From: Gammaproteobacteria bacterium
Lineage (GTDB): Bacteria; Pseudomonadota; Gammaproteobacteria; Pseudomonadales; Azotimanducaceae
Direction of reading: 5' to 3'
NCBI GenBank assembly: GCA_026706385.1
Contig: JAPOYV010000058.1
Location: forward strand, 1-48,863
DNA: 48,863 nucleotides
Of the stretch, positions 1 through 48,863 are shown piece after piece; the first letter of the stretch is position 1; the number at the start of each line of letters is the position of its first letter. Under the pieces are notes generated by a model. It had not been told where the DNA came from, made no database searches, and was given only the letters and a program-made list of their open reading frames with translations. The position numbers and the translations under genes are program-made.

Positions 1-8
1 CAAATCCC

Positions 9-638
9 GTGAGCCCAGATGACGCGAACGCGTCCGGGCCGCCCGAGAGTCGGCCTCGACGCTACTTCCTGATCGCGGCCACGTCCGCGACGGCGGCGGT
101 GGGTGCGTTCGGGGCGGCGGTGCCGTTCGTGAAAGCCTGGGTGCCGAGTGCCAAGGCGCGCGCCGCCGGTGCGCCCGTGACCATCGACGTGTCCCGACTC
201 AAGGCCGGGGAGATGCTCGGCCCGATTCCCGCCTGGCGCGGACAGCCGGTGTTCGTGGTCGGACGCAGCGCGGCCGACGTGCGCGAGCTCGAGCGCGAGC
301 AGAACCAGACCGACCTGGCCGACCCGGACTCCGATAACACCGAGCGCCAGCCCGCCTATGCGCGCAACCCTTGGCGATCGCGGAAGCCGGAGGTCGGCGT
401 ATACCTCGGGATCTGTACGCACCTCGGCTGCTCGCCGAAATACCATGGCGAAATCAAGCCGGAGCCGTTCGATCCGGATTGGCAAGGCGGCTTCTACTGC
501 CCCTGTCACGGCTCGCGTTTCGACCTCGCCGGACGCGTGGTCAAAGGCGTGCCGGCACCGGACAACCTGGACGTGCCGCCTCATTCCTACTTGTCGGACA
601 CCGAGATCATCGTCGGCGTGGACGAAAACACCGCTTGA
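9..638 (+). CDS. petA: Ubiquinol-cytochrome c reductase, Rieske iron-sulfur subunit
   Basis: The Rieske [2Fe-2S] subunit of the cytochrome bc1 complex passes one electron from ubiquinol to cytochrome c1 in the inner membrane. The 209-residue protein has a short charged N-terminus, one hydrophobic anchor at about residues 20-45, and the two cluster-binding boxes CTHLGC (about 137-142) and CPCHGS (about 163-168), which supply the two Cys and two His ligands. Length fits the bacterial family. The GTG at 9 is the first start visible; the true start could lie before the window edge. petB and petC follow on the same strand, so a petABC operon is expected. Confidence 0.95.
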
Positions 639-689
639 GTCGTAGCCGCCGAACAAGCTAAGTCGAGCACATGAAAGGAGAGGGTGTTA

Positions 690-1946
690 GTGGCTGAATC
701 GCCTCCGGTGCGCGCCTTGCCGCGCCTGCTGATCTGGCTGAACGCGCGACTGCCGTTGACGGAAACGGCGGAGTATCACGCCACCAAGTACTACGCGCCG
801 AAGAACTTCAACTTCTGGTACTACTTCGGGATTCTCGCGACCGTGGTGCTCGGCATCCAGTTGCTCACCGGCATCTGGCTGACGATGTCGTACGTGCCGA
901 GCGGCGAAGGCGCGTTCGCCTCGGTGGAATACATCATGCGGGACGTCGAGTACGGCGACATCATCCGCTACCTGCACTCGACCGGCGCCTCGGCGTTTTT
1001 CGTCGTGGTCTACCTGCACATGTTTCGCGGGCTTGCCTATGGCTCCTACCGCGCGCCACGGGAACTGCTGTGGCTCATCGGCATGGCGATCTACCTCGTG
1101 CTGATGGCGGAGGGCTTCTTCGGCTATCTGCTGCCGTGGGGCAACATGTCCTTCTGGGGTGCCCAAGTCATCGTTTCGCTGGTTGGCGCGATCCCGTTCG
1201 TCGGGCCGGACCTCATGGAGTGGGTGCGCGGCGACTACCTGATGTCCGAGATCACGCTGAACCGGTTCTTCGCGCTGCACGTGGTCGCGCTGCCGCTGGC
1301 CCTCGTCGGCCTCGTATTCCTGCACATCGTGGCACTGCACCATGTCGGGTCGAACAACCCCGACGGCATCGAGATCAAGACCAACAAGGACGACAGCGGT
1401 ATTCCGAAGGACGGCATCCCGTTCCATCCCTACTACACCGTGCACGACTTCCAGGCCACGGTCGCGTTCCTATTCGTCTTCTGCGCCGTGGTGTTCTTCG
1501 CGCCCGAGATGTTCGGCTATTTCCTCGAGAAGCCGAATTTCGAACGGGCCGACCCGTTGAAGACGCCCGAACTGATCGCGCCCGTGTGGTACTTCACGCC
1601 GTTCTACTCGATGCTGCGCGCGTCGACGTTCCCGTTGTTCGGGCTCACCGCCAAGTTCTGGGGCCTGGTCGTCATGGGTGCCGCGATCCTGATCCCGATG
1701 ATGCTGCCGTGGCTGGACCGCAGCCCCGTGAAGTCCATGCGCTACAAGGGCTGGATCTCGAAGGTCATGCTGGCGCTGTTCGTGGTGAGCTTCTTCGTGC
1801 TCGGCTATCTCGGCACCATTCACGCGACCCCGCTGACCACCGCCATCGCGCAGGTGGGCACGATCATCTATTTCGCCTATTTCCTCCTCATGCCCTGGTA
1901 TACGCGCGTCGAGAAGACGAAGCCTCCGCCGGAGCGTGTGACATGA
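690..1946 (+). CDS. petB: Cytochrome b subunit of the bc1 complex
   Basis: Cytochrome b carries the two b hemes and the Qo and Qi quinone sites of the bc1 complex. The 418-residue product is mostly transmembrane helices. It shows the paired heme-ligand His regions RYLHSTGAS with VVYLHMFRG (helix B) and RFFALHVVA with LHIVALHH (helix D), plus the family hallmark LLPWGNMSFWGA. I choose the GTG at 690 because the AGGAG at 676-680 is 9 nt upstream of it; the in-frame GTG at 684 is too close to that site. The stop overlaps the first ATG of petC (ATGA), which indicates translational coupling. Confidence 0.95.
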   Translation: MAESPPVRALPRLLIWLNARLPLTETAEYHATKYYAPKNFNFWYYFGILATVVLGIQLLTGIWLTMSYVPSGEGAFASVEYIMRDVEYGDIIRYLHSTGASAFFVVVYLHMFRGLAYGSYRAPRELLWLIGMAIYLVLMAEGFFGYLLPWGNMSFWGAQVIVSLVGAIPFVGPDLMEWVRGDYLMSEITLNRFFALHVVALPLALVGLVFLHIVALHHVGSNNPDGIEIKTNKDDSGIPKDGIPFHPYYTVHDFQATVAFLFVFCAVVFFAPEMFGYFLEKPNFERADPLKTPELIAPVWYFTPFYSMLRASTFPLFGLTAKFWGLVVMGAAILIPMMLPWLDRSPVKSMRYKGWISKVMLALFVVSFFVLGYLGTIHATPLTTAIAQVGTIIYFAYFLLMPWYTRVEKTKPPPERVT

Positions 1947-2905
1947 TCGCCCCAAAGCCGTGTTGGTCGTTGCATGCGAGCGCCCCATTGCCGTGTCCGG
2001 TACCTCGCGTTCGCTCGGCTCCGCCTCCGGCCCAAGGCCACGCCGACCTCCCATGCAACAACCACCGACGGTCGCTACGCTCCCTTTGGTGTTTGTTGCA
2101 TGGAAGGGCTCGGGCGTTGCGCTCGGCCCTGGTCTGGTTCGGGTGTCTGGCCTTAGGCCTCTCGGCGGTCGCGGCGGAATCGACGGTCGAACTCGAACCG
2201 ATGACGCCGAATCTGGAGGACAAGCCGTCCTTGCAGCGCGGCATGGCCTTGTTCATGAACTACTGCATCGGCTGCCATTCGCTCAAGTTCCAGCGCTATG
2301 AACGCACTGCGGACGACCTCGCCATTCCGCACAAGGTGGCACTGGAGAACCTCGTGTTCACCGATCAGCAGATCGGCGGCCTGATGGAGACGGCCATGTC
2401 CCCGGAGACCGCGAAGAACTGGTTCGGTGCGGCGCCCCCCGATCTCACCATGGTCGACCGCGTGCGGGGTACCGCGTGGGTGTACAACATGCTGAAGACC
2501 TTCTATGTCGACGAGGCGCGGCCTTTCGGCGTCAACAATCGTGTCTACCCGAACATCGGCATGCCGCATGTGTTGATGGACCTGCAAGGAACGCCGATCG
2601 AGGAGTGCCGCGGGTACACGCCGATCGACATACTCGACGGCGAGGAGACGGTGGTCGCGCTCCGCGAAGGCACGGTTGATCGCGAACAGAACTGCAACTT
2701 CATCGAGGTCGAACCGGGCACGGGTTCGATGAGCGAGGAGGAGTACGACCAGGCCGCATACGACATCGCCAACTTCCTGCATTACGTCGGCGACCCGGGG
2801 CGCGCCGAGCGCCATCGGCTCGGCTACTGGGTCTTGGGTTTCCTGGCTTTGCTCTTCGTCTTCGCGACGATGCTCAACCGCGAGTATTGGAAGGATGTGC
2901 ATTGA
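1943..2905 (+). CDS. petC: Cytochrome c1 with a repeat-derived N-terminal leader
   Basis: Cytochrome c1 takes electrons from the Rieske protein and passes them to a soluble cytochrome c in the periplasm. The heme motif CIGCH is at about residues 108-112, the likely axial Met is in NIGMPHVL, and a C-terminal membrane anchor precedes the end (YWVLGFLALLFVFATML). The signal-peptide core (ALVWFGCLALGL...AVAA) starts only at about residue 58. The roughly 50 residues before it are encoded by a repeat insertion (1961-2105) that keeps the frame open. The ATG at 1943 overlaps the petB stop (ATGA). Translation could instead start at TTG codons just after the repeat (around 2092-2095 or 2114), so the true N-terminus is uncertain. 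Confidence 0.88.
   Translation: MIAPKPCWSLHASAPLPCPVPRVRSAPPPAQGHADLPCNNHRRSLRSLWCLLHGRARALRSALVWFGCLALGLSAVAAESTVELEPMTPNLEDKPSLQRGMALFMNYCIGCHSLKFQRYERTADDLAIPHKVALENLVFTDQQIGGLMETAMSPETAKNWFGAAPPDLTMVDRVRGTAWVYNMLKTFYVDEARPFGVNNRVYPNIGMPHVLMDLQGTPIEECRGYTPIDILDGEETVVALREGTVDREQNCNFIEVEPGTGSMSEEEYDQAAYDIANFLHYVGDPGRAERHRLGYWVLGFLALLFVFATMLNREYWKDVH
1976..2048 (-). repeat. Dispersed repeat copy 1, inside the petC leader
   Basis: Read on the minus strand, these 73 bases closely match 17977-18074. Apart from a 25-base length difference, about 65 of 72 aligned positions agree by eye. Shared blocks include GGCCTTGGGCCGGAGGCGG, ACGCGAGGTACCGGAC and GGGGCGCTCGCA. It sits between the petC start codon and the signal-peptide core and adds no stop codon in the petC frame. 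The function is unknown; it may be a REP-like or MITE-like element. Confidence 0.8.
2051..2103. repeat. Inverted repeat (hairpin) next to repeat copy 1
   Basis: CCATGCAACAA at 2051-2061 is the exact reverse complement of TTGTTGCATGG at 2093-2103. The stem can extend inward with CACC pairing GGTG after one mismatch. It directly abuts repeat copy 1, so the two probably arrived as one insertion of about 145 bases spanning roughly 1961-2105. Confidence 0.7.
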
Positions 2906-2965
2906 CCGCATGACCGCCCCGGAGGCGTCGCGGCGCGTCGCTGGTGGCGTGCCGAGGGTATCAAG

Positions 2966-3601
2966 TTGGACCTGAATCCCGTCCGGCGGACGTCGATGAC
3001 CCTGTACTCGGACCCGCGCGACCACCACAGCCATGCCGTGCGCATGGTGTTAGCGGAGAAGGGCGTAACGGTCGACATCCAGGACGTCAACCCGAGTCGC
3101 CTGCCGCGCCAACTCGGCGAGGTCAACCCGTACAACACCGTGCCGACATTGGTGGACCGGGAACTGGTGCTCTACCAAAGCGCGGTAATCATCGAGTACC
3201 TCGACGAGCGCTTTCCGCACCCGCCCTTGCTGCCGGTCTATCCGGTCGCGCGCGCCCAGAGCCGCCTGCTCATGTATCGCATCGACAAGGACTGGAGCGC
3301 GAATCTCACGTTGTTGATGCGCGGCAAGGGCGGCCAGCGTGTTCTGGCGCGTGCCCACCAGACGCTGCGCGAGAGCATCGTGGCCGCGGCGCCCGTGTTC
3401 ACGGAAAAGCCGTTCTTCTTCAATGAGGAGTTCAGCTTGGTGGACTGTTGCGTGGCGCCGATCCTGTGGCGGCTGAACCACGTGGGGATCGAACTGCCCG
3501 AACGGCAAACACGCGGGATCACGCGCTACATGCAGAAGATGTTCACGCGTCAGTCCTTCCGCGACAGCCTGACGGAGCTTGAGCTCGAAATGCGCGAATG
3601 A
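2966..3601 (+). CDS. sspA: Stringent starvation protein A (GST-fold RNA polymerase-associated protein)
   Basis: SspA binds RNA polymerase and alters transcription during starvation; it has a glutathione-S-transferase fold but no transferase activity in characterised members. The 211-residue product has the thioredoxin-like N-terminal domain (TLYSDPRDHHSH, VNPYNTVPTLVD, SAVIIEYLDERFP) and an all-alpha C-terminal domain. The TTG at 2966 has GAGGG at 2954-2958, 7 nt upstream, and gives the usual length. The ATG at 2996 (MTLYSDP) is an alternative. Position after petABC and before sspB is the standard gammaproteobacterial order. Its stop overlaps the sspB start. Confidence 0.92.
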   Translation: MDLNPVRRTSMTLYSDPRDHHSHAVRMVLAEKGVTVDIQDVNPSRLPRQLGEVNPYNTVPTLVDRELVLYQSAVIIEYLDERFPHPPLLPVYPVARAQSRLLMYRIDKDWSANLTLLMRGKGGQRVLARAHQTLRESIVAAAPVFTEKPFFFNEEFSLVDCCVAPILWRLNHVGIELPERQTRGITRYMQKMFTRQSFRDSLTELELEMRE

Positions 3602-3978
3602 CCTCCGTGAGGCCGTACCTGGTACGGGCGCTGCTGGATTGGATCGCCGACAACGGCCAAACGCCCTATCTGGTGGTCGATTGCGGCATCGCGGGCGTGC
3701 AAGCGCCTGCGGAACGCGCGGAGAGCGGCAAGCTGGTACTGAACGTCTCCGCCGGCGCGACACGCAACCTGGTCATCGGCGACGATTGGTTGGACGTCGA
3801 CTGCCGCTTCGGCGGCGAGCCGGTGCACGTCCGGGCGCCGGTTGGCGCGGTGGTCGCCGTCTACTCGCGCGAGAGCGGCATGGGAATGGCCTTCGAGGCC
3901 GAGGACCCGGTGGACGGCCCGCCGCCGGAACCGCCGCGACCGCGCCCGGGCGGTCCGAAGCTGACCGTCGTCAAATAG
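3598..3978 (+). CDS. sspB: ClpXP adaptor, stringent starvation protein B
   Basis: SspB delivers ssrA-tagged proteins to the ClpXP protease. The 126-residue product has the compact beta-rich SspB domain (starting RPYLVRALLDWIADNGQTPY), then a proline-rich flexible linker (about 100-118), and ends in the short ClpX-binding tail PKLTVVK. Both the tail and the linker arrangement are typical of the family. The ATG overlaps the sspA stop (ATGA), so the pair is translationally coupled. Confidence 0.93.
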   Translation: MTSVRPYLVRALLDWIADNGQTPYLVVDCGIAGVQAPAERAESGKLVLNVSAGATRNLVIGDDWLDVDCRFGGEPVHVRAPVGAVVAVYSRESGMGMAFEAEDPVDGPPPEPPRPRPGGPKLTVVK

Positions 3979-3989
3979 GCGATTCGCCG

Positions 3990-4010
3990 GGAGAACGCGG
4001 AGCGTTCTCC
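3990..4010 (+). terminator. Hairpin after sspB
   Basis: A perfect 9-bp stem (GGAGAACGC pairing with GCGTTCTCC) with a 3-nt loop lies 12 nt after the sspB stop. There is no T-tract, so it may act as a 3' end stabiliser or a Rho-assisted end rather than a classic intrinsic terminator. Confidence 0.5.
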
Positions 4011-4012
4011 AT

Positions 4013-4029
4013 CGCGCCCGAAGGGCGCG
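4013..4029 (-). terminator. Hairpin after the BON lipoprotein gene
   Basis: CGCGCCC pairs with GGGCGCG around a GAA loop immediately beyond the stop of the minus-strand BON gene. Together with the hairpin at 3990-4010 it separates two convergent operons. No T-tract is present. Confidence 0.4.
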
Positions 4030-4030
4030 C

Positions 4031-4582
4031 CTAGTCCAGGTAGTCGAAAACCTTGACGACGCGGATGACGCCGAATACGTCGCGGGCGACTTCCGCTGCA
4101 GCGTCCCCTTGGCTGCGCGGCACGACGCCGATCAGGTAGATCACGCCGCGCTCGGCCACCACCTTGATGCGTGTGACCTTGACCTCCTCGCTGGCTGTGA
4201 GGCCGGAGCGTACCTTGGTGGCAAGCCAACTGTCGTTCGCGCGGGCGACGAGATTGCTTGCACCACCCACCTGGATGTCGTTGTGAACGGCCCGGATCTT
4301 GCGGATGTTGGCCACGGCGCGCTCGGCGGCGTCGCGGAGCGCCGCGGTCTCGACTTCGCCGGTCAAGAGTACGACGCCGTGGTAGCTGACGACGTTGATA
4401 TGGCTCTCGGCTAGACGGTCGTCGGCCGAGCGAATGTGCCGCCTGGCGAGGAGTTCGACCGCTTCGTCGTCGATGGCCGTGCCGAGGGTTCGCTTGGTGG
4501 GGTCGGCCCCGGTGAAGCTCACGCAGCCGGCGATTGCGGCCAGGCCAAGGACTACAGCGAGCTTAAGCGCATTCCGTCGCAT
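4031..4582 (-). CDS. BON-domain outer-membrane lipoprotein (DolP/YraP/OsmY-like)
   Basis: The 183-residue product starts with a lipoprotein signal ending in the lipobox AIAGC (Cys20) and then carries two BON domains (about 45-110 and 120-183). These have the usual pattern of beta-turn VVLLTGEVE and VIYLIGVVPRSQ, each preceded by a helix. BON lipoproteins such as E. coli DolP sit in the outer membrane, bind anionic lipids and support envelope integrity. In E. coli yraP follows yraN and lpoA with diaA in between; here diaA is absent and the gene overlaps the end of yraN by about 20 nt. Start chosen at the ATG giving MRRNALKLAV. Confidence 0.88.
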   Translation of the reverse strand: MRRNALKLAVVLGLAAIAGCVSFTGADPTKRTLGTAIDDEAVELLARRHIRSADDRLAESHINVVSYHGVVLLTGEVETAALRDAAERAVANIRKIRAVHNDIQVGGASNLVARANDSWLATKVRSGLTASEEVKVTRIKVVAERGVIYLIGVVPRSQGDAAAEVARDVFGVIRVVKVFDYLD

Positions 4583-4952
4583 CGAAGGCGTTCCGAATCC
4601 ATTCGAGGTCCAGCCCCAAGTTTCCCTTTGTTGCTGCAACCACGTCAAACCGCACAGCCCGAAACCGGTGTTCAGGGTGGTCGCGCCGGAACAGTTCCGA
4701 GGTCCGCGCGATGCGGCGTTGCTTGGCATGGTCCACCGACTCCACGGCGGAAACCCACGAGCCGGGACCCCGGTAGCGCACCTCGACACACACGAGATCA
4801 TCGCCGTCGAGCATGACGAGGTCGACCTCGCCGGTCGTGCGGGCATAGTTCCGCATGACCGTCGCCAAGCCGCGGCGCCTGAGAAAGCGCTCGGCGCGTC
4901 GCTCGGCCCGCCGGCCACGGGTGATATGCGATGGCATCCGGAAGTGCGGCAC
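4563..4952 (-). CDS. yraN: YraN/UPF0102 family endonuclease-like protein
   Basis: The 129-residue protein has the UPF0102 pattern RGRRAERRAERFLRRRG, NYARTTGEVDLVM and CVEVRYRG, which resembles the PD-(D/E)XK nuclease core (E, D, ExK-like, here EVR). The molecular function is not firmly known. The GTG at 4952 starts right after the lpoA stop; an internal ATG at 4937 (MPSHITRG) is possible. It lies between lpoA and the BON gene, the conserved order, and should be cotranscribed with them. Confidence 0.85.
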   Translation of the reverse strand: MPHFRMPSHITRGRRAERRAERFLRRRGLATVMRNYARTTGEVDLVMLDGDDLVCVEVRYRGPGSWVSAVESVDHAKQRRIARTSELFRRDHPEHRFRAVRFDVVAATKGNLGLDLEWIRNAFDATECA

Positions 4953-4955
4953 GGT

Positions 4956-6818
4956 CTACTCCCGCCCCGTGATCCGTGGTACCAGCCGGCCTCCCTGGAC
5001 GGTCGCCCAGGCGAGGTCGCGGTTGATGCGTCCATTGGGGGCGAGTCGCAGCGTGCCGGTGCTGCCCGGGATGGGCGCATCCCTTGAGATCAGCCGCTGC
5101 CACTGGTTGGCCAGGCGGAAACCGTCGACGCCGAATGCGAACCAGGGGGCGGACGAGCCGCGGCTGGCGGGCAACGGCGCGGCGGCGGCCCGCAAGCCGT
5201 CGGGGTGGAGCCGCCAGGGAATCCCGCAGACGTGCACACCGTCGATCGGTCGCAGAGCGGCACCAACTGCGGCGGACGGGGCATAGATGGGCAAGGCTCC
5301 GGCGAAGTGGAACTCGAGCGCCCGTTTCAGGAACAGCAACTGCTGCTCGCCGACCAAGGCGACCACGGCGTCCACGTCGTCGCGCCGCCTGGGTGTGAAC
5401 TGCAGGTCGTCGATCGTCAGCATGGACGCGATCTCCGCGTAGCGTTGGGTGCTCCGCGTGACGGCTAGGGCGTCGCCGACGACCGGCGTGACGTCGCCGG
5501 AGCCGAGCCGCCCGGTGGCGACCACCTCGACTCCGCGCCTTTCCGCCAAGAGGCGTGCCTTGGCCCTGGCCGACCAGGACGCGCTGGTGTCGAACAGCAC
5601 GATCCGTTCCATGCCGTCCCCGGTGAGCGCGGCGGCGATTGCCGAGGCGTCATCCTCCGGTGCGAGCGCGAACTGGGGTATCTGTGCGGCTAGTGCACGC
5701 GGCGCCTCGTCCAAGTGGTTCAGCGCGAGCACGGGCACACTCGGAGGTACGGCGGCGACCTCGGCCACGGCGAACTTCTGCAACGGGCCGATGACGAGGT
5801 CCGCCCCTTCCGAAACGGCCAGCCGGTAGGCATCGGTTGGCGCCATGCTGCTGGTGTCGTAAAGGCGTACGCTGGTCGCTGGGTTGCCACCACCGGCGAC
5901 TTGGGTCGCCGCCTCGGCGTGCAGGAGCGCGGCCGAGAAGCCGTCCCGCACCGCTTGGCCTACGCCGCCGAGCGGCCCGCTCAGCGGAATCAAGAGGGCA
6001 AGGGCTCGCGGCTTGCCGGTGACTGGCGGCGCACCGGGTGGCGCGAATCTTGCCGCTGGATGGCCCGGGTGGGACTTCTTCCAGTCCTCCCAGACGTGGA
6101 ACTGGAGGACATCCGTCAACGCCGCGTTGAAGTCACGCGCGAGTACCGCGAACGCACGGCCGACGTCGGTCGGGGCGCCGCGCGCGAGGTCATCCGTTTC
6201 GAGAATCGTCAGCCGGGATACCTGCCGCCACGCTGCTGCGGTGGCCATCCGCACGTCTTGGTCCTCGGCGGCGTCGTGCGCGGCGACCTCGATCCAGGCC
6301 AGCGCCGCTGCTCGCGGATTGTCCGCACGACGTGTCAGCAGCCGGGCACGGAACCTCGCGACGACCAGCGTCTCCTGCGGAGCGAAGGGTCGGAGCTGGG
6401 CCAGCAGGGCGGCGGCGCGCACATCGTCCGGGGGATGGCCAGGTCGTTCGCTCAGCTCGAGTTCGAGGGCGATTTCGCCGAAGCGGAACTGTTCCGTTTT
6501 GCCGAGGTCAGCAACCAACGGTTCGAGCAAGGCAGCGATGTCCGATGCTTCGACGAAGTCGCCCTGTCCGTAGGTGGCCGTCAACGCGGCGAGATAAAGT
6601 CTCGCTCTCTCTGCGCGTGTTGAGGCGGCTTCAGCACGTTCGAGGGCGGCCCGCGCGGGATCCTCGGCGGGCGGCGCCGCTTCGACGGTCGTTTCCGGCG
6701 AGGTGCTTTCGCACGCCGCAAGTGTCAAGATCATCGCGAGTATCGCGGTGCCGGCCGCACACCATGCGATGAATGCCGGCACGGCGGTGGACGAATCGGC
6801 GATGGGCGAGGCGCGCAT
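4956..6818 (-). CDS. lpoA: LpoA-like penicillin-binding protein activator (lipoprotein)
   Basis: LpoA is an outer-membrane lipoprotein that stimulates the peptidoglycan synthase PBP1A. The 620-residue protein shows a lipobox LAAC (Cys36), an alpha-helical TPR-like N-terminal half (about 50-270), and a C-terminal periplasmic-binding-protein-like domain starting near KPRALALLIPLSGPLGGVGQAVRDG. Sequence in the N-terminal half is divergent, as usual for the family. The start at 6818 faces the rsmI start, and the two codons share the bases CATG. A GTG 12 codons downstream, just before the hydrophobic core, is an alternative. Gene order with rsmI and yraN supports the call. Confidence 0.85.
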   Translation of the reverse strand: MRASPIADSSTAVPAFIAWCAAGTAILAMILTLAACESTSPETTVEAAPPAEDPARAALERAEAASTRAERARLYLAALTATYGQGDFVEASDIAALLEPLVADLGKTEQFRFGEIALELELSERPGHPPDDVRAAALLAQLRPFAPQETLVVARFRARLLTRRADNPRAAALAWIEVAAHDAAEDQDVRMATAAAWRQVSRLTILETDDLARGAPTDVGRAFAVLARDFNAALTDVLQFHVWEDWKKSHPGHPAARFAPPGAPPVTGKPRALALLIPLSGPLGGVGQAVRDGFSAALLHAEAATQVAGGGNPATSVRLYDTSSMAPTDAYRLAVSEGADLVIGPLQKFAVAEVAAVPPSVPVLALNHLDEAPRALAAQIPQFALAPEDDASAIAAALTGDGMERIVLFDTSASWSARAKARLLAERRGVEVVATGRLGSGDVTPVVGDALAVTRSTQRYAEIASMLTIDDLQFTPRRRDDVDAVVALVGEQQLLFLKRALEFHFAGALPIYAPSAAVGAALRPIDGVHVCGIPWRLHPDGLRAAAAPLPASRGSSAPWFAFGVDGFRLANQWQRLISRDAPIPGSTGTLRLAPNGRINRDLAWATVQGGRLVPRITGRE

Positions 6819-7656
6819 GGCGGGACGGTTGTACATCGTGGCGACGCCGATCGGCAATCTTGCGGACGTGACCTGGCGCTCGGCTGACATCCTCAAGGCG
6901 GTCCCGATCGTTGCCTGCGAGGATACCAGACGCACGCGCGCTCTATTGGCGCATATCGGCGCGGAACCTGGCCGACTCGTGGCCATGCACGACCACAACG
7001 AGGACCGCGCGACCGAGCGATTGGTCGCTGAACTTGACCATGGCAGCGACGTCGCCCTGGTCTCGGACGCCGGCACGCCACTCATCTCCGACCCGGGATT
7101 CGAGCTTGTCCGCGCCGCCTGGCGGCGTGGGATCCCGGTCACTCCGGTACCCGGATGCAGTGCCATCACGGCGGCCCTCGCGGCGTCGCCGATTCCGATC
7201 AACCGGTTCCGCTTCGAGGGCTTCCTGCCAACCAGGGCGACGCCACGGCGGGACGTGCTCAAGCGTCTCCTTGCCGAGGACGCAGCCGTTGTCTTTTTCG
7301 AAGCGCCGCATCGGCTGCGCGATGTGCTCGACGACTTGGTCGAATGCGGTGCCGGCGATCGGTCCATGCTGATCTGCCGCGAACTTACCAAGCGTTTCGA
7401 GACGCTGTCTTTCGGCACCGTCGACGAAATCCTGGCGAACGGGACGGTCGTCGACCGCGGTGAGTTCACTTGCGTTCTGGCGCCAGCGCGAGCCCGCGCC
7501 GACCGCGACGCAGCACGCCCGGCGGTGGCCGCGGTGGTCGAGGCGCTGGCTGCGGAACTTCCGCCGGCGCAAGCCGCGCGGCTTGCATCGAGGATCACCG
7601 GGCGGCCCCGCGCGGAGCTCTACGATCTCGCCACGGCGTTTTCGCCGCCGGACTGA
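6817..7656 (+). CDS. rsmI: 16S rRNA (cytidine-2'-O)-methyltransferase
   Basis: RsmI methylates the 2'-OH of C1402 in 16S rRNA using SAM. The 279-residue protein starts with the family signature GRLYIVATPIGNLADVTWRS and contains CEDTRRTRALL, SDAGTPLISDPGF, PVPGCSAI and FEAPHRLRDVLDDL, all typical of the tetrapyrrole-methylase fold branch. I prefer the ATG at 6817, which has GGGCGAGG upstream and matches the family N-terminus. ATG 6802 and the longer frame to 6703 are unlikely. It is divergent from lpoA and followed by rnpB. Confidence 0.95.
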   Translation: MAGRLYIVATPIGNLADVTWRSADILKAVPIVACEDTRRTRALLAHIGAEPGRLVAMHDHNEDRATERLVAELDHGSDVALVSDAGTPLISDPGFELVRAAWRRGIPVTPVPGCSAITAALAASPIPINRFRFEGFLPTRATPRRDVLKRLLAEDAAVVFFEAPHRLRDVLDDLVECGAGDRSMLICRELTKRFETLSFGTVDEILANGTVVDRGEFTCVLAPARARADRDAARPAVAAVVEALAAELPPAQAARLASRITGRPRAELYDLATAFSPPD

Positions 7657-7712
7657 TCTAATACGCGCGTTCCAGTGTGGCGCTGCTCGGTTGCTAGGTG
7701 TACGCTCCGAGG

Positions 7713-8086
<374 letters not shown>

Positions 8087-8103
8087 GGTTTTCTTGTCAT
8101 GTG

Positions 8104-8409
8104 ATGGACGTGGCAGAGCAGTCGCAAAGGTTCGTGCTTCGGCTACCACCGGCATTGCACCGGCGTGTCACGGAAGCGGCCGCGGTGTATCGGCGCAGCA
8201 TGAATGCCGAGATCGTCGCCCGCCTTGAGTATTCCCTAAGCGGAATCCCCGCGGACGCGGACGTCAGCGCCGTGGAGCCTGCCCTCTTTCCCTACCTCGA
8301 GACGACTTTCCGCGGGGAACTGTCGGACGAGGAGAATAGGCTCATCCGCTTGTTCCGCCGGTTGTCGGCGAGCCAGCGCGCTGCCTTGGTCGACCTGCTT
8401 GGCGGCTGA
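8104..8409 (+). CDS. Small Arc-type ribbon-helix-helix DNA-binding protein
   Basis: The 101-residue protein has the Arc/MetJ-type ribbon-helix-helix fold at residues 8-45: a basic strand RFVLRLPPALHRRV, then AAAVYRRSMNAEIVARLEYSL, matching the Arc repressor family pattern (N-A-E-I-V). The remaining half is acidic and not recognisable. The start lies only about 17 nt after the rnpB end and no clear ribosome site is seen; GTG 8101 is an alternative. It may be expressed from the rnpB transcript. Such proteins are often autoregulators or antitoxins, but no toxin partner lies beside it. Confidence 0.8.
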   Translation: MDVAEQSQRFVLRLPPALHRRVTEAAAVYRRSMNAEIVARLEYSLSGIPADADVSAVEPALFPYLETTFRGELSDEENRLIRLFRRLSASQRAALVDLLGG

Positions 8410-8487
8410 CCCGCCGGCGGTTCGTTGTGGACGCCGGGCAAGCGAATTGCTAAAAAGCACGGTTTACCTGCCCGCACGGAAACACCC

Positions 8488-9588
8488 ATGACCAGCATGC
8501 TGCCGAAGAGCGTCACCATCACCGACGACACCATGCGCGAGGGGCTTCAGATCGAAAGCCCGGATATCCCCGTCTCTGAAAAGCTCAGGCTCCTCGACGC
8601 GCTTGGCGAGACCGGGGCGAAGGTCATCTCGATCGGCTCCTTCGCGCACCCGAAGTGGACGCCGTCGATGGCATGCATCGACGAGATCGCGCAGCAGTTC
8701 GTCCCGAAGCCGGGAATCAAGTACACGGCGGCGGTGTTCAACAAGAAAGGCTTCGACCGCGCCGACTCCTACTACCCCAAGGTCGACGTGCGCGGGCGGC
8801 GCTTCGGTGCACACGTGGAAATGTGCGACTCGTTCGCGCGGCGCAACTACAACCGAACCCAGGCGCAGCAGATCGCCGCGATCGACGGCAGCGTCGCCGG
8901 CGCAAAGCATGCGGGCGCCGAGTCGGCTTCGGTTGCGCTCGGCAACCCGTTCGGCTCGAACTTCGAAGGTCCTTTCACGCTCCAGCAGCGCCTGGAACTG
9001 CTCGAGCTCATGTTCGGCAAGTGGCATGCGGCTGGCATCCCGGTGCGCAAGGTCTCGTTCCTCGACGCCATGGGCTGGAACATGCCCCACGAGGTCCGCG
9101 AGACGATCACGGCGATCCGCGACCGCTGGCCCGAGGTCGAGGTCTTCCACATGCACCTGCACAATACGCGGGGCGCGACGATCGCGAGTTTCTACGAGGC
9201 CTTGATGCTCGGCGCCACCGAATTCGACACGTCGATCGGTGGCATGGGCGGGTGCCCGTACTGCGGCAATGGGCGTGCGGCGGGCCACGTTCCGACCGAG
9301 GATTTCGTGCATCTCTGCCATGAACTCGGCATAGAGACCGGCTACGACCTCGACAAGCTCATCGAAGCGGCGGTGATCGCCGAGGAGGTTGTCGGACATG
9401 CACTGTACGGTCACGTTTCGAAGGCGGGACCGCGGCCGCACCAGGACCGGGATCTCTATCCGCTCAACATGCCGTTCGTGGAAACGCTGGACGAGGCTGC
9501 GCACTTCCGCAAAGGGCCCGCCGTCTACGAGGGCCAGATCTCGCCATGGCAGGAAGGCAGCGCACTGATCGGCGGCGCGAGGATCTGA
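8488..9588 (+). CDS. HMG-CoA lyase-like (DRE-TIM superfamily) enzyme
   Basis: The 366-residue protein belongs to the pyruvate carboxyltransferase/HMG-CoA lyase TIM-barrel superfamily. It shows the strand-1 motif TDDTMREGLQIES (residues 12-24), the metal-binding HMHLHN with His223 and His225, and the lyase loop GGCPYCGNGRAAG with the catalytic-type Cys at 256. HMG-CoA lyase cleaves HMG-CoA to acetyl-CoA and acetoacetate in leucine breakdown. Classical lyases have R-D-G in the first motif; this one has R-E-G. With the carboxylase subunits downstream, a lyase role in branched acyl-CoA catabolism is likely, but the exact substrate is open. ATG 8488 has ACGGAAA just upstream. Confidence 0.75.
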   Translation: MTSMLPKSVTITDDTMREGLQIESPDIPVSEKLRLLDALGETGAKVISIGSFAHPKWTPSMACIDEIAQQFVPKPGIKYTAAVFNKKGFDRADSYYPKVDVRGRRFGAHVEMCDSFARRNYNRTQAQQIAAIDGSVAGAKHAGAESASVALGNPFGSNFEGPFTLQQRLELLELMFGKWHAAGIPVRKVSFLDAMGWNMPHEVRETITAIRDRWPEVEVFHMHLHNTRGATIASFYEALMLGATEFDTSIGGMGGCPYCGNGRAAGHVPTEDFVHLCHELGIETGYDLDKLIEAAVIAEEVVGHALYGHVSKAGPRPHQDRDLYPLNMPFVETLDEAAHFRKGPAVYEGQISPWQEGSALIGGARI

Positions 9589-9589
9589 C

Positions 9590-10201
9590 GTGACCCTGCA
9601 TCTCTACCACTGCACCCGGGCGCGTTCGATGCGCCCACTGTGGGCGCTCGAGGAGATGGGCCTCGACTACGAGCTGACCGTAATGCCGTTCCCGCCCCGG
9701 TACCTGTACAAGTCCTACCTCGAGGTGAATCCGCTCGGTACCGTGCCGGCCCTGGTCGACGGCGAGATCACCATGACGGAGTCCGCGGGCATCTGCCAAT
9801 ACCTGGTCGATACCTACGGACCCACCGATCTGGCGGTCGGTCGCGACGAGGCGGACTACGGGGCCTACCTGAATTGGCTGCACCGGTGCGACGCGACGTT
9901 GACCTTTCCGCAAACGCTGGTGCTGCGCTATACGCGTCTGGAACCGGAGGAAACCCGCAATCCGCAGGTGGCTGCGGATTACCGGAAATGGTTCGCGCAC
10001 CGTTTCCGATCCGTGGAGCGAGCGCTGGAGAACCGCACGTACCTGTGCTCGGAACGCTTCACGATCGCCGACATCTGCGTGCTCTACTGCCTCGTGCTCG
10101 CCAGTTCCCTCGACATCGACGAGGTGTTCACGCCGAACGTCAAGCGCTGGTGGGATCTCGTGACCCAACGTCCGGCCTACAGGAAGACGTTCGAAATCTG
10201 A
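9590..10201 (+). CDS. Glutathione S-transferase family protein
   Basis: The 203-residue product has a thioredoxin-fold N-terminal domain (LYHCTRARSMRPLWALEEMG, VNPLGTVPALVDGEITMTESAGICQYL) and a helical C-terminal domain containing FTIADICVLYCLV, the N-capping region typical of GSTs. It starts with GTG at 9590, right after the HMG-CoA-lyase-like stop, so the two should be cotranscribed. It could conjugate or isomerise a CoA-pathway intermediate, but no substrate can be named from sequence. Confidence 0.88.
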   Translation: MTLHLYHCTRARSMRPLWALEEMGLDYELTVMPFPPRYLYKSYLEVNPLGTVPALVDGEITMTESAGICQYLVDTYGPTDLAVGRDEADYGAYLNWLHRCDATLTFPQTLVLRYTRLEPEETRNPQVAADYRKWFAHRFRSVERALENRTYLCSERFTIADICVLYCLVLASSLDIDEVFTPNVKRWWDLVTQRPAYRKTFEI

Positions 10202-10217
10202 GCGCCCCGGACGTGGC

Positions 10218-10239
10218 AGGCCCGCTTGCTGGCGGGCCT
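10218..10239 (+). terminator. Hairpin between the GST and carboxylase genes
   Basis: AGGCCCGC pairs perfectly with GCGGGCCT around a 6-nt loop, 17 nt after the GST stop. There is no T-run, so strength as a terminator is uncertain. It separates the lyase/GST pair from the carboxylase genes. Confidence 0.45.
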
Positions 10240-10311
10240 CGCACGCCATCTGCTAGATTACGCGCTTCGCCTCGCTCAAGCCGAGGCGCGTTCGCCTTGG
10301 AGGGGGCCTCG

Positions 10312-12000
10312 ATGCCGGTTTTGCAATCCAGACTCGACACGCGTGCGGAGCAGTACCAAAAGAACCGACAAGAGATGTTCGCGAAGCTCGAGTTGCTGGA
10401 CGAACTCTACGAGCAGGCGGCGCAAGGCGGCGGGGAGGAGGCGATGGCGCGTCTCAAGTCGCGGGAGAAGATGCCCGTTCGCGAGCGCGTCGCGCACGTC
10501 CTCGACCCGGACTCGCCCTTCCTCGAGATCAGCCCGTTGGCTGCCTGGCATTCGCACTTCACCATCGGGTCCGGATTCACCGTCGGCGTCGGCGTCATCG
10601 AGGACGTCGAGTGCGTGATTCTCGGCCACGACCCCTCGGTCCAGGCCGGGGCGATGAACCACTTCAACTCCAAGAAGCTGATGCGCGGCTTGGAGATCGC
10701 GCGCGAGAACCGCTTGCCGTACGTGCAGTTCGTCGAGTCCGCCGGCGCGGACCTGCGTGGCGGCGGAGGGCGCCGCGGCGGCGAGCGCAAGCCGATGACG
10801 CCCGAGGAGGAACGCCTGGCGTTCGAACGCGGTGTGGCCGAGAGCCTGCGCGGCTCGACCGGTCACTTCGCCGAGTCGGGACGCCTGTTCTACGAGATCA
10901 CCGAACTCTCCAAGATGCGCATCCCGACCATCTCGGTGGTTTTCGGCGTGTCCACGGCAGGTGGGGCGTATCAACCCGGCATGAGTGACTACAACATCTT
11001 CATCCGCGGACGTTCCCGCGTCTCCCTGGGCGGACCGCCGCTGGTCAAGATGGCCACCGGGGAGGATGCCGACGGCGAGGAACTGTCGGGCGCCGAGATG
11101 CACACGACGATTTCGGGCCTGGGAGACTATCTGGCCGAGAGCGAGCTCGACGGCATCCGCATGTGTCGGGAGGTCGTCCGCCATCTGAACTGGCGGAAAC
11201 TGGGGCCGGGCCCGTCCATGCCCGCGGATCCGCCGGTCTACGACCCCGACGAACTGATCGGCCTCGTGGGCGAGGACCTGACGATCCCGTTCGACATGCG
11301 CGAAGCCATCGCACGCATCGCCGATGGCTCCCGATTCGAGGAGTTCAAGCCGCTCTACGGTCCCACGCTGGTCTGCGGTTGGGCGTCGATCCACGGCTAC
11401 CCGATCGGCATCCTCGGCAACAACGGCGTGCTGATGAGCGAGTCGGCTGAAAAGGCCTCGCAGTTCATTCAGCTCTGCAACCAGATCGACGTGCCGCTAC
11501 TGTTCCTGCACAACATCACGGGCTACATCGTCGGCACGGATTTCGAGCAGCGCGGCATCACCAAGAACGGCTCGAAGATGATCAACGCCGTCTCCAACTC
11601 CACGGTCCCGCACATCATCGTCATCTGCGGCGCGTCCTACGGCGCGGGCAACTTCGGCATGAGCGGCCGCGCATACGGCACGCGGTTCAGCTACACCTGG
11701 CCGACCGCGAAGATCGCCGTCATGGGGCCGAAGCAGCAGGCCGGCGTGATGACAATCGTGCAACGCGCGGCGGCGCAGCGGCGCGGGCTTGACTTCGACG
11801 AGGAAGCGAACGCGAAGCGCGTGGAACAGGTGGAGTACCAACTCGAGGAGCAGTCGAAAGGTCTCTTCGCGACCTCCCGGGTCGCCGACGACGGCATGAT
11901 CGACCCGCGCGATACCCGGGACATCATCGGCATGTCGCTGTCCGCGTGCCACAACAACGAGGTCCTCGGGACGAAGGAATTCGGCACGTGGCGCATGTAG
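10312..12000 (+). CDS. Acyl-CoA carboxylase, carboxyltransferase (beta) subunit, methylcrotonyl-type
   Basis: The 562-residue protein transfers carboxyl from biotin to an acyl-CoA. It shows the two crotonase-like halves: N-terminal FTIGSGFTVGVGVIEDVEC and STAGGAYQPGMSDYNIFI, and C-terminal GILGNNGVLMSESAEKA, FLHNITGYIVGTDFEQRGI and GASYGAGNFGMSGRAY. The pattern resembles methylcrotonyl- and geranyl-CoA carboxylases more than propionyl-CoA carboxylases. The ATG at 10312 has GGAGGGGG 5 nt upstream. The biotin-carrying alpha subunit follows 52 nt downstream. Substrate assignment (3-methylcrotonyl-CoA versus a terpenoid-CoA) is inference. Confidence 0.9.
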   Translation: MPVLQSRLDTRAEQYQKNRQEMFAKLELLDELYEQAAQGGGEEAMARLKSREKMPVRERVAHVLDPDSPFLEISPLAAWHSHFTIGSGFTVGVGVIEDVECVILGHDPSVQAGAMNHFNSKKLMRGLEIARENRLPYVQFVESAGADLRGGGGRRGGERKPMTPEEERLAFERGVAESLRGSTGHFAESGRLFYEITELSKMRIPTISVVFGVSTAGGAYQPGMSDYNIFIRGRSRVSLGGPPLVKMATGEDADGEELSGAEMHTTISGLGDYLAESELDGIRMCREVVRHLNWRKLGPGPSMPADPPVYDPDELIGLVGEDLTIPFDMREAIARIADGSRFEEFKPLYGPTLVCGWASIHGYPIGILGNNGVLMSESAEKASQFIQLCNQIDVPLLFLHNITGYIVGTDFEQRGITKNGSKMINAVSNSTVPHIIVICGASYGAGNFGMSGRAYGTRFSYTWPTAKIAVMGPKQQAGVMTIVQRAAAQRRGLDFDEEANAKRVEQVEYQLEEQSKGLFATSRVADDGMIDPRDTRDIIGMSLSACHNNEVLGTKEFGTWRM

Positions 12001-12052
12001 CGCCCGAGGCCGACGACGTGACACCCCTTTCTCTTGATCGCCAGGCCCCGCC

Positions 12053-14074
12053 ATGCCCAATGACGTGATTCAGCCGATTCGCCGCCTGCTCATCGCCAAC
12101 CGTGGCGAGATTGCGCGTCGGATCATCCGCACGGCCCACGACTCAGGGGTCGGCACCGTGGCCGTGTACGCCGACGGCGACGTTGGCGCGCCGTTTGTTA
12201 CCGAGGCCGACACCGCGATCGCGTTGAACGGCCGTACGTCGGCTGACACCTACCTGAACGTGGACAAGGTCCTCGCGGCCTGCGAGCGCACGGGTGCCGA
12301 TGCCGTGCATCCGGGCTATGGCTTCCTCTCCGAGAACACCGCGTTCGCGGACGCCGTGGACAAGGCCGGAATGCGCTGGGTGGGGCCATCCGCGGCGGCC
12401 ATCGCCGCGATGGGGGACAAGCTGTCCGCCAAGCGCATCATCGAAGAAGCCACCGTGCCGACGCTGCCGGCGATCGAACTCAAGGCCGGCGAGGATCTCG
12501 GCGCTGCGGCGGAGCAGATCGGCTATCCGGTGCTCGTCAAGGCCTCGGCGGGCGGCGGCGGCCGGGGCATGCGCGTCGTCGAAAGCTCAGCGGAGCTCGA
12601 AGAGGCCGTCGCGGGCGCACGCCGCGAAGCCGGTGCCGCCTTCGGCGACGACACGCTCTTCCTCGAGCGTTGGGTCACGTCCGCGCGGCACGTCGAAATC
12701 CAGATCCTCGGCGACAACTTCGGCAACGTGGTGCATCTCTTCGAGCGCGAATGCTCGATTCAACGCCGTCACCAGAAGATCATCGAGGAGGCGCCATCGC
12801 CAGCGCTCGACGATGCCTTGCGGGCAAGAATGGGCGAAGCTGCGGTGGCCGCCGCGCGGCAGATCGGCTATTCGTCCGCGGGAACCGTGGAGTTCCTACT
12901 GGACGGCCAGGACTTCTGGTTTCTCGAGGTCAACACCCGGCTGCAGGTCGAGCATCCCGTGACCGAGGAAGTCGTGCGCCTGTCTCGAACGGCCATGGGG
13001 CGTCAGATGGTCGCCCGCCTTGACCTGGTCCGTGAGCAGCTTCGCATCGCCGAGGGGGAAGCCCTTGGCTATACGCAAGCGGACTTGGGTCTCGACGGCC
13101 ACGCGATCGAGGCGCGGCTTTACGCCGAAGACCCGGACCGGGATTTCCTGCCGGCGCCTGGTACGGTCGTTGAATGGTCGCCGGCACCGGGTGCCCGTTT
13201 CGACTCGGGCGTGGAGTCGGGAAGCCAGGTGAGCCAGGAATTCGACCCGATGATCGCCAAGGTCATCGCCCACGCCCCCACGCGACGCGAGGCCGCCGCC
13301 AAGCTCGCGCGGGCACTCGAACAGACGCGCTTGCAGGGCTTGAGAAACAACCGCGACTTCCTCGTGGCGACGCTGCGTCATCCCGCGTTTATCGCCGGCG
13401 ACACCACCACCGATTTCATCGAGCGCGCGAGCCCCGACCGCAAGCGCGAACTCGCCGGACAGGATCTCGCGGACGCCATCACCGCGGCGGCCATGTACGC
13501 ACAGGCGAAGCGGCGGGCGCTCGCGAAGACGCTCAACGGGTTCCCCAGCGGCTGGCGCAATTCGCGGATGCCGCCCGAACGGACTACCTACCGGATCGGC
13601 GACGACGAAATCCCGGTGGAATACCGTTCGCTGCGCAACGGCTCGTTCGCGATGCGCGTTGGCGAAGACGAGCGGTCGGTCGTTGTCTGCGGCTCCGAGC
13701 GCGGGGAGGTCGACCTCGAGATCGACGGTCGCCGCGTGCAGATGTCCGTCTCGGCGCTGGGTGAGAACTGGCTGGTGCACGGGCCCGCGGGCGATGCGGA
13801 GATCGAGGAACTGCCACGCCTGCCGGTGCCCGGTGCCTTGGACATCAAGGGCGGGCTCACCGCCCCGATGCCGGGGAACGTGCTGGCGACCCATGTCGGT
13901 GTCGGCGATCGCGTGAGCGCGGGGCAGCTTCTTCTCGTGCTCGAGGCGATGAAGATGCAGCACAGGATCACGGCACCGTTCGACGGGTCGGTGACGGAAC
14001 TGCACGTCGCCGAGGGCGACCAGGTGGACAACGGGGCACTGCTCGTGATGCTGGAGGAGCAGGACGTCGTTTAA
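12053..14074 (+). CDS. Acyl-CoA carboxylase, biotin carboxylase plus carrier (alpha) subunit
   Basis: The 673-residue protein carboxylates its own biotin with ATP and bicarbonate. Domains: biotin-carboxylase N-terminal domain (RRLLIANRGEIARRI), ATP-grasp (KASAGGGGRGMRVV at about 164-177; EVNTRLQVEHPVTEE near 296-310), C-terminal BC domain, a linker, and a biotinyl domain with LEAMKMQH near residue 630. Just after VEHPVTE there is an extra stretch of about 13 residues (around 309-322) before RLDLVREQLRIAEGE, where homologues usually read directly VTGLDLV. It pairs with the beta subunit upstream. Confidence 0.92.
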   Translation: MPNDVIQPIRRLLIANRGEIARRIIRTAHDSGVGTVAVYADGDVGAPFVTEADTAIALNGRTSADTYLNVDKVLAACERTGADAVHPGYGFLSENTAFADAVDKAGMRWVGPSAAAIAAMGDKLSAKRIIEEATVPTLPAIELKAGEDLGAAAEQIGYPVLVKASAGGGGRGMRVVESSAELEEAVAGARREAGAAFGDDTLFLERWVTSARHVEIQILGDNFGNVVHLFERECSIQRRHQKIIEEAPSPALDDALRARMGEAAVAAARQIGYSSAGTVEFLLDGQDFWFLEVNTRLQVEHPVTEEVVRLSRTAMGRQMVARLDLVREQLRIAEGEALGYTQADLGLDGHAIEARLYAEDPDRDFLPAPGTVVEWSPAPGARFDSGVESGSQVSQEFDPMIAKVIAHAPTRREAAAKLARALEQTRLQGLRNNRDFLVATLRHPAFIAGDTTTDFIERASPDRKRELAGQDLADAITAAAMYAQAKRRALAKTLNGFPSGWRNSRMPPERTTYRIGDDEIPVEYRSLRNGSFAMRVGEDERSVVVCGSERGEVDLEIDGRRVQMSVSALGENWLVHGPAGDAEIEELPRLPVPGALDIKGGLTAPMPGNVLATHVGVGDRVSAGQLLLVLEAMKMQHRITAPFDGSVTELHVAEGDQVDNGALLVMLEEQDVV

Positions 14075-14077
14075 CTG

Positions 14078-15625
14078 ATGCCGGGCACCGAAGCCCGCCG
14101 GCGTGCCATCGCGGCGCTTCTCGCCGGTAGCGCGGCGCTCACACTCTCAGCCTGCCTGGCTACGGGCGAACCGGTCGCCGGGTCGGTGCGGTACGCGACC
14201 GATCCCTGCGCATTCACGCCTTGGGCCAGCGCCGAGGCGCGAGGCACGGCCGGACTCGTCATCGGTGCGGACGTGCTCATGGACGCGGGGGTCGAGCAGG
14301 ACCACGCGGTCCACGTCCGCTTCAACGGCAGCATCGGGGCGACCGGCGCGTTCGAGGCGATCCGGGCGGCCTATCCCGATGCGGGCGTCCTGGATTGCCG
14401 GGGCAACGCGGTTCTGTCCCCGGGTTTCGTCAACGCCCACGAGCACCCGGCGTATAGCTATGCGTTCCCGGACGCCAATCTGAACCCCGGTTATGCGCAT
14501 CGCGACGAATGGCGCCTCGGTTTGGCGGGGAAGCCGCGACTCCCGTCGCCAATGCCGGTCTACTACACGCCGGGGGAGGACGCTGCGGCGGCACTGCTCA
14601 TCGCCATGGAGTTGCGCCATCTGCTCGGCGGTGCGACGACGATCGCCGGATCCGGCGGGATTCCCGGCCTGATTCGCAACGTCGGTCTCCACGAGCGGGT
14701 CACGGACCTCGCGCTCTACGACGCCGAGGCGGATGTCTCGACCTTTCCGTTCTCGTACACCGTCGTCGAGGATCTGCAGAACGAGTGTGCAGGCGGTCCC
14801 GTGCACACTTTCCCGAACGTCGACGACGACCGCCTGACGTTCACGGCCTATGTCCCGCACGTTGGTGAAGGCCGCCGGACAAGCTGTGCGGCCCGAGCCG
14901 AGGTGTCGCGTTACCTGGAGCGCGTGCGTCGGCGCGACCGTCGCTATTCGCTGGTCCATGGCGTGGCTGCGGACATGGCCGACTACGAGGTGATGCGGGA
15001 TCACGACGTCACCCTCGTGTGGTCGCCGCGATCGAACCTGGCGCTGTACGGCCAGACCGTGGACCTTCCCGCCGTGTTGGCTAGCGGCGTGCGGATCGCG
15101 TTGGCCACGGACTGGTCGCCGAGTGGTTCCTTCAACATGCGCGAGGAGGTCCGTTGCGCGCGCCAAGTGGCGTCGTCAGCTCGCATATCCGTCCCGGATC
15201 GCCTGCTCTGGGAGATGGCAACCGGTCACGGTGCTTACGCGCTTGGGCTGGAACACCGGTTTGGCGGCATCGAGCCTGGACGCCGGGCGGATCTGATCCT
15301 CGTCGAGCATGGCGGCGACGACCGCTACGGAGCCGTGCTGGAAGCGCGACCGGAGGATACGCTCGGGACGTGGATCGATGGCCGCCCGGTCCTGCTTACG
15401 GAGTCCATGGCAAGCGCCCTGGGCCTGGGCCGGTGCGAGCCGCTCGAGGGGATGAAGCTGACACTGTGCGGAGTGTTCGACCGTTTCGGACTGTCGTCGT
15501 CGGACTACCATCACCTGGCGCGCGCAGCGGTGCCATTGAACGACACCGCGCGACAGGCGCCGTGTGCACTGGACCTCCCCGCAGCCTCGGCCGGAGCCAA
15601 AGGCACGGAGCCGAATGCGCCATGA
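14078..15625 (+). CDS. Amidohydrolase-family lipoprotein
   Basis: The 515-residue protein begins with a lipoprotein signal whose lipobox LSAC places the lipidated Cys at residue 26. It then has the amidohydrolase barrel: VLSPGFVNAHEHPAYS gives the H-x-H metal pair (His121, His123), a later metal His is in LVHGVAADM, and the catalytic-type Asp is in ALATDWSPSG. The C-terminal FGGIEPGRRADLILV is the usual barrel end. It starts 3 nt after the carboxylase alpha subunit, so it is probably in the same operon. The substrate is unknown; a periplasmic deaminase or imidazolonepropionase-like hydrolase is possible. Confidence 0.82.
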   Translation: MPGTEARRRAIAALLAGSAALTLSACLATGEPVAGSVRYATDPCAFTPWASAEARGTAGLVIGADVLMDAGVEQDHAVHVRFNGSIGATGAFEAIRAAYPDAGVLDCRGNAVLSPGFVNAHEHPAYSYAFPDANLNPGYAHRDEWRLGLAGKPRLPSPMPVYYTPGEDAAAALLIAMELRHLLGGATTIAGSGGIPGLIRNVGLHERVTDLALYDAEADVSTFPFSYTVVEDLQNECAGGPVHTFPNVDDDRLTFTAYVPHVGEGRRTSCAARAEVSRYLERVRRRDRRYSLVHGVAADMADYEVMRDHDVTLVWSPRSNLALYGQTVDLPAVLASGVRIALATDWSPSGSFNMREEVRCARQVASSARISVPDRLLWEMATGHGAYALGLEHRFGGIEPGRRADLILVEHGGDDRYGAVLEARPEDTLGTWIDGRPVLLTESMASALGLGRCEPLEGMKLTLCGVFDRFGLSSSDYHHLARAAVPLNDTARQAPCALDLPAASAGAKGTEPNAP

Positions 15626-15797
15626 CGCGCCACCTTGGGTCGAGCCGGTCGCGGCGACCTGGCGCGTTGCTCGGACGGGCTTGTCCGGTTTGCCCAGGAG
15701 CGGGCGTGGATCGGGTTCGACCCGGACACTTGATGCATTGGTGATAGAGTGCGCCGCTTTGCACGGCTGCTCGAAAAGCAGAAGCGAGGAACCCGCA

Positions 15798-16571
15798 ATG
15801 GCCGAATTGGAAGCCACGATCTACGAAGTCAAGAACGGCGCCGCCTGGATCACGTTGAACAGGCCGCAGAACCGCAACGCGCTCTCGGCGGTGCTGGTGA
15901 GTGAACTCTATGACCACCTGCTCGCCGCCAACGAGGATCCGGCCGCGCGCTCCATCGTCATCACCGGTACCGACCCTGCGTTCTGCGCGGGGGCCGATCT
16001 CAAGAGCCCGCCGGGCGCGTCGGTCGAAGGGCGCCGATCCGTACCCTATCCGCAGGTCCTCACCACGATCATGGAAAGCCCGAAACCCGTGATCGCCGCG
16101 GTCAACGGGGCCGCGTTCGCGGGCGGCTTGGGCCTGGTCGGGGCATCCGACATCGTCGTGACGGCCGAGGAAGTGCAATTCAGCTTCAGCGAAGTCCGCA
16201 TTGGCGTGATCCCGGCGGTGATCTCGGTGGTCTGCATCCCCAAGCTGGGGACGCACCACGCGATGCGCCTATTCGTCACGGGCAAGCGTTTCACGGGCAG
16301 CGAGGCGGTCGAGATGGGCTTCGCGCATCGGGCGGTACCACGCGCCGATCTCGAGACGGCGGTCGACGAGGAACTCGACATGATCAATCGCGGCGGGCCC
16401 AATGCAGTCGTGGAATGCAAACGGCTGGTCCGTCGAGTGCCGCAACTGACCATCGAGGAGGGATTTAGGGAAACCGCCGAATGGAGCGGGCGCATGTTCC
16501 GCAGCGATGAAGCCGCGGAGGGCATGGCCGCGTTCCGGGAGAAGCGCACCGCCGCTTGGATCGGGCAGTAG
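15798..16571 (+). CDS. Enoyl-CoA hydratase/isomerase family protein
   Basis: The 257-residue crotonase-fold protein contains TLNRPQNRNALS, FCAGADLKSP (oxyanion hole loop) and NGAAFAGGLGLVGASDIVV. The usual first catalytic Glu position (NG-x-xxGGG-E region) reads GLGLVGASD and the later loop is FSEVRIGVIPAV. It probably hydrates an unsaturated acyl-CoA, for example a methylglutaconyl-type intermediate after the carboxylase. ATG 15798 has GAGGA 7 nt upstream. The 172 nt before it hold no recognisable gene; the open frame that runs upstream lacks a ribosome site. Confidence 0.9.
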   Translation: MAELEATIYEVKNGAAWITLNRPQNRNALSAVLVSELYDHLLAANEDPAARSIVITGTDPAFCAGADLKSPPGASVEGRRSVPYPQVLTTIMESPKPVIAAVNGAAFAGGLGLVGASDIVVTAEEVQFSFSEVRIGVIPAVISVVCIPKLGTHHAMRLFVTGKRFTGSEAVEMGFAHRAVPRADLETAVDEELDMINRGGPNAVVECKRLVRRVPQLTIEEGFRETAEWSGRMFRSDEAAEGMAAFREKRTAAWIGQ

Positions 16572-16696
16572 GCGCGTCGACTCGCAGGAACTCGACGCAG
16601 TTGTCAAATCGCAAGAGCGACGACGGGGACGACGGAAATCGCGAGGCGGGACAGGGGAATGGTCGTTGATGCGTCCTTGGTCTTCTCCGCTCGGGA

Positions 16697-17947
16697 TCAA
16701 GCGACCTTGCTCGGGCCGCGGTTGACCAACGGCCGGTCCCGATAGTCGCCGGGATGACGTTGGGCGTTGGCGTTGTGTTCCTGCCACAGTGCGGTGAACC
16801 AGTCTGGAACCGGGTCATCGCCGCATTGCGCGGCAAGCGTGTTGAGATAGCCGATCTGCCCGTTCCCCAGCCGGTGATAGTGTCGCGGGGCGACGCCCGA
16901 CGACTTCAGGCGGGCGATTTCGTCGGCGTACTCTCGGCGCCGGTCGGCCAAGCCGGGCAGCGGGAACCTGCCACCGAGGCACCGGGCGAACCAGCGCGCC
17001 TGGCGCTGGAAGAGCGGGAACGGCACGATGCGGAACGGCAGCCCGACAAAGGCGCAACGCGGCGTCTCGACCGGCACCAGTTGTCGATACAGCCCCTGCA
17101 CCCAGTTTTCGTAGACGCGGGCGACCGTGGGCGCCAAGAACGGGAACCTATAGTGGTAGCCGGTACAGAAGATGAACGCATCGACGCCGGCGACGACCTC
17201 GCCGTTGGCCAGCACGACGTCCGCCTCGTCGAAGCGTACGACGGGCGGGCAGCGCCTGACGGGACCGCCCTGGCGATCCAGCGGGGGCGCCTCGGTGAAC
17301 AGCCGCCCCGATAGGTAGACATCCTGCGCCACCGTGGCGATCTCGCGCGCCAGGTCGTGGCCCGATACGGAACTGCCGAGCAGCACGACGCGCGCCCCGG
17401 CGAAGGCATCGGGCCGCCGGTAGTTGTGGCTGTGCAACGCGGATCCGGAGAAGCCTCCGAACCCGGGGATAGTCGGTACGATGGGCTCGGTGAAGTGCCC
17501 GTTGCAGACGGCGACGGCATCGAAGGACTGCCCGTCGACCTGCCAAAGCGTCGCAGAGACGCGGGTGACGTCGCGCACCCGATGTCCGAGCCGAAGATGC
17601 TTCGAAACACCCATATCGGTCGCGAACCGCCGCAGGTAATCGAGCACCCGGCCATGATGGGGATAGCGCGGCCAGCAGTCGTCGCCGCCGCCCGCGCTGT
17701 CGAAGGTGTAGCCCTCGAAGGCCATGAGATCCCGCGGCAGATTGACGCGCAACGACGAATAGAGCGAACTGTGGATGCGTTCGCTCGGCTGCTGGCCAAG
17801 CGGATCGTCTTCGACGCGGGCGTCGTAGTTCCACAACCCGCCCACCGTCTGTGACTCCTCGAACACGGCGACGGTGTGCCCGGCGCGCAAGAGTTCGTGC
17901 GCGGTAACGAGGCCCGCAGCCCCCGCGCCTATGATGGCGACGTCCAA
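16697..17947 (-). CDS. Flavin-containing monooxygenase
   Basis: The 416-residue protein has the FAD-binding GAGAAG motif at residues 7-12 with E30 following (VFEES), the flavin-monooxygenase signature FSGSALHSHNY, an NADPH loop GSSVSG, and the FCTGYHY motif late in the chain. Such enzymes oxygenate soft N, S or carbonyl groups with O2 and NADPH. The start is TTG 17947; its upstream AAGG comes from the palindromic repeat that begins at 17948. The gene is convergent with the hydratase and downstream of the SDR gene, from which a composite repeat separates it. Confidence 0.88.
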   Translation of the reverse strand: MDVAIIGAGAAGLVTAHELLRAGHTVAVFEESQTVGGLWNYDARVEDDPLGQQPSERIHSSLYSSLRVNLPRDLMAFEGYTFDSAGGGDDCWPRYPHHGRVLDYLRRFATDMGVSKHLRLGHRVRDVTRVSATLWQVDGQSFDAVAVCNGHFTEPIVPTIPGFGGFSGSALHSHNYRRPDAFAGARVVLLGSSVSGHDLAREIATVAQDVYLSGRLFTEAPPLDRQGGPVRRCPPVVRFDEADVVLANGEVVAGVDAFIFCTGYHYRFPFLAPTVARVYENWVQGLYRQLVPVETPRCAFVGLPFRIVPFPLFQRQARWFARCLGGRFPLPGLADRRREYADEIARLKSSGVAPRHYHRLGNGQIGYLNTLAAQCGDDPVPDWFTALWQEHNANAQRHPGDYRDRPLVNRGPSKVA

Positions 17948-17975
17948 GAGCCTTCAGCCGGGGAGCGCGAGGGGC
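17948..17975 (-). repeat. Partial copy of the 43-bp palindromic repeat
   Basis: GAGCCTTCAGCCGGGG followed by AGCGCGAGGGGC matches the unit found three times at the end of hemE and once at the hemQ/hemH junction, but only its first 28 bases are present. It directly precedes the flavin-monooxygenase start and is fused to the other repeat type at 17977. Confidence 0.8.
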
Positions 17976-17976
17976 C

Positions 17977-18074
17977 GGTCGGTGTGGCCTTGGGCCGGAG
18001 GCGGTGCGCCGCAAGCGGCATGCGCTGGTGCCGAGCGTACGCGAGGTACCGGACCCGGTTTCGGGGCGCTCGCA
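17977..18074 (+). repeat. Dispersed repeat copy 2, between the SDR and monooxygenase genes
   Basis: This 98-base stretch is the same element as 1976-2048 (opposite orientation). It carries 26 bases (TGCGCCGC...GCTGGT) where copy 1 has a single base. Flanks match well: GGCCTTGGGCCGGAGGCGG on one side, ACGCGAGGTACCGGAC and GGGGCGCTCGCA on the other. It fills nearly the whole gap between the SDR stop and the monooxygenase start. Confidence 0.82.
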
Positions 18075-18086
18075 AGAATGAGTACG

Positions 18087-18890
18087 TCAGATCTTCGCCG
18101 CGACCCCGCCGTCGATGTTGATGATCTCGCCGGAGATGAAGCGCGATTCGTCGCATGAGAGAAAGAGCACGAGGTTGGCGACGTCGCGTGGATACCCCGG
18201 TCCCTGCACGATCTGCGCGAAATCGAACATCTTCTTGAAAACGTGCCGACCGCCGTCGGGATCGTTGCTCGTGCCCCCGGTCGCGCCAGGCGTTAGGATC
18301 TGGCCAGGGCGCACGCAATTGACGCGAATGTTGTCGCGACCACCGACGCCCGCCATGTAGCGGGTCAAGGCGTCGACGCCGGCCTTGGCGGCGTAATAGG
18401 ACGCCGACGTGGTGCCGAACTCGTCCTGCATCCGCGAACTGAAGCCGCGTTGAGCGGCGAGCGACGACATGTTGACGACGGCGCCGCCACCGGCTGCAAC
18501 GAGGTGCGGCCAGACGGCTTGGCTGACGTAGAACGTGCCGGTCAGGTTGGTGTGTATGACACGCTGCCACTCCGCGTTGGGTTCATTGGGGAAACGACTC
18601 CCCGCGCCGCCACCGGCGTTATTGAACAGCACGTGGATCGCGCCGTAGGTTTCGGCGGCTTGGCCGACGGCGTGAGTCACCGAGTCGTGGTCGCCGACAT
18701 CGCAGGCGATGAAGGTCGCTTCCCCGCCCGCATCGCGCAGTGCGCTCTCGACGCGGCGGCCTTGTTCCTCCCGCCGGGCCATGAGGATCACCTTGGCGCC
18801 CTCCTGCACGAAAAGCTCGGCGGTGCCCTCGCCGATACCGCTGTTGCCGCCGGTGATCACGGCCACCTTGCCAGCCAACCTGTCTGCCAT
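18087..18890 (-). CDS. Short-chain dehydrogenase/reductase
   Basis: A 267-residue classical SDR. The cofactor loop TGGNSGIG is at residues 13-20, NNAGGG follows strand 4, the catalytic Ser is in VVNMSSLAAQ, and Tyr/Lys are in SYYAAKAGVDAL. The C-terminal part FLSCDESRFISGEIINIDGG is typical of NAD(P)-dependent oxidoreductases acting on alcohols or ketones. The residue after strand 2 (MARREEQ) suggests NADP preference. It lies between a phosphotransferase-family gene and a flavin monooxygenase on the same strand; substrate unknown. Confidence 0.92.
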   Translation of the reverse strand: MADRLAGKVAVITGGNSGIGEGTAELFVQEGAKVILMARREEQGRRVESALRDAGGEATFIACDVGDHDSVTHAVGQAAETYGAIHVLFNNAGGGAGSRFPNEPNAEWQRVIHTNLTGTFYVSQAVWPHLVAAGGGAVVNMSSLAAQRGFSSRMQDEFGTTSASYYAAKAGVDALTRYMAGVGGRDNIRVNCVRPGQILTPGATGGTSNDPDGGRHVFKKMFDFAQIVQGPGYPRDVANLVLFLSCDESRFISGEIINIDGGVAAKI

Positions 18891-18928
18891 TACTCGAATT
18901 CCCTAAGGTGCTTGCGTTGCGGCGCAGT

Positions 18929-20026
18929 CTACGCCAACGACCTCGCGGCGTTGTCAATCAATCTGGGCACGGGATCGGCCACGGTTTCCATGCGCGGATC
19001 GGACGAATCGCCCACTTTCCAGCGATGGTGGAGCTGCTGGATCACGGTGGCTGTCTTCCACAGCGCAAACGCCTCGTACCAGCCGATGACCGACAGGTCG
19101 AGTCCGCTGCGTTGCCCATAGCGAGCGACGATCTCGGCGCGGGACGGCAGGCCCATCCGCTCCATTCCTGGGTGGTTGAAGCGCTTCTCGGCAATGCTGT
19201 CCTTCGGATCCGGCCAATAGTTGAGCAGCGTACCGATGTCGACCAAGGGGTCGCCGAGCGTCGTCATGTCCCAGTCGAAGAAGCTTGTCACGCGGTCCGG
19301 GTCGGCGGCGTCGAACATGCAGTTGTCGAGCTTGAGATCGTTGTGCACGAGCGACACCCGCTGCGGCGCCGGCAGTGTGGCCTCGAGCCGGTTGTGCAGA
19401 TCCGTCATGCCGCCGTCGTAGCGATCGTCCGCCACCAGATCCCACCGTTGCTTCCAGCCGCGCAGTTGCCGGGCTACGAAACCGTCCGGCCGACCAAGCC
19501 GGGTGAGGTCCGCGGCGGCCGGATCGAGGCCGTGGAACTCGGCGATGCGCTCGATCAACGCCATGCCGACGCGATGGCCCACGTGTTCATGGTCACGCAT
19601 CGACACCGGGATGACGCCGCGGATCACTTCCCCGCGACGTCGCTCCATGACGAAGAAGTCGGCGCCGCCGATGGCCGGGTCGTCGCAGAACAGATAAGCG
19701 CGGGGGGCCGCGTCGAACAGCCGCCAGAGGCGGGACAGGACGCGGTACTCCCTCTTCATGTCGTGGGCGCCGGGCGCGAGAGTGCCGAATGGTGGCCGGC
19801 GTAGAACCAGTTCGGTCGTGCCGAAACGGATCAGGTAGGTGAGATTCGCTGAGCCGTTTGGAAACTGCAGGACCTCGAACGGACCCGTGGCATCGACGAC
19901 CGGCGGCAGATGTTCGCGGCAGTACGCTTCGATCCGTGGCCACTCGAGGTTCTCGCCGTCGCGAACATCGGCGGTCTCCGGCAAGGCCTCGTCGGCGAAT
20001 GGGTCTACGGATTCCTGTTCCTGCAT
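18929..20026 (-). CDS. Phosphotransferase (APH/ACAD10-like kinase) family protein
   Basis: The 365-residue protein has the aminoglycoside-phosphotransferase kinase-like fold. There is a nucleotide loop FPNGSANLTYLIRFG, then LVLRRPP, the catalytic loop LVHNDLKLDNCMF and the metal-binding FDWDMTTLGDPLVDIG. This arrangement matches ACAD10/11-type N-terminal kinase domains, which act on 4-hydroxyacyl-CoAs in their characterised members. I choose ATG 20026 because AAGGAGGG lies 7 nt upstream; the frame remains open to 20125. SDR and acyl-CoA genes nearby support a lipid or CoA-ester role. Confidence 0.88.
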   Translation of the reverse strand: MQEQESVDPFADEALPETADVRDGENLEWPRIEAYCREHLPPVVDATGPFEVLQFPNGSANLTYLIRFGTTELVLRRPPFGTLAPGAHDMKREYRVLSRLWRLFDAAPRAYLFCDDPAIGGADFFVMERRRGEVIRGVIPVSMRDHEHVGHRVGMALIERIAEFHGLDPAAADLTRLGRPDGFVARQLRGWKQRWDLVADDRYDGGMTDLHNRLEATLPAPQRVSLVHNDLKLDNCMFDAADPDRVTSFFDWDMTTLGDPLVDIGTLLNYWPDPKDSIAEKRFNHPGMERMGLPSRAEIVARYGQRSGLDLSVIGWYEAFALWKTATVIQQLHHRWKVGDSSDPRMETVADPVPRLIDNAARSLA

Positions 20027-20131
20027 CTCGGCTCCCTCCTTCGGTTCGTCGAGCATGACGCACCGCAACGTCCTTGTCATTGGTGTCGTCGGGTCGGCTA
20101 GCTGGGTTGTTCGACACTTCTCCACAGGCTG

Positions 20132-20164
20132 TTGACGTGGTTACTCTACTGTATATAGTTACAG
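20132..20164 (+). promoter_or_regulatory. SOS promoter: LexA box over a sigma70-like -10
   Basis: CTGTATATAGTTACAG at 20149-20164 fits the LexA consensus CTG-N10-CAG with an AT-rich centre. It overlaps TATAGT (20154-20159), a good -10, and TTGACG (20132-20137) lies 16 nt upstream as a -35. Repression by LexA would block this promoter. The gene downstream is the DUF222 protein at 20255. A role for the divergent phosphotransferase-family gene cannot be excluded. Confidence 0.8.
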
Positions 20165-20254
20165 GCATCGCGTATTGGAACTGTCGGTCGCGACGCCGGC
20201 CGACGTCCCCGTCACCGCCGGAGGGCGGACTAGCCTAAAAGGAAAGGAGAAACC

Positions 20255-20785
20255 ATGGACGTCACGAACTCCGGGCATAGCCCCGAATCCCTGGCCAGCG
20301 GTGTGCTGGACAGTCACCGTGCGCTCGCCCGCGACCGCTATCGCTTCCTGATCCGGCTCCGCGAGTTCGACCTGCATCGCGCCTACAAGGGCGTGGGTCG
20401 GGGGCCGCGCGGATCGGTCGACACGCCGGCTTGGCTTCAATCGACCTGCGGGATCCCGCAGGACGAGGCACGCGAGCAACTCCGTGTGGCCTATACGCTG
20501 CTCAATCTGCCGAGGATCGACGCCGCGTTCGAGGTCGGCGATCTGTCTTACACCAAGGTCAAGGCCTTGGCGTCCGTCGCGACATATTCCCAGGAGGCCT
20601 CGCTGCTGGCACTGGCGCACGTCATGAGCGATGCGCAAGTCAAGGACTACTGCGTACGCTTGTGTCGCGGACGTCTCGGCCAAACCGGTGAGTCAACCGG
20701 CGAATCACATCGCAGCGCCTTGCGCCCGCAGATATACTCCGCGCCGATTTCAGCGGAGGACACCGGCGCCCATGCGAGCACATGA
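20255..20785 (+). CDS. DUF222 (13E12-type) protein lacking the HNH domain
   Basis: The 176-residue product carries the conserved DUF222 core at about residues 50-115: TPAWLQSTCGIPQDEAREQLRVA, LPRIDAAFEVGDLSYTKVKALASVAT. Members are usually well over 350 residues and end in an HNH endonuclease domain. Here the frame leaves the family after about residue 140 and ends in low-complexity sequence with no HNH motif. The start ATG has AAAGGAGAAACC upstream. The LexA box suggests DNA-damage induction. Its end overlaps the next gene by 14 nt. Probably a truncated remnant, though still well expressed in principle. Confidence 0.75.
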   Translation: MDVTNSGHSPESLASGVLDSHRALARDRYRFLIRLREFDLHRAYKGVGRGPRGSVDTPAWLQSTCGIPQDEAREQLRVAYTLLNLPRIDAAFEVGDLSYTKVKALASVATYSQEASLLALAHVMSDAQVKDYCVRLCRGRLGQTGESTGESHRSALRPQIYSAPISAEDTGAHAST

Positions 20786-21131
20786 CCAAATCGTCATCTA
20801 TCACAACCCGGCTTGCAGCAAGTCCAGAGGCGCATTGGAGATCCTTCGCGAGCACGGCGTCGACTTCGAGGTTGTCGAGTACCTCAAGAACCCCTTGGAC
20901 GAGGGTAAGATCCGTCGCGTCCTCGACCTGATCGACGAGGCGCCGGCCGAGCTCGTGCGCAAGGACCAGAACTTCAAGGATCTCGGCTTGGATGCAGACG
21001 ACTTCACCGATGCCGAACAGGTGGCGCGGCTACTCGCGGAGAACCCCAAGCTCATGCAGCGGCCGGTGGTCGTCAAGGGCAAACGGGCCGTGATCGCCAG
21101 GCCATCCGAAAAGGTCGCAGAGTTGCTCTAG
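20772..21131 (+). CDS. ArsC-family (arsenate reductase-like) protein
   Basis: The 119-residue thioredoxin-fold protein has the ArsC active-site loop HNPACSKSRGALEIL with the catalytic Cys near residue 15, followed by VEYLKNPL and the C-terminal arginine region MQRPVVVKGKRAVIARPSEKV. This is the glutaredoxin-linked ArsC branch that reduces arsenate to arsenite. No ars regulator or efflux gene is nearby, so the housekeeping YfgD-like branch is also possible. It overlaps the end of the DUF222 gene. Confidence 0.88.
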   Translation: MRAHDQIVIYHNPACSKSRGALEILREHGVDFEVVEYLKNPLDEGKIRRVLDLIDEAPAELVRKDQNFKDLGLDADDFTDAEQVARLLAENPKLMQRPVVVKGKRAVIARPSEKVAELL

Positions 21132-21162
21132 CGGCATACCCCACCTGCAGACTCCTGACATT

Positions 21163-22500
21163 GTGGACACGGCCCTAATCGAACGGCGCTGGTTGCGCTT
21201 CGCCCTGTTCACCTCGTGCTATTTCGCCCAAGGCGTCCCCTTGGGGCTCCTCTCCCGAGCCGTCCCGCCACGGCTGGCCGAACTCGGGTTCGGTGTGAGC
21301 GACGTTGCCCTGGTCGGCACCGTCGTGGCAATACCCTGGGCCATCAAGTTGGTGGGCGGACCGTTCATGGATCGGTTCAAGTTCCCCGCGATGGGGTTCC
21401 GCCGACCGTGGGTGCTTGCCGCGCAAGCCGGCCTGACGCTGTCGCTGGTGGGACTGGCCTTCGTTCCCCTCAGCGCGGACGCATCCCTCGTACCTTTGAT
21501 GGCGGCGGGATTCCTCGTCAACGCATTTGCCGCGACGCAGGATGTCGCGGTCGATGGCATGGCGATCGACGTGCTGCAGATCGACGAGCGGGGACGCGCC
21601 AACGCGTTCATGGGATTCGGCCAGGCCGCTGGCATCGCGGCGTTCGGAGCGTTGTGCGGCTACCTGCTGTCGCACTGGGGCTTGGCGGCGGGCGCGATCG
21701 CATGTGCGGCCATGCTCGCCGGGGTCTTCGTGTTTGCCGCCCTCGTCCGGGAGCGCCCGGGAGAACGGCTGCTGCCGTGGACCGAAGGCCAGGCGACCGA
21801 GCGTGCGGAGACCGCCAAACGCGGATTCCGTTCGATCTTTGCAGACCTGATGCGTGTGCTGTTCCTGCCTATGAGCCTCCTGCTGGTTGCCGTCGAGTTC
21901 ATCAATCGCGTGCGCGACGGGATGGAGGTCGCAGTGTTCCCGGTGTTCGCGGTTGAACAGCTCGGCTACACCACGACCGAGTACACGAGCTTCACCGGCA
22001 TCGTCGGTATGGCCTCGGCCTTGGCGGGGGCGATGCTCGGCTTCGTGATCGACCGCCACGGCGCCAAGAGGTTCCTCCTCGTGGCCTTGGTCGGCAGCGC
22101 CGCGTGCCACCTGGTGGCTGGCTCGCTACCGTCCTTGTGGGAGAACCCCGATGCGGTCTTGGTGCTGGCCGGGTTGATCTACCTGTTCACGCAGTTGATC
22201 TTCGTGGCCACGATCGCGCTGTTCATGAACCTTTGCTGGCCGCGGATCGCCGCCACGCAGTTCGCGATCTACATGTCGTTGGCCAACTTGAGCAGGACGA
22301 CGGGCTCCGGTGCGATGGCGGTGGTCGGCGACCATCTCACCTTTGCCCAGGACCTCCTGATCATGGGCGCGTTGCTCGCGATCTCCGCGGGACTCTTGCT
22401 GCTGTACAACCAATCGGCGCACACGGCGCGGCTCGCGGCGCTTGAGCACCCTACCGGGGACGCATCACCAACACGGCATCCGCGGCCGTCGGCGGCTTGA
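21163..22500 (+). CDS. AmpG-like MFS transporter
   Basis: A 445-residue membrane protein with about 12 hydrophobic helices. The start RFALFTSCYFAQGVPLGLL, then IPWAIKLVGGPFMDRF and NAFAATQDVAVDGMAIDVL, match the AmpG/PAT branch of the major facilitator superfamily, whose best-known members import muropeptides into the cytoplasm. The GTG at 21163 lacks a clear ribosome site. The 3' end overlaps the convergent lipoprotein gene by 50 nt. Substrate may differ from muropeptides; no beta-lactamase or NagZ gene is near. Confidence 0.82.
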   Translation: MDTALIERRWLRFALFTSCYFAQGVPLGLLSRAVPPRLAELGFGVSDVALVGTVVAIPWAIKLVGGPFMDRFKFPAMGFRRPWVLAAQAGLTLSLVGLAFVPLSADASLVPLMAAGFLVNAFAATQDVAVDGMAIDVLQIDERGRANAFMGFGQAAGIAAFGALCGYLLSHWGLAAGAIACAAMLAGVFVFAALVRERPGERLLPWTEGQATERAETAKRGFRSIFADLMRVLFLPMSLLLVAVEFINRVRDGMEVAVFPVFAVEQLGYTTTEYTSFTGIVGMASALAGAMLGFVIDRHGAKRFLLVALVGSAACHLVAGSLPSLWENPDAVLVLAGLIYLFTQLIFVATIALFMNLCWPRIAATQFAIYMSLANLSRTTGSGAMAVVGDHLTFAQDLLIMGALLAISAGLLLLYNQSAHTARLAALEHPTGDASPTRHPRPSAA

Positions 22501-23782
22501 CGCAGGTTGTTTCGCGGGCAGTTGCCCTGCCAACGACCGCGCCGGTCGCGGGCTCGTACCACGTCAACCCGGCGTCGCCGGCGAACCAGCGCGGGTCGAG
22601 ACGCACGCGAACCGGCGCCTCGAAGTAGGCGACCGCGGTTCTGCTCGCCGGAGCGATGGCGGTGTGGACCCGGTCATGGGCGCCCAAGGCTACGTGGTGC
22701 GCATCCGGTTCCAGATCCTGCCACTCGACGGTCTCCAGGATGTTGCGCATGTGCGTGGCGATGGCCGCGGCGCCAGGGCGGCGAATGTCGTCGCGCCAGG
22801 TTTCGAGATTGAGCCAGATCGTCCAAGCGCCGTAGCCTTCTCCGAAGCCGCCGTTCAGACGCGCGGCCCAATAGTGGGCACGGAAGGCCGGGCTCGTGCC
22901 GACTCTATGGATGCGGAAAACGCCGCCGTTCTTGTCGTGCTCATACCATGTCTCGCACAGGAACGTAGGCTTCGCGGGGGTTCGGCCGTAGTCCGCCCTG
23001 ATGCGCTCGAGCATGTTGGAAACGCTGCCGCGGTCCTGGACCGAGTTGAAGTCCAACTCCTCAAGGAGATGGGCGGCACTGCTGCGCCCTGAACGCGGGT
23101 GCATGGTGACCAACTGGGTGATGCCGGCGTCGCGCAATCCCCGGTGCAGGGCGCGGTACTTGGCCACGCTGACGCGGGCCTCATCGCCTCCGAGCACCCA
23201 GATCACGTTGGCCTTCCTGCGGTAGCGCGTGCCCAGCGTCTTGCCGATGGCGTAGTGCGCGTCTGCTGAGAACGAGCGGCTGAAATTGCTCGCCCAGAGG
23301 GGGATGAAGTACGCGGCCATGTCCTTGGCCGCAAGGTAGTCCAGCACCTGGTCGACGTGCCGCCAATAGGCATCGTTCGGTCTGTCGAAGCGGACTTCGC
23401 CGTTGTTTCGCGGCGCCCGGCCTTGTGCGTTGAAGAAAGGCACGTCGCCATTGGCGTTGACGCGGGCCTGGCCTTGCTCGCCTTCGAAGTCCCAGCGGGC
23501 GGCCCGGTCATCGAAAGACCAGGGGGTGGCGACGAGTTGCACCGCCGTGAAGCCTTGGTCGGCGCGGATGTCGATGTACTCCTTGGTGTCCGGCAAGTCC
23601 AGCGAGGCGAGTAGCTGCCACGGGGTGTCGGCCACGTAGTAGAACGGTGTCCCGTCCGCCCAGACCAGGTGGCGACCGTTGTCGCTGACCTCGAGCGGGC
23701 CGTTGAACGTCGTGCAGGCGGTCAACGAGGCCATGGCCGCCACGCACAGTACCGCACGGATTCGCCGCACGTCGCTGCTCAC
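22451..23782 (-). CDS. Apiosidase-like (DUF4038) lipoprotein
   Basis: The 443-residue protein starts at GTG 23782 with a lipoprotein signal ending in SLTAC (Cys23). It has the DUF4038 pattern: YYVADTPWQLLASLD, KEYIDIRADQGFTAVQLVATPW, VDQVLDYLAAKDMAAYFIPLWAS and NVIWVLGGDE, which is a TIM barrel seen in glycoside hydrolases. A small beta-rich C-terminal domain (about 355-443, like the putative collagen-binding module) follows. It probably acts on a polysaccharide outside the inner membrane. Its GTG overlaps the stop of the LLM oxidoreductase (GTGA). Confidence 0.82.
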   Translation of the reverse strand: MSSDVRRIRAVLCVAAMASLTACTTFNGPLEVSDNGRHLVWADGTPFYYVADTPWQLLASLDLPDTKEYIDIRADQGFTAVQLVATPWSFDDRAARWDFEGEQGQARVNANGDVPFFNAQGRAPRNNGEVRFDRPNDAYWRHVDQVLDYLAAKDMAAYFIPLWASNFSRSFSADAHYAIGKTLGTRYRRKANVIWVLGGDEARVSVAKYRALHRGLRDAGITQLVTMHPRSGRSSAAHLLEELDFNSVQDRGSVSNMLERIRADYGRTPAKPTFLCETWYEHDKNGGVFRIHRVGTSPAFRAHYWAARLNGGFGEGYGAWTIWLNLETWRDDIRRPGAAAIATHMRNILETVEWQDLEPDAHHVALGAHDRVHTAIAPASRTAVAYFEAPVRVRLDPRWFAGDAGLTWYEPATGAVVGRATARETTCVKPPTAADAVLVMRPR

Positions 23783-24723
23783 TGGAATGCGGGTAGGACT
23801 TCCTCCGCGAACAACTGCGCAGGCTCCAGCGTGTCCTTGCCGAAGAACTCCATGATGAACATCGTGCAGCCGAGGTCGATGTGCTTCTGGATCTGCTCGG
23901 CGCACCGCTCGGGCGTTCCCGTGATGGCGAGGGGGCCTTTCGGGTCGCCCATGTGACCGCCGAAGATCTTCTCGGCCCGATCCGCCATCGGACCGGCGCT
24001 CTCCGCATTTGGAGCCACCGTGACGAGACACTGCTGACTCGCCGTGATGCTCGCCGGATCGCGGTCGGCGGCATCGCAGTGGCGTTTGAGCACATCGAGC
24101 TTGTGCGCCAGGGCCGCCTGCTGGCCAGCGAGGTTGTTCCAGATGTCCGCCTCGCGGGCGACGATCTTCAGCGTCACTTGTTCGCCGGCCCCGCCGATGA
24201 GTATCGGCACGCGCCGTGGCGGCTTCGGTTGGCAGACCACGTTGTCCGCATGGACGTAGTCGCCGTCGTAGGACACTTCGGTCTCGTCGCCCCACATGCG
24301 CTTGAGCAGCGCGACCGTTTCGGCAAGCTGCTTGAGCCGCTCTCCAGTGCCGAGGAAGGGCATACCGAAGTCCGTGAATTCACGCGGCATCCAGCCGCCA
24401 CCGAGGCCCGCGATCACGCGACCACCGGCGATGTTGTCGACCGTTGCGATGACCTTTCCAAGGTGCGCCGGGTTGCGCATGCCCACCGGCGTCACGAGAG
24501 TGCCGATTTCGACCCGCTCGGTGATGGCCGCGACCGCCGAGATCATCGACCAGGCTTCCAGGATCGGCAATTGCGGGGATTGCGGGCCGTATAGGTGGTC
24601 GCATACCCACAGCGAGTCGTAGCCCATCGCTTCGAATCCGCTCGCCGCCTGGGCGGCAGCGACCCAGGGCCGCTTGATCTGGGGCAAGGTGACGCCGAAG
24701 TGGGGTTTGCGGTCAGGGCTCAT
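23779..24723 (-). CDS. LLM-class (luciferase-like, F420/FMN) oxidoreductase
   Basis: The 314-residue TIM-barrel protein has FGVTLPQI, AMGYDSLWVCDHLYG, GTLVTPVGMRNPAHLGKVIATVDNIAGGRVIAGLGGGW and VPILIGGAGE, the hallmarks of the F420-dependent LLM family (probable F420-dependent oxidoreductases). Either F420 or FMN could be the cofactor; sequence alone does not decide. It is divergent from the PAL-like gene with a 65-nt gap and translationally coupled to the downstream lipoprotein gene. Confidence 0.88.
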   Translation of the reverse strand: MSPDRKPHFGVTLPQIKRPWVAAAQAASGFEAMGYDSLWVCDHLYGPQSPQLPILEAWSMISAVAAITERVEIGTLVTPVGMRNPAHLGKVIATVDNIAGGRVIAGLGGGWMPREFTDFGMPFLGTGERLKQLAETVALLKRMWGDETEVSYDGDYVHADNVVCQPKPPRRVPILIGGAGEQVTLKIVAREADIWNNLAGQQAALAHKLDVLKRHCDAADRDPASITASQQCLVTVAPNAESAGPMADRAEKIFGGHMGDPKGPLAITGTPERCAEQIQKHIDLGCTMFIMEFFGKDTLEPAQLFAEEVLPAFQ

Positions 24724-24788
24724 GGTTGTCTCCTTAGATTGTGCCGCAAGCGTATCATTGCCGCGGATCGTCCTTGCGGAGCTTGCTG

Positions 24789-25757
24789 GTGGCGCGCATC
24801 GAATTCGAAGTGATCGAGGGGTGGGAGAAGCTCCCCGAGGGCTGGAGCTTCGTCGAGGTGGCGGGCGTTGCCACGGACTCGAACGACCGGGTCTACGCGT
24901 TCAACCGCGGCGAGCACCCGGTGATCGTGTTCGACGCCGACGGCAACTTCCTCGACGCCTGGGGCGAGGGCGTCTTCACCAACGCCCACGGCATCTACAT
25001 CGGCCCGGACGATCGCATCTACTTGGCCGACAATTTCGACCACACGGTACGGATATTCACGCCGGATGGCGAACTCAAGCAGACCCTAGGCGAGAAGGAC
25101 CGGCCGGCGGATACGGGGTTCGTACCCGGTAAGACGCCGGTGCAGTTTGGCGGCGGGCCCTTTAATCGCGTCACCAATGTGGCCCTGTCGAGTACGGGCG
25201 AGTTGTACGTGGCCGACGGGTACGGCAACGCACGCGTGCACAAGTTCGGCAGCGACGGCGGGCACCAGTTCTCTTGGGGCGAACCGGGCAGGGGGCCGGG
25301 CGAGTTCCGGCTTCCGCATGCGATCGCCGTGGACCGCGACGACACGGTCTACGTCGCCGACCGCGAGAATTCCCGGATCCAGGTCTTCAAGCCCAACGGC
25401 GACTACCTCCGGGAATGGACGCACGTCAGCCGCCCTGACGACCTGTTCATCGACGGCGACGACGTCCTCTACGTCGCGGAACTCGGCGAGATCGCCGGTC
25501 GTGATCCCGATGTCGAGATCCTCCCGCACACGCCGCACGCTCGCGTCAGCCTGCTCGATCTCGACGGCGAGGTGATCCATCGTTTCGGCGGCGACGACCC
25601 GGTCCGGCCGGGCAATTTCTTCGCGCCGCACGGGATTTGGGCGGACTCCCGGGGCGATCTGTACGTCGCGGAGGTGATTGTCAGCGCGGGCGGCAACCGA
25701 GGCCTTGTGCCGCTCGATTGCCATTCGCTGCAGAAGTTCGCGCGGATCCGCGGCTAG
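24789..25757 (+). CDS. NHL six-bladed propeller, peptidyl-hydroxyglycine amidating lyase (PAL)-like
   Basis: The 322-residue protein is a chain of NHL blades with no signal peptide. It keeps each residue known to matter in animal PAL: the Arg in FNRGEH (R40; rat R533), zinc-type His in NAHGIYI (H67), LPHAIAV (H177) and APHGIWA (H281), and the Tyr in DGYGNARV (Y145; rat Y654). The stretch YVADRENSRIQVF is almost identical in style to the PAL blade. PAL cleaves peptidyl-alpha-hydroxyglycine to a peptide amide and glyoxylate. Start GTG 24789 has GGAG 7 nt upstream. The next gene begins immediately after its stop. Activity is inferred, not shown. Confidence 0.85.
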   Translation: MARIEFEVIEGWEKLPEGWSFVEVAGVATDSNDRVYAFNRGEHPVIVFDADGNFLDAWGEGVFTNAHGIYIGPDDRIYLADNFDHTVRIFTPDGELKQTLGEKDRPADTGFVPGKTPVQFGGGPFNRVTNVALSSTGELYVADGYGNARVHKFGSDGGHQFSWGEPGRGPGEFRLPHAIAVDRDDTVYVADRENSRIQVFKPNGDYLREWTHVSRPDDLFIDGDDVLYVAELGEIAGRDPDVEILPHTPHARVSLLDLDGEVIHRFGGDDPVRPGNFFAPHGIWADSRGDLYVAEVIVSAGGNRGLVPLDCHSLQKFARIRG

Positions 25758-26531
25758 GTGGGCTCATCGAGGGGGGCGGCCCTCGCGGGCGCCTTCTTGT
25801 GTCTCGCAGCCTGCATCGCGCCCGTGGCGCGTGCGGACGACCCGCCATCGCGACTGTCCGTCAAGGTGTACCGGGTGCTTGCCCACGACCCCGAGGCGTT
25901 CACGCAAGGCCTGCTTTGGTTCGACGGCAAGCTCTTCGAGAGCACCGGTCGCCGGGGGCGATCCGAGCTTCGCCAACTGGACCCCGCTTCCGGGCGCGTC
26001 GAACGGCGCGTACCGATCTCGCGGATGCACTTCGGGGAGGGGCTGGCGCTTGCCGGTGACCGGCTCGTCATGCTGACCTGGCATGCGGAGCGCGCCTACG
26101 TGTTCAGCGTGGGCGACTTCTCGCGCTTGGGCTTCAAGTCGTACCGGGGCGAGGGCTGGGGACTGTGCCACGACGGAACGCGGTTCGTCATGAGCGACGG
26201 TTCGAGCACACTTACCCTTCGCGAGACCGGCTCCTTTGCCGTTGCCGGTTCCATCGCGGTAACCGCCTCCGGCCGGCCCGTCGCGGGCCTCAACGAGTTG
26301 GAGTGCGCGGCAGGCGCGGTCTACGCGAACGTCTTCGGACAGGACTTCCTCGTGCGCATCGATCCGGTCACCGGGCAGGTGACCGCGTGGATCGACGCGT
26401 CGGGACTGCTCGATGCCGACGAAGCAGCCGACGCCGATGTCTTGAACGGCATCGCTTTCGACCCGGAAGCCGAGCGCTTCTACTTGACGGGGAAACTGTG
26501 GCCGCGGATGTTCGAGGTGACCTTCGAGTGA
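25758..26531 (+). CDS. Glutaminyl-peptide cyclotransferase (plant/bacterial-type propeller)
   Basis: This family converts N-terminal Gln to pyroglutamate. The 257-residue product has an export signal (hydrophobic 8-23; either LAAC as a lipobox or cleavage after VARA) and the family motifs AFTQGLLWFDGKLFESTGRRG, GEGLAL, GWGLCHDG, VAGLNELE and VLNGIAFDPEAERFYLTGKLWP. It should act in the periplasm. The GTG start is adjacent to the PAL-like stop, and its own stop overlaps the next start (GTGA), so all three genes form one unit. Confidence 0.9.
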   Translation: MGSSRGAALAGAFLCLAACIAPVARADDPPSRLSVKVYRVLAHDPEAFTQGLLWFDGKLFESTGRRGRSELRQLDPASGRVERRVPISRMHFGEGLALAGDRLVMLTWHAERAYVFSVGDFSRLGFKSYRGEGWGLCHDGTRFVMSDGSSTLTLRETGSFAVAGSIAVTASGRPVAGLNELECAAGAVYANVFGQDFLVRIDPVTGQVTAWIDASGLLDADEAADADVLNGIAFDPEAERFYLTGKLWPRMFEVTFE

Positions 26532-27508
26532 GCGCGTCGCCGGGCCGCGACGCGATGGAGGTCGAAGAAGCGCGGCTGCCGCGCGTACCGTCCACCTTGC
26601 AGAACCGCTACGACGAGGTCGTAGCTCACTGTGACGGTGCGCGCCTATGGGCGCACGCCGTGGAGGACGTGCAGGGCGGCCACCTCGACGACCGGCCGTT
26701 GTACTGGGCGCGCTTGAAGTTGCGGCGGCTGCTGCGTCGTGGCGGTGGACAGGGCGATCTCCCGGAACGCACGGCGCGGGGTTTCGACGGCGATTTCCAA
26801 GGTTCCGAGCCGCGCGTGCTCCTGACCGGTTTCGATCCGTTTCACCTGGATCGCAACATCGACCAGAGCAACCCGTCCGGCTTGGCGGCCCTCGCGCTCG
26901 ACGGCAAGCTGGTCGGTGGCGCGCGGATCCGTACGGCAATCTTCCCGGTGAGCTTCGCGGCCTTCGACGTAGGGATCGTCGAGGAACTGCTGGCGCGGCA
27001 CTTCAAGGCGGGGTTGGCGATGTTGCTGACCGTGAGCATGGGCCGTGACGCGTTCGACCTGGAGCGCTTCCCGGGCCTTCGGCGCTCGGCGCAGACGCCC
27101 GACAACGGCAACATCGCGAGCGGCGGATCGCCGACGGCACCGCAGGTCCCGGCGGGGCTCGAAGGTCCCGAGTTCTTGGAATTCACGCTGCCCGCACGAG
27201 CCATGGCCGCGACGCCGGGGCGCTGGCCGGTTCGCGACAACCGATGGGTAACGACCTTGGAGCGGGGATCCCTGACGCCGGGCTCGCTGGCGGAACTCAA
27301 GGACGACACCGCGGTTGCCGGGTCCGGTGGCGGCTACCTGTCCAACGAAGTCGCGTACCGGGCGCTCAGGCTACGCCAACGACTCGGCGCGACGTTCGCC
27401 GTTGGCCACTTGCACACGCCGCGCGTCGTAGGCTACGACGCGGACGCCGAGAGCGGGATGGTGGGGCAGATTCGGGATCTCGTCGCCGCCGCCATGGCTG
27501 CGAGATGA
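26528..27508 (+). CDS. Pyroglutamyl-peptidase I-like (C15) protein with Ser for the catalytic Cys
   Basis: The 326-residue product has a helical N-terminal extension (about 1-93) followed by a C15-like domain: VLLTGFDPFHLDRNIDQSNPS, FPVSFAAFD, LLTVSMGRDAFDLERF (Glu179) and, at the end, GGYLSNEVAYRALRL then VGHLHTP (His296). In true pyroglutamyl peptidases the residue at Ser272 is the nucleophile Cys (pattern VCN). Typical bacterial enzymes are about 215 residues. It may therefore be a serine variant, a binding protein, or inactive. Start GTG 26528 overlaps the cyclotransferase stop. Confidence 0.78.
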   Translation: MSASPGRDAMEVEEARLPRVPSTLQNRYDEVVAHCDGARLWAHAVEDVQGGHLDDRPLYWARLKLRRLLRRGGGQGDLPERTARGFDGDFQGSEPRVLLTGFDPFHLDRNIDQSNPSGLAALALDGKLVGGARIRTAIFPVSFAAFDVGIVEELLARHFKAGLAMLLTVSMGRDAFDLERFPGLRRSAQTPDNGNIASGGSPTAPQVPAGLEGPEFLEFTLPARAMAATPGRWPVRDNRWVTTLERGSLTPGSLAELKDDTAVAGSGGGYLSNEVAYRALRLRQRLGATFAVGHLHTPRVVGYDADAESGMVGQIRDLVAAAMAAR

Positions 27509-27515
27509 CCGGCCG

Positions 27516-27865
27516 TCAAGCCGCGCCCGGCAGGCGCCGCAGGAAGTTGTCGTAGTCGACGCAGGCGAGCGCATTTCGAAGCGCCTCCCGCCGTGAAAGC
27601 GCGGCGATCCGTTCCGTGATGTCGCAGAGTCGTCCGACGCGGGCATTTCGTGACCTCAGCAGGTTGTCCGGAGAGTAGTCCGGGCGGTCGACGTAGATGA
27701 TCCCGTCGGCCTCGGCGGCAACCAACCGGGCGCCGTGAACGTCCCGCTCCTGCAGGTCGGTCGAGCCGCGATGGGCTTGCCCCGCACCTTGGCGATGTCC
27801 GTCACCACCTCGACGAGCCGGGCGCGGGGCACCTCGTGGTGCGGGCCCACGGCATCGGCGTACAT
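27516..27865 (-). pseudogene. Frameshifted, truncated gene remnant
   Basis: Two minus-strand frames join into one protein-like sequence. The upstream part reads MYADAVGPHHEVPRARLVEVV...VRGKPIAA. After a frame change near 27755-27765 it continues as TDLQERDVHGARLVAAEADGIIYVDRPDYSPDNLL (split here only by the frame change) to ...VDYDNFLRRLPGAA. Neither part alone looks complete and no proper start region is visible upstream. The family was not recognised. A single-base sequencing error could also explain the break. Confidence 0.5.
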
Positions 27866-27949
27866 TGTGGGCGTGACCGGTCAGCGGCGAGCGCCCGAAT
27901 GAAGGTCACTCCCAAGGCCGACTGCGGTCGGATGGTCCCGGACCGGGTT

Positions 27950-29398
27950 TCAGTAACCGGGCGGGGGTAGGAATCCGCCGATCTCGGCGCAGACTTGCTC
28001 CGCGAACGCGATCGTCCGGTGGTCGCGATACGGGGCGCTGACCGCCTGCAGACCGATGGGTAGCCCGTCCGTCGAGGGACCCGTGGGAAACACCGTGCTC
28101 GGCAAGTAGGCGTTCACGACCATGCCGGCCCACAGGAGTTGCTGGAAGTACGGCTGCGCGACCCCGTCGACGTCGATCGTGCGCTCGCCGAACGGTCGGT
28201 GGTCGTGCGGGAACGCGGGCGTCGCCATCTGCGGGCACACGAGGATGTCCCAGTCCTCGAAGAAGCGCGCCCACGCGCGGCGGAGTTTCTCGCGGCGGGT
28301 ATTGGTGCGGATCCACTCCCGATGCCGCATCACGGCCGCGCGGGCAGCCACGGCGTCGCGGGAGACGTCGTCGGGAGCGAGGCCGTCAACGACTTTGAGC
28401 ATCCTGGCTTCCGCCTCATCCGTCATGGCGCCGGTCATGACGGCGTTCAGAAGGGTCTGGTAGTTGCGGTCGGCTGCGACGAGGTCCAAGTCCGGGCGGG
28501 CATCTCGGGAGACGGTGGCCCCGGCCTTTTCCAGGACCTCGCCGATCAAAGCGACGCGCGCGGCAATCTCCTCGGCGACAGGAGCCAACGGATCGGTGGG
28601 CCAAAGCGCGACCCGCAGGTCCGCGAGGCGTTCGAAGTCGGCCGCCGGGAGTTCCAGCCGCCACGCGAGCGCCTCCCGCGGTGCCGGCCCGGCCATGATG
28701 TCCAGTGCGAGGTGCAGGTCGTCGGCGCCGCGCGCCAGCGGGCCGCACACCGCAAGGTCGGCGTCCGGTATGCCTTCCACCAGTTCGTGGCCGGACATGG
28801 GAATGACGGCATAGGTCGGCTTGTGCCCGTAGACGCCGCAGAAGTGGGCAGGATTGCGGATCGACCCGCCGATGTCCGATCCGGCCTCCAGGGCGGTGAA
28901 GCCGGCCGCCAGCGCCGCGGCGCTGCCGCCGGAAGAACCGCCCGGGGTTCTCTCGACGTTCCAGGGATTGCGGGTTGTCCCGTAGATCGGGTTGAAGCTT
29001 TGGAAGTCTGCTAGGTCCACCGGCACGTTGGTCTTGCCGAGGAAGTGCGCTCCGGCCGCACGGAAGCGTTGCACCGCCAGGCCGTCGGCGCGGGCGACGT
29101 TGTCGCGGAACAGCTCGTTGCCCCAGGTCGTATGGGTCCCGCCGATGGCATAGGACTCCTTGATGGTCATGGGGACGCCGTGCAGAGGTCCGAGCGAGGT
29201 CCCCCGCGCAAGCGCACCGTCGGCCTCCCGGGCACGCGTCAGCGCATCGTCGAACGTGCGCACGACCACGGCGTTGATGTCCCCGTCGAGCCGCTCGATC
29301 CGGTCGATGTAGAGTTCTGTCAGTTCGACGGAACTGACCTCTCGGTTGCGGATCTTCGCGGCCAGTTCCAGCGCGGTTTGGTGAGCGAGTTCGGTCAT
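27950..29398 (-). CDS. Amidase-signature family amidase
   Basis: The 482-residue enzyme has the Ser-cisSer-Lys signature: Lys in GVPMTIKESYA, the glycine/serine-rich GGSSGGSAAALAAG, and GSDIGGSIRNPAHFCGVYGHKP. It hydrolyses carboxamides; substrate not predictable. The start ATG overlaps the stop of the nitronate monooxygenase gene (ATGA), so the two are translationally coupled and may handle a nitrogenous compound together. Confidence 0.92.
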   Translation of the reverse strand: MTELAHQTALELAAKIRNREVSSVELTELYIDRIERLDGDINAVVVRTFDDALTRAREADGALARGTSLGPLHGVPMTIKESYAIGGTHTTWGNELFRDNVARADGLAVQRFRAAGAHFLGKTNVPVDLADFQSFNPIYGTTRNPWNVERTPGGSSGGSAAALAAGFTALEAGSDIGGSIRNPAHFCGVYGHKPTYAVIPMSGHELVEGIPDADLAVCGPLARGADDLHLALDIMAGPAPREALAWRLELPAADFERLADLRVALWPTDPLAPVAEEIAARVALIGEVLEKAGATVSRDARPDLDLVAADRNYQTLLNAVMTGAMTDEAEARMLKVVDGLAPDDVSRDAVAARAAVMRHREWIRTNTRREKLRRAWARFFEDWDILVCPQMATPAFPHDHRPFGERTIDVDGVAQPYFQQLLWAGMVVNAYLPSTVFPTGPSTDGLPIGLQAVSAPYRDHRTIAFAEQVCAEIGGFLPPPGY

Positions 29399-30411
29399 CG
29401 GTTGGTCCTCCTGCCTCGTTGCTCGGGCGACGGGTTTGCGCCGTTCAGGTACTGGTTCGCCAGGCGGCCCAGTTCTTGGAAGAACTCTGCGCGCACCTCG
29501 GCGATGATCTCGGCGACCGGTCGCACGGCATCGATGCGTCCGCAAACCTGTCCGCACAGGGCGATGCTGGCTTCCATGTCGCCACCGAAGTAGAGCTCGA
29601 GCGCCGTGCCGAATTCCTGCATGGCGTTGCGCTCGGTGTCGTATTCGAGGCCGCTGGTCTTGTCGGTCCGCAACGCCCGCAGGGCCGGGGACGCGTGGCG
29701 GTTCAGGAAGACGGTGTCGGTTTCCTTGGCCGCGACGATGGCATCCTTCCAGTTGGCGTGTACCGGCGACTCGAGCGCCGACACCATGCGCGTGCCCATC
29801 TGCACGCCCTCCGCCCCCAGGGCGAAGGCAGCCGCCATGGAGGCACCGTCGACGAAGCCCCCCGCGGCGATGATCGGTACGTCGACCTGCGAGCGCACCA
29901 GGGGCAGCAGCACCATGCTCGCCACGTCGCGGGGGTTCTTGAAGCCGCCGCCTTCACCGCCTTCAACCACCAACCCATCCACCCCGCAGGCAACCGCCTT
30001 CTGGGCGGCGGCGAGGCTCGGCACGACGTGGTACACGGTGAGGCCGGCCGCTTTCAGTTGGTCGGTGTAGCGCTCCGGATTACCGGCGGACGTGGTCACG
30101 AACTGGACGCCTTGGTCGATGACGAAGTCCACGATGTTGGGATCGCGCACGAACGCCTGGGCGATGTTGACGCCGAAGGGCTTGTCCGTGAGTTCGCGCA
30201 TGCGCACGATCTCGGCACGGACGGCATCGAGTTCGCCCGACGAGGTCTCGATGATGCCGAGCGCCCCGGCGTCGGATACCGCCGAAGCCAGCTTGGAACG
30301 GGCGATCCAGCCCATCGGGGCTTGAACGATGGGAATCTCCACGCCGAGCGAGCGCGTCACCCGGTTGTCGAAACCTAAGGGTTCGCGCCGCGTGCTACGC
30401 GCTTGGCTCAT
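29395..30411 (-). CDS. Nitronate monooxygenase (2-nitropropane dioxygenase family)
   Basis: The 338-residue FMN-dependent TIM-barrel protein has PIVQAPMGWIARSKLASAVSDAGALGII, GVNIAQAF, a VVEGGEGGG phosphate-type loop and IIAAGGFVDGASMAAAFALGAEGVQMGTRM, the standard NMO motifs. Members oxidise alkyl nitronates or act as enoyl reductases. The chosen ATG gives MSQARSTRRE; the frame is open further upstream without good starts. The gene is divergent from the TonB receptor. Confidence 0.9.
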   Translation of the reverse strand: MSQARSTRREPLGFDNRVTRSLGVEIPIVQAPMGWIARSKLASAVSDAGALGIIETSSGELDAVRAEIVRMRELTDKPFGVNIAQAFVRDPNIVDFVIDQGVQFVTTSAGNPERYTDQLKAAGLTVYHVVPSLAAAQKAVACGVDGLVVEGGEGGGFKNPRDVASMVLLPLVRSQVDVPIIAAGGFVDGASMAAAFALGAEGVQMGTRMVSALESPVHANWKDAIVAAKETDTVFLNRHASPALRALRTDKTSGLEYDTERNAMQEFGTALELYFGGDMEASIALCGQVCGRIDAVRPVAEIIAEVRAEFFQELGRLANQYLNGANPSPEQRGRRTNR

Positions 30412-30501
30412 GGCTGCGTCAGCCGACCAGTTTGGTGCCGGCATTGTGGCACGAAGGCGACCGCCAATTGTCAGGATGTGTCGATTTGTTACAGAAGACG
30501 C

Positions 30502-30530
30502 TTGACACGCCTTCGGCGTAGGCGTAAACC
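30502..30530 (+). promoter_or_regulatory. Candidate promoter of the TonB-dependent receptor
   Basis: A perfect -35 hexamer TTGACA at 30502-30507 is followed, after 17 nt, by TAAACC at 30525-30530, a weak -10. It lies about 115 nt before the receptor start in an otherwise non-coding 235-nt gap. The long leader between it and the start could carry post-transcriptional control, but no known riboswitch was recognised. Confidence 0.4.
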
Positions 30531-30646
30531 GTATCCCAAAGGCGAAAGCCGCTTCGGTGCTTGTCGCCCAAGCCGTCGGCGCGGCCCGGAAGGATCTGGG
30601 CAAAGAGTGTGTCGATGGGAGGAAAGGACCACTAGGGGAGAAACCT

Positions 30647-33600
30647 ATGGATCGAGGCTTGAAACGAGCCATGCTATGGGCGTTGGCGTTCGCGCTGGCG
30701 CTTTTTGCCCTCAACCTCCGAGCTGCCGACGAGGACGAGGATGAGGAAGACGAGGAGGACGACGAGGAAGTCGAGGAGATGATCGTCACCGGATCCTATA
30801 TCCGGCGTACGAACTTCGACCTGCCCTCGCCCAAGAACGTCATCGACAACATCGACATCGAGATGTCCGGCAACGCCGAACTCGGTGACGTGATCTTCGA
30901 CCAGTCGTTCCAGCTTGGCGTCAATGCCAACGCGGCACCGTTCGAAGGCATCTGCTGCTCGGAGAGCGGGCAGGACGGCCTCTCGAACGACGAGTGGGGC
31001 GGGCAGGCCGACAACCAGCAGGGGAACCAGGGCACCGAGGTCTGGGCCAACCTGCGCGGTCTCGGCACCCGGGCCACCATGACCATGATGGATGGCCACC
31101 GGCTGCCGGCGGACACAACGCCGCGGGGCGAACGCGCCGGGGTAGACGTCAGCGGCATGTACCCAGCGATCGCCATCGGCCGGGTCGACACGATCCTCGA
31201 CGGCGCATCGGCGTTGTATGGGGCTGAAGCGGTGAGCGGCGTCATCAACATGGTGCCGCGAAAGGACTTCGAGGGCCTCACGATCAGCCTCGATTGGGGC
31301 TCGCCACTGGAGAACGGCGCGCCGCAGACCGGTTTCAGCATGCTTGGCGGCGTGCAGGGCGACCGGGGTCGGGCGATCTTCGCTATCGAGCTGCGCGACA
31401 CCGAGCGCATGCGGTTCACCGACCGGCCTCGCTACATCATCGATACCAAGAACCCGTGGGCGCGTCACACGACGGTCAGCAACGACTACTACACCTGGGG
31501 TCAATGGTCCCGGTTCTGGAAGGACGCGTACGACGCTGGCGGGAACCCCGCCAGCAGAATCGCCGTGCCGATCCGTTCGCCGCTCGGCGAACTCATGACG
31601 CCGGACGAACGATCAGCGCTTTCCGGCCTGGGCTACACGAGCCAGTCGAACTGGCGTTCGTGGTCCGACAACATCGGCCAGGTCTCTACCGGCGTTTCCC
31701 AGGATCCGACCTGCGCTTACGGTTTTGGCGCTGGTCACGACAACGAGGGACCGCCGCCGATCAGCCCGTACGGTCCGTTCTTCGACTGGGCTCACGGTTC
31801 CGACGCCCACGACAGCCAACGCAATGCTTGGCAGGCCGAGTTCGGCGACCATTGGGGTACCGACTTCCGCAACGTCTACGGCGAGACCTACACGTACAAC
31901 GATGTCTCGAAGCACGGCAACTTCCTGAACGGGTACAACGACCCCAACGATCCGGCGTACCACTGCCGGATGGTCGACTCCGACTACCAGGACATCCAGG
32001 CCGAGAGCGAACGGCAGAAGGGCTTCGGCTACTTCGAGTACGAGTTCAACGACTACGTCACCGTGCGTGGCGAGTTTGTGTCGAGTTCCGTCGACTACAA
32101 CACGCGCCTCTACGCGCCCGGCTTCAACGACTTCGATTCAAGCAGCGGTGGTCTGGCCAACGACCGCATGGGAATCGCCGTCGGCTCGAACCCGGGCAAC
32201 CCGTTCCGGGCCTTCGCGGACGGTTCGACGATCAACGACTACTACGACGGCGTGAACGGTGTGTGGGACCCGACCGACAACAACACCTTCCTGCCGCCGG
32301 GCGACGACCAGTACTGGCCGGGCGTATCGCCGGACATTTGGCCGGGCGGGTCGAACACCTGGACGGCCAGGCCGACGCGCCAGCTCGACTTCAGGGACTT
32401 GAACGGCAACGGTCGCTACGACTACCTGGAAGAGCCCGGCGAGTTGCTGGTCTTCGCGCAGGACCTCGACGGCGACGGCATCCCCGACCGCGACTGGGAC
32501 GGTGACGGCATCGCCGATGCCAATGTCCAGCGCGACCCGCGCGCCCGCGTGGTGCTGATGGGCATGGGCGACGCGGACGGCGATGGCCTTCCGGACCGGT
32601 TCGACCCAGACGCTGGCGGCATCCCGTTCTACGAGGACGTCCGCTTCCAGGAGCGACGCCTGTTCGCCTTCCCGAAACACCCGCGCAACAACAATCTCGA
32701 CTGGGCGGAGAACGACGGCATCCTGCATTTCCTGCGGCGCACCAGCCGCCAGGACATCCGCCTTCGCCTAGGTACGGAGATCCGCATCCCGGAGACGGAC
32801 TGGGTCATCGACGCCGATTGGATCTGGGCGCAGGGCGTACGGGAGACGAACCAGTTCCAGGAAATCACCTCCGAGATGGTGCAGGCCCTGCGCTGCAATG
32901 CCGGGCCGAACCAGAACTCCTGCTGGAACCCGTTCGGTTCGACCTACCTGATGATCGACGAGAACGGCCACCCCATCGGGGATCCCAGCAACAAATTCCC
33001 GGCGCCGAACGATCCGGGCTGGACGCCACCGGACCACGAGTTCGTGAACACCGAGGATGAGCATCGTCTCGCCGGCAACGTGATGGCGTACAACATCCAA
33101 GATCTCGGCATGACCATCGTCGATCTGGTGGGGGCCAATAGCAACCTGTTCGACCTCTGGTACAACGACCAGCCGGTCGGCTTGGCCATCGGCATGCACT
33201 GGCGTTTGGAGGAGGAGGAGTACCGTCCTCACGCGTTGGCGCAGGCAGCCGTAGGCGGCAACAAGTTCGCCCTACGCAAGAGCGAGCAGGAGTCGCAGGC
33301 AGTGTTTGCCGAGGTGTCTCTACCGCTTATCTCGCACGAGACCTGGGGTGATATGGAAGCTCAGGTCGCCGTGCGCTACAGCGAGATCACGGCGGCAGGC
33401 ATCTACGGGCAGCCGGGGTCGTCCAAGTTCACGACGACGATTCCGAAACTGGCCGTCCGCTATGCTCCGACGGACTACTTGGCACTGCGCGGGAGTATCA
33501 CGCAAGGGTTCGTGACGCCTGGCCTGTACGCCCTGTTCGGCGATGCGGGCATCGAGACGGTGGGGACCGTTCGCGACTACGTCTGCGACTATCTGCCCGA

Positions 33601-34963
33601 TATCCAGGACTGCATCGATGCCGGCGCCAGCAAAGGCGGCGGCACGCCCAATGTTCGGACCCGTTCCGGCAGCAGTCCCGACTTGGATCCTGAGACGTCG
33701 GACCTCTACAACCTAGGCTTCTCGCTCAAGTTCCTAGACGGCGACCTCGTATTCGACGTCGACTACACCAGCGTCGAGTTCCGCGGCCAGATCGAACCGA
33801 CCGGCCCCGGCGACCAGGTGGGCTTGAACGAAAACGGCTTCACGGCATACGTGCAGGCTGCCTGCCCGGGCACTCTTGTGGATTGGGACAACGACCAAAA
33901 GCACAACGATCCCGGCGCAGCCGACCGGGCGGCGCTGACCCAGCAGGAGTTCCGAGACTCCGAGTGGACGAACCCGCAGGATCTGGAATGCCGGCGCAAC
34001 GCCGCGCTCAGTTGGCTGCAAAGCGGCGCCAACGCGGGCCAAGGCGAATTGAGCTTCGCTGGCGGCAGGCTCGACCGCGGCAAGGACGGCAGTCCGATCA
34101 TCCTCGACTACGTTGAGGGTGCTTGGACCGCGCAAGGCCAACGCGTCGCGGAGACGATGATCTACGGCGTGCGCTACGCGTTCGAGTTGCCGGAAAACCG
34201 GTTCACGAACTGGATCGGCGACGACAAGGGTGCCTTCCTGTTCACGTTGAGCGCCACGCAGTTCCTGACGCAGGAGTTAACGAAGTTCAAGAGCTTCGGC
34301 TGCGACGACGCTGGTCGTAACCAGGGTGGCTTCTGCATTCGCGACAACGTGCTCGCCGGCATCACGGTGGACGGCGTGGGCAACCGCAACTCGCAGTACT
34401 TCTCGCCGCCCAACATGCACCTGATGGCCGACCTGCCGCCGACGCCGGAATGGCGTGCGCAGGCGAGCCTGCGGTGGTTCAGGGGCCCGCACACGGCCCA
34501 GTTGATGGTCCGCTGGCATGACATGGTGAAAAACATCAACGTTGCCTGGGACGCCATGAAGGAGCGCGAGCGACTCGACCCAAGGACGGTGATTGCGAGT
34601 TGGACCTGGGACTGCTGTGGCGAGCGGAGCTCCTATCCGCACCACGTACCGTATCGCGGCTACGAGGAAGTCACGATTCCGGGTACCGACATCGTGAAGC
34701 GGATTCCCAATGAGCGGCAGTCGCAACGCTGTGCATTCCAGCCCTGGCCGGTGTGCAAGATCGACTCGCGCCACTATTGGGACGTGAGCTACAGCTATCG
34801 CCGCCCGGACTTCATGGGCTTCAGCTCGGTGATGGTGAACGCGGCGGTCCGCAACATCTTCGACACCTATCCCGACCCGATTACCCAGTTCTCGGCCCAC
34901 GAGCCGTACCTGGACAACATCATGGGTCGAACGGTGTTGATCAGGCTGAATCTGTCGCTCTAG
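30647..34963 (+). CDS. Very large TonB-dependent receptor
   Basis: The 1438-residue outer-membrane protein has a signal peptide (1-26), an acidic run (residues 28-44, almost all Asp/Glu), a TonB-box region EEMIVTGSYIRR, a plug domain (WANLRGLGTRATMTMMDGHRLP, DGASALYGAEAVSGVINMVP) and a long beta-barrel ending VLIRLNLSL. Ordinary receptors are 700-1000 residues; the excess is in extracellular loops. One loop region (about 605-650) is rich in DxDGDG calcium-type motifs. ATG 30647 has AGGGGAG upstream. The ligand is unknown; a deacylase for N-acyl-amino acids lies downstream after a terminator. Confidence 0.9.
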   Translation: MDRGLKRAMLWALAFALALFALNLRAADEDEDEEDEEDDEEVEEMIVTGSYIRRTNFDLPSPKNVIDNIDIEMSGNAELGDVIFDQSFQLGVNANAAPFEGICCSESGQDGLSNDEWGGQADNQQGNQGTEVWANLRGLGTRATMTMMDGHRLPADTTPRGERAGVDVSGMYPAIAIGRVDTILDGASALYGAEAVSGVINMVPRKDFEGLTISLDWGSPLENGAPQTGFSMLGGVQGDRGRAIFAIELRDTERMRFTDRPRYIIDTKNPWARHTTVSNDYYTWGQWSRFWKDAYDAGGNPASRIAVPIRSPLGELMTPDERSALSGLGYTSQSNWRSWSDNIGQVSTGVSQDPTCAYGFGAGHDNEGPPPISPYGPFFDWAHGSDAHDSQRNAWQAEFGDHWGTDFRNVYGETYTYNDVSKHGNFLNGYNDPNDPAYHCRMVDSDYQDIQAESERQKGFGYFEYEFNDYVTVRGEFVSSSVDYNTRLYAPGFNDFDSSSGGLANDRMGIAVGSNPGNPFRAFADGSTINDYYDGVNGVWDPTDNNTFLPPGDDQYWPGVSPDIWPGGSNTWTARPTRQLDFRDLNGNGRYDYLEEPGELLVFAQDLDGDGIPDRDWDGDGIADANVQRDPRARVVLMGMGDADGDGLPDRFDPDAGGIPFYEDVRFQERRLFAFPKHPRNNNLDWAENDGILHFLRRTSRQDIRLRLGTEIRIPETDWVIDADWIWAQGVRETNQFQEITSEMVQALRCNAGPNQNSCWNPFGSTYLMIDENGHPIGDPSNKFPAPNDPGWTPPDHEFVNTEDEHRLAGNVMAYNIQDLGMTIVDLVGANSNLFDLWYNDQPVGLAIGMHWRLEEEEYRPHALAQAAVGGNKFALRKSEQESQAVFAEVSLPLISHETWGDMEAQVAVRYSEITAAGIYGQPGSSKFTTTIPKLAVRYAPTDYLALRGSITQGFVTPGLYALFGDAGIETVGTVRDYVCDYLPDIQDCIDAGASKGGGTPNVRTRSGSSPDLDPETSDLYNLGFSLKFLDGDLVFDVDYTSVEFRGQIEPTGPGDQVGLNENGFTAYVQAACPGTLVDWDNDQKHNDPGAADRAALTQQEFRDSEWTNPQDLECRRNAALSWLQSGANAGQGELSFAGGRLDRGKDGSPIILDYVEGAWTAQGQRVAETMIYGVRYAFELPENRFTNWIGDDKGAFLFTLSATQFLTQELTKFKSFGCDDAGRNQGGFCIRDNVLAGITVDGVGNRNSQYFSPPNMHLMADLPPTPEWRAQASLRWFRGPHTAQLMVRWHDMVKNINVAWDAMKERERLDPRTVIASWTWDCCGERSSYPHHVPYRGYEEVTIPGTDIVKRIPNERQSQRCAFQPWPVCKIDSRHYWDVSYSYRRPDFMGFSSVMVNAAVRNIFDTYPDPITQFSAHEPYLDNIMGRTVLIRLNLSL

Positions 34964-34982
34964 GCGACCGGTTCCGCACTCA

Positions 34983-35013
34983 AACCCCGCGCCTTCGGCG
35001 CGGGGTTTTTTTT
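34983..35013 (+). terminator. Intrinsic terminator after the TonB receptor gene
   Basis: AACCCCGCGCC pairs perfectly with GGCGCGGGGTT around a TTC loop and runs straight into eight T residues. This is a textbook Rho-independent terminator 20 nt after the receptor stop, and it separates the receptor from the deacylase gene. Confidence 0.95.
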
Positions 35014-35082
35014 GCCCGGATTGCGGGCTTGGCGAAGTGCTACGCTTAGCCGCAAGCATCCGCCTGGGCAGGAGAATTGCAA

Positions 35083-36768
35083 GTGAGTTACGACCTCGTC
35101 ATCCGCAACGGCACCGTCGTGGACGGCACGGGTACTGCCGCAAGGCCGGCCGACATCGCCGTCGACGGCGATCGCATCGTTGCCGTCGGCAAGGTCGACG
35201 GGAAGGCCACGCGCGAAATCGACGCCGCTGGCAAAACCGTCACGCCGGGCTTCGTGGACATCCACACGCACCTCGATGCGCAGATCGCCTGGGATCCCAT
35301 CGCGTCGTCGTCGTGCTACCACGGCGTGACTTCGGTGGTCACCGGCAACTGCGGCGTGACCTTCGCCCCATGCAAGCCCGAGGACCGCGGGTACTTGGCG
35401 GAGATGATGGAGTCCGTCGAGGACATCCCGCAGGAGTCGATCAACGCCGGCCTGCCGTGGGACTGGGAGACCTTCGGCGAGTACCTCGCGTCCATCGACC
35501 GCATGGACAAGGGCGTCAACGTCGGCGGCATGGTGGGACATTGTGCAGTGCGAATACACGCCATGGGCAAGCGCAGCCTCGACGAGACCCCGGCCCGGGA
35601 GGACGACGTCCGCAGGATGTGCGCGCTGGTGGACGAGGCCATCGGTGCCGGCGCATTGGGGTTCTCGACGTCCCGGACCTTTCTGCACAAGGTTCCGGAC
35701 GGTCGCTACGTGCCGGGCACGCACGCCGACCCCAGCGAATTGCTCGCGATCGGCCGTGTCCTGGGTCGGCGCGGCAAGGGCGTCTTCGAGGGTGCGCTGC
35801 GCATCGGCGAGCGTGACCGCGAGGAACACCTGCCAAAAACCCGCGCGGAAATCGCTTGGGTGGGCGAGCTCTCCCGCGAGAACAACGTCCGGGTAACCTT
35901 CGGAATCGCGCACAGCTACCGTCGGCCGGATCTGTACCGTCGCGTGATCGGCTTCGCGGAGGAAGAGAACGCCAAGGGCGCACAACTGCGGCCGCAGACC
36001 AGTGCGCGCGGTATCGGCGGGCTGTTCGGGCTCGACCACCGCACGCCGTTCGCGGCGTCGGCGGCATGGCGCGAACTGGCACGCCTGCCGTTTAACCAAC
36101 GCGTCGCTGCCTTGGAAGACGCTTCGATGCGCGAGCGCCTTGCGAGTCTCGACCAAGCGCCCGCGCTCGACTTCAACCAGGCCTACGTCCTCACCGATGA
36201 CGACCTCGACTACGTCCACGACCGCGAGCGGTCGCTGGCCGCGTATGCCGAGCGTACAGATCAATCGGAGGTCGAGGCATTCATCGAGTTGAACCGCAAG
36301 CACAGGGGCCGGGTCCAGCTCTGGCACCCGGGACTCAATCAGTCGATGGACGCCATCGAGGAGATGATCACCAACCCGACGGTTGCCATGGGGCTGGCCG
36401 ACTCCGGAGCCCACGTCGGGCAGATCATGGACGCCAGTTCGCCGACATGGCTCTTGACCTATTGGGTCGGCAACCGCGGCGTCATGGCGTTCGAGGAAGC
36501 GATCCGCGGCTGGACGAGCGACACGGCGGCGATCTTCGGGATCCGCGACCGTGGCGTGCTGCGCGAGGGCGCCTACGCCGACATCAACGTGATCGACGTC
36601 GACAACCTCGGGCTCGACCTACCGGAGTACAAGCACGACTTCCCCGGTGGTGCCGGACGCTATGTCCAGCGTGGTCGCGGCTACGACCAGATGATCGTCA
36701 ACGGCCAGGTTTTCATGGACCACGGCGAACACACTGGGGCCTTGGCGGGGATGACGCTCAAGAGTTGA
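35083..36768 (+). CDS. N-acyl-D-amino-acid deacylase-type amidohydrolase
   Basis: The 561-residue protein matches the D-aminoacylase branch of the amidohydrolases: SYDLVIRNGTVVDGTG, TPGFVDIHTHLDAQIAWDP (H-T-H metal pair), VVTGNCGVTFAPC with the bridging-type Cys, FGIAHSYR, GLADSGAHVGQIMDAS and the C-terminal RYVQRGRGYDQMIVNG. These enzymes remove acyl groups from N-acyl-D-amino acids. I choose GTG 35083 because GGAGA at 35071-35075 is 7 nt away; TTG 35077 is too close. Confidence 0.9.
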   Translation: MSYDLVIRNGTVVDGTGTAARPADIAVDGDRIVAVGKVDGKATREIDAAGKTVTPGFVDIHTHLDAQIAWDPIASSSCYHGVTSVVTGNCGVTFAPCKPEDRGYLAEMMESVEDIPQESINAGLPWDWETFGEYLASIDRMDKGVNVGGMVGHCAVRIHAMGKRSLDETPAREDDVRRMCALVDEAIGAGALGFSTSRTFLHKVPDGRYVPGTHADPSELLAIGRVLGRRGKGVFEGALRIGERDREEHLPKTRAEIAWVGELSRENNVRVTFGIAHSYRRPDLYRRVIGFAEEENAKGAQLRPQTSARGIGGLFGLDHRTPFAASAAWRELARLPFNQRVAALEDASMRERLASLDQAPALDFNQAYVLTDDDLDYVHDRERSLAAYAERTDQSEVEAFIELNRKHRGRVQLWHPGLNQSMDAIEEMITNPTVAMGLADSGAHVGQIMDASSPTWLLTYWVGNRGVMAFEEAIRGWTSDTAAIFGIRDRGVLREGAYADINVIDVDNLGLDLPEYKHDFPGGAGRYVQRGRGYDQMIVNGQVFMDHGEHTGALAGMTLKS

Positions 36769-36792
36769 CGCCCGACGGGGCGTGATCCTGTG

Positions 36793-37206
36793 TCAGGATT
36801 GCGGGCCCAGCCGTTCGAGGGGCTCACCGGAGAGACTCGACGCTGACGCCCGTGGCGGCGCCGACATGTCCGCGGGATTGGCTGCAGGATTCGTTCGTCC
36901 CAAGTGCGGCGCGACCGCGTTGAACAAGCCGAGCGCGGCGATCAATGCGAGGATGAGAAAAACGTGCCGACCTTGGGTTTCGAACTTGCCGTTGAGCGCC
37001 CCCAGTTCGGTTCGCAAATCGCCCAGTTCGGCTCGCAGTTCTGCCCGCAGTTCGCCGATAGCGCGGTTCAAGTCGTCCTTCGTAACCAAGCCGGAGACGA
37101 GTTCGTCGTTGATGGCGAGCGCCATGGCCTCGGCCTGCACGCCGTCAACGCCGGCGTCCTTCAAGCGGTTGGCATAGCGCAGCGTGTCGATCACCGTCGC
37201 CTGCAT
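36793..37206 (-). CDS. DUF1640-like coiled-coil membrane protein
   Basis: The 137-residue protein has the DUF1640/CCDC90 pattern: IDTLRYANRLKDAGVDGVQAEAMALAI and LVTKDDLNRAIGELRAEL, then heptad-like coiled coil (about 45-75) and one C-terminal membrane helix (VFLILALIAALGLFNAV), followed by a polar tail. Bacterial members have no settled function. Start ATG 37206 has a GGGGA about 7 nt upstream. It stands alone between convergent and divergent neighbours. Confidence 0.75.
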   Translation of the reverse strand: MQATVIDTLRYANRLKDAGVDGVQAEAMALAINDELVSGLVTKDDLNRAIGELRAELRAELGDLRTELGALNGKFETQGRHVFLILALIAALGLFNAVAPHLGRTNPAANPADMSAPPRASASSLSGEPLERLGPQS

Positions 37207-37471
37207 GGTGGGTTCCCCGTCAGCACGAAAATACCACTATGGACGGTCGGAAGCCTCATGTATGTAGGAAATCAGCCCGATGTGCGCGCATGAGTTGCCC
37301 GTCGGCCTCCATGGCCACGCACAACGTCCGTTTGCGGACCGGGAGACCCGCGTACCCCGGGTACTCGGACTCTTGCTGAGTAACGTGTGTCTCGCCGTAC
37401 CCGCCTGGGTCGCCGTGGCAGCGGATGCGACCTGTCATGGTGTGTGCGCCCTGGAGACCCACCAAGGGTGA

Positions 37472-38842
37472 TCAACCAGCGCCGTGCCCAAGAAGAACCT
37501 TCGCCGCCCGTTCGCCGGACTCCATGGCACCCTCCATTCCGCGGCTGAAGCGCGCCAGATGCTCGCCGCAGAACGAGATGCGGCCGTGTGGTTCTGCCAT
37601 GCCGGCGGCGAAACGGCCCACCTGTCCGGGACGGAAGTAGGCCCATCCGCCGCGGGCGAAGGGGCTGGCCCCCCAACTCTGCCGGCCTGCGAAGGTCAAC
37701 TGCCCCCGCGCCGCGGGTCGCACGGCCTCGATTTGCGCGATCACAGCCGCGCCGGCCTCGGCACCGGATAGCGCGTCGAGGCGGACGGCGTTTCCGCCCA
37801 TGGCCCAAGCGGTTAGGCCGGTGACCTCACCCGGGTTCTCGCCGCGCCGGGCCGCGGCCACCATGCCGGCAATGCCGTCGGTGAAGAGGCTGGGACTGCA
37901 ACCGTCGGCGTCCCAGAAGTTGGACGCGCAGTCGAGATAGACCTGCGTCATCGCTTGCGAAGGCAGCGTTGCGACCGCCGCGGCCTGCGCACCGACGAGT
38001 GGCGGGTCGACGGCGATCGTGCGCAAGACGGGGAACGGCAGCGAGCAGACGACGTTGTCGGCGAGGTAGGTAGCACCGCTGGCGCAAGTCACGCTCGCGC
38101 GGCTCCCGGTGTCGGCGATGGCGACAACGACCGTGTCCAGACGGATTTCGTTACGCAAGCCGGCCGCCATCGCCTCCGGAATCCGCTGCACGCCGTCGCG
38201 CGCGGTGTATCCGACGACGCCGGCAGGGGTCTGGCTGCGCTGGGCAACCGAGAACGCCGCGCGGCTCAGCATCGTGAGCGCCGATACGTCCCGCGCATCG
38301 CGTCCGTAGCTGGTGTTGATGCCGTGCGCCAGTGCGATGGCCTTGTCGCCCAAACCCAGGCCGCCAAGCCAGTCGTGCATGGCGATGTCGTAGTCCTGCG
38401 CGCGGGCATCGCCCAGGTCGGGGGAGGGCAAAGGGTTGTGCCGCGCCGTGAGGACTCGCCCGTAGGTCCAGGGCATGTGGTGCCGGTCTCCGTCCGGAAA
38501 TGCGTTGGCCGGATGGTCGGGCCACTCGGCCTGGCGGATGATCTCGCCGTTCAGCACCAGCTCCTGCTCACGGAAGAAGGCGAGCATCGGCGTGGCGTCG
38601 ATGAGCGCGACGCCATACTGCTTCGCTGCATCGGTGACGGCGCGATAGCCGCCGCCGATCGTCGCGCCACCGGCCTCCTCGAGGCCGTCTCCGCGTCGGA
38701 TGGAACGAATGCGCCCACCGACGTGGTCCTGCGCCTCGATGACGCGGACGTCGGCGCCCGCCTCTTCGAGTCGGAGCGCCGCGCTGAGCCCGGAAAAGCC
38801 GGCACCCACGACGACGACGTCGCAACGGTTGGTCTCGGGCAC
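37472..38842 (-). CDS. FAD-dependent amine oxidase/protoporphyrinogen-oxidase-like protein
   Basis: The 456-residue flavoprotein has the dinucleotide loop DVVVVGAGFSGLSAALRLEEAG (residues 8-), VIEAQDHVGGRI, and the C-terminal FAD-binding ISFCGEHLARFSRGMEGAMESG, the monoamine-oxidase fold. It is the last gene of the heme operon, 4 nt after hemH. Protoporphyrinogen oxidase HemY shares this fold, and no other such oxidase is visible here, so a heme role is possible. Sequence motifs favour a general amine oxidase. Start GTG 38842. Confidence 0.82.
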   Translation of the reverse strand: MPETNRCDVVVVGAGFSGLSAALRLEEAGADVRVIEAQDHVGGRIRSIRRGDGLEEAGGATIGGGYRAVTDAAKQYGVALIDATPMLAFFREQELVLNGEIIRQAEWPDHPANAFPDGDRHHMPWTYGRVLTARHNPLPSPDLGDARAQDYDIAMHDWLGGLGLGDKAIALAHGINTSYGRDARDVSALTMLSRAAFSVAQRSQTPAGVVGYTARDGVQRIPEAMAAGLRNEIRLDTVVVAIADTGSRASVTCASGATYLADNVVCSLPFPVLRTIAVDPPLVGAQAAAVATLPSQAMTQVYLDCASNFWDADGCSPSLFTDGIAGMVAAARRGENPGEVTGLTAWAMGGNAVRLDALSGAEAGAAVIAQIEAVRPAARGQLTFAGRQSWGASPFARGGWAYFRPGQVGRFAAGMAEPHGRISFCGEHLARFSRGMEGAMESGERAAKVLLGHGAG

Positions 38843-38846
38843 TGAC

Positions 38847-39878
38847 TCAGTCTCGCCCGCAAAGTGCCGGGAGGCGAACACCGGGCCTGCCGGAGAGGCA
38901 GCACTCGGCGGCGCAGACATCTGGCTGCGGACCACGGGCACCGAGCGTTGGCCGTTCGGCGCGCCCAATGACGCGCTCGACGATGAGGTCGTGCACCATG
39001 CCGACGTAGTTGGGGTGGGTTCCAACCGTGGCGGCGCGCACCATGTTGAGCCCGATCTCGCGAGCATGGGCGCGTGCCTCGACATCGAGGTCGAGCACGA
39101 CCTCCATGTGATCGCAGACGAAACCGATGGGCGCGACGACGACGTTCCGGTGTCCGGCGTTCCGGATCGCCGTCAGGGCGTCCTCGATCGTCGGCGAGAG
39201 CCAGGGCACGCCCGTTCGGGCGTTGTTGCTCTGGAAGGCGAGATCGAACTCCGAGATTTCGGCCGCATGGGCAACCAAGACGCAGGCATCCCGCAACTGT
39301 TTTTCGTAGTCCGCCTGGCGAGCCATCGCCACGGGCAGGCTGTGTGCCGTGAAAAGCACTGGCGGCGTGCCCTTGACACTGTCCACGGCGCATCGCACCT
39401 GCGCTGCCATCGCGGTAATGAAACCCGGGTGGTTGTAGCCCGAACGCAGCTTGTGCAGCCGCGGCGCGTCCTGCAGTCCATCCATGGCGCGGTACAGGTC
39501 CTCCCGGTATTGGCGACATCCGCTGTAGGAACTAAACAGACTGGTGATGTAGACGAGGGTGTTCCGGACGCCGTCGGCAACCATCTGGCGCGCCGTGTCC
39601 TTGAGGAAGGGATGCCAGTTGCGGTTACCCCAGTAGACGCGCAGATCAGGCCCGTGCGTCGCCAGTTCGCGTTCGAGCGCGGCAATGAACGCGCGCGTAT
39701 GCGCGTTGATGGGGCTCACGCCGCCGAAACGCTGGTAGCGCGCGGCGATGCGCGCCTTTACCGGCGCTGGAACGGCGCGGCCCGCCATGACGTTGTCCAG
39801 AAACGGCATGACATCGGCCTCCGCCTCAGGGCCCCCGAACGAAACGACGAGGACAGCGTCGTACGCGGACGAGTTCAT
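38847..39878 (-). CDS. hemH: Ferrochelatase with a C-terminal cysteine cluster
   Basis: Ferrochelatase inserts Fe2+ into the porphyrin. The 343-residue protein shows VSFGGPEAEADVMPFL, FTAHSLPVAM with the catalytic His, QSNNARTG and GFVCDHMEVVLDLD with the catalytic Glu. At the end it has four Cys (322, 326, 327, 340), a pattern like the [2Fe-2S] cluster of several bacterial ferrochelatases. ATG 39878 overlaps the stop of the Cld-family gene (ATGA). The frame is open upstream only because the palindromic repeat is readable, so that extension is rejected. Confidence 0.93.
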   Translation of the reverse strand: MNSSAYDAVLVVSFGGPEAEADVMPFLDNVMAGRAVPAPVKARIAARYQRFGGVSPINAHTRAFIAALERELATHGPDLRVYWGNRNWHPFLKDTARQMVADGVRNTLVYITSLFSSYSGCRQYREDLYRAMDGLQDAPRLHKLRSGYNHPGFITAMAAQVRCAVDSVKGTPPVLFTAHSLPVAMARQADYEKQLRDACVLVAHAAEISEFDLAFQSNNARTGVPWLSPTIEDALTAIRNAGHRNVVVAPIGFVCDHMEVVLDLDVEARAHAREIGLNMVRAATVGTHPNYVGMVHDLIVERVIGRAERPTLGARGPQPDVCAAECCLSGRPGVRLPALCGRD

Positions 39879-40618
39879 GTTGGCCCAACTGGGTTCTTTC
39901 TTGCGAGGGGCTCGCCCCTCGCGCTCCCCGGCTGAGGGCTCTGCCATGCCGTATGGCCGACGAAGAATGGCCCCAGCCGGTCCAAGTACTGGGAGGTCTG
40001 CTCGGTCGCACGCATTTCCTGGACCACGGCCGACAACGGGTGCAGGTCGCGGCCGAGCAGGCCGATGATGAAGTCGTTGTCCGCCTTGTCGAGGCCGTGG
40101 CATGCGAGGCGTACATCGGCGGCGAGCCCGGCCTCGCCGTAGCGGCGGCCGACCCCTCCGTGCTCGGCAAGGATCTGCCGCTGCCGCTCAGACGGCAGCC
40201 GGTAGAAGCCCTTGCTGCGCTGCAGCGGATACCACACCGCCCAGCGCAGGTCGGGATCGAGGATGCGACCGCGTGGCCGGCCGAACAGCGTCTCCTCGAG
40301 ATCGCTCTCGTAGCCGATCGCATAGGTGCGGCCGAGCATGTCGAACTCCGCCTTGTGCGTCATCTGTTGGAACGGCGCACCGCGGAACACGGACCGCAGT
40401 GCCGACACGAAATCGGTGGGATCCTCGCTGAGCGCGACGATCCCGATGCCTTGCGGATCGTTGACATCGAGATACATGGCGCCTTCCACGCCGGCCGCGG
40501 TCAACGCGGCGGCCGCCGCGTCCGGATCCGCGTCGCCGAACGCGGTGAACTTCATGAACAGCCGACGGTTCAGGCTGATGGGCGCGCCGTCACGGCGGCC
40601 TCGTTCGCTCAGGTCCAC
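39875..40618 (-). CDS. hemQ: Chlorite-dismutase-family (HemQ-like) heme protein
   Basis: The 247-residue protein fits the Cld/HemQ family: RWAVWYPLQRSKGFYRLP, GRRYGEAGLAADVRLACHGLDKADNDFIIGLL and the end LGPFFVGHTAW. Family members bind heme; HemQ decarboxylates coproheme in Gram-positive bacteria, and Cld degrades chlorite. Its place between hemE and hemH argues for a heme-synthesis role; the symbol is given on that basis. The last 20 or so residues (GSARGEPLARKNP...) are encoded by a copy of the palindromic repeat. It starts at GTG 40618 directly after the hemE stop. Confidence 0.82.
   Translation of the reverse strand: MDLSERGRRDGAPISLNRRLFMKFTAFGDADPDAAAAALTAAGVEGAMYLDVNDPQGIGIVALSEDPTDFVSALRSVFRGAPFQQMTHKAEFDMLGRTYAIGYESDLEETLFGRPRGRILDPDLRWAVWYPLQRSKGFYRLPSERQRQILAEHGGVGRRYGEAGLAADVRLACHGLDKADNDFIIGLLGRDLHPLSAVVQEMRATEQTSQYLDRLGPFFVGHTAWQSPQPGSARGEPLARKNPVGPT
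39899..39941. repeat. 43-bp palindromic repeat at the hemQ/hemH junction
   Basis: TCTTGCGAGGGGCTCGCCCC followed by TCGCGCTCCCCGGCTGAGGGCTC. The core GCGAGGGGC is mirrored by GCCCCTCGC and forms a hairpin. The unit is translated as the C-terminal tail of the HemQ-like protein and ends just before the hemH start. It is the same unit as at 40633-40786 and 17948. Confidence 0.88.
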
Positions 40619-41791
40619 TCACTTTCCCTCTTTCTTGCGAGGGGCAATGCCCCCGCCCGCCGCTCTGCGGCGGGGGCGCTCCCCGGCTGAGGGCTCTTCC
40701 TTGCGAGGGGCAGGCCCCTCGCGCTCCCCGGCTGAAGGCTCTCTCTTGCGAGGGGCAAGCCCCTCGCGCTCCCCGGCTGAAGGCTCCTCATGCACGGCAT
40801 CGATCAAAGCCGCGACGCTATCGAGTGGCGTCGTGGGCAAGATCCCGTGCCCGAGGTTCACGATGTGGCCTCGCGGCACGGTGTCACGCAAGAGCGCGCG
40901 GGCGGCCGCCCGTGTCGGTGTCGGTCCGCCGAGAAGCACGGCCGGATCGATGTTGCCTTGAACGGCCAAATGGGGATGGCGCCGCTGGGTTTCAGCGAGG
41001 TCAACGCGCCAGTCCACGCTCAACACCTCGCATGGCAGGCTGGCGTATGCGTCCACGAGATGCGGGGCGTTCTGAAGGAAAAGGATTCTCGCGACGCCGG
41101 CTTGACCGACGGCTTCCAGCATGGATTGGAGATGCGGACGAATCAGTCTCTGCCAGTCCCTAAGCGACAGCAGGCCGGCCCAGGAATCGAAAACCTGTAC
41201 GGCGTCCGCGCCGGCCCGCCCCTGGGCGATGAGATAGTCCGCCATGGCGGTTGAGAGTTTCTTAAGCAACGCTTCAAGCGCGTCCGGCTCGCTGGCGGCG
41301 AACGCGCGCAGCGTCGGGAAGTCCTTGACGCCACGACCCTCGACCAGGTAGGCGGCCAATGTCCAGGGCGCGCCGCAGAAGCCCAGCACGGCGACATCCG
41401 GCGCGACGGCAGCGCGTACGGCGGCGAGCGTTTCGAGCACCTCGGGCGCGCACGAGTCGCTGGGGTTGGGGAGCGACGCCACGTCACTGGCGTTTCGGAT
41501 TGGATTGGCCACGACCGGCCCGGGCGCGAAGTCGAACTCGACGCCGAGCGCGGGCAGCGGGCTCATGATGTCGGCGAAGACCACCGCGCCGTCCAGCGCG
41601 AAGCGCTTGAGCGGCAGCAGCGTCACTTCGGTCGCCAGGTCCGGCGACTGTGCTAGGTCCTTGAACGAGCGCCCGCGGCGCAGGGCCTGGTACTCGGGCA
41701 GGTAGCGTCCGGCCTGACGCATGATCCACACGGGACGCCGCGGCACGGGCTCGCGTTGCGCTGCTTTCAGCAGCAGTGGGGTCTCCCGCAT
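40619..41791 (-). CDS. hemE: Uroporphyrinogen decarboxylase with a repeat-encoded tail
   Basis: HemE decarboxylates uroporphyrinogen III to coproporphyrinogen III. The catalytic domain shows RRPVWIMRQAGRYLPEYQALR, FADIMSPLPALGV, FCGAPWTLAAYLVEG, FDSWAGLLS, VDWRVDL, QGNIDP and NLGHGILP. The protein is 390 residues; the last 56 are an addition made of three in-frame palindromic units (EPSAGEREGLAPRK and variants), beyond the usual length of about 350. The start shares a base with the response-regulator stop (TGATG), and the next gene begins immediately after its stop. Confidence 0.95.
   Translation of the reverse strand: MRETPLLLKAAQREPVPRRPVWIMRQAGRYLPEYQALRRGRSFKDLAQSPDLATEVTLLPLKRFALDGAVVFADIMSPLPALGVEFDFAPGPVVANPIRNASDVASLPNPSDSCAPEVLETLAAVRAAVAPDVAVLGFCGAPWTLAAYLVEGRGVKDFPTLRAFAASEPDALEALLKKLSTAMADYLIAQGRAGADAVQVFDSWAGLLSLRDWQRLIRPHLQSMLEAVGQAGVARILFLQNAPHLVDAYASLPCEVLSVDWRVDLAETQRRHPHLAVQGNIDPAVLLGGPTPTRAAARALLRDTVPRGHIVNLGHGILPTTPLDSVAALIDAVHEEPSAGEREGLAPRKREPSAGEREGPAPRKEEPSAGERPRRRAAGGGIAPRKKEGK
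40633..40786. repeat. Three tandem palindromic units in the 3' end of hemE
   Basis: Units lie at 40633-40696 (64 bp, expanded by an extra GC hairpin), 40699-40741 and 40744-40786 (43 bp each, 45-bp period). Each contains GCGAGGGGC facing GCCCCTCGC and ends CCCCGGCTGAAGGCTC or GAGGGCTC. The 45-base period keeps the hemE frame, giving one peptide repeat of 15 residues per unit. There are no unique spacers, so this is not a CRISPR array. Confidence 0.92.
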
Positions 41792-42516
41792 CAGACCGTT
41801 TCCTCGCGCGGCTGCTCGGCGTCGCTGCCTCGGGTGAACCGGTATCCGACGCCGCGGACGGTGTGGAAGAACGCCGGTTGCTCGGGGTCGCGCTCGAAGC
41901 GTCTGCGCAACCTCACGATGAAGTTGTCGATGGTCCGGGTCGAGGGGAACACCTCGAAGCCCCAGACCTTGTCCAGAATCTCCTCCCGACCGACGGTTTC
42001 GTCGGCGCGCTCTGACAGGCACTTGAGGATCATGGCCTCCTTGTGGGTCAACGTGTGCTCGGTGCCGTCCCAGGCGAGGGCTTGGTACGTGTGGAAGTTC
42101 ACCTCGTTGCCCCCGAAGGCGAGGTTTCCACCCGTCGTCTGGTACCAGGCCGTGCGACGCAGGATCGCCGCGATCCTGAGCAGCAGTTCACGCAGGTGGA
42201 AGGGCTTGGCAAGATAGTCATCGCCCCCCGCTTCGAGCCCTCGGATGCGATCCTCCGGCGCGCCCCGGACGGTCAGGAAGAGCACCGGGGTCTGATTGCC
42301 GTTACGGCGCAGTTCCCGGCACAGCGTCAAACCATCCATGTTCGGCATGGAGACGTCGAGCACGATGAGGTCATGCGGCTCGGTCAGTGCCATGTGCAGA
42401 CCCTCGCCACCGTCGTGGGCGGCCTGGGCAACGTAGCCTTCCGCTTCGAGGTTCTCCTGGATCCCGGTTGCGAGGTGCTGCTCGTCGTCGACGACGAGAA
42501 TCCGCGCTCCGTTCAC
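41791..42516 (-). CDS. OmpR-family response regulator in the heme operon
   Basis: A 241-residue regulator: receiver domain with ILVVDDEQ, phosphoacceptor Asp54 (LIVLDVSMP), Thr in FLTVRG, Lys104 (LAKPF), then a winged-helix DNA-binding domain (about 140-235) with RTIDNFIVRLRRRFE and VRGVGYRF. It is coupled to the upstream kinase gene (GTGA overlap) and to hemE downstream (TGATG). The pair is presumably phosphorelay partners; target genes are likely to include this operon. Confidence 0.95.
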   Translation of the reverse strand: MNGARILVVDDEQHLATGIQENLEAEGYVAQAAHDGGEGLHMALTEPHDLIVLDVSMPNMDGLTLCRELRRNGNQTPVLFLTVRGAPEDRIRGLEAGGDDYLAKPFHLRELLLRIAAILRRTAWYQTTGGNLAFGGNEVNFHTYQALAWDGTEHTLTHKEAMILKCLSERADETVGREEILDKVWGFEVFPSTRTIDNFIVRLRRRFERDPEQPAFFHTVRGVGYRFTRGSDAEQPREETV

Positions 42517-43616
42517 GTTCCCCCCGCCCGGGGCCAGACCACGGTGAACTCGGCCCCTTGCCCAAGGCCTTCGCTCGTTGCGCTCGCCGTAGCTCGGGAC
42601 AGCTTCGTCAACCGGCGCACGAGGTACAGGCCGAGGCCGCTGCCAGGCGTGGCGCGGCGAGGATTTTGGGCTTGGCGGTAGAACTTGCCGAAGAGTTTCG
42701 TCGCATCGCCTGGCGGGAAGCCGACGCCGTCGTCGGCGATGTGCAGACTGATGGATCGATCGTCGTCGCTAGTGCGGGCGTGGATGCGCACGTGCTTACC
42801 GTCGCCGTCGAGGCACGCCTTGATGGCGTTGTCGAGCAGGTTGCGCAACACTGTTTCGATGGCGATGCGGTCGGCTTCGATGGTCAAATCGCGTGGGACG
42901 TCCTGGCTGATCGTGATGCCGTGGGCGCGCGCCAGTTCCTCGTAGTCGGCGACCGCGGCCTCGACAACCGCGCGGACGGCGATCGACTCGGGTTGCAGGT
43001 TCAGGCGGCCGTCTTCGAGCTGCGCCGTATTGAGCAGGTTGTCGACCATCCGCAGCAGCCGCTCCCCGTCTTCGAGCAGACGTTGCCCGAGGTGGCGGCT
43101 GTCCGGGTCGGGGGCGCGCAGCATGAGCGTCTCGGCGGATAGCCGCATGCTGGCCAGGGGGCTCTTGAACTCGTGGGAGACCGACGCTAAGAAATTCTGT
43201 TGCCGACGCCGCAAGTCGGCGTCAAAGCGGATCGCCCGGGTCAGGATTGCCATGCCCGCGAGTAGCACAAGCAGGAAGAAGCCACCCTCCCAAGCGTAAC
43301 GATTGATGCGCGAGGCCGCGTCGTCCTCGAGGAGGGCCGTGGCCGTGTCGCGGATCGTGGCGATTCCGTTCTCGATCTTGAGGTGCGGGAAGGCATCCCC
43401 GAGCATGCGTCCGGTCTCCGCAGGCGCGGGCGCGTCCCCGAGAATCGCGGTCATCGCCGCCGCCTCGGCGCGATAGAGCTCTGCCAGGCGATCCCGCTCG
43501 CCCCCAGCCAGTCGGGCCTGGTCGGCGATCCACCAAGCCACCTGGGCGACGCAGACGACCAGCAGGGCGAGGAATCCGAGTTGCAGTGCCTTGGGCGGAT
43601 CACGCCTGAGAATCAT
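42513..43616 (-). CDS. Sensor histidine kinase in the heme operon
   Basis: The 367-residue kinase has two membrane helices (about 12-31 and 109-126) around a short periplasmic domain of roughly 76 residues with no Cys and one His (His78). HisKA follows with the H-box SVSHEFKSPLASMRLS (His148), then HATPase_c with N-box LLDNAIKAC, DDGVGFPP and GSGLGLYLV. No HAMP or PAS domain is recognised. ATG 43616 has GGAGGG 7 nt upstream. It overlaps the end of hemA by 17 nt. Confidence 0.93.
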   Translation of the reverse strand: MILRRDPPKALQLGFLALLVVCVAQVAWWIADQARLAGGERDRLAELYRAEAAAMTAILGDAPAPAETGRMLGDAFPHLKIENGIATIRDTATALLEDDAASRINRYAWEGGFFLLVLLAGMAILTRAIRFDADLRRRQQNFLASVSHEFKSPLASMRLSAETLMLRAPDPDSRHLGQRLLEDGERLLRMVDNLLNTAQLEDGRLNLQPESIAVRAVVEAAVADYEELARAHGITISQDVPRDLTIEADRIAIETVLRNLLDNAIKACLDGDGKHVRIHARTSDDDRSISLHIADDGVGFPPGDATKLFGKFYRQAQNPRRATPGSGLGLYLVRRLTKLSRATASATSEGLGQGAEFTVVWPRAGGT

Positions 43617-44949
43617 CGTTGCTCCCTCCGTGTGCCGCGGATCGTGTCGCAGTGGGACGCAACTCGGCTGCGAGCTTGCTGTCGAGGCCGTCCAGAAAAG
43701 CATCAAGCGCGCCGTCGGGACCGTTGAGCAGCAGGCTGCGGATGCCCACCGTCGGCAGATGCGCGAACCGCTTGGCCTGTCCTGTCGCCCAACTGCTGAT
43801 GGCTTCGCGGTCTTCGACGTCGAGATGCCGCAGCGACTTCATTAGACGTTCGGCACCACTGCGTGCGGTCGCCTGGTAGTGGGCCTGAAGGTTGGCGAAC
43901 AAGGATCCGTATAGGCGATCGGTCAGGCGCTCCCGCAACTGGGGGAGGGCCACATCGACCAGTTCGCGGGCGTCTGCTGCTTGCGCGAGGCGGGCTTCTC
44001 GGTTGCACTCTGCTTCCTGGACGATCTCGTCCATCCCGATCCGGCGCGCACCGGCCTTGGCGCAAGCGGCGGGGTCGATGTCCGGCGGTACCCCCATGTC
44101 GACGCACAGCGGCGGCCGATTCACGCCTTTCGTAGCGAGTCGGGCGAAAAACGGCTCGCCGATGATGGGAGTGCGCGCACCGGTCGCCGACAGGACTGCA
44201 GCGACTGCTGGCGGATCGGCCTGAAACCTCTCGAGGGATTGGCACGGAACCCCGAAACGTCTGGCAAGGGCGCGTGCCTTGGACAGCGTGCGATTGACCA
44301 CGTGGAAGGGAACGCCGGCCTTGTCAAGAGAGAGTGCCGCGCGTTCGGTCATCGGCGAAACGCCCACCAGAGCGGTGGGCAGCGGCTGCTCGGCCAATGT
44401 CTGCGCGTGGCGCTTAAGGATATGGTCTGCCGCGAGTTCCGCGAGCGATATGGAGCCTTCCGCCAGGCGAGTGCGGTCGCGGACAGTTCCGGCAACGCGC
44501 AAGGCGTCCTCGAACAGCAATTCCAGACCAGGCCCGATCAAGCCGCCATCACGAGCGAGATCGCGGCTCGCACGGACCTGCCCAACGATCTCTGTCTCGC
44601 CAAGCGCGGCCGAGTCGAGACCGGCGGCGACCAGGAACAGATGCTCGCAGGCGCCTTCGCCCTGCCAGGCCTTGAGGATGCGCTCGGCTTCCCCCGGCTG
44701 TGCGGCCCGTCCGGTGAGCAACGCGTAGACGGCCGGCCGCAGATCCCGGTTACCGGCCTCGGTGCCGCGCAAGAATATCACCTCGACCCGGTTGCAGGTC
44801 TCCAAGTACGCGATCTCGCGCAGTCCCCTGTCGTGGCCAAACGCGCGCAGCCGCTCGCTCTGGTCGCTTTCGCCAAGAGCGTAGCGCGCTAGCGCTTCAC
44901 TGCCGTCCTGGCGCCATGAAACGCCGACGATCCCGAACTCATCCAGCAT
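43600..44949 (-). CDS. hemA: Glutamyl-tRNA reductase
   Basis: HemA reduces glutamyl-tRNA to glutamate-1-semialdehyde, the first committed step of C5 heme synthesis. The 449-residue protein has the active-site ETCNRVEVI (catalytic Cys near residue 52), AAGLDSAALGETEIVGQVR, the AVP-like CVDMGVPPDIDP and the dimerisation tail. The NADPH loop, usually GAGxMxE, reads GVSPMTE (196-202), an unusual loss of the second glycine. It leads the operon; a 10-bp direct repeat lies about 35-55 nt upstream. Confidence 0.9.
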   Translation of the reverse strand: MLDEFGIVGVSWRQDGSEALARYALGESDQSERLRAFGHDRGLREIAYLETCNRVEVIFLRGTEAGNRDLRPAVYALLTGRAAQPGEAERILKAWQGEGACEHLFLVAAGLDSAALGETEIVGQVRASRDLARDGGLIGPGLELLFEDALRVAGTVRDRTRLAEGSISLAELAADHILKRHAQTLAEQPLPTALVGVSPMTERAALSLDKAGVPFHVVNRTLSKARALARRFGVPCQSLERFQADPPAVAAVLSATGARTPIIGEPFFARLATKGVNRPPLCVDMGVPPDIDPAACAKAGARRIGMDEIVQEAECNREARLAQAADARELVDVALPQLRERLTDRLYGSLFANLQAHYQATARSGAERLMKSLRHLDVEDREAISSWATGQAKRFAHLPTVGIRSLLLNGPDGALDAFLDGLDSKLAAELRPTATRSAAHGGSNDDSQA

Positions 44950-44983
44950 GGGGTTGCACAGTAGTCGAGATTGGGCTGCGGCG

Positions 44984-45004
44984 TGTCACGGGCCTGTCAC
45001 GGGC
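44984..45004 (-). promoter_or_regulatory. Tandem 10-bp direct repeat before hemA (candidate response-regulator site)
   Basis: TGTCACGGGC occurs twice, at 44984-44993 and 44995-45004, an 11-base period. OmpR/PhoB-type regulators bind direct repeats of this spacing, and the half-site resembles the PhoB half-site CTGTCAT. On the coding strand the proximal copy supplies GTGACA, a possible -35. The regulator encoded in the same operon is the obvious candidate. Inference only. Confidence 0.5.
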
Positions 45005-45005
45005 G

Positions 45006-45791
45006 TTAGCCGTAGCTGACACCCATGCCGGCCCGGACATCGTTGTTGATGCCGTACTGCGGAATCGGATAGCGCAGGCCGTTGCGCGAGAGGTGATCGA
45101 GGCCCGCGATGATCTTGGGCAGGAACCCGGGCGGAATCGCCATCAGCAGCTCGTCCTCCATGACGCCGCCGTAGCGGCGCTCGGCGAAGCACGGCAGCGA
45201 CAGGCTCGGTTCGCCGGTGGCGAGTGCGCGTCCCCAGGAGTCGGCACAGGCGGACTCACCCACGCAGCCCCATTCAAGCTTTTTGTAACCAGTCCACTGC
45301 AATCCATTGATAAACAAAATCATCTGTGCGGGCGTCGCATAGATTAAGACGATGTCGGGCGGATTCAGCCGACCGCTCGCGAGAGGACTGACGGCCATGG
45401 CGGCGTGTTTGCCGAATGGCGCGAGATCCATGGCGTGTTGATGCTTCGCGGCGTCCTCGAGGCTCTCGTACCAGACCCCGGCCATGCGGTCCCCGGAGAG
45501 CCACTTCTCGTCGCGGGGCGAAAGCCCGATCACGGCGCGACACTGGTCCCCGACAAGGTCGTCGGCGGTAATGCCGACCGTCCAGCCGTTGCGACTCGCT
45601 TGACCGACGATCTGGTCGGTCGTGTGGATGTCCTTGGGACGGCGGATCCTCGGCACTGCGGCCATGTCCTCTACGGTCTCGAACATCTTCATGCCGATCG
45701 GCGTCGTGCGCAGGCGCAGATAGCGGTTGAGGTCGGCAACCAGCGCTGCCCAGTCGGTGTTGCTCAAGTCGGTGGCGATGACTTCGTTCAT
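45006..45791 (-). CDS. DUF169-family protein
   Basis: The 261-residue protein matches DUF169 (COG2043): LRLRTTPIGMKMFE near the start, DQIVGQASRNGWTVG, PPDIVLIYATPAQMILFINGLQ, GESACADSW and the ending PCFAERRYGGVMEDELLMAIP. Several Cys residues (about 157-200) are conserved in style, but no biochemical role is established for the family. It ends about 56 nt before hemA on the same strand, with the direct repeat between them. Start ATG 45791 follows a GGAAA. Confidence 0.85.
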   Translation of the reverse strand: MNEVIATDLSNTDWAALVADLNRYLRLRTTPIGMKMFETVEDMAAVPRIRRPKDIHTTDQIVGQASRNGWTVGITADDLVGDQCRAVIGLSPRDEKWLSGDRMAGVWYESLEDAAKHQHAMDLAPFGKHAAMAVSPLASGRLNPPDIVLIYATPAQMILFINGLQWTGYKKLEWGCVGESACADSWGRALATGEPSLSLPCFAERRYGGVMEDELLMAIPPGFLPKIIAGLDHLSRNGLRYPIPQYGINNDVRAGMGVSYG

Positions 45792-45951
45792 GGCGTTTCC
45801 AGTGTCCTTGGCGCGGTTCCACTTTACCCGCGGCAAGGGTTGGGTGGTACTGGATAGGGCGTGACCCGGCTGGCGCACGGGCATCCTTCGGGGGTTCTTT
45901 CCCGCGCGCTTCCTGACATATCATCGCGCCACCAATTCAGGGGAACGACCC

Positions 45952-47097
45952 ATGCCGATGATTCTCAATGACGAGCAGAACATGCTCAGAGACTCCGCCA
46001 AGAGCTTCTGCGAGGAAAACGCGCCGATCGGCCAACTGCGCAAGTTGCGCGACGAGGACAGCGCCGACGGCTTTGATCGTGACACGTGGTCGCAGATGGT
46101 GGAGCTAGGCTGGGCCGGGATTCCCTTCCCCGAAGAACACGGCGGCTTGGCGTTCGGCTACAAGGGCCTTGGTGTCGTCACCGAGGAGACGGGCCGCACG
46201 CTGGCAGCCAGTCCGCTGTTCGCGACCGTCTGGCTCGGGGGCACCATCGTGAATCTTGGGGGGAGCGACGCCCAAAAGGCCGGGTTGCTGCCCAAGATCG
46301 CCGCCGGGGAGTTGCTGCTGGCCTTGGCCCTGGAGGAGTCGCACCGCCACAATCCACACGGTGTTGCGACGAGCGCACAGGCGTCGGGCGATGGCTACAC
46401 CATCTCTGGCAGCAAGAAGTTCGTGCTCGACGGACATGTTGCCGACAAGTTGATCGTCGCCGCGCGAACCTCCGGTTCGACAGGCGACCGAGATGGAATC
46501 TCACTATTTCTCGTGGACGCGGGCGCCGACGGCGTCACCGTGACGCGCACGAAGATGGTCGACAGCCGCAACGCGGCCAACGTCGAGCTTGCCGACGTAG
46601 CCGTCTCCACCGACGCATTGATCGGCGAGCTTGGCAAGGGTGCCGATGTACTCGATCCCGCCTTGGACATCGCGCGCATCGGCATTGCTGCGGAGATGCT
46701 CGGCAGCACCCAGGAGTGCTTCGACAGGACCGTCCAGTACTTGAAGGATCGTGAGCAGTTCGGCGTGCCGATCGGCTCGTTCCAGGCCTTGAAGCACCGC
46801 GCCGCCAACATGTTCTGCGAGATAGAACTGTCGAAGTCGTGTGTCCTCGAAGCGCTCACCGCGTTGGACGAGGAGCGCGACCGCGAGGAGGTCGCCAAGC
46901 TCGCCAGCCTCACCAAGGCGAAGGTCGGCGAGACCTTCCACACCGTGTCCCGCGAAGGCATTCAGATGCACGGCGGCATCGGCATGACCGACGAGTTCGA
47001 CATCGGCTTCTTCATCAAGCGCGCGGCGGTCACCGAGCAGACGTTCGGCGACGTCAACTACCACCGCAATCGGTACGGCGAACTCGAGGGCTACTAG
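45952..47097 (+). CDS. Acyl-CoA dehydrogenase
   Basis: A 381-residue FAD enzyme that makes a trans-2 double bond in acyl-CoAs. It shows the helical N-terminal domain, beta domain (ALALEESHRHNPHG, ISGSKKFVLDG), and the C-terminal helices with DREQFGVPIGSFQALKHRAANMF and HGGIGMTDEFDIGFFIKRA. ATG 45952 has AGGGGAACGACCC upstream. The FAD-contact QF-x-x-x-IG-x-FQ motif is intact. Chain-length preference cannot be told. Confidence 0.93.
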   Translation: MPMILNDEQNMLRDSAKSFCEENAPIGQLRKLRDEDSADGFDRDTWSQMVELGWAGIPFPEEHGGLAFGYKGLGVVTEETGRTLAASPLFATVWLGGTIVNLGGSDAQKAGLLPKIAAGELLLALALEESHRHNPHGVATSAQASGDGYTISGSKKFVLDGHVADKLIVAARTSGSTGDRDGISLFLVDAGADGVTVTRTKMVDSRNAANVELADVAVSTDALIGELGKGADVLDPALDIARIGIAAEMLGSTQECFDRTVQYLKDREQFGVPIGSFQALKHRAANMFCEIELSKSCVLEALTALDEERDREEVAKLASLTKAKVGETFHTVSREGIQMHGGIGMTDEFDIGFFIKRAAVTEQTFGDVNYHRNRYGELEGY

Positions 47098-47148
47098 CCG
47101 GATCGCTTCCGGCGGCGTGCAAGGTCGGCTGGCGAAGCGGGTGGCCGG

Positions 47149-47550
47149 TTAGGACGCCTTGGTCCCCCCGGGACCCGTTGGCGGCGGCGGATTGGCGCAC
47201 GGCCCGGACTGGTGATGGAACATGCGCATCTCGCCGCGTTCGCTCACGAAGCCGTTGGTCGCAACGCAGATGGACCCCGGCAACTCCTCGTAGCAGGTCA
47301 CGAAGACCATGTCGCCGATGACGTGCGCCGTGGCGTTGTAGAAGTCGATGCCCGGCTGGTCCGGGTTGCCGAGGATTCGGCGCCAGCTCTCGACGACTTC
47401 GCCGCGCCCCGTGATCGCCGGCCAGCCCGGGTGGATGCACAGGGTCGGGTGGTTCTTCGCCCAAAGCCGCGCCATAACGTCGAAGTCCTTCTGCGCGAAG
47501 GCCAGGTAGAACGTGTCGTTGGCGAATAGCGCCTGTTCCTCGGGCTTCAT
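47149..47550 (-). CDS. SnoaL/NTF2-like small protein
   Basis: The 133-residue protein has the NTF2-like cone fold pattern: ALFANDTFYLAFAQKDFDVMARLWA, HPGWPAITGRGEVVESWRRIL, then beta strands ending in MRMFHHQSGPC. Known homologues are hydrolases, isomerases or ligand-binding proteins. The start overlaps the stop of the upstream gene (ATGA), so the pair is coupled. Function unknown. Confidence 0.82.
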   Translation of the reverse strand: MKPEEQALFANDTFYLAFAQKDFDVMARLWAKNHPTLCIHPGWPAITGRGEVVESWRRILGNPDQPGIDFYNATAHVIGDMVFVTCYEELPGSICVATNGFVSERGEMRMFHHQSGPCANPPPPTGPGGTKAS

Positions 47551-48134
47551 CCGGTCAGCAGCCGCGTGGCGTAGGCGATCGTGCCGTCGGTCAGAAGGTG
47601 GCGTTTGCGGAAGTTCTCCGAGGCGCGGCCGGGTGGCGTGCGTGACGCTTGCCAGGAATTGAGGCCGTCGTACCACGTGCACAGCAGCATACGGCCGCGG
47701 GCCGCGCTGACACTCTGCTGTCGGAACAGGCCCTGGGGTACGGCGTCGTAGACGTCCGCGGTCTCGAAGTCCTTCCACGCCTCAAAGGACAGGGCGGCGA
47801 TCTCGTCCACGTCCTCGTGGGCGACCTCGAAAAACCGGAAAACGTAGAGGCCCTCCCGTGTCCGTGGTTCGTCCGTGGTCGGCCGTACCGTCGGTTCAAG
47901 CAGCAGCGTGTCCACCGCGACAACGCCCGTTGTCGCCGATAGGGCGCCGTCCACCCCGGCAACATCGCCGTAGGTGACGACGATGAGTTCGTTCGATCCG
48001 ACGCCGAAAAGGCCATGGAACGCGCCCCAGAGCGACGCCGGCTGCAGCGCGGAATAGTCGCCTTCGCGCAGCGTCGCGTAGACGGCGTTGAAGTTCCGGT
48101 CCGCGGTGGTAAGTCGGGAGAACGCGTAGGCCAT
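47547..48134 (-). CDS. Uncharacterised protein coupled to the SnoaL-like gene
   Basis: I did not recognise this 195-residue family with certainty. It reads as two ferredoxin-like alpha/beta repeats: NELIVVTYGD, then YVFRFFEVAHEDVDEIAALSFEAWKDF and MLLCTWYDGLNSWQASR, which recalls dimeric alpha-beta barrel (NIPSNAP-like) proteins. There is no signal peptide or membrane segment. Start ATG 48134; stop overlaps the SnoaL-like start. It is divergent from the thiamine-diphosphate enzyme. Confidence 0.65.
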   Translation of the reverse strand: MAYAFSRLTTADRNFNAVYATLREGDYSALQPASLWGAFHGLFGVGSNELIVVTYGDVAGVDGALSATTGVVAVDTLLLEPTVRPTTDEPRTREGLYVFRFFEVAHEDVDEIAALSFEAWKDFETADVYDAVPQGLFRQQSVSAARGRMLLCTWYDGLNSWQASRTPPGRASENFRKRHLLTDGTIAYATRLLTG

Positions 48135-48214
48135 GGTATTCCGTCGGCGCCGAGCAAGGCGGCGAGTATACTGCCGCAGCGAGACTCGCTTCCCTTGATC
48201 CACGGACTTGATTC

Positions 48215-48863
48215 ATGAACGGTGCAGAAAGCGTTATCCGCACCTTGCTCGCGCACGGTGTGGACACCTGTTTCGCCAACCCTGGCACGTCGGAGATGCA
48301 CCTCGTGCAGGCCATCGACGGCGTGCCCGAGACCCGCGCGGTGCTGTGTCTCTTCGAGGGCGTCTGTACCGGCGCGGCGGATGGCTTCGCACGGATGAAG
48401 GGTGTCCCGGCCACCACGCTGCTGCACCTCGGAGCCGGTCTTGGCAACGGCATCGCTAACCTGCACAACTGTCGGCGGGCGGCGACACCCTTGGTCAACG
48501 TCGTCGGCGACCACGCCGTCCACCATGTCGCCTACGATGCCCCGCTGACCGCCGACATCGAGGCGGTTGCCAAACCGGTGTCGGCCTGGATCCGCACATC
48601 CCGGACCAGCGAGGGCACCGGACTGGACACCGCCGACGCGGTTCGCGCGGCGATGTCGCCGAGCCCCGATCCCCGTGGCGGGATCGCGACGCTCATCCTC
48701 CCCGCGGACTGTGCTTGGGGACCCGGCCGAACGGTTGGCAAACCCGCGAGTTTCGATGCGGCGGTGGCCAAGCCGCGCGTGTCCGCGCAAGTGATCGCGG
48801 CGGCCGCATCCGAGATAGACGCGCAAACGGTTCTCATGGTGGACGGCAACGGCTTGACCGAAC
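48215..48863 (+). CDS. Thiamine-diphosphate enzyme, acetolactate-synthase-like (partial)
   Basis: The frame starts at ATG 48215 and runs off the window, so only 216 residues are seen. These are the pyrimidine-binding domain of a ThDP enzyme: GVDTCFANPGTSEMHLVQA, LCLFEGVCTGAADGFARM with the activating Glu48, and LLHLGAGLGNGIANLHN. The following NVVGDH and central-domain start fit acetolactate synthase- or benzoylformate-decarboxylase-like proteins. The exact reaction cannot be given from this part. Confidence 0.88.
   Translation, partial: MNGAESVIRTLLAHGVDTCFANPGTSEMHLVQAIDGVPETRAVLCLFEGVCTGAADGFARMKGVPATTLLHLGAGLGNGIANLHNCRRAATPLVNVVGDHAVHHVAYDAPLTADIEAVAKPVSAWIRTSRTSEGTGLDTADAVRAAMSPSPDPRGGIATLILPADCAWGPGRTVGKPASFDAAVAKPRVSAQVIAAAASEIDAQTVLMVDGNGLTE

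Follow-up and report, generated by a model that had tools for sequence, protein, structure and literature searches.

The closest described counterpart of the lyase-like protein studied here is the animal peptide-amidating lyase PAL, known from the rat as the lyase domain of PAM (PDB 3fvz, EC 4.3.2.5) and folded as a six-bladed NHL propeller. An analogous reaction is that of MgdL, an N-(hydroxymethyl)guanidine lyase that speeds the decay of a hydroxylated N-C intermediate; its authors name PAL as the only similar activity known to them and describe PAL and MgdL as having no sequence homology (PMC12508155). Of two further papers, one deals with a HEXXH enzyme that cleaves peptides oxidatively and cites PAL as a precedent (PMC12636437), and the other compares NHLRC2 structurally with PAL, NHLRC2 homologues having no conserved neighbours in seven bacterial genomes (PMC6107167). 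In the open-licence literature we found no work on the function of PAL-like proteins from bacteria. The name PAL is already attached to the bacterial family in database annotation: plasmid homologues of the protein described below are labelled 'alpha-amidating lyase' by similarity.

The window, by which we mean the whole analysed stretch of 48,863 nucleotides, is one contig (C119) of a 5.1 Mb genome in 134 contigs. Its nearest named relatives, as judged by the PAL-like protein P0001, are metagenome assemblies of Gammaproteobacteria/Pseudomonadales, and from the isolate names we would guess that they are sponge symbionts. An initial annotation had described three plus-strand genes for a PAL-like lyase, a glutaminyl cyclotransferase and a pyroglutamyl-peptidase-like protein, joined without a gap at 25757/25758 and by a four-base GTGA overlap at 26528-26531. 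Frames and coordinates were confirmed (Table 1), and the assignments to enzyme families hold, with matches to NHL, Glu_cyclase_2 and Peptidase_C15, respectively. A scan of 24500-28000 yielded no sigma-70-like promoter; the one terminator-like site in this interval lies within the P0001 gene, and this count is below the shuffled mean. The divergent arrangement of the LLM gene and the PAL gene recurs in related lineages, and the amidase gene also adjoins the unit at two further loci (L022 and L028); both are possible partners of the PAL unit.

Table 1. Genes at and around the PAL-like locus (window coordinates)
Feature	Position	Strand	Remarks
P0001, PAL-like six-bladed NHL propeller, 322 aa	24789..25757	+	R40, H67, Y145, H177, R192, H281
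P0002, glutaminyl cyclotransferase (PF05096), 257 aa	25758..26531	+	signal peptide by eye
P0003, C15-fold protein, Ser272 replacing catalytic Cys	26528..27508	+	Glu179 and His296 kept; N-terminal extension of ~90 residues
LLM (luciferase-like) oxidoreductase, divergent from PAL	23779..24723	-	Bac_luciferase in orthologue L097; TIGR03560-like, below cut-off
Amidase-signature protein (PF01425), next downstream of the trio	27950..29401	-	candidate partner
Nitronate monooxygenase-type protein	29395-30789	-	PF03060
Long TonB-receptor-like ORF	30557-34963	+	by eye

Relationship of P0001 to the animal lyase

P0001 is a true relative of animal PAL. It matches the Pfam family NHL at 1.5e-24, shares 31% identity with rat PAL in a MAFFT alignment and is paired with it by hhalign at 99.8% (1.2e-29). 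When the PDB was searched with the AlphaFold2 model of P0001 (pLDDT 93.9), Foldseek ranked rat PAL first (E 1.2e-19, TMq 0.76), a likeness of a predicted structure. When solved structures are ranked by sequence score, TRIM-type NHL chains stand above PAL, because their repeats add up. Three MAFFT modes agree in pairing R40, H67, Y145, H177, R192 and H281 of P0001 with R533, H585, Y654, H690, R706 and H786, residues with catalytic roles in rat PAL. All but the R192-R706 pair had been proposed before, together with the expectation that the set is kept in relatives, and both points were borne out: the six positions are invariant in 28 bacterial sequences from several phyla by record title, 27 of them at 49-81% identity to P0001. 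Unlike rat PAL, P0001 carries A279 and G282 at the positions of M784 and D787, which are not conserved; across the 28 sequences they are A, S, V or Q and G, A or C, respectively.

The invariant residue set favours a PAL-type reaction. A propeller that has lost lyase function, or that serves otherwise as a lactonase or a binding scaffold, would fit the two changed positions and the higher sequence scores of the TRIM-type chains. However, the catalytic positions are constant across distant bacteria and PAL is the best fold match of the model, and we consider this explanation unlikely.

The family is wide: among 322 pattern matches 84 were confirmed as relatives and 80 of these relatives kept, and a strong P0001 homologue is present in 12 of 398 genomes scanned within the phylum (own genome included), nine of them from one genus. 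Tandem arrays of PAL-like ORFs were seen at several loci, with five in L150 (4569-10103), four in L151 (4938-9158) and two each in L156, L169 and L171. One PAL-like gene of the window's genus (L027 8452-9413, genome G008) is matched as two pieces in different frames, a frameshift that is either real or due to assembly. Three records titled Klebsiella pneumoniae or Asaia bogorensis (L126, L143 and L150) are metagenome assemblies whose PAL genes cluster with other lineages, and these records may be mistitled. We considered whether PAL is fused to a further domain in L140 and L153 and rejected this; their long N-terminal extensions do not resemble each other significantly (best E 0.54) and have the appearance of open-frame artefacts.

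The cyclotransferase and C15-fold genes beside the lyase gene

Judged by its sequence, P0002 is a typical glutaminyl cyclotransferase. The Glu_cyclase_2 match (PF05096, 4.8e-85) is full-length, covering profile positions 5-249 of 249, and residues 31-255 match the bacterial enzyme of PDB 3mbr at 5.4e-54. In contrast to 3mbr-type cyclotransferases, the Trp of the ANVW motif is Phe or Tyr in the aligned copies of the genus, G013 excepted. As the initial annotation had remarked, the cyclotransferase has a signal peptide and the lyase has none visible, both judged by eye, so that P0002 appears exported and P0001 cytoplasmic.

The description of the third gene as pyroglutamyl-peptidase-like stands for its fold only. 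The Pfam match of P0003 to Peptidase_C15 covers residues 96-209 (8.6e-12), and C15 peptidases occupy ranks 1-34 of the Foldseek list obtained with its model (pLDDT 93.2). P0003 shares the fold, the Glu and the His of pyroglutamyl peptidase I (PDB 5z48), but it differs in its N-terminal extension and in Ser272, which aligns with the catalytic Cys that defines C15. A Ser occupies this site in 17 of 17 sequences covering it, P0003 included (the alignment comprises 19 sequences, of which L028 and L039 do not reach the site), and again in a second alignment of 15 sequences. Some relatives in other genera, among them L034 and L035, look exported by eye and keep the Ser. This constant exchange makes removal of pyroglutamate by P0003 doubtful, and pyroglutamyl peptidase activity seems unlikely from the sequence. 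A first scan of the genome contigs with P0003 as the query returned no relatives; in the window P0003 was located by tblastn.

We compared 58 genomes, the own genome included. P0001 homologues were found in 21 of them at 1e-30 and in 19 at 1e-130 or better; these 19 'PAL genomes' were used for all co-occurrence counts, leaving out G027 and G032. P0003 homologues occur in 19 and PF05096 in 22 of the 58. Within the genus of the window (G000-G015) PAL is present in 15 of 16 genomes, in 11 of the 16 the next gene downstream of it on that strand is the cyclotransferase gene, and the trio is contiguous in five (G000, G001, G007, G008 and G013). In G012 the cyclotransferase and C15-like genes occur together without PAL, and in G015 and G022 PAL is followed by one intervening gene and then the C15-like gene. 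The order of PAL and cyclotransferase is thus conserved inside the genus, and the full three-gene order in part of it; over 46 lineages the cyclotransferase is close to PAL in one (our own grouping, excluding the fragment L176; gam_g1, gam_g1b and gam_d represent the own genus). The trio is a real but local unit within a PAL family of broad distribution. A further cyclotransferase/C15-like pair, with internal stops and undetermined residues, lies beside an amidase on a 3.4 kb contig (L028, G006:C47).

The two downstream genes may be no more than passengers, co-transcribed with PAL in a single genus, which is compatible with the other readings. Identities within the genus are 81-96% for PAL, compared with mostly 60-65% for P0002 orthologues and mostly 47-60% for P0003 orthologues (83-89% only in G007), and from many genomes of the genus one gene or both are missing. 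Against this stands the co-occurrence of the C15-like gene with PAL (12/19 PAL genomes versus 7/39 others, p 0.0009, relatedness ignored) and its position within 1.5 kb of PAL in three of the 46 lineages, two of them without a cyclotransferase. The cyclotransferase itself is found in 12/19 versus 10/39 genomes (p 0.007, relatedness ignored). We regard the passenger explanation as a possibility of some weight, short of an even chance.

The locus had been read originally as a peptide-end modification unit, in which the PAL-like protein would make C-terminal amides, the cyclotransferase would cap N-termini and the C15 protein would uncap them. The intact PAL residues, the typical cyclotransferase and the gene order within the genus speak for such a unit, as does a weak PHM-type match elsewhere in the genome. 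It was correctly stated that the window holds no PHM-type hydroxylase: a search of the genome, window included, gave a single PF03712 match, which lies on another contig, so that no PHM-like copper enzyme is linked to PAL there. This match is a 710-aa protein (L001 10-2142; G000:C130, ~38.5 kb) with a redoxin domain, a weak similarity to PHM-type copper monooxygenases (27.6 bits) and, by eye, HH and HxH motifs. However, PF03712 does not follow PAL in its occurrence (4/19 PAL genomes versus 5/39 others, p 0.33, relatedness ignored), and we therefore rejected PHM-based peptide amidation as the main reading. The replaced C15 nucleophile, the rarity of the cyclotransferase near PAL, the apparent separation of lyase and cyclotransferase by export of the latter, and the catabolic neighbourhoods of part of the family likewise argue against the cap-and-uncap proposal, which we now hold to be very improbable.

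Gene neighbourhoods and a proposed small-molecule reaction

PAL-like genes of other lineages often lie near genes for the breakdown of small nitrogen compounds. In Binatia loci the order is VOC, PAL and D-2-hydroxyacid dehydrogenase with gaps of ~30 bp. The neighbour in L175 is a dehydrogenase with GhrA as its best NCBIfam model, below cut-off, and in L112-L114, L116 and L117 it is an Ldh_2 protein nearest to AllD, also below the model cut-off. A D-2-hydroxyacid dehydrogenase lies 1.2 kb downstream of PAL in L195, and Amidohydro_2 and BphC-type VOC proteins are encoded nearby in L194. An HpaI-type aldolase gene is found within 410 bp of PAL in four of the 46 lineages, and an LLM gene within 300 bp in six, three of these in the own genus.

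A PAL homologue was present in 19 plasmid records, and candidate catabolic neighbours were seen in four of the five plasmid loci examined. On a Bradyrhizobium plasmid a CHA-type aldolase gene adjoins PAL, and genes for 5-oxoprolinase and hydantoinase/oxoprolinase lie at a greater distance; the Sinorhizobium locus holds Rieske, VanB-type and VOC proteins and two amidohydrolases; and a dihydropyrimidinase is found at the Thioclava locus. On the Mesorhizobium plasmid a divergent 2-hydroxyacid dehydrogenase gene, annotated as such and overlooked by our dehydrogenase seed search, adjoins PAL beside an ectoine cluster. The Priestia plasmid has none of these catabolic neighbours next to PAL. In the alphaproteobacterial-type genus that supplied nine genomes of the phylum scan, which we infer to be Bradyrhizobium, an FMO-type flavoprotein gene ends within ~0.2 kb upstream of PAL in seven of the nine; in L198 and L200 the distance is ~3.4 kb. 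This flavoprotein (~590 aa) is kept across L196-L204, and the other neighbours vary between genomes.

These neighbourhoods are suggestive and not proof, and many PAL loci lack all of the families named. The comparison of near with far neighbours is a weak one: LLM plus VOC genes make up 7/72 of the near neighbours and at least 1/73 of the far ones (p 0.03), and 2-oxo-acid enzymes 6/72 and at least 2/73 (p 0.13); in both comparisons the families were chosen afterwards and the values are uncorrected. The near set comprises 72 of 73 sequences (L101:4-4596 was dropped before alignment) and the far set 73 of 180, sampled with second neighbours included. The far counts are lower bounds since the two Pfam tallies cover 25 of 82 and 25 of 73 families. 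Short-chain dehydrogenases (adh_short_C2) are commoner far than near (5 versus 1). Furthermore, genomes carry 40-80 LLM genes and 11-36 PF02826 matches each, so that chance adjacency to PAL is not rare; LLM adjacency, initially taken as strong evidence, was downgraded for this reason.

The absence of a linked PHM, the apparently cytoplasmic location and the amide-cleaving or 2-oxo-acid neighbours together favour a small-molecule substrate, and the frequent proximity to genes for breakdown of small nitrogen compounds makes cutting of a small molecule probable. Our best explanation, to which we give about an even chance, is that P0001 acts in the cytoplasm as a carbinolamide lyase in the catabolism of small molecules, and that the other two genes became attached to it in one lineage. 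The analysis shows the homology, the predicted fold, the conserved catalytic residues, the gene order, the Ser exchange and the neighbours; lyase activity, metal, substrate class and pathway are what we infer from these. P0001 belongs to a widespread bacterial PAL branch and would most likely be a metal-bound propeller lyase with chemistry as in PAL. From a carbinolamide, an alpha-hydroxy-amide of the form R-CO-NH-CH(OH)-X, it would release an amide by cleavage between N and C, the other product being an aldehyde or 2-oxo acid, for example glyoxylate. The substrate would be a small cytoplasmic molecule of a nitrogen-compound breakdown route as opposed to a secreted peptide. The change of M784 and D787 counts against this explanation, as does the fact that class-B FMOs do not usually hydroxylate a carbon adjacent to nitrogen. 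The neighbouring 2-hydroxyacid dehydrogenases or aldolases of some lineages may take up the 2-oxo product, and amidases or amidohydrolases the amide product; in the window's genus the cyclotransferase and the Ser-variant C15 protein would add a pyroglutamate/glutamine theme.

A special case of this carbinolamide reaction would be the splitting of ureidoglycolate into glyoxylate and urea during the breakdown of purines. Ureidoglycolate carries the same N-CH(OH)-COOH group, the AllD-like dehydrogenase adjoins PAL in L112, the Thioclava locus has its dihydropyrimidinase, and neither the own genome nor eight other f1 genomes searched yielded an AllA match. On the other hand, an AllA-type lyase is already present in two of 13 PAL genomes (G091 and G193), and in the loci inspected PAL had no purine genes next to it. 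A search for allantoicase gave no match in any genome, controls included, and so carries no weight for or against. A role as ureidoglycolate lyase appears distinctly improbable.

The varied oxidising enzymes near PAL could also make up an analogue of the animal amidating system that works without copper, in which an LLM flavin or F420 enzyme, an FMO, a Rieske or a VOC type protein would each be paired with the same PAL-like lyase to split N-acyl-glycine-type or lactam compounds oxidatively, yielding an amide plus a 2-oxo acid. The pyroglutamate theme of the window's genus and of the Bradyrhizobium plasmid with its oxoprolinase genes would fit the opening of a cyclic carbinolamide, for example 2-hydroxy-5-oxoproline (cyclised 2-oxoglutaramate), by an internal PAL reaction. 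We think this oxidase-lyase pairing rather unlikely as a whole.

Meaning for the bacterial PAL-like family

The branch of C15 proteins with Ser for Cys offers a separate and clean test, as either the fold works with a serine or it has become a binder. Dedicated lyases for hydroxylated N-C intermediates seem to be rarely reported, as the MgdL paper indicates (PMC12508155). If the small-molecule carbinolamide lyase reading of P0001 is true, the database name 'alpha-amidating lyase' would mislead for a family that spans several bacterial phyla. The neuropeptide enzyme of animals would then have catabolic bacterial cousins that show the use of its fold without PHM.
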